Part shown: in pieces, positions 1 to 37,983 of the stretch | How the letters are laid out: the number at the start of each line of letters is the position of its first letter | How positions within the stretch are numbered: position 1 is the stretch's first letter | From: an uncultured Ectothiorhodospiraceae bacterium | GTDB taxonomy: Bacteria; Pseudomonadota; Gammaproteobacteria; S012-40 | DNA length: 37,983 nucleotides | NCBI GenBank assembly: GCA_945787715.1 | Contig: CALZJE010000033.1 | Location: 1 to 37,983, forward strand | Direction of reading: 5' to 3' | Program-made: the position numbers and the translations under genes | The notes under the pieces: generated by a model | What the model was told of the DNA's origin: nothing | What the model saw: only the letters and a program-made list of their open reading frames with translations | The model's database searches: none

Positions 1-340
1 ATTAACTGCTTTTTCTAGGCTAATCTACCAACTTGATAAATTGACTCTTAGCTACCATATCTAATAGTAAATTAAACTAAAATTAGAGTCTGATTATGGC
101 ATCGCTTATCATTGTTATTACAGCAAAAGCATTTTCAAGAAACTCTAAAAGCCGCTGTTATGGGTTTTGCTTATTATATATACAGATAGCATAAAAAGAT
201 CACAAAAACAACAAGGGTAATACACTGGATAGTCGCGCAAACCTTGATCGTATTGTGTGCAATAAACTTTTTGTGAAACAACAGATCCCGTGTAAGCTGT
301 TTATAAAAATCACCTGTCAATTTAAAGCTAAGGAAAATGT

Positions 341-604
341 ATGTCAGATTTTGATGAAGACTTAAATAATCCATCAAACAAGTTACCTCGAAAATTGGGT
401 GATAAAGTACAAAAAGTTATTACCCTTTATCACCCCAGAACATGTCGGGAAAAAGGATTATTTTGGGCCAGCGGTTTGTTGTTGGTAACCTATCTTGTTA
501 TAGCAACTGTGCTTTCATTCTGGTGGGATATCAAACCAGATATGTTTGATACGGATCGCAACGCATTAGTGATTGACTTGCGAAACTTGCTAGAACAAAG
601 GTAA
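341..604 (+). CDS. small single-pass membrane protein, possibly a truncated DUF2333-like protein
   Basis: An 87-residue protein with a charged cytoplasmic-looking N-terminus (about residues 1-40) and one clear transmembrane helix (about 41-62, GLFWASGLLLVTYLVIATVL). A short tail contains W-W-D-I-K-P-D-M-F-D. The helix followed by a W..x-P..FD motif resembles the N-terminus of DUF2333 inner-membrane proteins, but those are usually over 300 residues, so this would be only the first quarter. The ATG at 341 has AAGGAAA just upstream. The stop codon lies 7 bases before the next ATG (612), so the two genes are probably co-transcribed and may be translationally coupled. The reading frame and spacing make it a believable gene. 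The family link is weak and rests on memory of the motif only. Confidence 0.6.
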   Translation: MSDFDEDLNNPSNKLPRKLGDKVQKVITLYHPRTCREKGLFWASGLLLVTYLVIATVLSFWWDIKPDMFDTDRNALVIDLRNLLEQR

Positions 605-611
605 ATAAATC

Positions 612-1940
612 ATGAGTCTGATTCGTTTTCTGTTTTTTATTTTATTAGTGACGCTGGCTGGCTGTAATTCTCAGCCAGCTTCTGATGATGCAAATAAAGA
701 TCTCCAAAATCAGGAGCTGCAGCAGCAGGATAAAGATAATCCAGAAGATCAACAAACACCGATAGACAATGATGATCAGTCAGGTGCAATCCTTAACGTA
801 TACGATTACCTAAATCAATTGCGAAACAGTGCAGGGTTGATTTCCGTTGCGAAAAACAAATTACTGGCGCAGGCCGCTAACAATCATGCTGACTACCTAA
901 TCAGTCATAACAGTTTTGGACATGATGAAGTGCAGGGGCAGTCTGGATTTACGGGTGTTAGCGCGTCTGATCGTGTAAATGAAGTTCTCTATTTTAGTCG
1001 AAATGTGGGGGAGGGCATTGCCACAGGAAAAAATGCCAACGAGGCCATCGACAACCTTTTCAGTGCGATTTATCATCGTTTTACCTTGATGAATCCAGAT
1101 TTCAATGAAATCGGCATAAGTGCCATCACAAAAAATAATAGCCCATCAATGATATTGGTCCACAATATCGCCAATAGCGAACTTAATCAACTTTGCCAGG
1201 AATCACCTTTCACAGGATCTGGTACTTATTACACTAATGTTTGTAAAGGCGAGATTAAGCTTGCTACCACTAAATACGATCAGACACTCACGAATACTCG
1301 TAGCCTCAATGAAGATATCATTGTCTGGCCGCCTGTCGATGGAAAAAATATCCCGCCAGCTTTTTTTGAAGAAACCCCCGATCCCTTATCGGATTATGGT
1401 GTGAGTGGCTATCCTATTTCAGTTGAATATAATGCGGCAAGTTCGGGTGAATTTATTCTGAACTATGTTTATCTTTATGAAGACGCTACAAACAAGCTTG
1501 TTACTGATACTCGTTTGTTAAATGATGATACAGATCCTAATCAAAGTTTTTCCCAAGATCAATACGCTTTATTTCCGTTACAGAGACTTAGTTGGAATAC
1601 GCGCTACCGTGTAGAAATCAGTTACAGTGTCGATGGTATACTAGGCTCGAAAAACTGGACTTTTCAAACGCAGGCTCCGGCAAAAGAAGTTGTAGCGATT
1701 AAACAAAACCAGACAAACTTCAATCTGAGCAACGGCGTTCAAACTGCTGTTTACATTCCACCTAACAATCCTTTTGATACATTGCAGAGTATTAATGTAA
1801 GTAGTCCACAAACTGTGCAAGTGGAAGTAGAAATCTATGATGGAAACACCTTACTGATTAACGCCAGTAGTGCAGCAGGTGGCACGATTACCATAACCCT
1901 GAATGATGGGGATTATATAACATACTGTCATGCCATTTGA
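612..1940 (+). CDS. CAP/SCP-domain lipoprotein (YkwD-like)
   Basis: A 442-residue secreted lipoprotein. Residues 1-18 form a lipoprotein signal peptide ending in the lipobox L-A-G-C, with Cys18 as the predicted lipidated residue. A low-complexity Gln/Asp/Asn-rich linker (about 20-55) follows. Residues about 60-180 match the CAP (SCP/PR-1/YkwD) fold: an N-Q-L-R helix, N-N-H-A-D-Y-L...H-N-S-F-G-H-D-E, N-V-G-E-G-I-A and H-R-F-T-L-M-N-P-D-F-N-E-I-G, the last being the typical closing motif. The C-terminal half is beta-rich with an Ig-like look (WTFQTQAPAKEV region), and ends in an unassigned domain. The role of bacterial CAP lipoproteins is mostly unknown; an envelope or extracellular binding role is inferred. 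It follows the small membrane protein after 7 bases and precedes a DUF1737-like gene. Confidence 0.8.
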   Translation: MSLIRFLFFILLVTLAGCNSQPASDDANKDLQNQELQQQDKDNPEDQQTPIDNDDQSGAILNVYDYLNQLRNSAGLISVAKNKLLAQAANNHADYLISHNSFGHDEVQGQSGFTGVSASDRVNEVLYFSRNVGEGIATGKNANEAIDNLFSAIYHRFTLMNPDFNEIGISAITKNNSPSMILVHNIANSELNQLCQESPFTGSGTYYTNVCKGEIKLATTKYDQTLTNTRSLNEDIIVWPPVDGKNIPPAFFEETPDPLSDYGVSGYPISVEYNAASSGEFILNYVYLYEDATNKLVTDTRLLNDDTDPNQSFSQDQYALFPLQRLSWNTRYRVEISYSVDGILGSKNWTFQTQAPAKEVVAIKQNQTNFNLSNGVQTAVYIPPNNPFDTLQSINVSSPQTVQVEVEIYDGNTLLINASSAAGGTITITLNDGDYITYCHAI

Positions 1941-1981
1941 TACAGTTGAAAAATTGCATACCACAATGAAGGAGTTAGAAG

Positions 1982-2218
1982 GTGGATTATCGCGTAGTAT
2001 TAACAGCAGATAATAAAGAAGAACTCAATAAGTTGATTGATGGCAAGCTCAAAGAGGGTTATCTACTGGTGGGTGGTATGTATGTAGGGGAAGAAAATAA
2101 ATCGAGTCAGTTAATGACTCTGTCTAACAATATAGATGGTGAAGTTACTTTGGCGAGCGGCGTTAAGCTGGTTATTTTTATTGCCTGCCTGATAAGCATT
2201 ACGATTTTTATTTTGTAA
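1982..2218 (+). CDS. DUF1737-like small protein with C-terminal membrane anchor
   Basis: A 78-residue protein starting at GTG (1982) with AAGGAG at 1969-1974 as the ribosome binding site. The N-terminal ~50 residues show the DUF1737 pattern: Y-R-V-V, then N-K-E-E-L-N-K-L-I, then G-Y-L-L-V-G-G-M-Y-V. This domain of unknown function is usually a stand-alone protein of 50-60 residues. The last ~20 residues (VKLVIFIACLISITIFIL) form a hydrophobic helix, so this copy is probably tail-anchored in the inner membrane. It lies 41 bases after the CAP lipoprotein gene and may belong to the same transcript. No function can be assigned. Confidence 0.65.
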   Translation: MDYRVVLTADNKEELNKLIDGKLKEGYLLVGGMYVGEENKSSQLMTLSNNIDGEVTLASGVKLVIFIACLISITIFIL

Positions 2219-2292
2219 TCCTATCAGTAAAGTGTCTCCTCCGATTTTTATGTTGAGCTGAATTATAAATTAACGATATCAAGGAATTTTCA

Positions 2293-2571
2293 ATGAAAGC
2301 TACCGCAGAGTTACAAGTGATCCCCATCGGCAGTGGTGTTTCCGTCAGGCAGGAAATTGCTCAGGTTGTGGCATTATTGCAGGGATATGACTTCATTGTT
2401 GAAACGCATGCTTCAGGAACCAATATTGAAGGGGAGTTATCAACGATTCTTGAGGCGGTAGAAAAAATCCATGTACTATTGCATCAAGAGGGCAGTATAC
2501 GTTTGGTTAGTTATCTTAAACTTGAAACTCGAACAGATAAAACGCCAACTTTAGTGGGCAAAAGGCTCTAA
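2293..2571 (+). CDS. MTH1187/YkoF family (UPF0045-type) thiamine-binding protein
   Basis: A 92-residue protein that fits the MTH1187 family (UPF0045/DUF77) over its full length. It opens with A-E-L-Q-V-I-P-I-G-S-G-V-S-V, continues with a helix, has the T-H-A-S-G-T-N-I-E-G-E-L stretch typical of the family, and ends R-L-V-S-Y-L-K-L-E-T-R. Members are ferredoxin-fold proteins that form tetramers; related YkoF proteins bind hydroxymethylpyrimidine/thiamine. A ligand-binding role in the cytoplasm is inferred from family only. AAGGAA sits upstream of the ATG. The gene lies 74 bases after the DUF1737-like gene; whether it shares a transcript is unclear. Confidence 0.8.
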   Translation: MKATAELQVIPIGSGVSVRQEIAQVVALLQGYDFIVETHASGTNIEGELSTILEAVEKIHVLLHQEGSIRLVSYLKLETRTDKTPTLVGKRL

Positions 2572-2615
2572 CGTTACACAAGCAGGTATTGATTTTTAGA
2601 TTTCTTATTAATACT

Positions 2616-2643
2616 GAATCATTCAACAGGAATCATTCAACAG
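2616..2643 (+). repeat. perfect 14-bp tandem duplication
   Basis: GAATCATTCAACAG occurs twice back to back in the 390-base stretch between the MTH1187-like gene and the cold-shock gene. The rest of that stretch (2572-2822) is AT-rich with no credible gene; a 68-codon ORF at 2589-2795 has no RBS and no recognisable sequence. Confidence 0.8.
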
Positions 2644-2822
2644 TAAGAATAGCGAGTGAAAACTTAAAAATTTACCTCAAATTAGTGCTAAGACCGGCAC
2701 TTTTACTGCATTCCAATACGGTAGTGTATTTTATTAATATGCTTTGTTGCGAACTTAGTTATATATTGTTAGTCTTACAACTTGTTCATACTTGATCACC
2801 ATTGTTAAATTCAGGTGCATTA

Positions 2823-2850
2823 TTGAACATTTAAATAGTGAACGTATTAT
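2823..2850 (+). promoter_or_regulatory. sigma70-type promoter and long leader of the cold-shock gene
   Basis: TTGAAC (2823-2828) and TATTAT (2845-2850) are separated by 16 bases, a good sigma70 match. Initiation about 7 bases later would give a leader of ~105 nt before the ATG at 2963, including a pyrimidine-rich run (TCTCCTCTCTTCTCC region, ~2891-2910). Long structured leaders are usual for cspA-type genes, where they control mRNA stability and translation in the cold; that this one does so is inference. Confidence 0.55.
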
Positions 2851-2962
2851 GATTAACGGGCGGTAAGCTCGAGAACGATTTCTGTAGTATCTTTCTCCTC
2901 TCTTCTCCTTCCTGCATAACTCTCACGCAATATAAATCAATCAAATTTTAGGAATATATTTA

Positions 2963-3166
2963 ATGAATACTGGTACTGTAAAATGGTTTGACGCTTCTAA
3001 AGGCTTTGGTTTTATTACTCCGGAAGATGGCAGCAAGGATATTTTTGTTCATCACACTGCAATCACCGGCTCTGGCTACAAAAGCCTAGACGAAGGTCAG
3101 CGAGTTCAATACTCCATACAAAATGGTCCTAAAGGACCAGCGGCTGCTGATGTAAGCGCTGCATAA
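2963..3166 (+). CDS. CspA-family cold-shock protein
   Basis: A 67-residue single cold-shock domain, the usual length for the family. It carries T-G-T-V-K-W-F-D at the N-terminus, RNP1 K-G-F-G-F-I (13-18) and RNP2 D-I-F-V-H-H (26-31), with the nucleic-acid-binding aromatics in place. Such proteins bind single-stranded RNA and DNA in the cytoplasm and act as RNA chaperones. It is a single-gene unit: its own promoter at 2823-2850, a ~105-nt leader, and a strong intrinsic terminator at 3195-3225. Paralogues are numerous in gammaproteobacteria, so I give no specific csp letter. Its position just upstream of an RhlE-type helicase is notable because both act on RNA structure, although the terminator separates them. 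Confidence 0.93.
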
Positions 3167-3194
3167 AACTGAGCTAACCACCTCAGCGTGATAG

Positions 3195-3225
3195 AAACCC
3201 CGCTATTATAGCGGGGTTTTTGTTT
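3195..3225 (+). terminator. intrinsic terminator of the cold-shock gene
   Basis: An 11-bp perfect stem, AAACCCCGCTA / TAGCGGGGTTT (3195-3205 and 3209-3219) with a 3-base loop, followed by TTGTTT. It starts 28 bases after the stop codon. Confidence 0.9.
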
Positions 3226-3288
3226 AATAAAGCAGCAATAAAAATGCTGACTTCAACTATTTGCTAAGCAAAAAAGAACAAACTATTT

Positions 3289-4659
3289 ATGACATTTTCC
3301 TCTCTTGGGTTGTCCGATCCAATTTTGCGCGCCTTGAGCGATAAAGGCTATAAAGACCCAACATCCATCCAGACCCAGGCAATTCCTCCCATCATTGAAG
3401 GCCGCGACGTCATGGCGGCGGCACAAACAGGTACTGGGAAGACTGCAGGTTTTACCCTACCACTGTTACATCGACTAGATAATGGGCACCATGCAAAGCC
3501 AAACTGCATACGCGCACTCGTATTAACACCTACGCGTGAACTTGCCGCGCAAGTTAAAGAGAACGTTACGCTATACAGCAAGCATCTCAATTTGCGATCT
3601 GCAGTGGTATTTGGTGGTGTTAAAATTAATCCACAAATGATGTTATTGCGACGCGGAGTTGATGTGTTAGTCGCTACACCTGGTCGTTTGATGGATTTAT
3701 ACAATCAAAATGCTATCAAGTTTAATCAAGTGGAAATTTTAGTACTTGATGAGGCAGATCGAATGCTTGATATGGGTTTTATCAATGACATTCGCAAGAT
3801 ACTTGCAATGCTACCCAAGCATCGTCAGAACTTGATGTTTTCTGCGACATTCTCTGGAGAAATTCGCAAACTAACAAAAGGACTTTTAAAAAATCCGGTG
3901 GAGATCGATGTCAGTCCACGCAACACGACTGCTGCTTCGGTGAAACAAGTTGTTTATCCGGTGGATAAGAGCAATAAAACGCGTTTGTTGTCACATTTGA
4001 TTCGGGAAAACGATTGGGAGCAGGTTTTAGTCTTTTCACGAACTAAGCGGGGCGCAGATCGCCTAGCCAAGCAATTAGATAAAAATAGAATCAGTGCAGC
4101 AGCTATTCATGGGGATAAAAGTCAGGGCGCACGAACGCGCGCTTTAGCTGATTTCAAAAAAAATAAAATAAAAGTATTGGTAGCAACTGATATCGCCGCA
4201 CGAGGTATCGATATCTCTGAGTTGCCTCATGTCATTAATTTTGACTTACCAGATGCTGCTGAAAACTATGTTCATAGAATTGGAAGAACCGGTCGTGGAG
4301 GTGCAAGTGGCGAAGCTATTTCTCTCGTCTCTGCTGATGAAGTTGATGTTTTGCGCGACATAGAGAAACTGATTGGAAAATTGTTACCGAGAGAAGTCAT
4401 TGAAGGTTTTGCTCCTACTCAAGCGTTACCAGAAACCCAACTCGGTGGAAAACAAATCAGATCACGCCCTAAAAAGCCTAAGATTAAACCGCGTGTGAAT
4501 ACTGAGCAAGCGAAAAAAAGTACTGCAAAACCCCAGCGACGCAAACTAACGACGGATGACGTTTGGCCGGCAAAGCCGAGACGACAATCTACGACAAAGC
4601 CAAATGGAAAACCGATCTTTAAAAAGAAACAACCTGCATTAGTTAATAAAGATAATTAA
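3289..4659 (+). CDS. rhlE: DEAD-box ATP-dependent RNA helicase, RhlE type
   Basis: A 456-residue DEAD-box helicase that unwinds short RNA duplexes with ATP, acting in ribosome assembly and RNA turnover. The two RecA-like domains carry all motifs: Q motif around G-Y-K-D-P-T-S-I-Q (20-28), Walker A A-Q-T-G-T-G-K-T (45-52), P-T-R-E-L-A, T-P-G-R-L, D-E-A-D at 154-157, S-A-T at 185-187, then [10 protein letters not shown] and H-R-I-G-R-T-G-R at 329-336. The extended D-R-M-L-D-M-G-F after DEAD and the basic Lys/Arg/Gln-rich tail (about 385-456) are characteristic of the RhlE branch. The RBS before ATG 3289 is weak (AAAGAAC). It stands alone between the cold-shock terminator and a 370-base intergenic stretch. 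Assignment to RhlE rather than another DEAD-box subgroup is likely, not certain. Confidence 0.88.
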
Positions 4660-5032
4660 TCGACAAGTTTTGCTTTAAACATCCTATTTTTTTCGTTCCT
4701 ATGCTTCTGTATTGGAACAAATTACCGTGTTATAGGTAATTCGATAGTTGGACTCCTACGAAGGATCGTGGGTGCTAGCTAAATCTATCCCTATCCCAGT
4801 ATTGGCTTAGCATTGGCTTAGTATTGGCCGTATTCTCTAGTCTTTCATTGTTGATGGTTCACAAAGCTCTCAGTGATTTTGACTCAGTGTCATTGAAAAA
4901 TAAATGGTATCCGAAAAGCGAGTAAGCTAAAAATATTGCTAACTGGTTTGAAAACTATCATACTTGATTTTTATCTTATATGAATCATCAAATATTCGGA
5001 TTTTAACTGTTGTTTGAAAGACTGGATGCGAA
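4660..5032. other. intergenic stretch with small repeats
   Basis: No credible gene. It holds an inverted repeat AATTACC / GGTAATT (4720-4726 and 4735-4741, 8-base loop) without a T-run, and three imperfect 11-bp tandem units (A-G-Y-A-T-T-G-G-C-T-T type) at 4798-4830. The promoter of the downstream ATPase gene must lie here, but I cannot single out a convincing one. Confidence 0.6.
4798..4830 (+). repeat. three 11-bp tandem units
   Basis: AGTATTGGCTT, AGCATTGGCTT and AGTATTGGCCG follow each other directly (4798-4808, 4809-4819, 4820-4830). No function is evident. Confidence 0.7.
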
Positions 5033-7765
5033 ATGGTGGAAAAAGCAAACAATCTAATCGACGATAAATCGAATGATATAAACAGACATGCACACGCTTT
5101 TGATCATCAACAAATCATAGGGCTGCTAAACGGTTCTCCCCATGGCCTCTCTCGAAGTGATGCCGCTGTGCGCCTTGAAATATTTGGTAGCAACACTTTA
5201 CCTCAGGGAAAAACTAAAAGCTTTATCACGGTTTTTTTCCAGCAATTTGTCAGCCCACTCATTTACGTTTTACTAGCGGCAGCCATATTATCTCTCGCTA
5301 TTGAGGAATGGTTAGACGCAATATTTATTTTTGCAGTGTTACTCATCAATGCAATTATTGGTGCCATCCAAGAACATTCTGCAGCAAGGGCAGCTTCGGC
5401 ATTATCGCAATTAGTGACTACTCGTAGTCGTGTTTTACGCGATGGTGATGCGTACGAAATTGATTCTAAAGATCTGGTGCCAGGAGATATCGTATTACTG
5501 GAGTCTGGTGACAAAATCCCTGCCGACATACGCTTGCTTAATAGTCATGATTTGGAGATTGACGAGTCTTTACTAACCGGTGAATCTATCGCTGTTATAA
5601 AAAATGCCTGTCAGACCCTAGAGCGTGACACTACATTGGCTGATCGGCTAAACATGGTGTTTGCCAGTACTTTTGTTGTGCGAGGACGTGGTCAGGGTAT
5701 TGTTGTCAACACGGCATTGTTAACAGAAGTTGGACGCCTTGCCGCAGATGTAATAGGAGAGCGTACCACCAAAGCGCCACTTATTGTTCGAATGGAACGC
5801 TTTACTCAACGAGTGGCAATTGTTATTGGTGTAGCTACGATAATTATGGGGGGGATCGCTTTTTCACGCGGCATGCCACTTGGCGAAATATTTTTACTTG
5901 CGGTTGCGCTGGCGGTTTCAACCATCCCAGAAGGTTTGCCGGTTGCCTTAACCGTTGCCTTAGCAGTGGGTATGCATCGAATGGCTAAACGTAATGTTAT
6001 CGTACGGCGCTTAGTAGCTATGGAGGCGCTTGGCTCTTGCACTTTTATAGCCACGGATAAAACGGGTACCTTAACCGTTAATCAACTCACTGTGCAATGC
6101 ATTGCATTTCCCAATCGCGATTCCTGGACTGTTAGCGGTGAAGGCATAGACCCGGAAGGTACTATTTTACCCGATGATAACTCTCCCGCTTTGGAAAACA
6201 CTACACTAAATCGACTTTGTCTTGCTGCGATATTGCCCAATGAAGGTTTTCTCGGTCATCTTGATAATAGATGGACAGCGCACGGCGATGCAGTGGATAT
6301 TGCGTTGTTGGCTATGGCTCATAAAGCGGGATACACGCGACCGGAAACAATAAATGCCTACCCGGAATTAAGCAATATTCCGTTTGAATCAGAGATTCTT
6401 TATTCTGCTAGCTTAAACAATGTAAATGGTAAACAACATGCGTTTGTCAAAGGTGCACTGGAACGCCTTTTGCCAATGTGCTCACATATGGCCAGTGCAG
6501 AGAACGATACTTGTGTTGAAAACGATTGTCGAATCGACGCTGATATTTTGCAGCAACAAGTAAATCGATTGGCGGAACAAGGTTATCGGGTATTAGCGTT
6601 GGCTAGTGGAGAAATCAAACTTGAATGTGGCGAAGTATTTTCTGAAGAACATTTACATCATTTAACCTTGCTTGGTCTGATCGGTATGATAGATCCATTG
6701 CGGGTTGAAGCAAAAGCAGCAATTGCGGCATGTCGTGACGCTGGCATTGAAGTGGCTATGATTACCGGTGATCACCCAATCACTTCATTGGCCATTGCAA
6801 AAGAACTGAAACTGGCGACAGATAAAAAACAGATTGTCACTGGCCAGCAACTTAAAATTGCCACTAGCCATGCAGAAATAGACAAGCTTACCAAAAATGC
6901 GCGCGTTTTTGCACGTGTTGAGCCTCATCAAAAGCTCGATATTGTTCACTCCCTACAACGCAACGGACACTTTGTTGCGGTTAGCGGTGATGGCGCTAAT
7001 GACGCACCTGCCTTACGCGCTTCTCATGTTGGTGTTGCCATGGGAAAAAATGGTACCGACCTTGCGCGGGAAACTGCTGATTTGGTTATAACTGATGATA
7101 ACTTTAACTCCATTGTTGCCGGGATAGAGGAGGGACGCATTGCTTACGCCAATGTACGCAAAGTTATCTTTTTACTTATTTCGACGGGCGCGGCGGAATT
7201 AGTACTCTTTACTTTGGCTTTATTCATGGGTTTGCCATTACCATTGCTAGCGGTACAACTACTTTGGTTGAATTTAGTAACCAATGGCATTCAGGATATT
7301 GCTTTAGCGTTTGAACCTGCAGAAGGTAACGAACTTAAAAATCCACCTCGTAAACCAACCGAACCTATTTTTAATCGCCTCATGATCGAACGTGTTATTG
7401 TTTCCGCGCTGGTCATTGGCATAACAGCATTTCTGGTTTTTCAATGGTTATTGAATAACGGCTTTTCAGTGGATGAAGCACGCAACGGAACATTATTGTT
7501 AATGGTGTTGTTTGAAAATGTTCATGTTTTCAATTGTCGCTCAGAAACAACGTCTATATTTAAACAAAAATTCTTTAGAAATAAAATACTCTTAGTTGGA
7601 ACACTGTCCGCGCAACTTATCCATATAGCAGCGATGTATACACCTGGGCTTAGTGATGTGCTCGGCATTCAACCCATATCACCTATGCACTGGTTGGATT
7701 TGTTTGCATTGGCATTAACAGTGTTAGTGGTTATGGAGCTATACAAATGGATCAGGAAGAAGTGA
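5033..7765 (+). CDS. type II P-type cation-transporting ATPase (Ca2+-ATPase-like)
   Basis: A 910-residue P-type ATPase of the inner membrane that pumps cations using an aspartyl-phosphate intermediate. In order: a cation-ATPase N-terminal domain (about 18-85), two membrane helices, the actuator domain with T-G-E-S at 182-185, helices M3-M4 with P-E-G-L-P (type II signature), the phosphorylation site D-K-T-G-T with Asp342, the nucleotide domain, T-G-D-H-P, G-D-G-A-N-D-A-P starting at 652, and six C-terminal helices. The length and P-E-G-L-P fit the SERCA/PMR1-like group. However, M5 reads I-S-T-G-A-A-E-L and M6 reads N-L-V-T-N-G, so the Asp of the classic Ca2+-site N..TD motif is Asn and the M5 Asn is Gly. 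The transported ion is therefore uncertain (Ca2+, Mn2+, Na+ or K+ are possible). It converges on a TVP38-like gene. Confidence 0.88.
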   Translation: MVEKANNLIDDKSNDINRHAHAFDHQQIIGLLNGSPHGLSRSDAAVRLEIFGSNTLPQGKTKSFITVFFQQFVSPLIYVLLAAAILSLAIEEWLDAIFIFAVLLINAIIGAIQEHSAARAASALSQLVTTRSRVLRDGDAYEIDSKDLVPGDIVLLESGDKIPADIRLLNSHDLEIDESLLTGESIAVIKNACQTLERDTTLADRLNMVFASTFVVRGRGQGIVVNTALLTEVGRLAADVIGERTTKAPLIVRMERFTQRVAIVIGVATIIMGGIAFSRGMPLGEIFLLAVALAVSTIPEGLPVALTVALAVGMHRMAKRNVIVRRLVAMEALGSCTFIATDKTGTLTVNQLTVQCIAFPNRDSWTVSGEGIDPEGTILPDDNSPALENTTLNRLCLAAILPNEGFLGHLDNRWTAHGDAVDIALLAMAHKAGYTRPETINAYPELSNIPFESEILYSASLNNVNGKQHAFVKGALERLLPMCSHMASAENDTCVENDCRIDADILQQQVNRLAEQGYRVLALASGEIKLECGEVFSEEHLHHLTLLGLIGMIDPLRVEAKAAIAACRDAGIEVAMITGDHPITSLAIAKELKLATDKKQIVTGQQLKIATSHAEIDKLTKNARVFARVEPHQKLDIVHSLQRNGHFVAVSGDGANDAPALRASHVGVAMGKNGTDLARETADLVITDDNFNSIVAGIEEGRIAYANVRKVIFLLISTGAAELVLFTLALFMGLPLPLLAVQLLWLNLVTNGIQDIALAFEPAEGNELKNPPRKPTEPIFNRLMIERVIVSALVIGITAFLVFQWLLNNGFSVDEARNGTLLLMVLFENVHVFNCRSETTSIFKQKFFRNKILLVGTLSAQLIHIAAMYTPGLSDVLGIQPISPMHWLDLFALALTVLVVMELYKWIRKK

Positions 7766-7780
7766 TGTTTTGCGAAAGAT

Positions 7781-7813
7781 AGTCGAAAGTCATGTATTCG
7801 CAAGACTTTCTAT
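7781..7813. terminator. possible shared terminator between convergent genes
   Basis: GAAAGTC (7785-7791) pairs with GACTTTC (7804-7810), and ATAG/CTAT extends the stem with a two-base bulge. It lies between the end of the ATPase gene and the end of the minus-strand TVP38-like gene, overlapping the latter's stop. It has no long T-run on either strand, so it is a weak call. Confidence 0.35.
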
Positions 7814-8487
7814 TTCTTATTGTTAAACCAACGTTTTAGCAAAGGACCAAACAACCAAGTACCGCCTGCGATTAAACCCAACAATAAAACAGCATAGAGC
7901 ACCCTGTCTGATTCGCTACTCGCCATTTCACTGCCAAAATGAGCTAATAGAAAACTGGCCGGAGCAATACCTGCGAGAGTGGCGAGCGCAAATCTCCAAA
8001 AGCTGAGAATACTTAAACCAGCGGTATAACTAATGATGTCGAAAGAAATAAAGGGCATCAGCCGAGAAAAGAACACAATGAGCGACAGCGAAGTCTGCGA
8101 ACCAAGCAAACCGGTCGATAATTTCTCACCAAGCCAATGGAGAAGAATATCTTTCCCCAATAATCGCGCGATGAGAAACGCGATAATTGCCCCAAGTTCC
8201 GCGCCTAATAATACATACAATGTTCCCCAAGAATGTCCATAGGCAGCTCCTGCGGCTAATGCAATGGGAGCGCTGGGGATTGGGCTAATAACAACAGCGA
8301 TTGCGATAAGGGCAATAATAAATAATGGACCATATGCACCTAGTTGATCAATTGTCTGTTGTATATTTTCTTGTTGATTGAAGTCGGGTAGATCTTTTAC
8401 CGTGTAATAGATAACAGCAATAACTAAAATAGTGAATAGAACTAATAGGGCCTTTTTTTTGGTGCTTTGTGAATTGGAAGGTTGCAT
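7810..8487 (-). CDS. TVP38/TMEM64 (DedA-superfamily) membrane protein
   Basis: A 225-residue polytopic inner-membrane protein. A first transmembrane helix (about 12-28) precedes a helix around L-F-I-I-A-L-I-A-I-A-V-V. Then comes the family core: a Pro/Ala-rich re-entrant segment (I-P-S-A-P-I-A-L-A-A-G-A-A-Y-G), a G-A-E-L-G-A-I-I-A-F helix, and F-F-S-R-L-M-P-F-I-S-F-D-I-I-S-Y-T-A-G-L. The F..R..P....D...Y..G pattern is diagnostic of the SNARE-associated/VTT domain. Related proteins are proposed lipid scramblases or transporters. The sequence starts with a short hydrophilic Ser/Lys-rich N-terminus. It is transcribed towards the P-type ATPase gene; both concern the membrane, but no functional tie is shown. 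Confidence 0.85.
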   Translation of the reverse strand: MQPSNSQSTKKKALLVLFTILVIAVIYYTVKDLPDFNQQENIQQTIDQLGAYGPLFIIALIAIAVVISPIPSAPIALAAGAAYGHSWGTLYVLLGAELGAIIAFLIARLLGKDILLHWLGEKLSTGLLGSQTSLSLIVFFSRLMPFISFDIISYTAGLSILSFWRFALATLAGIAPASFLLAHFGSEMASSESDRVLYAVLLLGLIAGGTWLFGPLLKRWFNNKK

Positions 8488-8768
8488 GGGTAATTTGATT
8501 AAATTCTCATTTGTTGTTTTAACAATGAAGTTGATGATATTTACATACCCGAACTTTGGTTTGAATAGTCTTTATTGCAGAGAGGCTAAACTTTAGTTCA
8601 GGACAATTCATTTTTACAGAAAATTATCAATGGGCACAACATGAATTCTAAGTAAATTACTGTGTGCCTTTTGTTCAAAACCAACCTCTTTTATACGGTA
8701 TATTTTTCGATAGTTCTGTCGATAGTATAGAAATTGTTAGAATTGTTGCTTTTTCACCTAGAATCAAA

Positions 8769-9404
8769 ATGTCAACCATATACAAAAAATCAGATATCTT
8801 GTTTGCCAGTCTGTTAACCATTATATGGTTTTGTGCAATGGTGTATGCATTTTGGTGGTTTCAATTTAAGGATCTACATACTTTTAGTAATGCCCCAATC
8901 AAAACACATGCTGAATTTGATACAGCGAGTCATGTACTACGGCTGCAACAAGAAATTACTGCAGAGTATCCTGCGCTATTTGAAAGTCAAAAGCCCGTTG
9001 TTTTTCACCTGCAGAACCCTGCATGCAATTGTAATCGCTTTAATAATTTACACTTACAAAAGGTTGTATCACAGTACTCGAACACTGGAGTACAGTTCAT
9101 TTCTCTAACGCCCTTAAATACATCTGATTTAGTGTTGAAACAAATGAAAATACTGACAGGCATTCAGCATATAGAACAAAATAAAAAATTGGAAAGATTG
9201 TTACAAGGTGTATCAGCACCAGCCGCTTTGGTGTTCGACGGCAAAGGTACGCTGAGTTATTTCGGTCCCTACAGTAATGGAGCGCTATGTTCAACAAAGA
9301 GCGGTCAGTATGTGGAAACCAGTTTGGACACACTACTGAAGGGAGAAACTGTTGTAAACGTAACCGATCAGGCGTTTGGTTGTTTTTGTGTGTGGGGAGC
9401 TTGA
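8769..9404 (+). CDS. membrane-anchored thioredoxin-like protein (DUF6436 type)
   Basis: Starting at ATG 8769 the protein has 211 residues. An in-frame GTG at 8664 would add 35 residues before the membrane helix and looks spurious. An N-terminal helix (about 10-33, rich in W/F/A) anchors it, leaving a periplasmic thioredoxin-like domain. Visible features are P-V-V-F-H-L-Q-N-P-A-C-N-C-N-R-F-N (a beta strand followed by a C-x-C pair where thioredoxins have CxxC), a cis-Pro-like S-A-P-A-A-L-V-F-D strand, G-P-Y-S-N-G-A-L-C, and the C-terminal F-G-C-F-C-V-W. This arrangement matches, from memory, the DUF6436 family of gammaproteobacteria. A redox or metal-handling role is inferred from the cysteines. 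It is monocistronic between a divergent TVP38-like gene and a chemotaxis receptor. Confidence 0.7.
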   Translation: MSTIYKKSDILFASLLTIIWFCAMVYAFWWFQFKDLHTFSNAPIKTHAEFDTASHVLRLQQEITAEYPALFESQKPVVFHLQNPACNCNRFNNLHLQKVVSQYSNTGVQFISLTPLNTSDLVLKQMKILTGIQHIEQNKKLERLLQGVSAPAALVFDGKGTLSYFGPYSNGALCSTKSGQYVETSLDTLLKGETVVNVTDQAFGCFCVWGA

Positions 9405-9600
9405 AATTTAGTCACCACTTTGAAGAAATTTATCCTTTGATGTTGTATTTGTAAGCCTCCACGAAGGAATTATCCTAACAAATAGTCAGAATTAAATGTT
9501 TAGTATTCGCTCAACTTTAAAATTAATACTGTCGATAAGGCCCATATTAAAGGTTGTTTACAAATCACGCAAAAAACCTTGAAGCTTATCAGGATTGGGT

Positions 9601-11136
9601 ATGAAGAATTTATTCAAATTAAAAAGAAAAGAAAATATGGAAACACAAGCATTCACGCTGAACAGTTTGCAATGCAAAACAGATAAATTTATGGTGGGCG
9701 TTTTATTTGCTCTTCTGGCATATTCTTTTGCGCTGGCCAGTTGGCATGACACCTGGAGTGAAGCCATCCTTATTGGTATGCCTTCAGCACTTGTCCCAGC
9801 ACTTTTAGCAATGAAATTAGCCGGTCACATAATAACAAGATGTAGCATTGCTGCTGCCTTCATGATTTTCTCTGCGCTGACAATTCATCAATCGCACGGT
9901 ATGATTGAGATGCATTTTATTATATTCGCACTGCTGGCGTTTTTGCTGGCTTATCGACACTGGATCCCTGTGGTTGTCGCTGCTGGCGTTATCGCTGTAC
10001 ATCATCTGGCGTTTAATTATATTCAAGTAGCTGGTTATGGTGTATATGTTTTTTCAAATAATACTGGCTACGATATTGTTCTTATTCATGCCGCTTTCGT
10101 AGTATTTGAAACCGCTATATTGGTTTATCTTGCTGTACAAAGTAACCAGGATGCACGCAAGACCGAAGTGATTCATGGCTTGAGTAATTTTTTATCCATT
10201 AAAAACGGTATTATTGATCTAACTGCCCGAGCAGCGGGTAATGATACCTTTACACACAGCTTTAACGAGTTCATGGAAACAACCAATCACGTAACTAACT
10301 CGTCATTGAATACCGCAAAAGAGGTGTTTGACACGGTTGAAACTATTTCCAGTATTACCAAGAAAGCCAATCAAGGAATGGTGGAACAACATAATCAGAT
10401 CGATTTGATCGCTACAGCAATTAACGAAATGTCCGCGACTATTCAGGAAGTTGCACGTAGTACTTCTGACGCGGCTTCTACCGCACAAAAATCACTGAAT
10501 GACGCTGAGGAAGGTAAAAATTCCGTAGATCAATCTGCAGATGGAATAACTAATCTCGACCGAGCGATTCAGCACTCAGCAAAAGCCATTGAGGAGGTTG
10601 AAAAAGACAGTGAGGAGATTGGTTCAGTCCTCGATGTTATTCGCGGCATAGCTGAACAAACCAATTTGTTGGCATTAAATGCAGCCATTGAAGCAGCGCG
10701 TGCCGGTGAACAAGGGCGTGGTTTTGCTGTGGTTGCTGATGAAGTTCGCACCCTTGCAAGCCGTACGCAGGAGTCAACGGAAGAAATTCAAAACATGATA
10801 GAGCGCCTGCAAACCGGATCACGTAATGCTGTTAGCACTATGGAATCTGGTAAAAAACAAATGCAAGATACGGTGGAAACCACTCTATCAGCACGGAGTA
10901 AACTCGATGCAATTGTCGATGGTGTGTATTCTATTAATGAAATGACCCATCAAATCGCGACTGCCACAGAACAGCAAAGTTTGGTGTCTGAAGAAATCAA
11001 CAAGAACATTGTCAACATCAATACAGTTTCAGAGGAAACTGCTAATGGTGCCCGGCAAAGCCAGGAAGCGTTGGAATCGTTACGGACTCAGGCAATTAAT
11101 ATGAAAGCATTAGTAGAAAAATTTAAGCTTGCATAG
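9601..11136 (+). CDS. methyl-accepting chemotaxis protein with polytopic membrane sensor
   Basis: From ATG 9601 (AGGA at 9591-9594) the protein has 511 residues; a TTG two codons upstream is less likely. The N-terminal ~190 residues contain about six transmembrane helices instead of the usual two flanking a periplasmic domain. They contain a motif rich in His and aromatics: [13 protein letters not shown] and V-H-H-L-A-F-N-Y. No clear HAMP domain follows. The cytoplasmic signalling hairpin is canonical, with tip [22 protein letters not shown] at about 347-368 and long flanking coiled coils containing methylation-type Gln/Glu pairs. It should dock CheA/CheW and bias flagellar or pilus motility. 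The ligand is unknown; the buried His residues hint at a metal, haem, pH or redox cue (inference). Confidence 0.9.
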
Positions 11137-11563
11137 GAAATCATTTTTACATTACACAACAAAACTTGAGTAGTTGCGAGATAAAGAGAATTAGTATTGC
11201 AAATATGGGGAAATGATTCATCTTAACAGCGAATATTCATTAGATGGGTGTGTGTCTTGAAATAATTTTTGAATTCAATCGCTGAGACTATATGCAAAAT
11301 TATAGTAGCTGAGTTGTATTCTATTCATTTATTTTCTAATAGTAAGTACACTTACTGAATTATAGTGTATAAGCTTTTCGGGATACATCTACTCTAGACC
11401 ACTGTGTAGGAGGGTTGAGGATTACATGTGGATTAATAGGGGCGGGGTCGACTTGTTTAGTCGGATAACCGCCCACTTTTTCAATGCAGTTTCCCATTAA
11501 GAGCGAAGCGTTTATGCGGTGTCGGGCAATAGGAATTTTGCATGTAGTAACACACATACATGG
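11137..11563. other. intergenic stretch, no supported gene
   Basis: The first part is AT-rich. From about 11380 to 11560 base composition becomes clearly more G+C-rich (GGGGCGGGG and GCGGTGTCGGGC runs). A 65-codon minus-strand ORF fills that patch but has no RBS and no recognisable sequence. The composition change suggests a remnant of foreign DNA, which I cannot identify. Confidence 0.4.
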
Positions 11564-11938
11564 TTAGGAAGAGATCCAATTTCTCGCATCTTCCAGGCAT
11601 TCGAAGATATTAAATACCCAAGTAGAATGCAATTTTTTAGATGTTTCAATGTATTCATTGCCTAGCTCTATCAATCGATTGTCTGTGGATATTAATGCAA
11701 TCTTCATCCCTGGTATCGATGCACTGGCTGCCTTATCAATGCTGGCAGGAATCTTTACTTCTTTAGACACTAAATTTATTTCATTAACGTCTAAATAGTC
11801 GCAAACCTGATATTTTGCATCGTAGAATCTTGAATCGCTGTACAATTCATCATTGCTCTGCCTAACCTCGTCTAGGGTAAGCGTGTCATAAAATCGTAGG
11901 TAGACTCCTTTTTCTTCCCATTTAATGGTATAAGCCAT
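11564..11938 (-). CDS. SpoIIAA/STAS-like small cytoplasmic protein
   Basis: A 124-residue protein beginning M-A-Y-T-I-K-W-E-E-K-G-V-Y-L-R-F with a well-placed GGA(A) ribosome binding site. The pattern fits the SpoIIAA-like (STAS/SEC14-type) family of unknown function seen as 120-125-residue proteins in many gammaproteobacteria: a beta strand, then 'G D L T x-E-E' helix-type spacing (here D-T-L-T-L-D-E-V-R), Y-Q-V-C-D-Y-L-D-V strand, a helix, K-I-A-L-I-S-T-D strand and W-V-F-N-I-F-E-C-L-E-D-A-R-N-W at the C-terminus. No catalytic or phosphorylatable Ser motif could be assigned. It stands alone, next to long non-coding stretches on both sides. The fold call is moderate; function unknown. Confidence 0.65.
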   Translation of the reverse strand: MAYTIKWEEKGVYLRFYDTLTLDEVRQSNDELYSDSRFYDAKYQVCDYLDVNEINLVSKEVKIPASIDKAASASIPGMKIALISTDNRLIELGNEYIETSKKLHSTWVFNIFECLEDARNWISS

Positions 11939-12434
11939 TTGCTTTTCCTCGTGTTTTCGATAACCAGAAATTTATAGCAGGGTAATAACTTGACGACAAC
12001 GCTTTAAGTGTAATTATCACTAATTTTGTAGTGGTTGACTATTTTTTATCATCTAATAATTCAATGTTTCTACAATATTAAGTTACCTGCATGTGATTGC
12101 TTGTAACATACTGGAGTAACGTGATTCTTTGTGAGCATTATTGTTTCGCATACTACGTCTATTGATTTAACGCTGCTTCATAATCTCATATTAGTGTATA
12201 TAAATGTGAAAATGAAAAGTTTTATACTTGTGATAGTCATTATCAGTTTAAAATTAGGCAGACCATGCGTGATCGACTGCTTTTCCCAGATTAATTCAGT
12301 AACTGGATTAATCACAAAATGACATTCGTACCATACAGAAACAACTATTCAATTTAATTTCTGAGTTAAATTATAGGTTATTCTATCAATGAAACAAACA
12401 AGAATAAAAAACGATGAATTGAACTCAGGAGTTA
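11939..12434. other. intergenic stretch upstream of ppk2
   Basis: AT-rich, no supported gene. A 63-codon plus-strand ORF at 12131 lacks an RBS and looks like low-complexity chance sequence. A 9-bp imperfect hairpin (GATTAATTC / GGATTAATC, about 12288-12312) lies before the ppk2 promoter; it has no T-run. Confidence 0.5.
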
Positions 12435-12464
12435 TTGGTAGCGTTATCAAAGTAGCGTTATAAT
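12435..12464 (+). promoter_or_regulatory. putative sigma70 promoter of the PPK2 gene
   Basis: TTGGTA (12435-12440) and a consensus TATAAT (12459-12464) are spaced by 18 bases, 34 bases before the ATG at 12499. The -10 box is perfect, the -35 moderate. Confidence 0.55.
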
Positions 12465-12498
12465 AAATTGATAGGCGATATCAAACGAGGGGTGAAAT

Positions 12499-13374
12499 AT
12501 GACTGACGCAGATTTACTTGAGAAAATTGGTCTGAAAAAGCCGGAAATACAGGTCGATGAAGAATCGGAAAAAGTTGTACAGCAAAAAGCCATCAGCAGA
12601 TATAAAGACGATCAGAAACTCAAACCGTATCAGGCAGAACTGATACGCTTGCAAAAATATCTTGAAGATCAACAGCAGCGCATGATTATCGTGTTTGAGG
12701 GCCGGGATGCTGCAGGAAAAGGCGGAACAATTCGTCGTGTTACGCGTTATATGAATGAAAAGCATTACCGTGTCGTCGCCCTGGGAAAACCCACTGAAGA
12801 TCAGCGGACGCAATGGTATTTTCAAAAATATGTTTCTCAATTTCCTCGCGGCGGGGAAATCGTACTTTTTGACCGTAGCTGGTATAACCGTGCAATGGTC
12901 GAGCGTGTATTTGGTTTTTGTACCGAAACAGAGTATGAAAATTTTATGCGCGGTGTAGTAGGATTTGAGCGTGATCTTGTCCGACAAGGTACGATTTTAC
13001 TCAAGTTGTATTTCAGTGTTACCAAAGAAGAACAGGCACGACGATTCGACAGGAGAGCCACCGATCCATTGCGCCAATGGAAATTAAGTGAAGTGGATTT
13101 GCAAGCACAAGAACGTTGGGATGACTTCACTAATGTCAAATACGAAATGTTGAAAAAAACCCACACCATAGATGCAGCCTGGTCAGTTATACGTTCAAAT
13201 GACAAACAAATGGCAAGACTGAATGCCATTAAAGTCATACTCAATTCGGTACCTTATCCACGATTGGATGCATCTCTAGATTACAAACCTGATCCGAATG
13301 TTGTTATTTCTGGCGCACGAGAATTGGAAAAAATGGAAGCACAACGTATTGAGAAAGGCCATTTTGTCAGTTGA
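12499..13374 (+). CDS. ppk2: polyphosphate kinase 2 (PPK2 family)
   Basis: A 291-residue single-domain PPK2, a cytoplasmic P-loop kinase that transfers phosphate between inorganic polyphosphate and nucleoside diphosphates. The N-terminal ~60 residues are charged. Walker A is F-E-G-R-D-A-A-G-K-G-G (about 66-76), Walker B lies in I-V-L-F-D-R-S-W-Y-N-R (121-131), and the lid region contains R-R-A-T-D-P-L-R-Q-W-K-L-S. G-K-P-T-E and Q-W-Y-F-Q-K-Y are also family hallmarks. Length and the D-L-V-R-Q-G-T-I-L-L-K-L-Y-F block fit the nucleoside-diphosphate (class I) group. A GAGGGG ribosome binding site and a good promoter precede it. No ppk1 or ppx lies nearby. Direction of catalysis (polyP use or synthesis) cannot be read from sequence. 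Confidence 0.92.
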   Translation: MTDADLLEKIGLKKPEIQVDEESEKVVQQKAISRYKDDQKLKPYQAELIRLQKYLEDQQQRMIIVFEGRDAAGKGGTIRRVTRYMNEKHYRVVALGKPTEDQRTQWYFQKYVSQFPRGGEIVLFDRSWYNRAMVERVFGFCTETEYENFMRGVVGFERDLVRQGTILLKLYFSVTKEEQARRFDRRATDPLRQWKLSEVDLQAQERWDDFTNVKYEMLKKTHTIDAAWSVIRSNDKQMARLNAIKVILNSVPYPRLDASLDYKPDPNVVISGARELEKMEAQRIEKGHFVS

Positions 13375-13692
13375 TTATTGACATAATGTCCAGCATTCAA
13401 AAAGGCAGATAATGTTGTAGAGGTGATTGCTCCTGTCGGTACTTTCTATAAGGTAAGTTCAGAGCTATCTAAGGAGGCGCCTAATAATAAAAACTATATT
13501 AATAAAAGCTGATGAGTGATGTGTTTGATCGTCATCACTGTCTTCCTACGTTAGTTAGTATTTTTGGTGTACTAAAATAGTGAGTCGGTTAGCATAGCAT
13601 AGGATAGTTCAATCAATTAGGGGATGTAATTTTGAAAAAAACACGTTTCTTTATTTTAAAAATCTTTTGAAGTTCTCTTTAACTGGGAGTAT
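13375..13692. other. intergenic stretch after ppk2
   Basis: AT-rich, no gene seen on either strand; only short ORFs without RBS. No convincing terminator follows ppk2 directly. Confidence 0.5.
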
Positions 13693-14019
13693 TCAAAATG
13701 TTTTGCAATATTTTGTTGAAAATTGCTTTATGATTTTGGCTTGATCGTAAAAACCAAAAACACTATGATTTTTAGGATTTGTTTTCCTTTTTCTCAAGTT
13801 CTGAGTGGGCATGAATAAAAAAGGGGAGCCTATGCTCCCCTTGTTTTCCTCTTTTTCGTTGTCATCCTCAAACTCATCGAACCACTCATCGATGGCACTA
13901 TTAGTCGAGAGACGTGTCCGCACGCGTTGCCCGGTTTTAGATTTTATGTGCGGTCCTCCCTTTCGTAGTAGTGGGGATCGGGCCACTGGATTTCTTATGG
14001 TTACACTTGCTTTTGGCAT
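13693..14019 (-). CDS. small basic/acidic protein whose frame runs through an intrinsic terminator (non-stop mRNA candidate)
   Basis: ATG at 14019 has AAAAGGAG seven bases upstream, an excellent RBS; an upstream in-frame ATG (14058) has none. The first ~40 residues are basic (R-N-P-V-A-R-S-P-L-L-R-K-G-G-P-H-I-K-S-K), and residues 41-60 are strongly acidic (D-E-W-F-D-E-F-E-D-D). At codons 60-66 the DNA forms a 9-bp GC-rich hairpin plus T6 (13817-13842), and no stop codon precedes it. The frame stays open 40 more codons, to a TGA at 13693. Most transcripts should therefore end without a stop codon after ~67 codons. arfA of gammaproteobacteria and brfA of Bacillus, ribosome-rescue factors, are built this way. 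Similarity to ArfA itself is faint (S-P-L-x-R followed by a Lys/Gly/Arg stretch). It lies on the same strand downstream of the RES/Xre pair. Function otherwise unknown. Confidence 0.65.
   Translation of the reverse strand: MPKASVTIRNPVARSPLLRKGGPHIKSKTGQRVRTRLSTNSAIDEWFDEFEDDNEKEENKGSIGSPFLFMPTQNLRKRKTNPKNHSVFGFYDQAKIIKQFSTKYCKTF
13817..13842 (-). terminator. intrinsic terminator inside the coding frame
   Basis: On the minus strand AAGGGGAGC, loop ATAG, GCTCCCCTT, then TTTTATT; the T-run counts six in a row with the stem's last two. The stem is 9 bp and perfect. It is better placed for minus- than plus-strand transcription because the uninterrupted T-run is on the minus strand, though the other side (TTGTTTTCC) might also work weakly. 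Confidence 0.85.
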
Positions 14020-14038
14020 AGTGATTCTCCTTTTAATG

Positions 14039-14152
14039 TTAACCTTTAACGCACACAATTTGTTCCAGTGTACGTACGATTTCTATCAGATTGTTCTGAA
14101 CTTCCATCACTTTATTGATGTCTTTTTAGGTTGCTGGGATTAGATCGATCAT
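14039..14152 (-). pseudogene. short ORF interrupted by an in-frame TAA
   Basis: Between the RES toxin and the stop-less gene, ATG 14152 with AAGGAT upstream opens eight codons (MIDLIPAT), then TAA (14126-14128). The same frame then continues for 28 codons (K-D-I-N-K-V-M-E-V-Q-N-N-L-I-E-I-V-R...) to a second TAA at 14039-14041. The second part looks like an amphipathic helix. It could be a small gene with a nonsense mutation, or a 22-25-residue peptide starting at an internal GTG or ATG. It ends 20 bases before the next ATG, as expected within an operon. Identity unknown. Confidence 0.35.
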
Positions 14153-14197
14153 TTATTTATCCTTAGGACATTTGATACCTTCTGTTTGTTCCTCAAC

Positions 14198-14890
14198 CTA
14201 CAAAAAACTCACGATAGCAATAACTTCCCCGGGCTGACGCTCAACGGTTACGCTATGTGTATGTGGATCAAACTCATAGCTTAAATAGCAATGCAAGCGT
14301 GTGTTGCTCAATATTTCTTTACGGAACACAACAACATTTTCTCCGTTGTGGAAACGAGCCGACGGGGCAATCAAACCTGGGTGACCTTCGCGTTGGAGGC
14401 GAAGAGCAATCTGCTGCGTAAAATTATAATCACTAGCTATCAATTCTGGATACTGAGTTTCCTTGCCGGATAGATTTATTAACAACGCGCGGCAATGGAT
14501 ATCATAAACGGCTCGTTCGCGATAGACGATCTCATTAAGCCCTTCTATTTGTAATTCACTTTTTATCATGTGATAGGCGGTTTCATAGATCGTGGTATCA
14601 AGAGTCACGGCGCCATACCAGACGGGAAACGTACCATCACCGAACCGAGTGTTTAAATACGGTTCGTGGGTAAAAGGATATTCAATCGCTGTTGTGTAGT
14701 GAAAAGCGCGATCTGTCATAGTGGGTGAAACGTCTTTTTTAACTTCGCTTTCAAGTTCTCTTGCCAGATTTGAGAGCGCTTCATCACCTTCCGAGAGGTC
14801 ATCAAAAAGATCTTCACTGATTCGCAATGAAACAATATTTCGTTTAACTGATCCGTTGAGATCCCGGTTGCAGGTTAATAAGTCATCCAT
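14198..14890 (-). CDS. RES-domain toxin (NAD+ phosphorylase type)
   Basis: A 230-residue RES-family protein, the toxin half of a Xre/RES type II toxin-antitoxin module. Known RES toxins degrade cellular NAD+ with phosphate. The N-terminal ~70 residues are a charged extension. The RES core follows, with R-F-G-D-G-T-F-P-V-W-Y-G-A (conserved Arg and Tyr of the active site), T-T-I-Y-E-T-A-Y-H, and near the C-terminus H-P-G-L-I-A-P-S-A-R-F-H-N-G-E-N-V-V-V-F-R, the typical Ser/Asn closing motif. It starts 11 bases after the antitoxin stop, so the two are co-transcribed. Length is at the upper end for the family because of the N-terminal extension. No truncation is visible, so it is probably active. 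Confidence 0.85.
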   Translation of the reverse strand: MDDLLTCNRDLNGSVKRNIVSLRISEDLFDDLSEGDEALSNLARELESEVKKDVSPTMTDRAFHYTTAIEYPFTHEPYLNTRFGDGTFPVWYGAVTLDTTIYETAYHMIKSELQIEGLNEIVYRERAVYDIHCRALLINLSGKETQYPELIASDYNFTQQIALRLQREGHPGLIAPSARFHNGENVVVFRKEILSNTRLHCYLSYEFDPHTHSVTVERQPGEVIAIVSFL

Positions 14891-14901
14891 GTGATACGGG
14901 T

Positions 14902-15321
14902 TTATTGTCCTCGGAGAAAATCAAGATAACGAGCAACACGCGCAACGCCGACTAAACCCTGTTCTTTCATCACATCAACCGGTGTTTGACCATTAAATAT
15001 TTGATTGCGCCGATTCACCCAGCTATAGCGTAATGATTCATTCTTAGGATAGAGTAAGCGCAGTGCTTTATGACAGGAAAGTAGCCAGCCCACGCGGTCT
15101 CTGACATCACGTGAAGCAGGAAGGGGAGAGGCGGCATTGCGATATTTATTCAATAGGGATCGACTGGATTCACTTAATCCTAACAAATTTAGCTGAGTTG
15201 CATTATCTAGTTCCCACAATTCAAACAGTTTGGTTATTAACTTGGCTGCTTTTTTTCGGTTCTCGGGGCTATTTAGATCAATATCTGTTCGGGAATCGAT
15301 GAAATTTGGTTGAAATGACAT
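14902..15321 (-). CDS. MbcA/ParS/Xre-type antitoxin of RES toxin
   Basis: A 139-residue protein. The N-terminal ~85 residues are helical and in the position of the Xre-like DNA-binding part (A-T-Q-L-N-L-L-G-L-S-E-S-S-R-S-L-L helix-turn-helix-like segment). The C-terminal ~55 residues match the DUF2384 toxin-binding domain: H-K-A-L-R-L-L-Y-P, W-V-N-R-R-N-Q-I-F-N-G-Q-T-P-V-D-V-M and G-L-V-G-V-A-R-V-A-R-Y-L-D. It precedes the RES toxin by 11 bases, the standard order. GAGGA lies eight bases before the ATG. Such antitoxins bind their own promoter; an AT-rich region with repeated TATATA blocks lies directly upstream (15373-15401). Confidence 0.85.
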   Translation of the reverse strand: MSFQPNFIDSRTDIDLNSPENRKKAAKLITKLFELWELDNATQLNLLGLSESSRSLLNKYRNAASPLPASRDVRDRVGWLLSCHKALRLLYPKNESLRYSWVNRRNQIFNGQTPVDVMKEQGLVGVARVARYLDFLRGQ

Positions 15322-15354
15322 TGACGTATCCTCTTATGACTCCTACTTGTTTAA

Positions 15355-15385
15355 ATTATAGCTTAAAAAGGGTATATATAAACAA
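15355..15385 (-). promoter_or_regulatory. putative promoter/operator of the Xre-RES operon
   Basis: On the minus strand TTGTTT (15380-15385) and a consensus TATAAT (15355-15360) are 19 bases apart, about 34 bases before the ATG. TATATA blocks around 15374-15400 flank it symmetrically and could be an autoregulatory operator. The -35 and spacing are poor, so this is tentative. Confidence 0.4.
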
Positions 15386-15928
15386 ATAATGTATATAAAT
15401 AATCATCGGAAGTATGCGTGAATGCTTTAATTAAGATTATTGAATAAAAGAATATCGGAAAAAACGATAATAAACAATAAGGTATAATAAACATTATAAC
15501 ATATATTGATATGCGCTAAAGGTTGTAAACAATTGCTGATGATCTGCATTAATTGTCTGGCTGGTGTTGCTACTCAAAAACCAGAGCTACTCAAAACCAG
15601 AGCTACTTAAAACCAGAGCTACTTAAAACCAGAGCTGCGGAAGAGAACTGATATTGACAATGCTGCTCATCGCTGCCCATGGATTAGGAAATTATTTCAT
15701 TTCGACAGCTGAAGGTATGAGAGTGATGGCAAGAGCGTGTGGTGTATTCGCATTTTAGTCAATTTAACAAAGATAATCTGGTGACTTTTGATCGTTGGAT
15801 AGCTGACTTCTCGACGCTGAGAGAATCATCCAAAAGTTCTGGTAGTCAGTTGCTGTGTTCGTTTTTATTACTTAAACAAAAAAACTACCTTTCGCTTTAA
15901 CTCCCTCTCTTTAAGCATTAATTCTATT
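15386..15928. other. intergenic stretch with tandem repeats and possible gene debris
   Basis: No intact gene. It contains the 4 x 16-bp tandem array at 15571-15635. Two overlapping short frames between about 15660 and 15900 read like natural protein (L-L-I-A-A-H-G-L-G-N-Y-F, then shifted Y-S-H-F-S-Q-F-N-K-D-N-L-V-T-F-D-R-W), which would suit a frameshifted remnant of a lost gene. I cannot name it. Confidence 0.4.
15571..15635 (+). repeat. four tandem copies of a 16-bp unit
   Basis: Units are TACTCAAAAACCAGAGC (17 bp), TACTCAAAACCAGAGC, TACTTAAAACCAGAGC and TACTTAAAACCAGAGC. Copies 3 and 4 are identical. They abut without spacers, so this is not a CRISPR array; replication slippage is the likely origin. 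Confidence 0.9.
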
Positions 15929-15948
15929 GCCTTATCTTGTTATAAGGC
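15929..15948. promoter_or_regulatory. inverted repeat upstream of the amino-acid catabolic operon
   Basis: GCCTTAT, 6-base spacer, ATAAGGC: a perfect 7-bp inverted repeat about 115 bases before the GTG start at 16062. Its position suits an operator for a dimeric regulator of the operon; no regulator gene lies nearby. Confidence 0.4.
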
Positions 15949-16061
15949 GTAACTTTATAAATGTAACTGTGAACTGTAGTTGTGTGAAATCGTTGAAAAT
16001 TTCATCATGGTTTTACGCTACTTGCTATTGTAGTCAGCGAGTTGATTAGCGGGAGGTATTC

Positions 16062-17195
16062 GTGGTCGATCTTTTTCAATATGCGGATGAGTTGGGGCCA
16101 TTAAAAATTATTCATGTTCATGAGCCCTCAGTTAACTTAAAAGCTGTTCTTGTGGTGGACAATGTTGCCAAAGGCCCGTCGATTGGAGGGGTACGAATGG
16201 CAAGTGATGTGAGCACTGAAGAGTGTGTCCGCCTTGCCCGTGCAATGACCTTTAAGAATGCCGCAGCCGGTTTGCCTCATGGTGGTGGTAAAGCTGTTTT
16301 ATATGGCGATCCCAAAATGCCGCTGGCGGAAAAAGAGCAACTCATCCGCGCACTCGCAAACGCATTACGAAATGAAGACACTTATATTTTTGCACCGGAT
16401 ATGGGTACCGATGAACGATGTATGGCCTGGGTACGGGATGAGATTGCGCGCGTTGTTGGCCTGCCACGTGAAATTGGTGGTATACCGTTGGATGAAATTG
16501 GTGCCACAGGATGGGGATTGAGTCATGTTGTCGATGTGGCTTTGAAGCATTGTCAGTTTCAACTCCAAGGCGCTCGCGTGGTAGTACAGGGATTTGGTGC
16601 AGTAGGTAAACATGTAGCACGTTATCTTACTTCTAAGGGGGCTGTGATTGTCGCAGTTGCGGATTCTACAGGCGGTATTCGCAATGATGATGGCCTGGAT
16701 ATCGACACGCTACTGGCGCTAAAAAACGATGGAAAATCTGTCACTGAATATCCAAAAGCTACGGTGATCGAGCGTGATGATGTCATTGCTGTGCCTTGTG
16801 ATATCTGGATACCCGCGGCAAGACCAGATGTAATCAACGAAAATAATGTACATCGTTTAAATGCAAAGCTGGTAGTGGAGGGTGCGAATATTCCTTTAAC
16901 CCATGGTGCCGAAAAAATTCTGCACGACAAAGGCATACTCTGTGTGCCTGATTTTATCGCCAATGCGGGTGGTGTTATCTGCGCGGCCATGGAATATCGT
17001 GGGGCTAGTGAATCAACCGTACTGCAAACTATTGAAGAAAAGCTGAGACGCAATACTGAACTGGTTTTAAGTACTATGAAACAGGAACAAATTTTACCGC
17101 GAGAAGCAGCCATGAATTTAGCACTAAAGCGTGTTCATAAAGCGATGAGCTTCCGGCGTTTTTCCGCTTTTTCCTGCGCGCCGAATTTTGTGTAG
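16062..17195 (+). CDS. Glu/Leu/Phe/Val-type amino-acid dehydrogenase (leucine dehydrogenase-like)
   Basis: A 377-residue NAD(P)-dependent dehydrogenase that reversibly deaminates an amino acid to a 2-oxo acid plus ammonia. The GTG start at 16062 is supported by GGGAGG at 16051-16056. N-terminal dimerisation/catalytic domain: G-P-S-I-G-G-V-R-M (38-46), Lys65, A-A-A-G-L-P-H-G-G-G-K with Lys77 as the catalytic-type lysine, and D-M-G-T-D-E with Asp113. The Rossmann domain has G-F-G-A-V-G-K-H-V-A, followed by I-P-A-A-R-P-D-V-I and V-E-G-A-N-I-P-L-T and N-A-G-G-V-I. The size and motifs fit the leucine/phenylalanine/valine dehydrogenase branch better than glutamate dehydrogenase (~420-450 residues). 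The next genes oxidise 2-oxo acids, which supports a branched-chain or aromatic amino acid as substrate. Exact specificity is inference. Confidence 0.85.
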   Translation: MVDLFQYADELGPLKIIHVHEPSVNLKAVLVVDNVAKGPSIGGVRMASDVSTEECVRLARAMTFKNAAAGLPHGGGKAVLYGDPKMPLAEKEQLIRALANALRNEDTYIFAPDMGTDERCMAWVRDEIARVVGLPREIGGIPLDEIGATGWGLSHVVDVALKHCQFQLQGARVVVQGFGAVGKHVARYLTSKGAVIVAVADSTGGIRNDDGLDIDTLLALKNDGKSVTEYPKATVIERDDVIAVPCDIWIPAARPDVINENNVHRLNAKLVVEGANIPLTHGAEKILHDKGILCVPDFIANAGGVICAAMEYRGASESTVLQTIEEKLRRNTELVLSTMKQEQILPREAAMNLALKRVHKAMSFRRFSAFSCAPNFV

Positions 17196-17202
17196 AAAAT
17201 TT

Positions 17203-17229
17203 CGTGTAATACGTGTAATACGTGTAATA
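17203..17229 (+). repeat. three perfect 9-bp tandem units
   Basis: CGTGTAATA repeated three times directly between the dehydrogenase stop codon and the oxidoreductase gene, ending 40 bases before ATG 17270. Confidence 0.85.
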
Positions 17230-17269
17230 AAAGGAATAGTTAAAAACCGCTAAATTAAAAGGAGTCAAT

Positions 17270-18217
17270 ATGTACCGTATTCGTTTTCACGGCCGCGGTG
17301 GGCAGGGAATGAAAACTGCCAGTCGCATATTGGGCACGGCTTTTTTTCTAGAAGGTTATGAAGTCCAGGACGCTCCTCGATATGGTGCAGAACGCAGAGG
17401 GGCACCAATCTTCGCGTATGTGCGCGCAGCAAAACAAACGATTCACGAACGTGGTGTCATTCAACAACCGGATTTGGTGATTATCGCCGATGAAAGTCTG
17501 GCATCTGTTTCCAGTGCTGGCACACTAATCGGTATTGATAAACATTGTGTTTTATTGATTGTTAGTAATGAATCACCAGAATCCTGGAAACATCGTCTAA
17601 ACCTCGACTGTACTGTATTGACACTTGCCTATGAGCAGTTAGACATACATCAAATATCCTATGCCGGTATTGTGTGCACAGGTGCTGCCGCAAGATTAAC
17701 AGGAATAATCTCAAATGAAACTTTACAACGGGCAATCAAGCAGGAATTAGCGGCATTTGATGAATCAGTCGTAGCCAACAATCTTCATCAAGCTCTCGAT
17801 GCTTATAAAAAGATGGCGGAACATGAAGCTTGTGTACAAAAAAGTCAGGAAATTTCCGCTGACAATTACCAAGCTCCCGAGTGGATCACGTTACCCTTTG
17901 ATGATGCCAATATTTCTGCGCCTGCGATCCATGCATCAGCCAACAGTGTGCAAATCAAAACCGGGCTCTGGCGTAGCTTTCGTCCCGTAATTGATTATCA
18001 ACATTGTAAACACTGTTGGTGGATTTGCAGTACTTATTGTCCTGATGGTGCCATTAATGTTGATGATAGCGGGCAACCACAAATCGATTATGATCATTGC
18101 AAGGGATGTATGGTTTGTGTGGCGCAATGTCCGTCACATGCAATATCTATTATTCCAGAACAACAAGCCGAAGTTGCAGCACCAGAAGTTACTGCAATAC
18201 CAGGGGATAAGCGATGA
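17270..18217 (+). CDS. 2-oxoacid:ferredoxin oxidoreductase, fused gamma and delta (ferredoxin) subunits
   Basis: A 315-residue fusion. Residues 1-180 are the gamma domain of the pyruvate/2-ketoisovalerate/2-oxoglutarate ferredoxin oxidoreductase family: Y-R-I-R-F-H-G-R-G-G-Q-G at the N-terminus and D-A-P-R-Y-G-A-E-R-R-G-A-P. A linker (about 180-235) leads to a two-cluster ferredoxin domain. The second cluster motif is regular, Cys277-x2-Cys280-x2-Cys283-x3-Cys287-Pro. The first is Cys246-x2-Cys249-x3-Cys253-x3-Cys257-Pro, one residue longer than the usual C-x2-C-x2-C. The domain passes electrons from the TPP site to ferredoxin. AAAGGAGT precedes the ATG. The stop overlaps the next start (ATGA), so it is translated with the alpha subunit. 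Confidence 0.88.
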   Translation: MYRIRFHGRGGQGMKTASRILGTAFFLEGYEVQDAPRYGAERRGAPIFAYVRAAKQTIHERGVIQQPDLVIIADESLASVSSAGTLIGIDKHCVLLIVSNESPESWKHRLNLDCTVLTLAYEQLDIHQISYAGIVCTGAAARLTGIISNETLQRAIKQELAAFDESVVANNLHQALDAYKKMAEHEACVQKSQEISADNYQAPEWITLPFDDANISAPAIHASANSVQIKTGLWRSFRPVIDYQHCKHCWWICSTYCPDGAINVDDSGQPQIDYDHCKGCMVCVAQCPSHAISIIPEQQAEVAAPEVTAIPGDKR

Positions 18218-19461
18218 ATCGTGTGTTACTCACCGGCAACGGCGCTGCAGCCTGGGGTGCACGTTTGGCACAGGCGGAATATATCCCTGCATTTCCCATT
18301 ACTCCGCAAACTGAAATTATTGAAACGTTAGCGCAATGGATTGACCAGGATAAAATGACTGCACGTTTGGTGACTCTGGAGTCCGAACATTCCATGATTA
18401 CAGCCGCCGCAGCTGCAGCTGTTACCGGCGTTCGGGTATTTTCAGCGACCTCCAGTCAAGGCTTGTTGTATGCTATGGAAATGATTTACACGGTATCTGG
18501 TTGGCGAGCGCCGTTTGTTTTGGTGAATGTTTCCCGTGGCTTGGCTTCACCAATAACACTGGAGCCGGATCACAATGATGTTCTGGCTGCTCGTGACAGT
18601 GGTTGTCTACAAATTCATTGTTCCACATGTCAGGAAGTGCTGGACAATACACTGATAGCATATCGTCTGGCAGAAGACCCTCGTGTGAGGCTGCCGGTTA
18701 TTGTCAACCTCGATGGCTTTTATTTATCGTTTACGCGGGAACCGGTTTTGTTACCCGAGATTGAGTCGGTGAAAAATTTTATTGGTGAATATAATCCAGA
18801 GAACATGAGATTTCGTGCGCATGAACCCATGAGCCATGCTGTTGCGGTGTTAGGTGGTGCGCCTTACTCCTATTTTCGATATCAGACACATCTAGCGGTA
18901 GAAAATGGATTGGCAGTTTATGATGAGCTGGCAAAAGAATTTGAACAACAGTTTGGCCGTGAATATGGTGTGATAGAAAATTATTTCGCCGATGATGCGG
19001 ATTATGTTTTTGTTATGATGGATTCATTTGCAACCAAGGCAAAAGATGCTGTTGATAAATTACGTGCGACAGGGTGGGCTATTGGTTTACTGCGTCCACG
19101 TTTGATAAGGCCATTTCCAGCTGAAAGATTTCGAACATTACTGTCAGGCAAAAAAGCTGTTGCAGTGATTGATCAGAATATTTCTATGGGGATGGGTGGT
19201 GTTTTGCACAGTGAACTCTGTACTGCATTGTATGGCCAACCGCAAACACCTGAAATTGTTGCCAGTTTTATTGGTGGCCTCGGTGGTCGTGATATCACCG
19301 TTGAGGAATTTTTTGAAATCGCCAAATCTATACGCCATGCGGATGAAATAAATCAGACGCCCAGCCCACGACTGTTATACACAGAAACCGAATTGCGCGA
19401 AATTCGCAAATTGCAATCTCTAGCAAATGTAAAGTTACATGGATTTGGAGAAACATCATGA
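18214..19461 (+). CDS. 2-oxoacid:ferredoxin oxidoreductase, alpha subunit
   Basis: A 415-residue alpha subunit (PorA/VorA type) of the same enzyme. The N-terminal pyrimidine-binding domain shows G-N-G-A-A-A-W-G-A-R-L-A, the P-I-T-P-Q-T-E-I-I motif with the conserved Thr, and E-S-E-H-S-M-I containing the Glu that activates the TPP aminopyrimidine. The domain II/III region includes G-W-A-I-G-L-L-R-P-R-L-I-R-P-F-P and V-I-D-Q-N-I-S-M-G-M-G-G, as in PorA. It overlaps both neighbours by ATGA, which indicates tight translational coupling and fixed stoichiometry. With the beta subunit it decarboxylates 2-oxo acids to acyl-CoA. Substrate range cannot be decided by eye; the upstream dehydrogenase favours branched-chain or aromatic 2-oxo acids rather than pyruvate. 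Confidence 0.88.
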   Translation: MNRVLLTGNGAAAWGARLAQAEYIPAFPITPQTEIIETLAQWIDQDKMTARLVTLESEHSMITAAAAAAVTGVRVFSATSSQGLLYAMEMIYTVSGWRAPFVLVNVSRGLASPITLEPDHNDVLAARDSGCLQIHCSTCQEVLDNTLIAYRLAEDPRVRLPVIVNLDGFYLSFTREPVLLPEIESVKNFIGEYNPENMRFRAHEPMSHAVAVLGGAPYSYFRYQTHLAVENGLAVYDELAKEFEQQFGREYGVIENYFADDADYVFVMMDSFATKAKDAVDKLRATGWAIGLLRPRLIRPFPAERFRTLLSGKKAVAVIDQNISMGMGGVLHSELCTALYGQPQTPEIVASFIGGLGGRDITVEEFFEIAKSIRHADEINQTPSPRLLYTETELREIRKLQSLANVKLHGFGETS

Positions 19462-20384
19462 ACGATAAGCCGGTGACTTTATATCGACATATGAAGGATT
19501 TACCTTCCACCCATTTACTGGGATCAGGCACTGCTATGTGTTCCGGTTGTGGTGGATTGGAAGCACTACATGAGATATATGACATCATTGGTGAAAAATC
19601 CCTATATGTTAATGCGGCCGGATGTATGACGTTGTTATCAGTCTATCCATTTACTCCTTTTCGTGGCTCCTGGTTATACACGGCCATGGCCAGTGCGGCT
19701 GCCGGTGCTCAGGGTGTGCGTGATGCACTGGATATTCTATTAGAAAAAAAGCAGATGAAAGCAGACGAAGACATGCAGGTTGTTGTGCTATCAGGCGATG
19801 GCTCGGCATATGGTATGGGATTGTCGGCAACCTCCAGCGCCATGGAGCGTAATTTGGATTTTATTTATATCTGTTATGACAATGAAGGTTATGGCAATAC
19901 CGGCCAACAATATTCTGGCGCAACACCCCATGCGGCAAGAACATCCACCAGTAAAGGTAGCAGTGGATTTCGAGGTTTTAAAAAAGATCTGTTTTCCATC
20001 TGGGCAGCACATAAACCAACATACGTAGCCACAGTGATTGGTAGTGAGCCGGTAGACCTGGCAAGAAAAATTGAAAAGGCCATGCAGTTAAAAGGACCAA
20101 GATTAATTCTCGCCTTGTCACCTTGCCCAACAGGCTGGGATTATGATCCACAGGATTCCGTGGAAATCGGAAAACTGGCAGTGAAGACCGGTATCTGGCC
20201 GTTAAAAGAATATGTGGATGGAAAAGTAAGACATACTAAATTACCTAAGCAACGTCTATCAGTGGATGAATATCTCAAGCGTCAGGGGCGTTTTAATCAT
20301 TTGTATCAGCCTGATAGAAATGACAAATTGATCAACGAAATACAGATCGATGTGGATGATTATTGGTCAGAGGTAGTGGAATAA
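19458..20384 (+). CDS. 2-oxoacid:ferredoxin oxidoreductase, beta (TPP-binding) subunit
   Basis: A 308-residue beta subunit with the thiamine-pyrophosphate site. Near the N-terminus G-T-A-M-C-S-G-C-G-G holds two cysteines (28 and 31) that in this family help ligate the proximal [4Fe-4S] cluster. The TPP/Mg motif begins G-D-G at 113-115 (S-G-D-G-S-A-Y-G-M-G) and closes with Y-D-N-E-G-Y-G-N-T-G-Q-Q-Y-S-G-A-T-P, which is standard. The K-G-P-R-L-I-L-A-L-S-P-C-P-T-G-W region supplies the C-terminal Cys. The start overlaps the alpha gene by ATGA, and its TAA overlaps the next ATG. The product works in the cytoplasm with the two upstream subunits. Confidence 0.9.
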   Translation: MNDKPVTLYRHMKDLPSTHLLGSGTAMCSGCGGLEALHEIYDIIGEKSLYVNAAGCMTLLSVYPFTPFRGSWLYTAMASAAAGAQGVRDALDILLEKKQMKADEDMQVVVLSGDGSAYGMGLSATSSAMERNLDFIYICYDNEGYGNTGQQYSGATPHAARTSTSKGSSGFRGFKKDLFSIWAAHKPTYVATVIGSEPVDLARKIEKAMQLKGPRLILALSPCPTGWDYDPQDSVEIGKLAVKTGIWPLKEYVDGKVRHTKLPKQRLSVDEYLKRQGRFNHLYQPDRNDKLINEIQIDVDDYWSEVVE

Positions 20385-22087
20385 TGAAAAGGATAGAAAA
20401 AAGCTACTTTCACCGGGGCGGCGATGAGAGCTTGTTAGGGGCAACGATACCAGAGCATTTTTCAATGATTGCGAAACGTTTTCCTGGTCACGAAGCCGTG
20501 GTTTCCTTGCCTCAATCAAAACGTTTAAGTTATCAAACACTGGCAGAAAGAATCGATGAGCTGGCGCGTGGACTGGTCGCCTCCGGGTTTAACAAAGGTG
20601 ATCGTATTGGTGTCTGGTCCACAGATAACCTTGAGTGGTTACTTTTACAAATGGCCACAGCACGTATTGGTGCTATTCTGGTGAATATCAATCCAGCTTA
20701 TCGCAGTAGCGAACTGGCTTACGCATTACAGTGCTCGGAAATCCAGGGGATTTTTACCATCCCCAGTTTCCGCCACAGCGATTATCTGGCGATGCTACTG
20801 GAATTGATTCCTGAACTAAAGACACAAGATCCTGCGGAGCTGAAAAGTTCACAGTTTCCTTTTCTACGTAGCGTTATCGTTTATGATCCTACTGAACCAA
20901 TGGAAACAAAACGTCCAACAAAAGGTTTCACCTTATGGTCAGAGGTGCTGGAAAACGCATCAAAGTTTTCGCAACAGGAACTTAATAAGTTGACCGTAAC
21001 ACTGGATTGTGATGACGCCATTAATATTCAATATACCTCGGGCACCACTGGCTTTCCAAAAGCCGTTGTACTGACACATCACAATATATTAAACAACGCC
21101 TATTTTTCAGCAAAAGCCATGTATTTTACAGAACATGATCGCTTATGCGTGCCTGTACCTTTTTATCATTGTTTTGGGATGGTGCTCGCGAATTTGCTGT
21201 GTTTTTCAGTTGGCGCATGCATTGTTATTCCATCCGAACATTTTGATGCACCAGCGGTGTTGCACGCCATTGAAACAGAACGTTGCACAGCAGTGCATGG
21301 TGTGCCCACTATGTTTATTGCTGAACTGGAACATCCAGATTTTAAAAATTACGATATGTCCACTTTACGTACCGGCATTATGGCTGGCGCACCGTGTCCG
21401 GTTCCATTAATGAATCGCGTCATGCAAGATATGAACTGCTGCGAAATACTCATTGGCTACGGCGAAACAGAAGCCTCGCCGTTAACTCATTTAACCAGTC
21501 GTGATGATAATATCGAACGCCGAACAGAAACCGTCGGTAAAAACCTGCCTCATCAGGAAGTAAAAGTTGTTGATCTGGAAACCGGTGCCACTGTACCACT
21601 GGGTGAAATTGGTGAAATTTGTTTTCGTGGTTATCACATCATGCAAAAATACTACGCTAACCCAGAAGCAACGACAAAAACTATCGATGAAAATGGCTGG
21701 TTACATTCCGGTGATCTAGGAACCATGGATGCCGAGGGTTATTTAAAAATTACCGGCCGATTAAAAGAGATGATTATTCGTGGTGGAGAAAATATCTACC
21801 CAAGAGAGATAGAAGAGTTTTTATTCACGCATCCAAAGGTCGCACAGGTTGCAGTGTTCGGGATTCCCGATGAATTTTACGGCGAGACTGTCATGGCCTG
21901 GGTTCAATTACATGCCGGTGAACAGGCCACGGAAACAGAGATTCAAGAGTTTTGTAAAGATCATATTGCCCATTTTAAAGTGCCAAAAACTATCTGGTTT
22001 GTTGATGAGTTCCCAATGACGGTTACCGGCAAACTACAAAAATTCCGCATGCAGGAAATTAGTCTGGAAAAATTGCAAACCGCTTAA
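20384..22087 (+). CDS. AMP-forming acyl-CoA synthetase
   Basis: A 567-residue ANL-superfamily ligase that activates a carboxylic acid to its CoA thioester via an acyl-AMP. The start at 20384 forms TAATG with the beta-subunit stop; a TTG 21 bases upstream is less plausible. The P-loop is Y-T-S-G-T-T-G-F-P-K-A (217-227). It also has G-Y-G-E-T-E-A-S-P-L-T-H, H-S-G-D-L-G-T-M-D, the hinge G-R-L-K-E-M-I-I-R-G-G-E-N-I-Y-P, and the catalytic C-terminal lysine in T-G-K-L-Q-K (near 550). Sequence style fits the medium-chain/branched fatty-acid CoA ligases. As the last gene of the operon it likely handles the acid belonging to the 2-oxoacid oxidoreductase product, letting the cell also use that acid directly. 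The exact acid is unknown. Confidence 0.9.
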   Translation: MKRIEKSYFHRGGDESLLGATIPEHFSMIAKRFPGHEAVVSLPQSKRLSYQTLAERIDELARGLVASGFNKGDRIGVWSTDNLEWLLLQMATARIGAILVNINPAYRSSELAYALQCSEIQGIFTIPSFRHSDYLAMLLELIPELKTQDPAELKSSQFPFLRSVIVYDPTEPMETKRPTKGFTLWSEVLENASKFSQQELNKLTVTLDCDDAINIQYTSGTTGFPKAVVLTHHNILNNAYFSAKAMYFTEHDRLCVPVPFYHCFGMVLANLLCFSVGACIVIPSEHFDAPAVLHAIETERCTAVHGVPTMFIAELEHPDFKNYDMSTLRTGIMAGAPCPVPLMNRVMQDMNCCEILIGYGETEASPLTHLTSRDDNIERRTETVGKNLPHQEVKVVDLETGATVPLGEIGEICFRGYHIMQKYYANPEATTKTIDENGWLHSGDLGTMDAEGYLKITGRLKEMIIRGGENIYPREIEEFLFTHPKVAQVAVFGIPDEFYGETVMAWVQLHAGEQATETEIQEFCKDHIAHFKVPKTIWFVDEFPMTVTGKLQKFRMQEISLEKLQTA

Positions 22088-22099
22088 TGAGCGGGATGT

Positions 22100-22318
22100 T
22101 TAAATGCCCAATTCAGGTTTCTCAATATTAGCTCGTAATTGCCTTATTATCTCATCAACTTGTTCAGTTGCATCTAACAATGCATCACCAATAGTTTCAT
22201 TTACAATCATGGTTAAGCGGTCATAGTCTTCTGCGGCTAATTGTTTCTGTTTGTTCTCATCCAATGAGCTTTTAAATGCTGCTACTGCTTTTTCTGCCCA
22301 TTCTGTTGTGTTATTCAT
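22100..22318 (-). CDS. small hypothetical helical protein
   Basis: From ATG 22318 (GGAG six bases upstream) a 72-residue, acidic, probably all-helical protein with no membrane segment. It reads M-N-N-T-T-E-W-A-E-K-A-V-A-A-F-K and ends R-Q-L-R-A-N-I-E-K-P-E-L-G-I. A 28-residue in-frame upstream extension has no RBS and is left out. It faces the end of the acyl-CoA ligase gene, 12 bases away. I do not recognise the family. The good RBS and protein-like composition make it a likely gene. Confidence 0.6.
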   Translation of the reverse strand: MNNTTEWAEKAVAAFKSSLDENKQKQLAAEDYDRLTMIVNETIGDALLDATEQVDEIIRQLRANIEKPELGI

Positions 22319-22987
22319 TTTTCGCTCCTTATTTCTAGTTCTTATAATTATAGCAAATAGGATTTGTGTGAGTAAAAAAGAATTATTTGGGTATGGAAAC
22401 ATTTCCCTGGCTGATCCTCATACTCATATGACCCTCATAAACCCCCAATACAGCCTTGCCGCTCTATGACCGTTACTTCGCCGTTCAAAAATATGCAGCA
22501 AAGAAACCTGGTGGCTCATCGGCCCTGCGAAGGTCTTTTTAGTGTCGGCGAACTGCCAGTCACTACTTAAACACGAATGACTGCAATGTGTATGAATAGC
22601 CATTAATATCAAGCGGCCTGATCTGCACAAAGTAGTCGAAATCACTCAATACGAATTCTTGTTTGCATTTCTGCATATGCGACATTGTTGTCATTCATAA
22701 CGCTAAAGTTAAAATGTCATTTTAGAAAATTACAGCCAGTTGCAGATTGTTAGAGAATACTTATCTTCGCTTAGAAAAATATTGAAATCCGACATTACAA
22801 CATGTTTTTTTGAGTGATAAATATAGCTGAAAAAATGCTCAACAACATAAGCTTGACTCTCTTCCTGAATATTGGTCAAGAGGTGTTTAATACTTCCAAT
22901 CCCAAATCATGAATTACGTTAAGTACTTTACGGAATGACCGATAAACTTTATTAACGTATCTATCATAACCTCGGAGATAAGCTTCT
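22319..22987. other. intergenic stretch, no supported gene
   Basis: About 670 bases. From 22424 to 22645 a G+C-richer patch holds a 73-codon minus-strand ORF with no RBS or recognisable family, possibly debris of a mobile element. The remainder is AT-rich upstream DNA of the PhnD-like gene. The only sequence signal before that gene is its RBS (GGAG at about 22975). Confidence 0.45.
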
Positions 22988-23929
22988 ATGTTGGCTAAAA
23001 ATGTAATACATCTCTGGCTACTCGTCCTGTTATTGGCCTATAGCACAGCAGGCATTGTTGAGGCAAATGCATCCCGGCAGGTCAAAATGGTTGTGACAGC
23101 TGCCATTGTTTCGGATAAAGGCATGCCGATTTATGAAGAAATTGCCGAGTATCTTTCACAAAAGCTGGATTGGGATATGTCAGTCGTCTCCGGCCTGTCA
23201 TACGATGAATCTGATGAGATGCTCGATAGTGGCATCATCCAGATAGGTTATGTCTGTGGTTTGCCTTACGTGCACAAGTTTGCCGAAGGTAAGTATGAAT
23301 TGTTGGCTATGCCGGTTATGTCGATGAAAAAAGGAAGATTTCCTGATGCTAAGGGTTATGAAGATGTGCCGGGAAAATACTACTCCTACACCATTGTGCA
23401 TAAAGACTCACCGATACAAAGCTGGGCTGATCTAAAGGGCAAGACCTATGTCTTTAACGAGACGGCCAGCAACTCTGGCTATAATATGCCACGCTACAAA
23501 TTGGTTCAACTTGGAGCCAAGTCCTGGCAAGACTATTTTTCAAAAGTTGTTGTTTCCGGCTCGCATGAAGAGTCTATTCGGTTGGTTGCGCAGGGTATCG
23601 TTGATGCCAGTTCGGTAGATTCCCTGGTGCTGGATTATGACCGTGTGCTGGGGCATGCCGACGCCCTCAATGTCCGAATCATTGAACATCTGCATCCTGG
23701 CGGCGCTGGTATTCCCCCTGTCGTGATTAGTAAAAAGGCTGATTTGAGCATCAAAAAAAAGATGCAAGCGGTTCTGTTAAGCATGCATGATGACCCAGAA
23801 GGGCGAAAATTGCTTGATAAGGCTCTGGTGTCACGCTTTGTCGAACCAGACGACACTAATTATGATGATATTCGCTTTATGGAGTCTGAGGCTAAAAAAG
23901 CGGGATTCCGCGATTTTGAAGATGAGTAA
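22988..23929 (+). CDS. PhnD-like periplasmic phosphate/phosphonate-type substrate-binding protein
   Basis: A 313-residue periplasmic binding protein. Residues 1-28 form a cleavable signal peptide (L-W-L-L-V-L-L-L-A-Y-S core, A-N-A end). The mature part matches the PhnD/SsuA/TauA-like type 2 binding fold: I-V-S-D-K-G-M-P-I-Y-E-E-I-A-E-Y-L, G-I-I-Q-I-G-Y-V-C-G-L-P-Y, Y-T-I-V-H-K-D-S-P-I-Q-S-W-A-D-L-K-G-K and A-S-N-S-G-Y-N-M-P. No ABC permease or ATPase gene follows. Instead a sensor kinase gene starts 32 bases downstream, so this protein probably presents a ligand to the kinase. The ligand need not be phosphonate; the family is broad. This gene pair looks G+C-richer than the rest of the window, which may mean transfer. 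Confidence 0.85.
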   Translation: MLAKNVIHLWLLVLLLAYSTAGIVEANASRQVKMVVTAAIVSDKGMPIYEEIAEYLSQKLDWDMSVVSGLSYDESDEMLDSGIIQIGYVCGLPYVHKFAEGKYELLAMPVMSMKKGRFPDAKGYEDVPGKYYSYTIVHKDSPIQSWADLKGKTYVFNETASNSGYNMPRYKLVQLGAKSWQDYFSKVVVSGSHEESIRLVAQGIVDASSVDSLVLDYDRVLGHADALNVRIIEHLHPGGAGIPPVVISKKADLSIKKKMQAVLLSMHDDPEGRKLLDKALVSRFVEPDDTNYDDIRFMESEAKKAGFRDFEDE

Positions 23930-23961
23930 TACCCCTCTATAAATAATTAAAGATAACACTG

Positions 23962-26124
23962 ATGAAAATTCGTTACAAACTGATCGCAGCCTTCTTGTTT
24001 GTTGTGCTGGTGCCGCTCATGTTGAGCAGCTTTATGCTTGATTCCAAAATGGCTGAGTCGATTTTGCACTCTTACGAGAAAAAGGACCAGGCGCGTATAG
24101 AAACGATTATCTCCGAGCTTAGAAGCTTCGAGATGTCAGCTGAAAATTACATTTATTTTCTGGCACAAGATCCCAATCTGATCAAAGCAAGTTATTATGC
24201 AACAACGCTTAATACACACGCTGATCTTGAAGTGTTGCTTCCCCAGATGAAGGAAAAACTGGGGCTTTCTTACCTACAAATTTTGAACACGAATGGTCGG
24301 AGTATTTACTCAGTGCACGATGACGATGCAAAAGAGCATGAGCATGGCTCGAGTAATTTTTCTGATGCAATGGCTGGGGAGGGTGTGAAATTCAGATTCA
24401 ACCAAAAGCATTCTACATACGAAATTGCTATGGACGCCCCTATTTTACGCAAGGGCAAGATCATCGCTTATGTTCATGGTGGCTATCTTATGGACAAAGT
24501 CTTTCTCAATAGTTTGAGCAAAGATGTCACGGTTTCACTCTACCACCCAACAACGGAGTCACTGATTACGACACAAAAAGATGATATCGATGTGAAGTGG
24601 ATATTGTCTGTACTCGATAGATGGGGAAATACATGCGGCGAAGGAATGAAGAATAGTCGTTGTGGTGAGTTGGATTATCTGACAGAACGTAAGATGAATC
24701 ACGACATTCTTCATCTGTTTACTGCAGCACCTTTGGTTTCATCAGCTGGCCAATTTATTGGAGTCTTGGCAGTGAGTGAAGAAGCCCTGCAAATGTATGA
24801 AGACATGAAGCAGTCACGACAGTTCATTATCATGCTGACTCTGATGGCCTTGGCAGCAGCTGTATTGATCGGTTCGCTCTTGGCAGGAACACTTTCTCGT
24901 CCTATTGAAGCGTTAAAATTGGCTGCGCTGTGTCTGGGAAAGGGAGATTTGTCAACCCAGGTTGATATTAAAAGCAAGGATGAACTAGGTGTTTTGGCGC
25001 AAGGCTTTAATCAAATGGCGCAACAGTTGAGTGGCACGACTGTCTCAAAGGATTATGTAGAAAACATATTAGCTTCAATGGCTGATGCCCTGATCGTGGT
25101 TAATGCCGAAGGCAAGATCAGTCGCTTAAATCAGGCAAGCATGAACTTGCTTGGTGTTAGCGAACAAGAGTTACTGGGACAAGATATAGGAGTCATCATT
25201 CCAGACAAGCTGTTTCTGAAGCAGGCAGTGGAACAACTGGACCAGAAAGATAAATTCTGCAATCAGGAGAATACTTACTTAAACAAAGATGGAAATGAGA
25301 TTGAGGTACAGATTTCGGCTGCTAATTTATTTGATGCCGACCATAAGTTGCTCGGTACCGCCTATGTTGCACAGGACATTCGTGAACGTAAACAAGCCGA
25401 ACGTAGCTTGGCTAATAAAAATGAAGAGCTATCTCGAACAATCAATGAGCTTGATCAGTTTGCCTATGTTGTCTCTCACGACCTCAAAGCACCTTTGCGA
25501 GGAATTGCTAATCTTGCAGAATGGATAAGAGAGGATCTTGAAGAGCTCATGAGCGATGATACTCGTCAACAGATGATTATGTTGAACGGTCGTGTGCTTC
25601 GAATGGAGAATCTCATCAATGGTATTCTTGAATATTCCCGTGTTGGTCGTGTGGACACGTTCCTTGAGCGAGTAGACACACAAGAAATTATCAGCGATGT
25701 CATCGAGACCATGCCTGTACCAAAAGGTTATACCATTGAGGTTGGGCCCAATATGCCGAAAATTGACGCTGCTGCTGTGCAACTCGGTCAAGTCTTTTCC
25801 AACCTCATTAGCAATGCCATCAAATACCGCAAACATGATGAAGGCCAGGTATCCATCTCTGTTGAAGATCTTGGAGACTCTTTTCGATTTTCTGTGCAGG
25901 ATGATGGTATTGGTATTGATCCCTGTTTTCATGAAAAGGTCTTTGTAATTTTTCAGACCCTAACGGCCCGTGATAAAGTTGAAAGCACCGGCGTCGGTTT
26001 AAGTCTGGTGAAAAAGATTATCGAAGAACATGGCGGTGAGGTGTGGCTTGATTCTGAAGAGAGCAAAGGTGCAACTTTTCATTTTACCTGGCCTAAAAAG
26101 CAGGATAAAAAATTGGCAGCATAA
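23962..26124 (+). CDS. Cache-HAMP-PAS hybrid-architecture sensor histidine kinase
   Basis: A 720-residue inner-membrane kinase. TM1 is at about 8-26. A periplasmic double-Cache-like domain spans about 30-275 (K-L-G-L-S-Y-L-Q-I-L-N-T-N-G-R-S-I-Y motif), TM2 about 283-305, HAMP to about 352 and PAS about 365-440 (M-A-D-A-L-I-V-V-N-A-E-G-K-I). A PAC tail and coiled coil follow. HisKA has the phospho-acceptor His506 in V-V-S-H-D-L-K-A-P-L-R, as in phytochrome-type kinases. HATPase_c has N-box Asn614-Asn618 (N-L-I-S-N-A-I-K-Y), G1 D-D-G-I-G-I-D near 647 and G2 S-T-G-V-G-L-S-L. There is no receiver domain and no response regulator gene in the window. It is co-transcribed with the PhnD-like binding protein, so ligand sensing through that protein is likely (inference). 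Confidence 0.9.
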   Translation: MKIRYKLIAAFLFVVLVPLMLSSFMLDSKMAESILHSYEKKDQARIETIISELRSFEMSAENYIYFLAQDPNLIKASYYATTLNTHADLEVLLPQMKEKLGLSYLQILNTNGRSIYSVHDDDAKEHEHGSSNFSDAMAGEGVKFRFNQKHSTYEIAMDAPILRKGKIIAYVHGGYLMDKVFLNSLSKDVTVSLYHPTTESLITTQKDDIDVKWILSVLDRWGNTCGEGMKNSRCGELDYLTERKMNHDILHLFTAAPLVSSAGQFIGVLAVSEEALQMYEDMKQSRQFIIMLTLMALAAAVLIGSLLAGTLSRPIEALKLAALCLGKGDLSTQVDIKSKDELGVLAQGFNQMAQQLSGTTVSKDYVENILASMADALIVVNAEGKISRLNQASMNLLGVSEQELLGQDIGVIIPDKLFLKQAVEQLDQKDKFCNQENTYLNKDGNEIEVQISAANLFDADHKLLGTAYVAQDIRERKQAERSLANKNEELSRTINELDQFAYVVSHDLKAPLRGIANLAEWIREDLEELMSDDTRQQMIMLNGRVLRMENLINGILEYSRVGRVDTFLERVDTQEIISDVIETMPVPKGYTIEVGPNMPKIDAAAVQLGQVFSNLISNAIKYRKHDEGQVSISVEDLGDSFRFSVQDDGIGIDPCFHEKVFVIFQTLTARDKVESTGVGLSLVKKIIEEHGGEVWLDSEESKGATFHFTWPKKQDKKLAA

Positions 26125-26433
26125 GCATGAAAATGAAGCTGTTCGTGAGGAATTTATTCCGAATGACCCTCTTGCACTGAGCCCATCTTGCAAGCCCTCA
26201 TCATATTAACCACCAATTAGGCATATTGACTACTCTCCTCATCATTTTATTTATGCTGCAAATCGACTGAAAAATTTTGCTTTTCTAGGCTTAAAAAATA
26301 ATCCTTTAATAGAAAAGCGAAGTTATAAAATTAGATTTCTTTAAAAAATTAAAATAATTTCAAAAGATGTCGATTTTACCTCCTCCCATGCGTCATTACT
26401 GTGATATTCAGATAAATAAAGAGGAAGTATAAT
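26125..26433. other. intergenic stretch after the kinase gene
   Basis: AT-rich; only very short ORFs. No response regulator and no clear terminator hairpin found. Confidence 0.5.
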
Positions 26434-26538
26434 ATGCAACACTTGTTACATATCAATAATATAGATTCTGCTCCATCGAAACCAGTAGCTGATGTATTTA
26501 GTAAATTGTTAGATGAGTACACCGTGTTTATAAATTAA
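26434..26538 (+). pseudogene. 34-codon ORF, possibly the remnant N-terminus of a larger gene
   Basis: ATG 26434 with GAGGAA eight bases upstream encodes M-Q-H-L-L-H-I-N-N-I-D-S-A-P-S-K-P-V-A-D-V-F and stops at TAA 26536-26538. The same frame is then open for another 37 codons to TGA at 26650. The start faintly resembles flavodoxin-fold azoreductases (M-K-x-L-L-x-I-x-S-S-P-R). It may be a decayed gene or a real small peptide; evidence is weak. Confidence 0.3.
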
Positions 26539-26792
26539 ATTCAATCCAAAAATACCGTGCTTGCTGCTAATGTATCGACATCACGGAGTTTGCGACAATC
26601 TTACAGTCGAGAAACAGTAAAACAGAACACACAGATAATCCATTTTCTGTGATTGAAAGGACAAATGGGTGCTCTACTAAAAATTCACATTATGCGGGTA
26701 TATGTAATATTCACTTGTATAAAATAATAATCGCTTCGCTCTAGGAGGTTAAATGTGAAGATAGAATCAAATGTAATTGAAGGAAATGAATT

Positions 26793-27236
26793 ATGGAACT
26801 CATACCAATAACTACTAATATTGCAGTTTTTTTAGCAATTCAGATGTTTGTCTTAACATTAATGGTCTCTTTTCGTCGTGTTAGTCTGGGAAAAGCGGAA
26901 GGTGATGTTGCTAAATATCCAATTCATGATGGAAACGACGAACTACTAGCGCGTCGCATTGGTGCATTTAGTAATTTTATTGAATATGCACCTATGTGCA
27001 TTATTATGCTTGCATTACTCGAAATCAGTGGGGCTTCAGCTGCATTAATATGGGGATTAGGAGCTTCTTTTGCTGTTGGGAGGGTGCTACATGCTATTGG
27101 CATGTTCATCAATCCGCATTTCCCTTTACCTAGAATCATTGGAATGTTTGCAACCTATGCTGTACTTCTAGCCCGCATTTCTCACAGGGGCGCGAGAATA
27201 TCACGAAGAGATTTGATTCTACAATGGATTTTCTGA
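26793..27236 (+). CDS. MAPEG-family membrane protein with C-terminus replaced by a MITE
   Basis: A 147-codon frame. Residues 1-126 match the MAPEG family (membrane-associated proteins in eicosanoid and glutathione metabolism): an N-terminal helix, R-R-I-G-A-F-S-N-F-I-E-Y-A-P-M in the conserved R..AH.NF.EyaP position, a helix, G-R-V-L-H-A-I-G-M, and the start of the last helix. From codon 127 the frame enters the inverted-repeat element and adds 21 unrelated, basic residues (A-R-I-S-H-R-G-A...). Removing the element and one TA copy joins the frame to nine codons M-P-A-F-W-F-L-A-N and TAA at 27361-27363, giving 135 residues, a normal length. The present protein thus lacks the end of its last membrane helix and may be impaired. 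GAAGGAAA precedes the ATG. Confidence 0.8.
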   Translation: MELIPITTNIAVFLAIQMFVLTLMVSFRRVSLGKAEGDVAKYPIHDGNDELLARRIGAFSNFIEYAPMCIIMLALLEISGASAALIWGLGASFAVGRVLHAIGMFINPHFPLPRIIGMFATYAVLLARISHRGARISRRDLILQWIF

Positions 27237-27333
27237 TTGAGCGGAATACTTACTGTATTTCCGATTGAAGAATATCCATTGTAGAATCAAGGATCAAGTG
27301 AGATTACGTGAATCCTGTGAGAAATGCGGGCTA
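27171..27333. mobile_element. 161-bp MITE with perfect terminal inverted repeats and TA duplication
   Basis: The ends GCCCGCATTTCTCACAGG (27171-27188) and its exact complement (27314-27331) enclose 161 bp. Both sides are flanked by TA (27169-27170 and 27332-27333). A second inner inverted pair, GATTCTACAATGGATTTTC (27215-27233) against 27270-27288, has one mismatch, so the element can fold nearly end to end. It has no coding capacity. TA target duplication is the hallmark of IS630/Tc1-mariner transposases, so a full-length IS630-type element elsewhere in the genome is the likely source. Confidence 0.85.
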
Positions 27334-27594
27334 ATGCCAGCCTTTTGGTTTTTAGCGAACTAAACTTTTCTATAACGATTTTATAATGCAAGTGCTGAAG
27401 TTTTTGCCTCAGGGTACAATGCAACTCTTCGGGATTGGATTCAATACTTTGGTAAACTTACAACTACTTGTTATAAGTTTTTTACTAAGCTGCCCAACGC
27501 TGAAAGTCTCGATACAATTAAGGGCACCTCCGGAAATTAATTTATAGCGCGCTGACTGCGTTAAAGCCAAACTCAAGGCCCGCGCTTACAAAAA

Positions 27595-27624
27595 TATTAC
27601 TGGGAAATTCTTTTCCCAGTAATA
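27595..27624 (-). terminator. intrinsic terminator of the MBL-fold gene
   Basis: A 13-bp stem TATTACTGGGAAA / TTTCCCAGTAATA with loop TTCT. Read on the minus strand it is followed by ATTTTTG, 30 bases after the minus-strand stop codon at 27654. It may also act on plus-strand transcripts. The preceding 27364-27594 stretch holds no gene. Confidence 0.75.
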
Positions 27625-27653
27625 ACAAATTTTTATATAAAAAGTTAAGGTCA

Positions 27654-28613
27654 TTAATACCCTAGGGATTCTCCCACCACATCCCTGACTAGATTCAGAA
27701 TAAACATTTGATTGAAACCATGCCAGTGACCATATTTTTCCTTCATTGGTTTGTAGAGCATATCAAAGTATTCACCTATCTGATTACCTTTAACGCCTGG
27801 CGTCCCTTGATTTTTAATGGCCTCCGAAGCCAATCGACGACTGTATTCCATCATATCGCGCCAATCAACTAGATCTTGCTTTGTGCCGTACTCAAAATGA
27901 GATGGTACAAAGGTGTCAAAATCTATCTCAATCAACCTATTCATAGCGGCATGATAACCCGGTGCATAACGGTCTGGTACGCCAACTGGAGGCACGGCTT
28001 TAACTAATCCAATGTCAGCTGTAAATACAAGCCTCTCTTGGGGTAGATGGAAAGCATACAGCGTATCAGTATGAGACAAACCGAGGTATAGCGCTTGGAT
28101 CTCAACACCACCTATATTCAATACTGTATCTCCCTCGATGTAACGCGTTGGCTCAAGAACACCCCCATGATCCACCGCATTCCAATAAACTGGGCTTTTC
28201 TTATGTGCTATTACATTTTCTGGGGATAACTCCGCTCCACCTTTCGTATGATCCAAATGATAATGCGAATAAATTAGCGTGTGTACTTTTTTCCCAGGAA
28301 ACACCCTATCCAACTCTTGCCTTAATGCGGCAGCCATTTCAGCATTCATAGGGTCAATCACCACCAAACCTTCATTAGTCGCAATAACAATATTTCGATA
28401 CCAATTCCAGTGAAAGGTATATACAGTTTCATTTAATTTTTCAAACTTGGTTCCAGTAATACCAGGGCCATGAAAATAAGGCTCAACTGTTTTTGTTACC
28501 GTTTTTAGCACTGTCTCGCTTTTAGTTACAGTCTTTAACACAGTTGTGTTACTACATCCTACGACAAGAGCTACCGCTAGTACGGCGCCTAAAGCAATAG
28601 ATACTTTTTTCAT
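27654..28613 (-). CDS. metallo-beta-lactamase-fold hydrolase, lipoprotein
   Basis: From ATG 28613 (AGAGGA seven bases upstream) 319 residues; longer in-frame starts lack signals. The N-terminus is a lipoprotein signal ending V-V-G-C. A repetitive stalk, T-V-L-K-T-V-T-K-S-E-T-V-L-K-T-V-T-K, follows. The MBL core has S-H-Y-H-L-D-H (the H-x-H-x-D-H metal site), L-G-L-S-H-T-D-T with a further metal His, and T-A-D-I-G. A C-terminal helical region ends H-W-H-G-F-N-Q-M-F-I-L. It should be a zinc-dependent hydrolase in the periplasm or on the outer membrane; substrate unknown. The gene follows a membrane-protein gene by 43 bases on the same strand, opposite an AraC regulator. Confidence 0.85.
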   Translation of the reverse strand: MKKVSIALGAVLAVALVVGCSNTTVLKTVTKSETVLKTVTKTVEPYFHGPGITGTKFEKLNETVYTFHWNWYRNIVIATNEGLVVIDPMNAEMAAALRQELDRVFPGKKVHTLIYSHYHLDHTKGGAELSPENVIAHKKSPVYWNAVDHGGVLEPTRYIEGDTVLNIGGVEIQALYLGLSHTDTLYAFHLPQERLVFTADIGLVKAVPPVGVPDRYAPGYHAAMNRLIEIDFDTFVPSHFEYGTKQDLVDWRDMMEYSRRLASEAIKNQGTPGVKGNQIGEYFDMLYKPMKEKYGHWHGFNQMFILNLVRDVVGESLGY

Positions 28614-28656
28614 TTTCATTCCTCTCAGACTTAAGACAAGCACATAATTATTGCGC

Positions 28657-29340
28657 TTACGCTTTTTGTTTATCATCAACGTAACTTTTCTCTTGTATTA
28701 GCTTCCAAATTGAAACAACGTGGAACCAAAGCCAAAGAGGGGCTGGGAGAAATACCGCATACATCATACTGTGATGGGGACCAATCAGAGGCAATAAAAC
28801 CAGCGCCAACGTACTTGCGACCACCAAGATATCAACTAAACCAAAAATATTTGCGAACCAAGCGCGGCGCGTACCATTAACTGCTGCGGCGACAGCAAAA
28901 GCGGCGACCAAACCGAAAAAACCAGCACCAATGTGCGTATAGCCATCCAAAATACCGAATGTCAGAGGCAGTGTTCCAAGACTGGCTTGCATTAAAAATG
29001 TCGCGCCAAAGAAAACACGAATCCCCTGAAATAACATTAGCTGCTGTTGATCAAGTCCAAGCAAAACCTCTCTTACTGGCTTAATTAAGAAAAGTATTGC
29101 TCCTACTACTCCAACAGCGGCAAATATAATTGCCAGAAAAGCCACACCGGAAATATCTGCAGGAAAAATCAGTTCGTTAGATAAACCTACGTGTAGTACA
29201 CCTAACCACCCAAGCATTACTCCAGCGATAATTAGGTTTTTGTTCCCAAGGGATTTATTTAAAGAAAGTACCCATAAGCTATAAATGATCATAATGATGT
29301 CGAGACCGATCATGGTCCAAACAGGTGAGATATTCTGCAT
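28657..29340 (-). CDS. polytopic inner-membrane protein of unknown function
   Basis: From ATG 29340 (GGAGG nine bases upstream) 227 residues with about seven transmembrane helices and short loops. Examples are M-I-G-L-D-I-I-M-I-I-Y-S-L-W-V-L, L-I-I-A-G-V-M-L-G-W-L-G-V-L, and a Gly/Ala-rich helix G-F-F-G-L-V-A-A-F-A-V-A-A-A-V. Several His residues (I-G-P-H-H-S-M-M) sit in the last part. It ends in a Lys-rich cytoplasmic tail. I do not recognise the family. It is the first gene of a two-gene operon with the MBL-fold lipoprotein and is divergent from the AraC-type regulator across 65 bases, which suggests control by that regulator. Confidence 0.7.
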   Translation of the reverse strand: MQNISPVWTMIGLDIIMIIYSLWVLSLNKSLGNKNLIIAGVMLGWLGVLHVGLSNELIFPADISGVAFLAIIFAAVGVVGAILFLIKPVREVLLGLDQQQLMLFQGIRVFFGATFLMQASLGTLPLTFGILDGYTHIGAGFFGLVAAFAVAAAVNGTRRAWFANIFGLVDILVVASTLALVLLPLIGPHHSMMYAVFLPAPLWLWFHVVSIWKLIQEKSYVDDKQKA

Positions 29341-29405
29341 TGAAAATGCCTCCAGTAGCTGTATTATCAACATGGTTAGAATATACCTTTGTTGGAGTAG
29401 AAAGA

Positions 29406-30410
29406 ATGATTAATACGACTATTAACAATACCAAAACTACTATGTATGCTCCGGAGAGTGATATTATAGATCAGCCACTAAAATTCCTTCAAATTGCTGG
29501 CAGCTTACTTCTAAGAGAGACTTATGCGTCACCTTGGGCAATTTCTCTTCCTAGAGCTGATGAGCTAACCGCCTTTTTAAAAAGGCCTTCAAATGCTCTC
29601 GCAATTGCTTTTCATCTCGTCGAATTTGGGCGTTGTAGAATCAAAACTAGCGACCAAGATATTGAGCTCTCCACTGGGGAAATGGCTATCTGTTTCGGTG
29701 GAGTCGACCATACGCTGTATCAAGGCAAGGCAAATTCTCCATACCCCATCGAGGATTTGCTTGCAGGTGGACCTAACATTCAACGCCCCCACTCAATCCC
29801 AAACTCAGATAACACTTCACTACTATGTGGTGTGTTTCTTGTACATGACATTACGTTAAACCCTCTTTTTTCAGCATTGCCCAACGTGTTGCACACATCA
29901 CTTGTCCGCTCTGGTGAAATGCATAACCTATCAGGGGTTGCACGTCTCATGACTGAAGAGATAAATCGAAATAGTTTTGGCAGTAACTATATGATTGAAC
30001 GACTTCTCGAAATTCTTTGTGCAGAAGCAATTCGTTCTTATATTGAAACTACGCCACAGCAATATCCAAGCTGGTTTAGAGGAATAAAAGATCCTGTTGT
30101 TGGACGCGCAATAGCCGAAATGCACAGTCATCCCGGTGCCGACTGGTCAGTTAAAAAACTTGCTGAACATGTGGCAATGTCTCCGTCACGATTTGCCGCA
30201 CGTTTTTCTGAATCTTTAGGTAGTAGTCCAATGACCTATCTTACTAAATGGCGTATGAATATCGCCTGTCAAATGCTAACCACAACAAAACAACGTTTGG
30301 ATCGAATTGCTTCGGATGTTGGTTATGAAAATACAACTGCATTTAGCCGTGCGTTTAAAAAGCACATTGGCCTGTCGCCTTCAGAATGGCGAACTAGTAG
30401 GGGGAACTAA
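29406..30410 (+). CDS. AraC-family transcriptional regulator (cupin_6 type)
   Basis: From ATG 29406 (GGAG about eight bases upstream) 334 residues; an upstream extension overlaps the divergent gene and is discarded. The N-terminal ~190 residues fit the cupin_6 ligand-binding domain of AraC regulators: I-D-Q-P-L-K-F-L-Q-I-A-G, the conserved W-A-I-S-L-P, F-H-L-V-E-F-G, and L-S-T-G-E-M-A-I-C-F-G-G-V-D-H-T-L. The last ~100 residues carry two helix-turn-helix motifs, D-W-S-V-K-K-L-A-E-H-V-A-M-S-P-S-R-F and L-D-R-I-A-S-D-V-G-Y-E-N-T-T-A-F-S-R-A-F-K, ending H-I-G-L-S-P-S-E-W-R. It likely controls the divergent membrane protein/MBL operon and itself; the inducer is unknown. Confidence 0.9.
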   Translation: MINTTINNTKTTMYAPESDIIDQPLKFLQIAGSLLLRETYASPWAISLPRADELTAFLKRPSNALAIAFHLVEFGRCRIKTSDQDIELSTGEMAICFGGVDHTLYQGKANSPYPIEDLLAGGPNIQRPHSIPNSDNTSLLCGVFLVHDITLNPLFSALPNVLHTSLVRSGEMHNLSGVARLMTEEINRNSFGSNYMIERLLEILCAEAIRSYIETTPQQYPSWFRGIKDPVVGRAIAEMHSHPGADWSVKKLAEHVAMSPSRFAARFSESLGSSPMTYLTKWRMNIACQMLTTTKQRLDRIASDVGYENTTAFSRAFKKHIGLSPSEWRTSRGN

Positions 30411-30471
30411 TTCAGCACCAGCTGATATGTTTACTCTAAAACTTATTGATACTTGCAGGATGTTTTTTTAA

Positions 30472-30768
30472 CTCAGTAGTACATTGTCAAGTTTTGATGT
30501 GACGAGACGCCTGATAAGTACACTAAGTGAGATTAAAAAAAATAAGGACCTCCATGAAAAAACTTCACCTGTATCAAACATTGCGGAGAAGCGAGGTATT
30601 GTTGCCTGGTTTTCGGTTTAATTAAAGAGCACGATATTAACGGAAGTAGCACAAAAATTGAACCGGGATTTATCTGCAATGAGTTTGGCAGTAGGTCGAA
30701 TTGAAAGTAAAAAGAAGGACATTAATAAAAAGCTGATGATAATCAATTATTCAATAAATCAAGCCTGA
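30472..30768 (+). pseudogene. C-terminal remnant of a REP-associated tyrosine transposase (RAYT)
   Basis: One frame is open from 30472 to a TGA at 30766-30768 except for a single TAA at 30619-30621. It reads ...I-A-E-K-R-G-I-V-A-W-F-S-V-stop-L-K-S-T-I-L-T-E-V-A-Q-K-L-N-R-D-L-S-A-M-S-L-A-V... The second part looks like the DnaA-like helix-turn-helix that closes many RAYT (Y1) transposases (L-T-E-V-A-x-x-L-N-R-D-x-S-x-x-S). The catalytic HUH part is missing. It therefore looks like the tail of a dead element; assignment is by pattern only. Confidence 0.45.
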
Positions 30769-30806
30769 CCCCTCACACTTTGTTAAAATACCTGGGCCAT
30801 TTCTTG

Positions 30807-31031
30807 TTAGCCTTCTCTTGATTCCCTGATAGCATCTAATATATTTTGAGTTGTTACTTTTGTTTTTATTCCATGTACATCAAATGGTGATTTTACTTTC
30901 GCCTTTTTTGTTTTAATAGAAAAAATAGTACCGTCTCGTCGTCTAATTTCGACTTCTTCCTTTTGCGCGATATCTAGTAATTTTGAAAGGTTTTGTCGAG
31001 CTTCTGAATAGGTAAATACTTTCATCTTCAT
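30807..31031 (-). CDS. Phd/YefM-family antitoxin
   Basis: A 74-residue antitoxin, ATG at 31031 or 31025 (M-K-M-K-V-F). The N-terminal F-T-Y-S-E-A-R-Q-N-L-S-K-L-L-D-I-A-Q-K-E-E-V-E-I-R-R-R-D-G pattern is typical of the Phd/YefM DNA-binding fold. The C-terminal ~30 residues (P-F-D-V-H-G-I-K-T-K-V-T-T-Q-N-I) are the toxin-neutralising tail. It begins directly at the stop codon of the PIN-domain toxin upstream (TAAATG). The toxin gene carries a premature stop, so this antitoxin appears intact but orphaned. Toxin-first order is less common for this family. Confidence 0.85.
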   Translation of the reverse strand: MKMKVFTYSEARQNLSKLLDIAQKEEVEIRRRDGTIFSIKTKKAKVKSPFDVHGIKTKVTTQNILDAIRESREG

Positions 31032-31421
31032 TTACTCCAATACTTTGATGTTTAGATTAAATGCGACTTTTTTCATACGTTGATCCAGTGTTATTAGTGG
31101 GCATGATAGGTCTTTAGCACACTGCAAAAAATATGCGTCATAAGCATAAATATTGTATTTGAATGCTAACTTCAACGCTTTCTGGGTATCGACCGTGACT
31201 AGTCTGACTGGAATAGAATTTACGGTTTGCAGTGCTTTGAATGCTTCTTTATCAGTGAGTTGCGTTCATTTAACCATGGCAGTCAACGCCTTACCAACTT
31301 TATAGGGAAATATTTCCGGAGAAATCGCGTTGGTTTCCGCTGTGAGCTGGATAATATTTTCTTTGTCGGACTCATCCAGAGCGACAGCTAAAAATATATT
31401 TGTGTCAGATACAACGTCCAT
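31032..31421 (-). pseudogene. PIN-domain (VapC-like) toxin, inactivated by a nonsense codon
   Basis: From ATG 31421 (or 31457) the frame encodes M-D-V-V-S-D-T-N-I-F-L-A-V-A-L-D-E with the first catalytic Asp. It reaches A-L-T-A-M-V-K and then TGA (31266-31268). The same frame continues without shift through R-L-V-T-V-D-T-Q, Y-A-Y-D-A-Y-F-L and P-L-I-T-L-D-Q-R-M to TAA at 31032-31034, giving a normal ~130-codon VapC length. A second lesion is likely: the catalytic Glu before A-L is Lys (F-P-Y-K-V-G-K-A-L). The gene abuts the antitoxin start. The intact protein would be an RNA-cleaving endonuclease; this copy should be dead. Confidence 0.8.
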
Positions 31422-31644
31422 ATTAGACAATTGTACAACTGATAGTTGTTTTTTCAAGGGTACCAGGTAGGGTAGGTGCCTTACAGCATCCTTGTTTATA
31501 ACGTGAGGAATATCGACATTTTGAATAACCGATTTTGATTGAATGTAAAAAAATAAACGAAGCGGCGTGCAGGTGCAAAGTCAAGCAATGATCCTATTTA
31601 TGAATACCTCAATGATATAGCCAGTGCAGTTTTTGTAAATAAAA

Positions 31645-33162
31645 TTAAAAAATAATACTCACAAACCCTTTTAACGCACCAGCTTTCAGTGACATTGCGG
31701 CCTTGCCTATATCCGGTGCAAAATAACGATCTTTGTCGTAGAAGGGTACTTCCTTGCGTAGAATAGCTTTAGCTTGTTCTAGTGATTTCGAACTTTTTAA
31801 GGGTTTCAGGAAGTCCAATCCTTGGCTGGCAGCGAGCCACTCAATGGCAAGAATGTCTGCGGTATTGAGATACATATTATGCAATCGGCGAGCAGCGAAT
31901 GTCGCCATGGAAACATGATCTTCCTGATTCGCTGAGGTGGGTATACTATCGATGCTTGCTGGGTGAGCATAGGTTTTATTTTCACTGGCGAGTGCGGCAG
32001 CGGTAACCTGGGCCATCATGAAGCCAGAATTGACACCGCCGTTTTCCACCAAGAAGGGCGGCAGGCCACTGAGCTTTGAATCGATTAATAACGCGATGCG
32101 CCGTTCTGAAAGCGCACCAATTTCAGCGATTACCAGCGCAAGATTATCAGCTGCCATAGCAATGGACTCAGCATGAAAGTTTCCACCAGAGAGAATTTCA
32201 TTTTCAGCAGAAAAGACCAATGGATTATCAGAAACACCGTTTGCTTCGGTTAAAATAATGGATACCGCATTGCGGAATTGTTGCAAACATGCACCCATTA
32301 CCTGTGGCTGACATCGTAATGAATAAGGGTCTTGTACACGTTCGCAATTTCGATGGCTCTCTTCAATTTGTGAATGATCCAGCAGTTTACGATAGGCTGC
32401 GCCAATGTCTATGACAGATTGATGACCCTGTGCTTTGTGGATGCGTTCATCAAATGGCACGTGCGAACCTTTCGCTGCTTCGACTGATAAAGCGCCTGTA
32501 ACAATACCTGATGCTAGCGCGTTTTCTGTGTAAAACAGTCCTTCAAGTGCAAGTGCCGTCGAAGCTTGTGTTCCATTTAATAAAGCAAGCCCTTCTTTGG
32601 GTGCCAATACTACAGGCTCTAGCCCTGCTATTTCCAATCCTTCCTTGGCGCTGGTTATCTTGTTTTGGTAACGGACAAAACCTTCTCCCAATAATACGGC
32701 ACTCATATGTGCCAGTGGTGCGAGATCACCCGAAGCGCCAACCGATCCTTTAATAGGAATACAAGGATAAACCGCGTGATTCAGTAATGTGAACAGAATT
32801 TTGATGACATCAAGACGAATACCAGAATAACCTCGTGCCAGCGAGTTTATCTTTAATATTATCATCAATCGCACTGTTGAATCCGACATGTAATCCCCCA
32901 CACCAGCTGCGTGGGAAAGTACGATACTTCGTTGCAGTGTTTCCAGTTCATCAGGCGGAATTTTGGTATTGGCAAGTAGACCAAATCCTGTATTGATTCC
33001 GTATACCGTACGACCTTCTTTTATTACCTTGGCTACTGTTTCCGCGGCATGATTAATGGCTGCTTCGCTTTTTTGATTGATAGAAATTTTGAAAGCTTGT
33101 TGATGTATGCGAAAAAGATCGTCGTAAGTTAACTTGCCGGGATTGATGACAAATGATTTCAT
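31645..33162 (-). CDS. hutH: histidine ammonia-lyase
   Basis: A 505-residue enzyme that converts L-histidine to urocanate and ammonia, the first step of histidine breakdown, in the cytoplasm. The Ala-Ser-Gly triad that cyclises to the MIO cofactor is at 143-145 in [21 protein letters not shown] (54-61) and the C-terminal substrate loop region are conserved. Length is as expected (~500-510). The start at 33162 overlaps the hutU stop (ATGA at 33159-33162 on the minus strand), so the two are translationally coupled; a start 16 codons upstream is not needed. It is the second gene of a hutU-hutH operon facing away from hutI-hutG. Confidence 0.96.
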
Positions 33163-34835
33163 AATTGATCTTCCTGCATAGGCAAGTCTAATCCATTTTC
33201 CTGTGCGCACTGCATGGCAATCTCATAACCTGCATCAGCATGACGCATAACACCTGTTGCCGGGTCGTTCCATAATACCCGTTGAATACGTTTAGCTGCC
33301 GCCTCCGTACCATCACATACAATGACCAATCCAGCATGTTGACTAAATCCCATTCCAACACCACCTCCGTGATGAAAGCTAACCCATGTTGCGCCACTGG
33401 CAGTATTCAGAAGCGCGTTTAACAACGGCCAGTCGGATACCGCATCTGAACCATCTAGCATCGCTTCAGTTTCACGATTGGGTGAAGCAACTGAACCGGA
33501 ATCAAGATGATCACGGCCAATTACAAGCGGAGCCTTGAGTTCGCCACTGGCAACCATCTCATTAAATGCGAGGCCTATACGAGCGCGGTCTTTTAAACCT
33601 ATCCAACATATGCGGGCAGGTAATCCCTGAAAATGAATACGTTTTCGCGCCATATCCAGCCAGTTGTGTAATTGGGGATTGTCAGGAATTAATTCTTTTA
33701 CTTTAGCATCGGTTTTATAAATATCTTCTGGGTCGCCAGACAAAGCAGCCCAACGAAAAGGTCCTATGCCTTCACAAAATAGGGGACGAATATAAGCGGG
33801 TACAAAACCCGGAAAATCAAATGCGTTTTTTACCCCTTCTTCGAACGCCATTTGACGAATGTTATTCCCGTAATCCAGTGTTGCTGCGCCACTGTTTTGC
33901 AATTCCAGCATTGCTGATACTTGCAAGGCCATGGACTGTTTAGCCGCCTTGATCACAGCTGCTTCATCTTTTTTGCGCATTTCTGCGGCTTTTTCGAGCG
34001 TCCATCCTTTGGGTAGATAACCGTTGAGTGGATCATGAGCACTAGTCTGATCAGTGACTACATCAGGAGTAACATTGCGTTGCACCAACTCAGGAAAAAT
34101 ATCAGCCGCATTGGCTAACAATCCAACACTGACTACCTCGCCCTTGGTGCAAGCTTCCGTTAAGATGGTTAATGCTTCATCCAGCGATGTGGTTTTTTTA
34201 TCGAGATAGCCGGTCTGTAATCGGAAGTCGATGCGTGTTTCATCGACTTCCACTGCCAGCATAGAAAAGCCTGCCATGGTCGCGGCTAAAGGCTGAGCAC
34301 CGCCCATTCCGCCAAGTCCACCGGTGAGAATCCATTTGCCTTTGGCTTCACCACTAAAGTGTTTTTTGGCAATTGCGCCAAATGTTTCATAAGTGCCCTG
34401 TACAATGCCTTGCGAACCAATATAAATCCAGGAACCGGCGGTCATTTGACCAAACATCATCAGCCCTTTTTTATCGAGTTCATTAAAGTGTTCCCAGGTC
34501 GCCCAATGGGGTACGAGATTGGAATTGGCAATAATCACCCGAGGTGCATCTTCGTGCGTTTTAAACACCCCAACAGGCTTGCCACTTTGTACAAGCAGTG
34601 TCTCATCCGTTTCAAGCCGTTTGAGTGTTTCTACCATCTTGTCGAAACATTCCCAGTCTCGCGCCGCGCGGCCCATCCCGCCATAAATAATGAGCTGCTC
34701 CGGATGCTCGGCTACTTCAGCATCAAGATTATTCATCAGCATTCTTAATGGTGCTTCAGTTAACCAGCTTTTAGCGCTAAGCTTAGTCCCGGTGGGGGAT
34801 TTAATCTTACGTGATGGATCGAAACGATTTTGCAT
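33159..34835 (-). CDS. hutU: urocanate hydratase
   Basis: A 558-residue urocanase, which adds water to urocanate to give 4-imidazolone-5-propionate using tightly bound NAD+ as electrophile. The N-terminus has [11 protein letters not shown]. The NAD-binding region is [13 protein letters not shown]. The catalytic Cys (near 410 in the family) lies in [20 protein letters not shown]. The C-terminal [11 protein letters not shown] is also typical. Length matches the family (~555-560). It is the promoter-proximal gene on this side of the divergent hut region, and its end overlaps hutH by four bases. Confidence 0.96.
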
Positions 34836-34974
34836 TATACCTTACCCTTTATTTGAACATGATAAGAACAAGTCCATCACATGATTCATTTGAGTTAATT
34901 GCATCTAGTTACGATAATATTAGTATAAACTTACAATTGACTATAACTTTTTATAAGCAAAACAAGCAACAACC
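34836..34974. promoter_or_regulatory. divergent hut promoter region
   Basis: 139 bp between hutU and hutI. For hutI, TTGAGT (34890-34895), 17-base spacer, GATAAT (34913-34918) is a good sigma70 promoter with a ~50-nt leader. A hutU promoter must read the other way; I see only weak candidates in this AT-rich DNA. No obvious HutC operator palindrome was recognised, and no hutC gene is in the window. Confidence 0.55.
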
Positions 34975-36210
34975 ATGCAAGTAGACTGGATCATCAAAAA
35001 TGTAAACCTTGCCACCATGCAAGACAGGGGAGGTACCCCTTATGGCAAAATAGAAGATGGATTGCTTGCAGTACATAACAAAAAAATTGCTTGGTTAGGC
35101 AAACGCAGCGACTCCCCAGTGTTTAAAAATACAACAGTCATTGATGGTGATAATGGCTGGTTAACACCTGGGTTGATTGATTGTCATACGCATTTGATTT
35201 ATGGGGGGGATCGTGCAGAAGAGTTTGAAAAACGGCTACAAGGCAAAAGTTATGAAGAAATCGCACATGAAGGTGGTGGCATTAACAGCACTGTTACTTC
35301 AACACGGAATGCGAGCAATGAAGAACTACTAGCAAGCGCATTGCACCGCTTGAAACAACTTCATGCTGAAGGTGTCACCACGGTTGAAATAAAATCGGGT
35401 TATGGTTTAGATCTCGTCACCGAAGTTCGGATGTTAAAAATTGCTCGCGATTTGCAGAATCAACTACCCGTCACAGTCAAAACGACTTTTCTTGGAGCTC
35501 ATACTTTACCACCGGAATTTAATGATAAAGATGACTACATTGATTTTATTTGCCAACAAGTGATGCCTGAAATCCACAAGCAAAACCTGGCTGATGCTGT
35601 GGATCTGTTTTGCGAAAACATTGGTTTTACCTCAGCACAAAGTAAAAAAGTTTTTGAAGCCGCGAAGCAATTAGGTTTACCCGTCAAAGGGCATGTTGAA
35701 CAACTGACTTATAGCGGCGGTGCCCGATTGATTGCAGAGTTTAATGGCCTCTCTGCAGACCATCTTGAATATCTAGCTGACGATGAAGCTGCGATATTAA
35801 AACAAAACAATGTTGTTGCCGTGTTATTACCCGCAGCATTCTATTACCTTCATGAAAAAAAGATTCCGCCAATTAATGCATTGCGAAAAGCTAATGTGGA
35901 GATGGCAGTGGCAACTGACTGCAATCCTGGTAGCGCTCCCATGGCATCATTGTTATTGGCTATGAATCAAGCTTGTGTGTTGTTTGAGCTTACACCAGAA
36001 GAAGCACTGTTTGGCACGACTAATTGTGCTGCAAAAGCGCTCGGTTTGGGTGAGCACAAAGGACAGTTGCAAACCGGTTACGATGCGGATATTTTATTGT
36101 GGAATATCCATCATCCAGCCGAATTGAGCTATGGAATTAATATGAACAAACCACAGCGTATTTGGGTAGGAGGCAGCGATGTAGGAGGTGACGATGTATC
36201 AACCAGCTGA
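34975..36210 (+). CDS. hutI: imidazolonepropionase
   Basis: A 411-residue amidohydrolase-superfamily enzyme that hydrolyses 4-imidazolone-5-propionate to N-formimidoyl-L-glutamate. The metal site His-x-His is at 71-73 in D-C-H-T-H-L-I-Y-G-G. Further metal/substrate residues are visible in G-A-H-T-L-P, K-G-H-V-E-Q-L, S-A-D-H-L-E-Y and A-T-D-C-N-P-G-S-A-P. The length (usual ~405-415) and all motifs fit. It is the first gene of the hutI-hutG operon, with a sigma70-type promoter at 34890-34918; its end overlaps hutG by 17 bases. Confidence 0.96.
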   Translation: MQVDWIIKNVNLATMQDRGGTPYGKIEDGLLAVHNKKIAWLGKRSDSPVFKNTTVIDGDNGWLTPGLIDCHTHLIYGGDRAEEFEKRLQGKSYEEIAHEGGGINSTVTSTRNASNEELLASALHRLKQLHAEGVTTVEIKSGYGLDLVTEVRMLKIARDLQNQLPVTVKTTFLGAHTLPPEFNDKDDYIDFICQQVMPEIHKQNLADAVDLFCENIGFTSAQSKKVFEAAKQLGLPVKGHVEQLTYSGGARLIAEFNGLSADHLEYLADDEAAILKQNNVVAVLLPAAFYYLHEKKIPPINALRKANVEMAVATDCNPGSAPMASLLLAMNQACVLFELTPEEALFGTTNCAAKALGLGEHKGQLQTGYDADILLWNIHHPAELSYGINMNKPQRIWVGGSDVGGDDVSTS

Positions 36211-37159
36211 TATGTCATTATGGCAAGGCCGAGTTGATGATGAAGAAACAACACCCGCTTTACGGTGGCATCAATCCATAGAAAAATGGGACAACAGCTC
36301 CGACCTCAATAATTCAGCAACATTATTGGGTTTCGCCTGTGATGAAGGTGTGAAGCGCAATCAGGGGCGGCCCGGTTCACGCAACGGTCCAAATGCAATA
36401 CGAAGTGCATTAGCCAATCTTGCTTATCATCAAAACAAACAATCATTCGATGCAGGTAACATTCACTGCGAAGGCAAGAATCTCGAACAAGCGCAACAAC
36501 AACTTGCTGAGCATGTTTCAAATATTCTAACGCACCAGGGTAGGGTAGTTGTTCTCGGTGGTGGACATGAGATGGCTTGGGGAAGTTTTTTAGGACTGGC
36601 AGATTATCTAAATAAAGGAAACCATCATCGCCAGGTTGGCATCATAAACTTTGATGCTCATTTTGATTTACGAAATCCCAAACTCCAAACAAGCTCTGGC
36701 ACTCCCTTTCGACAAATTTCTGAATGGCACGATAGTAACAACAAAACGTTTCACTACCTGGCTATCGGTATTAATCCAACGGCTAATACAAAAGCTTTAT
36801 TTGATTTTGCCAAGCAGAAGAATGTTCAATGGATCGAAGATACCCATTGTACGATAGATCAATTAAATGATATGAAATCGACGATTACTCAATTTTTGTC
36901 TCAAGTTGATGAGCTTTATCTCACCATTTGCCTTGATGTTTTTCCAGGAGACAAGGCACCGGGAGTTAGTGCACCGTCTGCACTGGGTGTAGAGCCAATT
37001 GTCGTCATAAAACTTATTCAAGAATTCAATGCTTTGTGCGAAAAAAATAATGTCGCATGGCAATTAAGTGATATCGCAGAAATGAATCCAGAGTTTGATC
37101 AGGATGGTCGTACAGCAAAGCTGGCCGCAAGATTGGTTCACGAAATTGTTACCAGGTAA
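36194..37159 (+). CDS. hutG: formimidoylglutamase (ureohydrolase family)
   Basis: From ATG 36194 (AGGAGG at 36183-36188) 321 residues; a GTG two codons earlier overlaps that RBS and is less likely. This arginase-family Mn enzyme hydrolyses N-formimidoyl-glutamate to glutamate and formamide, the last hut step. Metal motifs are G-G-G-H-E with His125 and N-F-D-A-H-F-D (Asp154, His156, Asp158). The second Asp pair reads I-C-L-D (Cys246, Asp248) where arginases have D-x-D, before A-P-G-V-S-A-P. G-R-P-G-S-R-N-G-P-N-A-I-R is also a family hallmark. The 17-base overlap with hutI indicates co-translation. This route gives formamide directly, not the HutF/formylglutamate route. Confidence 0.93.
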   Translation: MYQPADMSLWQGRVDDEETTPALRWHQSIEKWDNSSDLNNSATLLGFACDEGVKRNQGRPGSRNGPNAIRSALANLAYHQNKQSFDAGNIHCEGKNLEQAQQQLAEHVSNILTHQGRVVVLGGGHEMAWGSFLGLADYLNKGNHHRQVGIINFDAHFDLRNPKLQTSSGTPFRQISEWHDSNNKTFHYLAIGINPTANTKALFDFAKQKNVQWIEDTHCTIDQLNDMKSTITQFLSQVDELYLTICLDVFPGDKAPGVSAPSALGVEPIVVIKLIQEFNALCEKNNVAWQLSDIAEMNPEFDQDGRTAKLAARLVHEIVTR

Positions 37160-37178
37160 ATTATTAACCTACAATTCA

Positions 37179-37199
37179 CATCATGGTTGAACCATGATG
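37179..37199. other. perfect hairpin after hutG
   Basis: CATCATGGTT, one base, AACCATGATG: a perfect 10-bp inverted repeat 20 bases after the hutG stop. No T-run follows, so it is not a classic intrinsic terminator. It could stabilise the 3' end or bind a protein. Confidence 0.5.
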
Positions 37200-37223
37200 C
37201 ATAGAATTTAAAGGTGCTTTATT

Positions 37224-37359
37224 ATGTCACTGGCCGAGGGAATGAAAGGGCGGAATATATGAAGATATTGATGATCGAGCACAATTTTTATTGCTTTTAA
37301 AGGAAGTTGGTTTAAGGGTTAACTTGCAAATCGAAAGTGCTGATTATAGGTTAAAATAA
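37224..37359 (+). pseudogene. frameshifted small ORF
   Basis: ATG 37224 has AAGGTG seven bases upstream and encodes M-S-L-A-E-G-M-K-G-R before a TGA twelve codons in. One frame over, from about 37250, the DNA reads G-G-I-Y-E-D-I-D-D-R-A-Q-F-L-L-L-L-K-E-V-G-L-R-V to TAA at 37357-37359, with protein-like composition but no start codon. A single-base indel near 37248-37254 would join them into a ~45-residue protein. Family unknown. Confidence 0.35.
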
Positions 37360-37500
37360 ATTAGTGCGTATATAAGATTGTACTATTCCACGTTGAGTCA
37401 AATTGTTCGGCAGAGCGCAATGGATGCGCGGAAAAAGAACGCACTCTTGTTCGTTTCTGGTTCTAAATTTGCATTGAAAAAACAGTTTTTTTGATTATTT

Positions 37501-37581
37501 GAACAAGTAGTAATAACTATTCTATTTTGAGTAAAATGTGCCAATAGATTTGAGGTCATTTTTCAGTTAATCTACTTGTTC
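37501..37581. repeat. perfect 10-bp inverted repeat, 61 bp apart
   Basis: GAACAAGTAG (37501-37510) and CTACTTGTTC (37572-37581) are exact complements bordering an AT-rich segment, 81 bases before the small ORF at 37663. It could be the ends of a tiny element or a pair of regulator half-sites. Confidence 0.5.
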
Positions 37582-37662
37582 TGTATGGAGCGTAGCGTCA
37601 TAGGTTCGATCAGGGGTGTTTATGACGTGTAGTACTTGTCCCTGGAAAAAGGAGGTGATTAC

Positions 37663-37707
37663 ATGTCTAATGAATGTATTAACGGCGCTTCTGGAGGAAC
37701 TTGTTGA
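37663..37707 (+). CDS. 14-codon Cys-containing ORF with consensus-perfect ribosome binding site
   Basis: AAAGGAGGTGATTAC lies directly before ATG 37663, matching the anti-Shine-Dalgarno of 16S rRNA over about ten bases, at ideal spacing. The peptide is MSNECINGASGGTC, with Cys at positions 5 and 14, ending at TGA (37705-37707). A strong intrinsic terminator starts 39 bases later, so the locus makes a short discrete transcript. An overlapping frame from ATG 37622 (33 codons, M-T-C-S-T-C-P-W-K-K..., ending 37723) is an alternative, but has a poorer RBS. Possibilities are a small protein, a leader peptide with attenuator, or chance. I do not recognise it. Confidence 0.4.
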   Translation: MSNECINGASGGTC

Positions 37708-37745
37708 CGCCAAGCTAAACTGACCAGAAGGGCCAGTGCATTTCG

Positions 37746-37777
37746 AAAAAGGGCTAAGTTAACTTAGCCCTTTTTTT
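37746..37777 (+). terminator. strong intrinsic terminator
   Basis: A 30-base perfect palindrome (AAAAAGGGCTAAGTT and its complement, 37746-37775). The working hairpin is GGGCTAAG / CTTAGCCC with a TTAA loop, followed by seven T. It is symmetric and could act on both strands. It ends the small-ORF transcript. Confidence 0.9.
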
Positions 37778-37908
37778 ATAATCTCAGATCAAGACTTAAA
37801 TGAAAAATAGGTTTGTTTAATTTGATTATCAATCTGTTTTAACGATATAGTCAAACAAGGGCTGCCTGAATCATTCTTACTTTTTATCTTTCCAACGATT
37901 AAGATGAT

Positions 37909-37978
37909 GTGCCTAGCCTGCGTTATTGCATTTTTATAATAAAGGAAGGTTAATAATACAATTATGCAAGCCAGGCAC
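37909..37978. repeat. imperfect 28-bp inverted repeat at the window edge
   Basis: GTGCCTAGCCTGC (37909-37921) faces GCAAGCCAGGCAC (37966-37978). Extending inward, 22 of 28 positions pair around a 14-base loop (37937-37950). Such G-T-G-C-C...G-G-C-A-C hairpins recall REP-type elements mobilised by RAYT transposases, a remnant of which appears at 30472-30768; the link is speculative. The preceding stretch 37778-37908 shows no gene. Confidence 0.4.
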
Positions 37979-37983
37979 CTTTC

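Follow-up and report, generated by a model that had tools for sequence, protein, structure and literature searches.

A small gene in the window (the whole 37,983-nucleotide stretch analysed here) carries the signature of a transcription terminator inside its coding frame, and it is likely (probability roughly 0.7) that it belongs to a new family of backup ribosome-rescue factors, kept silent by tmRNA, that arose convergently with ArfA and BrfA; rescue activity and recruitment of a release factor are inferred. The in silico evidence shows a non-stop architecture that recurs and is conserved, an operon setting, and a genome with tmRNA and without ArfA. Within the catalogues and open-access literature searched, the family is widespread and undescribed.

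A reading frame without a stop before the hairpin

The frame opens at an ATG at 14019(-) and closes only at the TGA at 13695-13693, about 40 codons past the hairpin (Table 1). The stem, AAGGGGAGC-ATAG-GCTCCCCTT, has 9 bp, six of them GC, and occupies nucleotides 178-199 of the ORF; together with the T6 run it covers nucleotides 178-203, or codons 60-68, with no in-frame stop earlier. Its predicted RNA fold reaches -19 kcal/mol, where shuffled sequences average -9.6 (z -3.55), and the hairpin is also terminator-like on the plus strand, where it faces a convergent PPK2-like gene. The initial annotation had claimed a good ribosome-binding site and a 9-bp GC-rich hairpin with T6 near codons 60-66, preceded by no stop; both claims held, the latter with codons 60-68 as its extent. 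A terminator within the coding region, as in the non-stop design, is strongly supported here; the support lies in sequence only, and transcripts have not been measured.

Table 1. Features of the small gene and its upstream neighbours in the window
Feature	Positions	Strand	Remarks
Whole ORF of the small gene	13693..14019	(-)	108 codons + TGA
Shine-Dalgarno AAAGGAG	14027..14033	(-)	7 nt ahead of ATG; direct reading
Conserved family core, residues 9-33, RNPVARSPLLRKGGPHIKSKTGQRV	13921..13995	(-)	alignments of family members
9-bp GC-rich hairpin within the coding frame	13821..13842	(-)	
T6 run completing the intrinsic-terminator signature	13817..13822	(-)	expected transcript 3' end
Decayed rtcB C-terminal remnant	14042..14197	(-)	~50 codons, interrupted by in-frame stops; immediately precedes the gene
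RES-domain toxin gene	14198..14890	(-)	PF08808 E=9e-23; neighbour, outside the switch
Xre/MbcA/ParS-type antitoxin gene	14902..15321	(-)	PF09722 E=2e-9; neighbour

A transcript ending at the T-run encodes MPKASVTIRNPVARSPLLRKGGPHIKSKTGQRVRTRLSTNSAIDEWFDEFEDDNEKEENKGSIGSPF, and the non-stop product is predicted to comprise about the first 66-67 residues of the ORF, transcript ends being inferred. An acidic tail had also been claimed and is indeed present after residue 41, but charge in the conserved core (residues 1-41) is basic throughout: it has ten basic and no acidic residues and a pI of 12. Across the family the core follows the pattern RNPVARSPLLRKGG.H.KS....R. The GGQ catalytic motif is absent from every aligned member, and no member tested matches the RF-1 domain (PF00472).

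Terminators and hairpins before the stop

Whether such a layout is exceptional can be judged from a class sample of 27 members, not selected for hairpins, and 52 control genes from the same loci with tails matched in length, counting hairpins with a score of 8 or more. An intrinsic terminator or strong hairpin precedes the stop in 15/27 members versus 1/52 controls (p=4.3e-8); taken separately, strong hairpins do so in 13/27 versus 1/52 (p=8.5e-7), and intrinsic terminators lying wholly before the stop are found in 8/27 versus 1/52 (p=5.8e-4). A broader control gave 3 of 100 genes below 60% GC, versus 7 of 35 members. Clear terminator cases beyond the window are L057 (genome G207), L059 (G044), L061 (G231), L067 (G243), L075 (G192), L077 (G365) and L127 (G428). 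One locus counted as terminator-before-stop, L071 (G027), is doubtful, having a GC-rich hairpin whose T-run overlaps the stop. At L053 the terminator is met in a second reading frame: in this metagenome assembly (L053:2305-2505) a frameshift lies inside the core, and the downstream frame still enters the hairpin and T-run without a stop. Several members carry long hairpins without a T-run, for which processing is assumed. The search also recovered true ArfA genes with the same layout, for example L088. The in-frame terminator or hairpin design thus recurs in many families, with repeated origin, as shown in silico; the claim that the gene is built like arfA and brfA is supported by these homologues with pre-stop hairpins, with or without a T-run.

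Conservation of the hairpin rather than the peptide

The initial annotation had suggested asking whether the hairpin persists where the protein sequence after it differs, and in g190, the closest genus that could be compared, the answer is favourable, one species reading the hairpin in another frame. Four species (G207, G391, G396 and G388) keep the hairpin CGGGGAGCC-AA-TGGCTCCCCG (CGGGGAGCCAATGGCTCCCCG), 110-118 nt past the invariant His codon, and the protein beyond it is unrelated across species (SVISGVKTNLHYLL, SVIMDDEMKLHWQV, SFIKPHTFSRWS and FLLMS). In G388 the hairpin is read as TTGSQWLPVVF instead of DGEPMAPRSLF. Because the same hairpin is kept with different peptides, and in another frame in G388, the conserved object is the RNA structure, not the peptide. 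The gene that follows is convergent in G207 and codirectional in G391 and G396.

In G359 and its relatives, the frame enters a hairpin of about 22 bp (15 bp, a mismatch and 7 bp) in which 96% of cells are paired and 11 of the 22 pairs show changes on both sides, a level of covariation reached by 0 of 500 shuffles. A loop insertion shifts the frame of the 3' arm in L129/L130, the stop is located in the hairpin loop in L132/L143, and G104 (L099) has the same hairpin architecture in unrelated sequence. This structure resembles the mismatched RNase III site of E. coli arfA (PMC3989581). Terminator-type and RNase III-like solutions both occur within the family, RNase III cutting being inferred.

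Homologues with a normal stop ahead of the hairpin position would have pointed to a recent loss of the stop in the window, a worry that was partly realised. Normal stop codons end L005 and L007, which lie in the rtcB operon; in the Arenicella group the stop is followed by a terminator; and the hemW-ChaC-linked Betaproteobacteria (L026-L050) have conventional gene ends. With many homologues ending ordinarily, mostly without an in-frame hairpin, the non-stop design must be regarded as lineage-dependent, not universal.

Distribution of the family

Among 84,980 species genomes searched, 49 relatives were found, mainly in Gamma- and Betaproteobacteria. A profile search marked 28 of 369 gammaproteobacterial genomes as positive, or 26 (~7%) once two spurious, low-scoring matches (L081 and L082) had been dropped; in the order of G359 alone the profile matches 25/147 genomes. 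The gene was not found in the other sampled genomes of the window organism's taxonomic family. Scans against Pfam, NCBIfam and PHROGs gave no credible match (a PBP1_TM hit at E=0.02 was put down to chance), no PDB sequence matched the family profile at E<=10, and the plasmid and phage collections held no family match, the sole IMG/VR hit, L054, being an unrelated phage structural protein aligned through its acidic stretch. No description of the family was found in the open-access literature searched; subscription papers and preprints lay outside that search.

Linkage to RNA repair genes

An rtcB gene lies within 2.5 kb of the family gene in 14 of 26 family-positive genomes. The order is fullest at L005 and L153 (G388), where an RbfA-like gene is followed by RtcB, a GNAT-like protein of about 312 residues and the family gene; at L012 and L015 a slipin gene precedes the family gene and rtcB follows it. 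The RbfA-like (30S-binding) gene sits just ahead of rtcB at L005:192-635, L007:2013-2710, L153:4497-4910 and L154:1751-2134, a position that suggests an operon for repair of ribosomal RNA. The ~312-residue protein has no Pfam or NCBIfam match and is conserved together with both rtcB and the family gene (L005:1914-2849, L153:6249-7181 and about 20 further loci). Its AlphaFold model (pLDDT 85) is predicted to be GNAT-like over residues 84-312, with a conserved motif EALIEEIQSDW; we call it GNAT-like only, because a fold search showed no similarity beyond that (best VIA Z 8.7, Foldseek E 0.13).

In the window itself rtcB survives only as a remnant, a PF01139 match interrupted by two TAA codons (tblastn E=3e-12, 58% identity to the L053 RtcB). 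The RES toxin/antitoxin pair (14198-15321) seems to have taken the place of the front (5' part) of the rtcB operon. The small gene has been retained after rtcB decay both here and in G207 (L006), where an intact ArfB gene (L006:3326-3775) is directly upstream of the rtcB remnant and the stop-less gene. RtcB was not found in four family-positive genomes (G192, G201, G361 and G365).

Rescue repertoire of the genomes

The presence of ssrA, arfA and arfB had been flagged as worth checking. The window genome has a tmRNA gene, which encodes the tag ANDENYALAA, and an RF-1 domain protein of ArfB length; ArfA was not found in it. Because of that ArfB-length protein, the need for a further rescue factor is not obvious. 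ArfA occurs in 6/369 genomes of the class, none of them family-positive, and is above cut-off in 0/147 genomes of the G359 order; co-occurrence is zero where about 0.5 would be expected, which is not statistically significant with so few ArfA genomes. In genus g61, G201 has the family and G063 and G305 have ArfA, a pattern that is consistent with replacement but carries no significance alone. The ArfA of G173 (L086) is of the KGKGSY type.

Comparison with known rescue systems

ArfA (YhdL; PF03889), from E. coli and other beta- and gammaproteobacteria, is likewise a small basic protein in genomes with tmRNA, and its mRNA, too, is non-stop, owing to an in-frame hairpin past the functional core (by RNase III cutting and/or termination). 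In E. coli, RNase III cuts a mismatched stem-loop in arfA; the resulting mRNA is non-stop, and tmRNA tags the protein made from it (PMC3989581). That the family might itself be ArfA homologues was rejected: none of 35 members matches PF03889, the profile-profile probability from hhalign is 0.3%, and the KGKGSY motif is absent from the family alignments. The faint resemblance to ArfA that had been claimed therefore lacks statistical support. The family differs further from ArfA in its linkage to rtcB and in having the core RNPVARSPLLRKGG.H.KS in place of KGKGSY.

BrfA (YqkK) of Bacillus subtilis has almost the same layout as the window gene (terminator at codons 60-68, predicted product of 66-67 residues): brfA has 71 codons, with a Rho-independent terminator inside the coding region and a non-stop product of about 62 residues, and is restricted to Bacillaceae (PMC6881298). 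The invariant His of the family is reminiscent of the His residues through which BrfA contacts 16S rRNA, a likeness that we offer as a lead only. ArfT, a 40-residue rescue factor known only from Francisella, comes from a gene that is not non-stop; its Lys/Gly-rich segment KKGGSTNKK (PMC6299226) is loosely like RKGGPHIKSK of the family, only this ArfT fragment having been compared. In gene design the family stands beside ArfA and BrfA, and profile and motif place it outside the ArfA family, full sequences of BrfA and ArfT not having been compared.

A further parallel is the RtcB2-PrfH operon, in which an RtcB ligase is joined by a ribosome-releasing protein in the repair of 16S rRNA after colicin E3 (PMC9223846). 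In the present family the partners of RtcB are a putative rescue factor and an RbfA-like protein. PrfH is homologous to GGQ release factors, whereas the family protein lacks GGQ and has about 60 residues.

Proposed mechanism and alternative readings

On the rescue-factor reading, transcription would end at the in-frame hairpin and T-run, and RNase III would cut the in-frame hairpin in other lineages. Ribosomes would finish the whole conserved core before reaching the 3' end of the mRNA, where they would stall. While tmRNA-SmpB is active the product would be tagged (an inferred step) and destroyed; were trans-translation overloaded or lost, a protein of about 66 residues would accumulate. We propose this behaviour, silent while tmRNA works and on when it fails, because it is established for the arfA and brfA gene design. 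By analogy with ArfA, BrfA and ArfT, the basic KGG.H.KS....R segment would occupy the empty mRNA channel, and the protein is inferred, again by analogy, to recruit a canonical release factor (RF1 or RF2) that frees the stalled ribosomes. Since the gene is part of an operon of RtcB, RbfA-like and GNAT-like genes, or a leftover of one, the probable task of its product is to free ribosomes that have stalled on cut mRNA or damaged rRNA, allowing the RNA to be repaired; action on ribosomes halted by cut RNA is suggested by the RtcB/RbfA-like association, by analogy with PrfH beside RtcB2 (PMC9223846). Transcript ends, tagging, rescue activity, release-factor recruitment and a trans-translation-dependent protein level all remain inferences, with no biochemical or expression data behind them. 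A bolder version, which we hold to be slightly less likely than not, makes the family the ribosome-release arm of an RtcB/RbfA-like ribosome-repair operon: stalled or cleaved ribosomes would overload tmRNA and so open the switch, the protein and a release factor would clear the ribosomes, and RtcB would then re-ligate the damaged RNA.

An objection to a rescue function is that no sequence homology to any proven rescue factor was detected; the initial annotation's suggestion of a new rescue factor is supported as an interpretation, and the activity itself is undemonstrated. The switch could be real and the protein some other small protein related to ribosomes or RNA repair, such as an RtcB or RbfA partner or a signal, with a level that depends on how much tmRNA capacity is spare. 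In favour of this are the close linkage to rtcB and the RbfA-like gene, the normal-stop versions in several lineages and the missing homology. We nevertheless think it unlikely: the naturally stop-less genes that have been described, arfA and brfA, code for rescue factors that recruit RF2 (PMC3989581, PMC6881298), the protein resembles ArfA and BrfA in size and in having a basic Gly-rich segment, and the gene outlives rtcB in the window and G207 and is present without detected RtcB in G192, G201, G361 and G365.

Other readings would remove the switch altogether. The hairpin might be an ordinary bidirectional terminator shared with a convergent neighbour, the missing stop being incidental. Its appearance on both strands beside the convergent PPK2-like (+) gene fits this, as do convergent neighbours at L006, L002, L067, L075 and L077. 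This reading is nonetheless very unlikely, given that the same hairpin is kept beside a codirectional next gene at L118 and L119 (codirectional cases also include L053, L157 and L158), that a pre-stop signal is found in only 1/52 controls and that several members have long hairpins with no T-run. A narrower form, in which the hairpin serves the PPK2 gene only, was rejected, since it persists with codirectional neighbours. A recent stop-codon loss or a decaying gene in one genome could be imagined from the decayed state of the adjoining rtcB and the gene's absence from the other sampled genomes of the taxonomic family, but it is all but excluded: the core is fully conserved, the ribosome-binding site is good and independent stop-less members occur in many families, so that the homologues already contradict it.

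In the literature searched, a natural lack of a stop codon combined with silencing by tmRNA is described for arfA and brfA, and the authors of the BrfA work expected further systems of this type, not yet identified (PMC6881298). If the rescue-factor reading is true, a further family without detectable ArfA homology, spread over many gammaproteobacterial families and employing terminators as well as RNase III-like hairpins, would mean that the stop-less switch has evolved repeatedly; it would also give bacteria lacking ArfA a candidate backup rescue factor and link the rescue of ribosomes with RNA repair by RtcB. The stop-less hairpin signature is usable as a search criterion for further rescue factors.

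Observations at individual loci

Three arrangements deserve a brief record. In the hemW-ChaC-linked group (L026-L050) the homologue sits between hemW and the ChaC-like gene, and in many cases its stop overlaps or lies near the downstream start. At L022:3992-4339 a deletion has apparently produced an in-frame fusion between the small gene and the last ~60 rtcB codons. At L152 (G027:C10:46044-46701) a family member and ssrA are divergently oriented, about 160 bp apart.

Follow-up and report, generated by a model that had tools for sequence, protein, structure and literature searches.

A miniature element with IS1380-family ends interrupts the end of a MAPEG-family gene in an uncultured Ectothiorhodospiraceae bacterium

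Results

A hairpin-forming miniature element lies within the last codons of a MAPEG gene

The stretch of DNA analyzed here (the window; 37,983 nucleotides of contig CALZJE010000033.1, assembly GCA_945787715.1) carries a MAPEG-family gene whose end is interrupted by a miniature inverted-repeat transposable element (MITE; Table 1). The 147-residue product matched Pfam profile PF01124 over residues 10 to 127 (profile positions 4 to 122 of 129; E = 7.8e-20) and scored 71.8 bits against a curated cutoff of 23.4, placing it in the MAPEG family; the last 7 positions of the profile were absent. MAPEG proteins have four membrane helices. Codons 1 to 126 contain neither a frameshift nor a stop, and the protein carries the invariant residues of a 24-sequence MAPEG alignment, by definition of that alignment. 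The remaining 21 codons encode a basic tail, ARISHRGARISRRDLILQWIF, read in frame from the element, as an earlier model-made description based on the letters of the DNA (the sequence-only reading) had noticed.

That reading also placed a MITE with perfect 18-bp terminal repeats at the end of the gene, in agreement with the inverted ends found at 27171-27188 and 27314-27331, each with TA just outside it. With up to 3 mismatches allowed, the 18-mer end occurred at two places in the whole window (chance mean of 0.01; two or more in 0/100 shuffles). When positions 27168-27334 were folded as RNA, a single hairpin resulted (−90.5 kcal/mol; z = −14.2), a stability equaled in none of 200 shuffles. The element is short and non-coding, has perfect inverted ends of 17 to 18 bp, exists in several copies, and contains no transposase, as is characteristic of MITEs. 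The total insertion is 163 bp and the restored frame is identical whether the element is parsed as 159 bp with a 4-bp duplication or as 161 bp with a TA duplication.

Table 1. Features at the interrupted end of the MAPEG gene (window coordinates)
Feature	Position	Strand	Details
MAPEG-family ORF, present reading	26793..27236	+	147 codons plus TGA stop; PF01124 match
MAPEG codons 1-126, host-encoded	26793..27170	+	Ends where homology to relatives stops
21-codon tail translated from the element, codons 127-147	27171..27233	+	Not in 23 aligned MAPEG relatives
Original gene end, displaced and no longer translated (MPAFWFLAN, TAA stop)	27334..27363	+	BLOSUM62 score of 23 versus the end of L212
IS1380-type MITE, 159 bp, one long hairpin	27172..27330		Alignment of own-genome copies; duplication survey; fold
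Left terminal inverted repeat, CCCGCATTTCTCACAGG	27172..27188	+	End search and copy alignment
Right terminal inverted repeat	27314..27330	-	End search and copy alignment
Left target copy, CTAG	27168..27171		4-bp direct duplication model
Right target copy, CTAA	27331..27334		One mismatch versus the left copy; 4-bp direct duplication model

An uninterrupted relative matches the restored gene end

When the flanks were joined across a single target copy, a 135-residue protein resulted that ends in MPAFWFLAN with a stop at 27361-27363, the end that the sequence-only reading had obtained by excision in silico; when the left target copy was taken, the end read VPAFWFLAN. The other two frames past the join gave unrelated tails. 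The best relative (L212 in genome G310; 48% identical) has no insert and confirms this end at the protein level: it terminates in FVVPAIWLLFA and stops at the same position as the restored VLL(M/V)PAFWFLAN. Aligned with the L212 end, the restored nine residues had a BLOSUM62 score of 23 (26 with V), versus −16 for the present tail, and a score of 23 was reached by only 3 of 48,028 control nine-residue strings taken from the six frames of the window. The V in L212 fits the CTAG copy, which suggests that CTAG was probably the original target; an element-free allele would be predicted to end VLLVPAFWFLAN, with CTAG as the target.

Relatives sharing the tail, or an absence of both repeat copies and an empty site, had been named beforehand as outcomes that would speak against the insertion. 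The tail was found in 0 of 23 aligned MAPEG relatives (123 to 143 residues long; L046 was left out of the alignment, and L043 and L047 had no tblastn match), and further copies of the element exist. Nine additional matches with the tailed protein, in genomes G375, G362, and G225, covered the tail or little more, and the nine stretches around them contained 8 element copies; judged by these stretches, the matches are element copies, not tailed MAPEG genes. As for the comparison with an empty site, L212 provides an uninterrupted relative at the protein level, but no DNA-level empty site was found in a close relative, and the one other same-genus genome among those searched had no MAPEG match. 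L212 comes from another family, and its neighborhood contains none of four other window proteins tested, the MAPEG protein alone matching of the five. A pattern scan of species-genome contigs with the MAPEG protein returned 48 pattern matches and no relative.

The insertion shortens the last membrane helix

In the terminal region of the protein, the highest hydropathy mean over 19 residues was 1.96 in the joined form versus 1.34 in the present one, and the Pfam match extended to profile position 128 of 129 in L212 versus 122 in the window protein. By these measures, the final membrane helix is cut by the insert, and the end positions of the MAPEG domain are lost. With the helix shortened and the domain end lost, impaired folding or activity would be expected, and an impaired protein or a pseudogene appears more likely than a gained function. 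The change may also be tolerated, the rest of the gene being open.

The gene could already be a dead remnant, with the element as its lesion, an option that overlaps with the impaired-or-dead outcome just described. The truncated last helix is consistent with gene death, as is the presence of the same element inside another domain-bearing ORF of the same genome (L002). However, the 126 host codons have acquired no further frameshift or stop and keep the invariant alignment residues (again by definition). We regard outright death as possible but somewhat doubtful.

Copies of the element occur in the own and other genomes, and some are entered by other reading frames

Further copies, which the sequence-only reading had proposed to look for, were found. 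The genome to which the window belongs (4.40 Mb in 227 contigs, the window being contig C33) contained 24 matches to the element, with 8 distinct full-length copies; the seven other than the window copy were 73 to 86% identical to it. Element matches were present in 4 of 56 related genomes, own genome counted. An exact scan of species genomes for the terminal 21-mer pattern gave at least 118 stretches, from several phyla by record title; the 80 loci listed serve as a sample, in which single-ended matches may include chance ones. Among the scan matches listed, the same ends occurred in records named Gammaproteobacteria, Alphaproteobacteria, Acidobacteria, Myxococcales, Planctomycetes, and others.

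A second set of MITEs has the inner hairpin in common with the window element and differs in its ends (CCCGGATA...TTCATGAA type). It was seen in the own genome, among loci L009-L021, and in genome G003 (L082, L085, L087, and L088), which had 15 matches to the inner part of the window element. This set looks as if its ends had been exchanged.

In total, 65 element copies were examined (7 from the own genome, 8 from the genomes bearing tail matches, and 50 from elsewhere), and several were entered by ORFs of at least 60 codons. Eight element-entering ORFs besides the MAPEG gene were scanned against Pfam: three had a domain above the cutoff (a GNAT/FemAB protein, L081; a calcineurin-like phosphatase, L131; and an AbiEii-like protein, L002), and five had none. 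Read-through into the element thus occurs in real genes, with most such frames probably arising by chance. The L002 copy (1504-1662; genome G000 contig C125, 9009-9173) belongs to the own genome and has exact CTAG target copies; the surrounding ORF matches an AbiEii nucleotidyltransferase (PF08843; E = 2e-7) and reads 49 codons into the element. At L131 (2140-2967), the phosphatase ORF, which resembles ApaH by eye, stops four codons into an IS1380-type MITE.

When a CTAG site is entered in frame with its CTA, the left terminus encodes L-A-R-I-S-H-(R/Q), and LARISHR-like tails from this frame are carried by other ORFs, the FemAB/GNAT protein included. Such recurrence, together with an otherwise intact MAPEG frame and target copies that differ by one base (so that the insertion is probably not very recent), would be compatible with a useful, selected protein end. 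The tail, with the hydrophobic residues at its close, would then finish the final helix or stand in for it and change how the protein behaves. We nevertheless consider such an exaptation unlikely, since the final hydrophobic stretch is partly lost to the insert along with the terminal domain positions, the tail is in no aligned relative, and most of the tail-bearing ORFs scanned (five of eight) lack a Pfam domain, as chance read-through predicts. The "protein end replacement" described in the sequence-only reading holds for the anatomy; nothing shows the new end to be useful, and the partial loss of the last helix argues for damage. We regard as very improbable the broader idea that IS1380-type MITEs provide otherwise unrelated proteins of many bacteria with one and the same short basic end, which might serve as a common stability or localization signal and which selection might retain in some hosts.

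Target duplications and shared ends point to IS1380 parentage

Palindromic flanks (such as CTAG on both sides) fit both a TA and a 4-bp duplication, and only non-palindromic flanks can therefore decide between the two. To be included in the survey, an element contributed one pair of ends with both cores within 2 mismatches; one of the 8 own copies (L003) was lost by this rule, and two double left ends were dropped. The 49 copies from beyond the own set included 20 with identical 4-mer flanks, 6 of them non-palindromic, whereas non-palindromic inverted 4-mers were seen in 0/49. YTAR flanks were found on the left in 38 and on the right in 39 of these 49 copies, and CTAG was commoner than TTAA among target sites. 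Five of the seven own-genome copies had exact direct 4-mers, all palindromic. At the window copy the duplication is not exact, three of four bases agreeing between CTAG and CTAA; this, and the limit of 20/49 exact repeats elsewhere, counts against a 4-bp duplication. Because non-palindromic repeats were direct and never inverted, the flanks indicate that this family duplicates 4 bp at a YTAR-like target. For the 161-bp element with TA duplication put forward in the sequence-only reading, the total insertion and the frame stand; the parsing does not, as the copies favor 159 bp with a 4-bp CTAG/CTAA duplication.

Seeking far-apart paired ends among the terminal 21-mer loci yielded L103, a 1,650-bp element of Bradyrhizobium sp. 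sGM-13 with CTAA on both sides and the 13-bp core CCCGCATTTCTCA at both ends, one of them with a single mismatch. The protein that it encloses is an IS1380-family transposase (NCBIfam NF033539 transpos_IS1380, E = 4.8e-119; PF13701, E = 5.4e-149). The MITE and a complete IS1380-family element thus have terminal repeats in common, as expected of an IS1380 derivative. A search of 398 genomes from the phylum with the L103 transposase found matches in 14 at a threshold of E = 1e-60. In a set of 23 IS1380-type loci that included L103 and an own-genome ORF on contig C150, the core lay within 2 mismatches at both ends of 8, and the top-ranked end pair had an exact 4-bp duplication (CTAG, CTAA, CTAT, or TTAG) in 10, under a ranking that rewarded exact 4-bp repeats and with four of the 10 in one genome. 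Genome G500 has four equally scoring IS1380-type copies (L239, L253, L257, and L259) at CTAG/CTAA sites, each carrying a single TGA within the match.

PF13701 matched three places in the own genome. One is an intact 469-aa frame on C150, the sole intact IS1380-family ORF there, and no matching ends were found in its flanks. No autonomous element with matching ends was found in the own draft assembly (227 contigs); such an element is usual for IS1380 derivation but not required, as the parent may be lost. In nine genomes holding or near the MITE, the L103 transposase had matches in two, partial or weak, and none in the own genome. Judged by the evidence at hand, the MITE is filed as IS1380-derived on its ends and target only. 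The IS630/Tc1-mariner-type parent suggested by the sequence-only reading, with TA duplication and 18-bp ends, was rejected as highly improbable: although each perfect 18-bp end is bordered by TA and palindromic CTAG-type flanks fit either model, non-palindromic 4-mers were direct in 6/49 copies and inverted in 0/49, the same ends flank IS1380-family transposases, and the only IS630-type signal in the own genome was one weak, sub-threshold DDE_3 fragment.

Discussion

The copies, the ends, the duplication pattern, the restored frame, and the homology of the displaced end, all visible in the DNA itself, make it very probable that a 159-bp MITE with IS1380-family ends inserted with a 4-bp duplication into the end of an intact MAPEG gene. 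We propose that this non-autonomous element entered within the last ten codons, moved by an IS1380-type transposase into a YTAR site, most likely CTAG, of which 4 bp would have been duplicated. The transposase presumably acted in trans, because the own genome yielded no autonomous copy that matches. One frame via the left end of the element is open, and 21 codons would now be translated into the hairpin before a stop is met; the nine residues that once closed the protein and completed its last membrane helix would no longer be translated. The MAPEG protein is probably impaired or the gene becoming a pseudogene, and the hairpin may also end or stabilize the transcript.

The locus illustrates clearly how a miniature element can rewrite the way in which a membrane protein ends; a relative confirms the end that was lost. 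The IS1380 parentage and the YTAR target outweigh the single case: because the same ends occur in records named for many bacterial groups, annotators can recognize such tails as element-derived. No description of this MITE family was found among the open-licence papers listed for MITEs, IS1380, or piggyBac, and those listed for its exact end letters were unrelated by title; the MITEs reported from Thiomargarita, in the text available, are of other families (PMC4853749).

MITE-supplied protein ends are already known. As far as the accessible parts of these reports go, in Coxiella burnetii Dugway, QMITE2 at enhC supplies 33 residues of EnhC (PMC5896051), and RU-1 (ERIC) extends the ECA3499 amidase of E. 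carotovora, with ERIC-type repeats in several enterobacterial protein ends (PMC2759123). Like these, the window element is read in frame and forms the end of a protein. In those accounts, however, ECA3499 is extended past its domain and EnhC is affected at its 3' end, whereas the element here cuts the domain end and shortens the last helix.

With IS1380-family insertion sequences and MITEs the window element has in common the core of L103 and YTAR-type 4-bp duplications, as at IS1380 loci; in contrast to the insertion sequences, it is only 159 bp long, lacks a transposase, and has a long hairpin as its interior. Four base pairs are not universal in the family, since a 5-bp duplication is listed for IS1247 of Paracoccus in the part of the source available (PMC3281130). 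Excerpts of two papers describe IS1380 transposases as an outgroup of piggyBac (PMC10813416) and as distantly related prokaryotic transposases (PMC10140906), and give TTAA as the usual piggyBac duplication (PMC10813416, PMC10140906). The window element resembles the piggyBac superfamily in its 4-bp TTAA-like target and in ends starting with CCC, and differs in being bacterial and in its YTAR target. The window case is well supported and ordinary in kind, with a corrected parentage.
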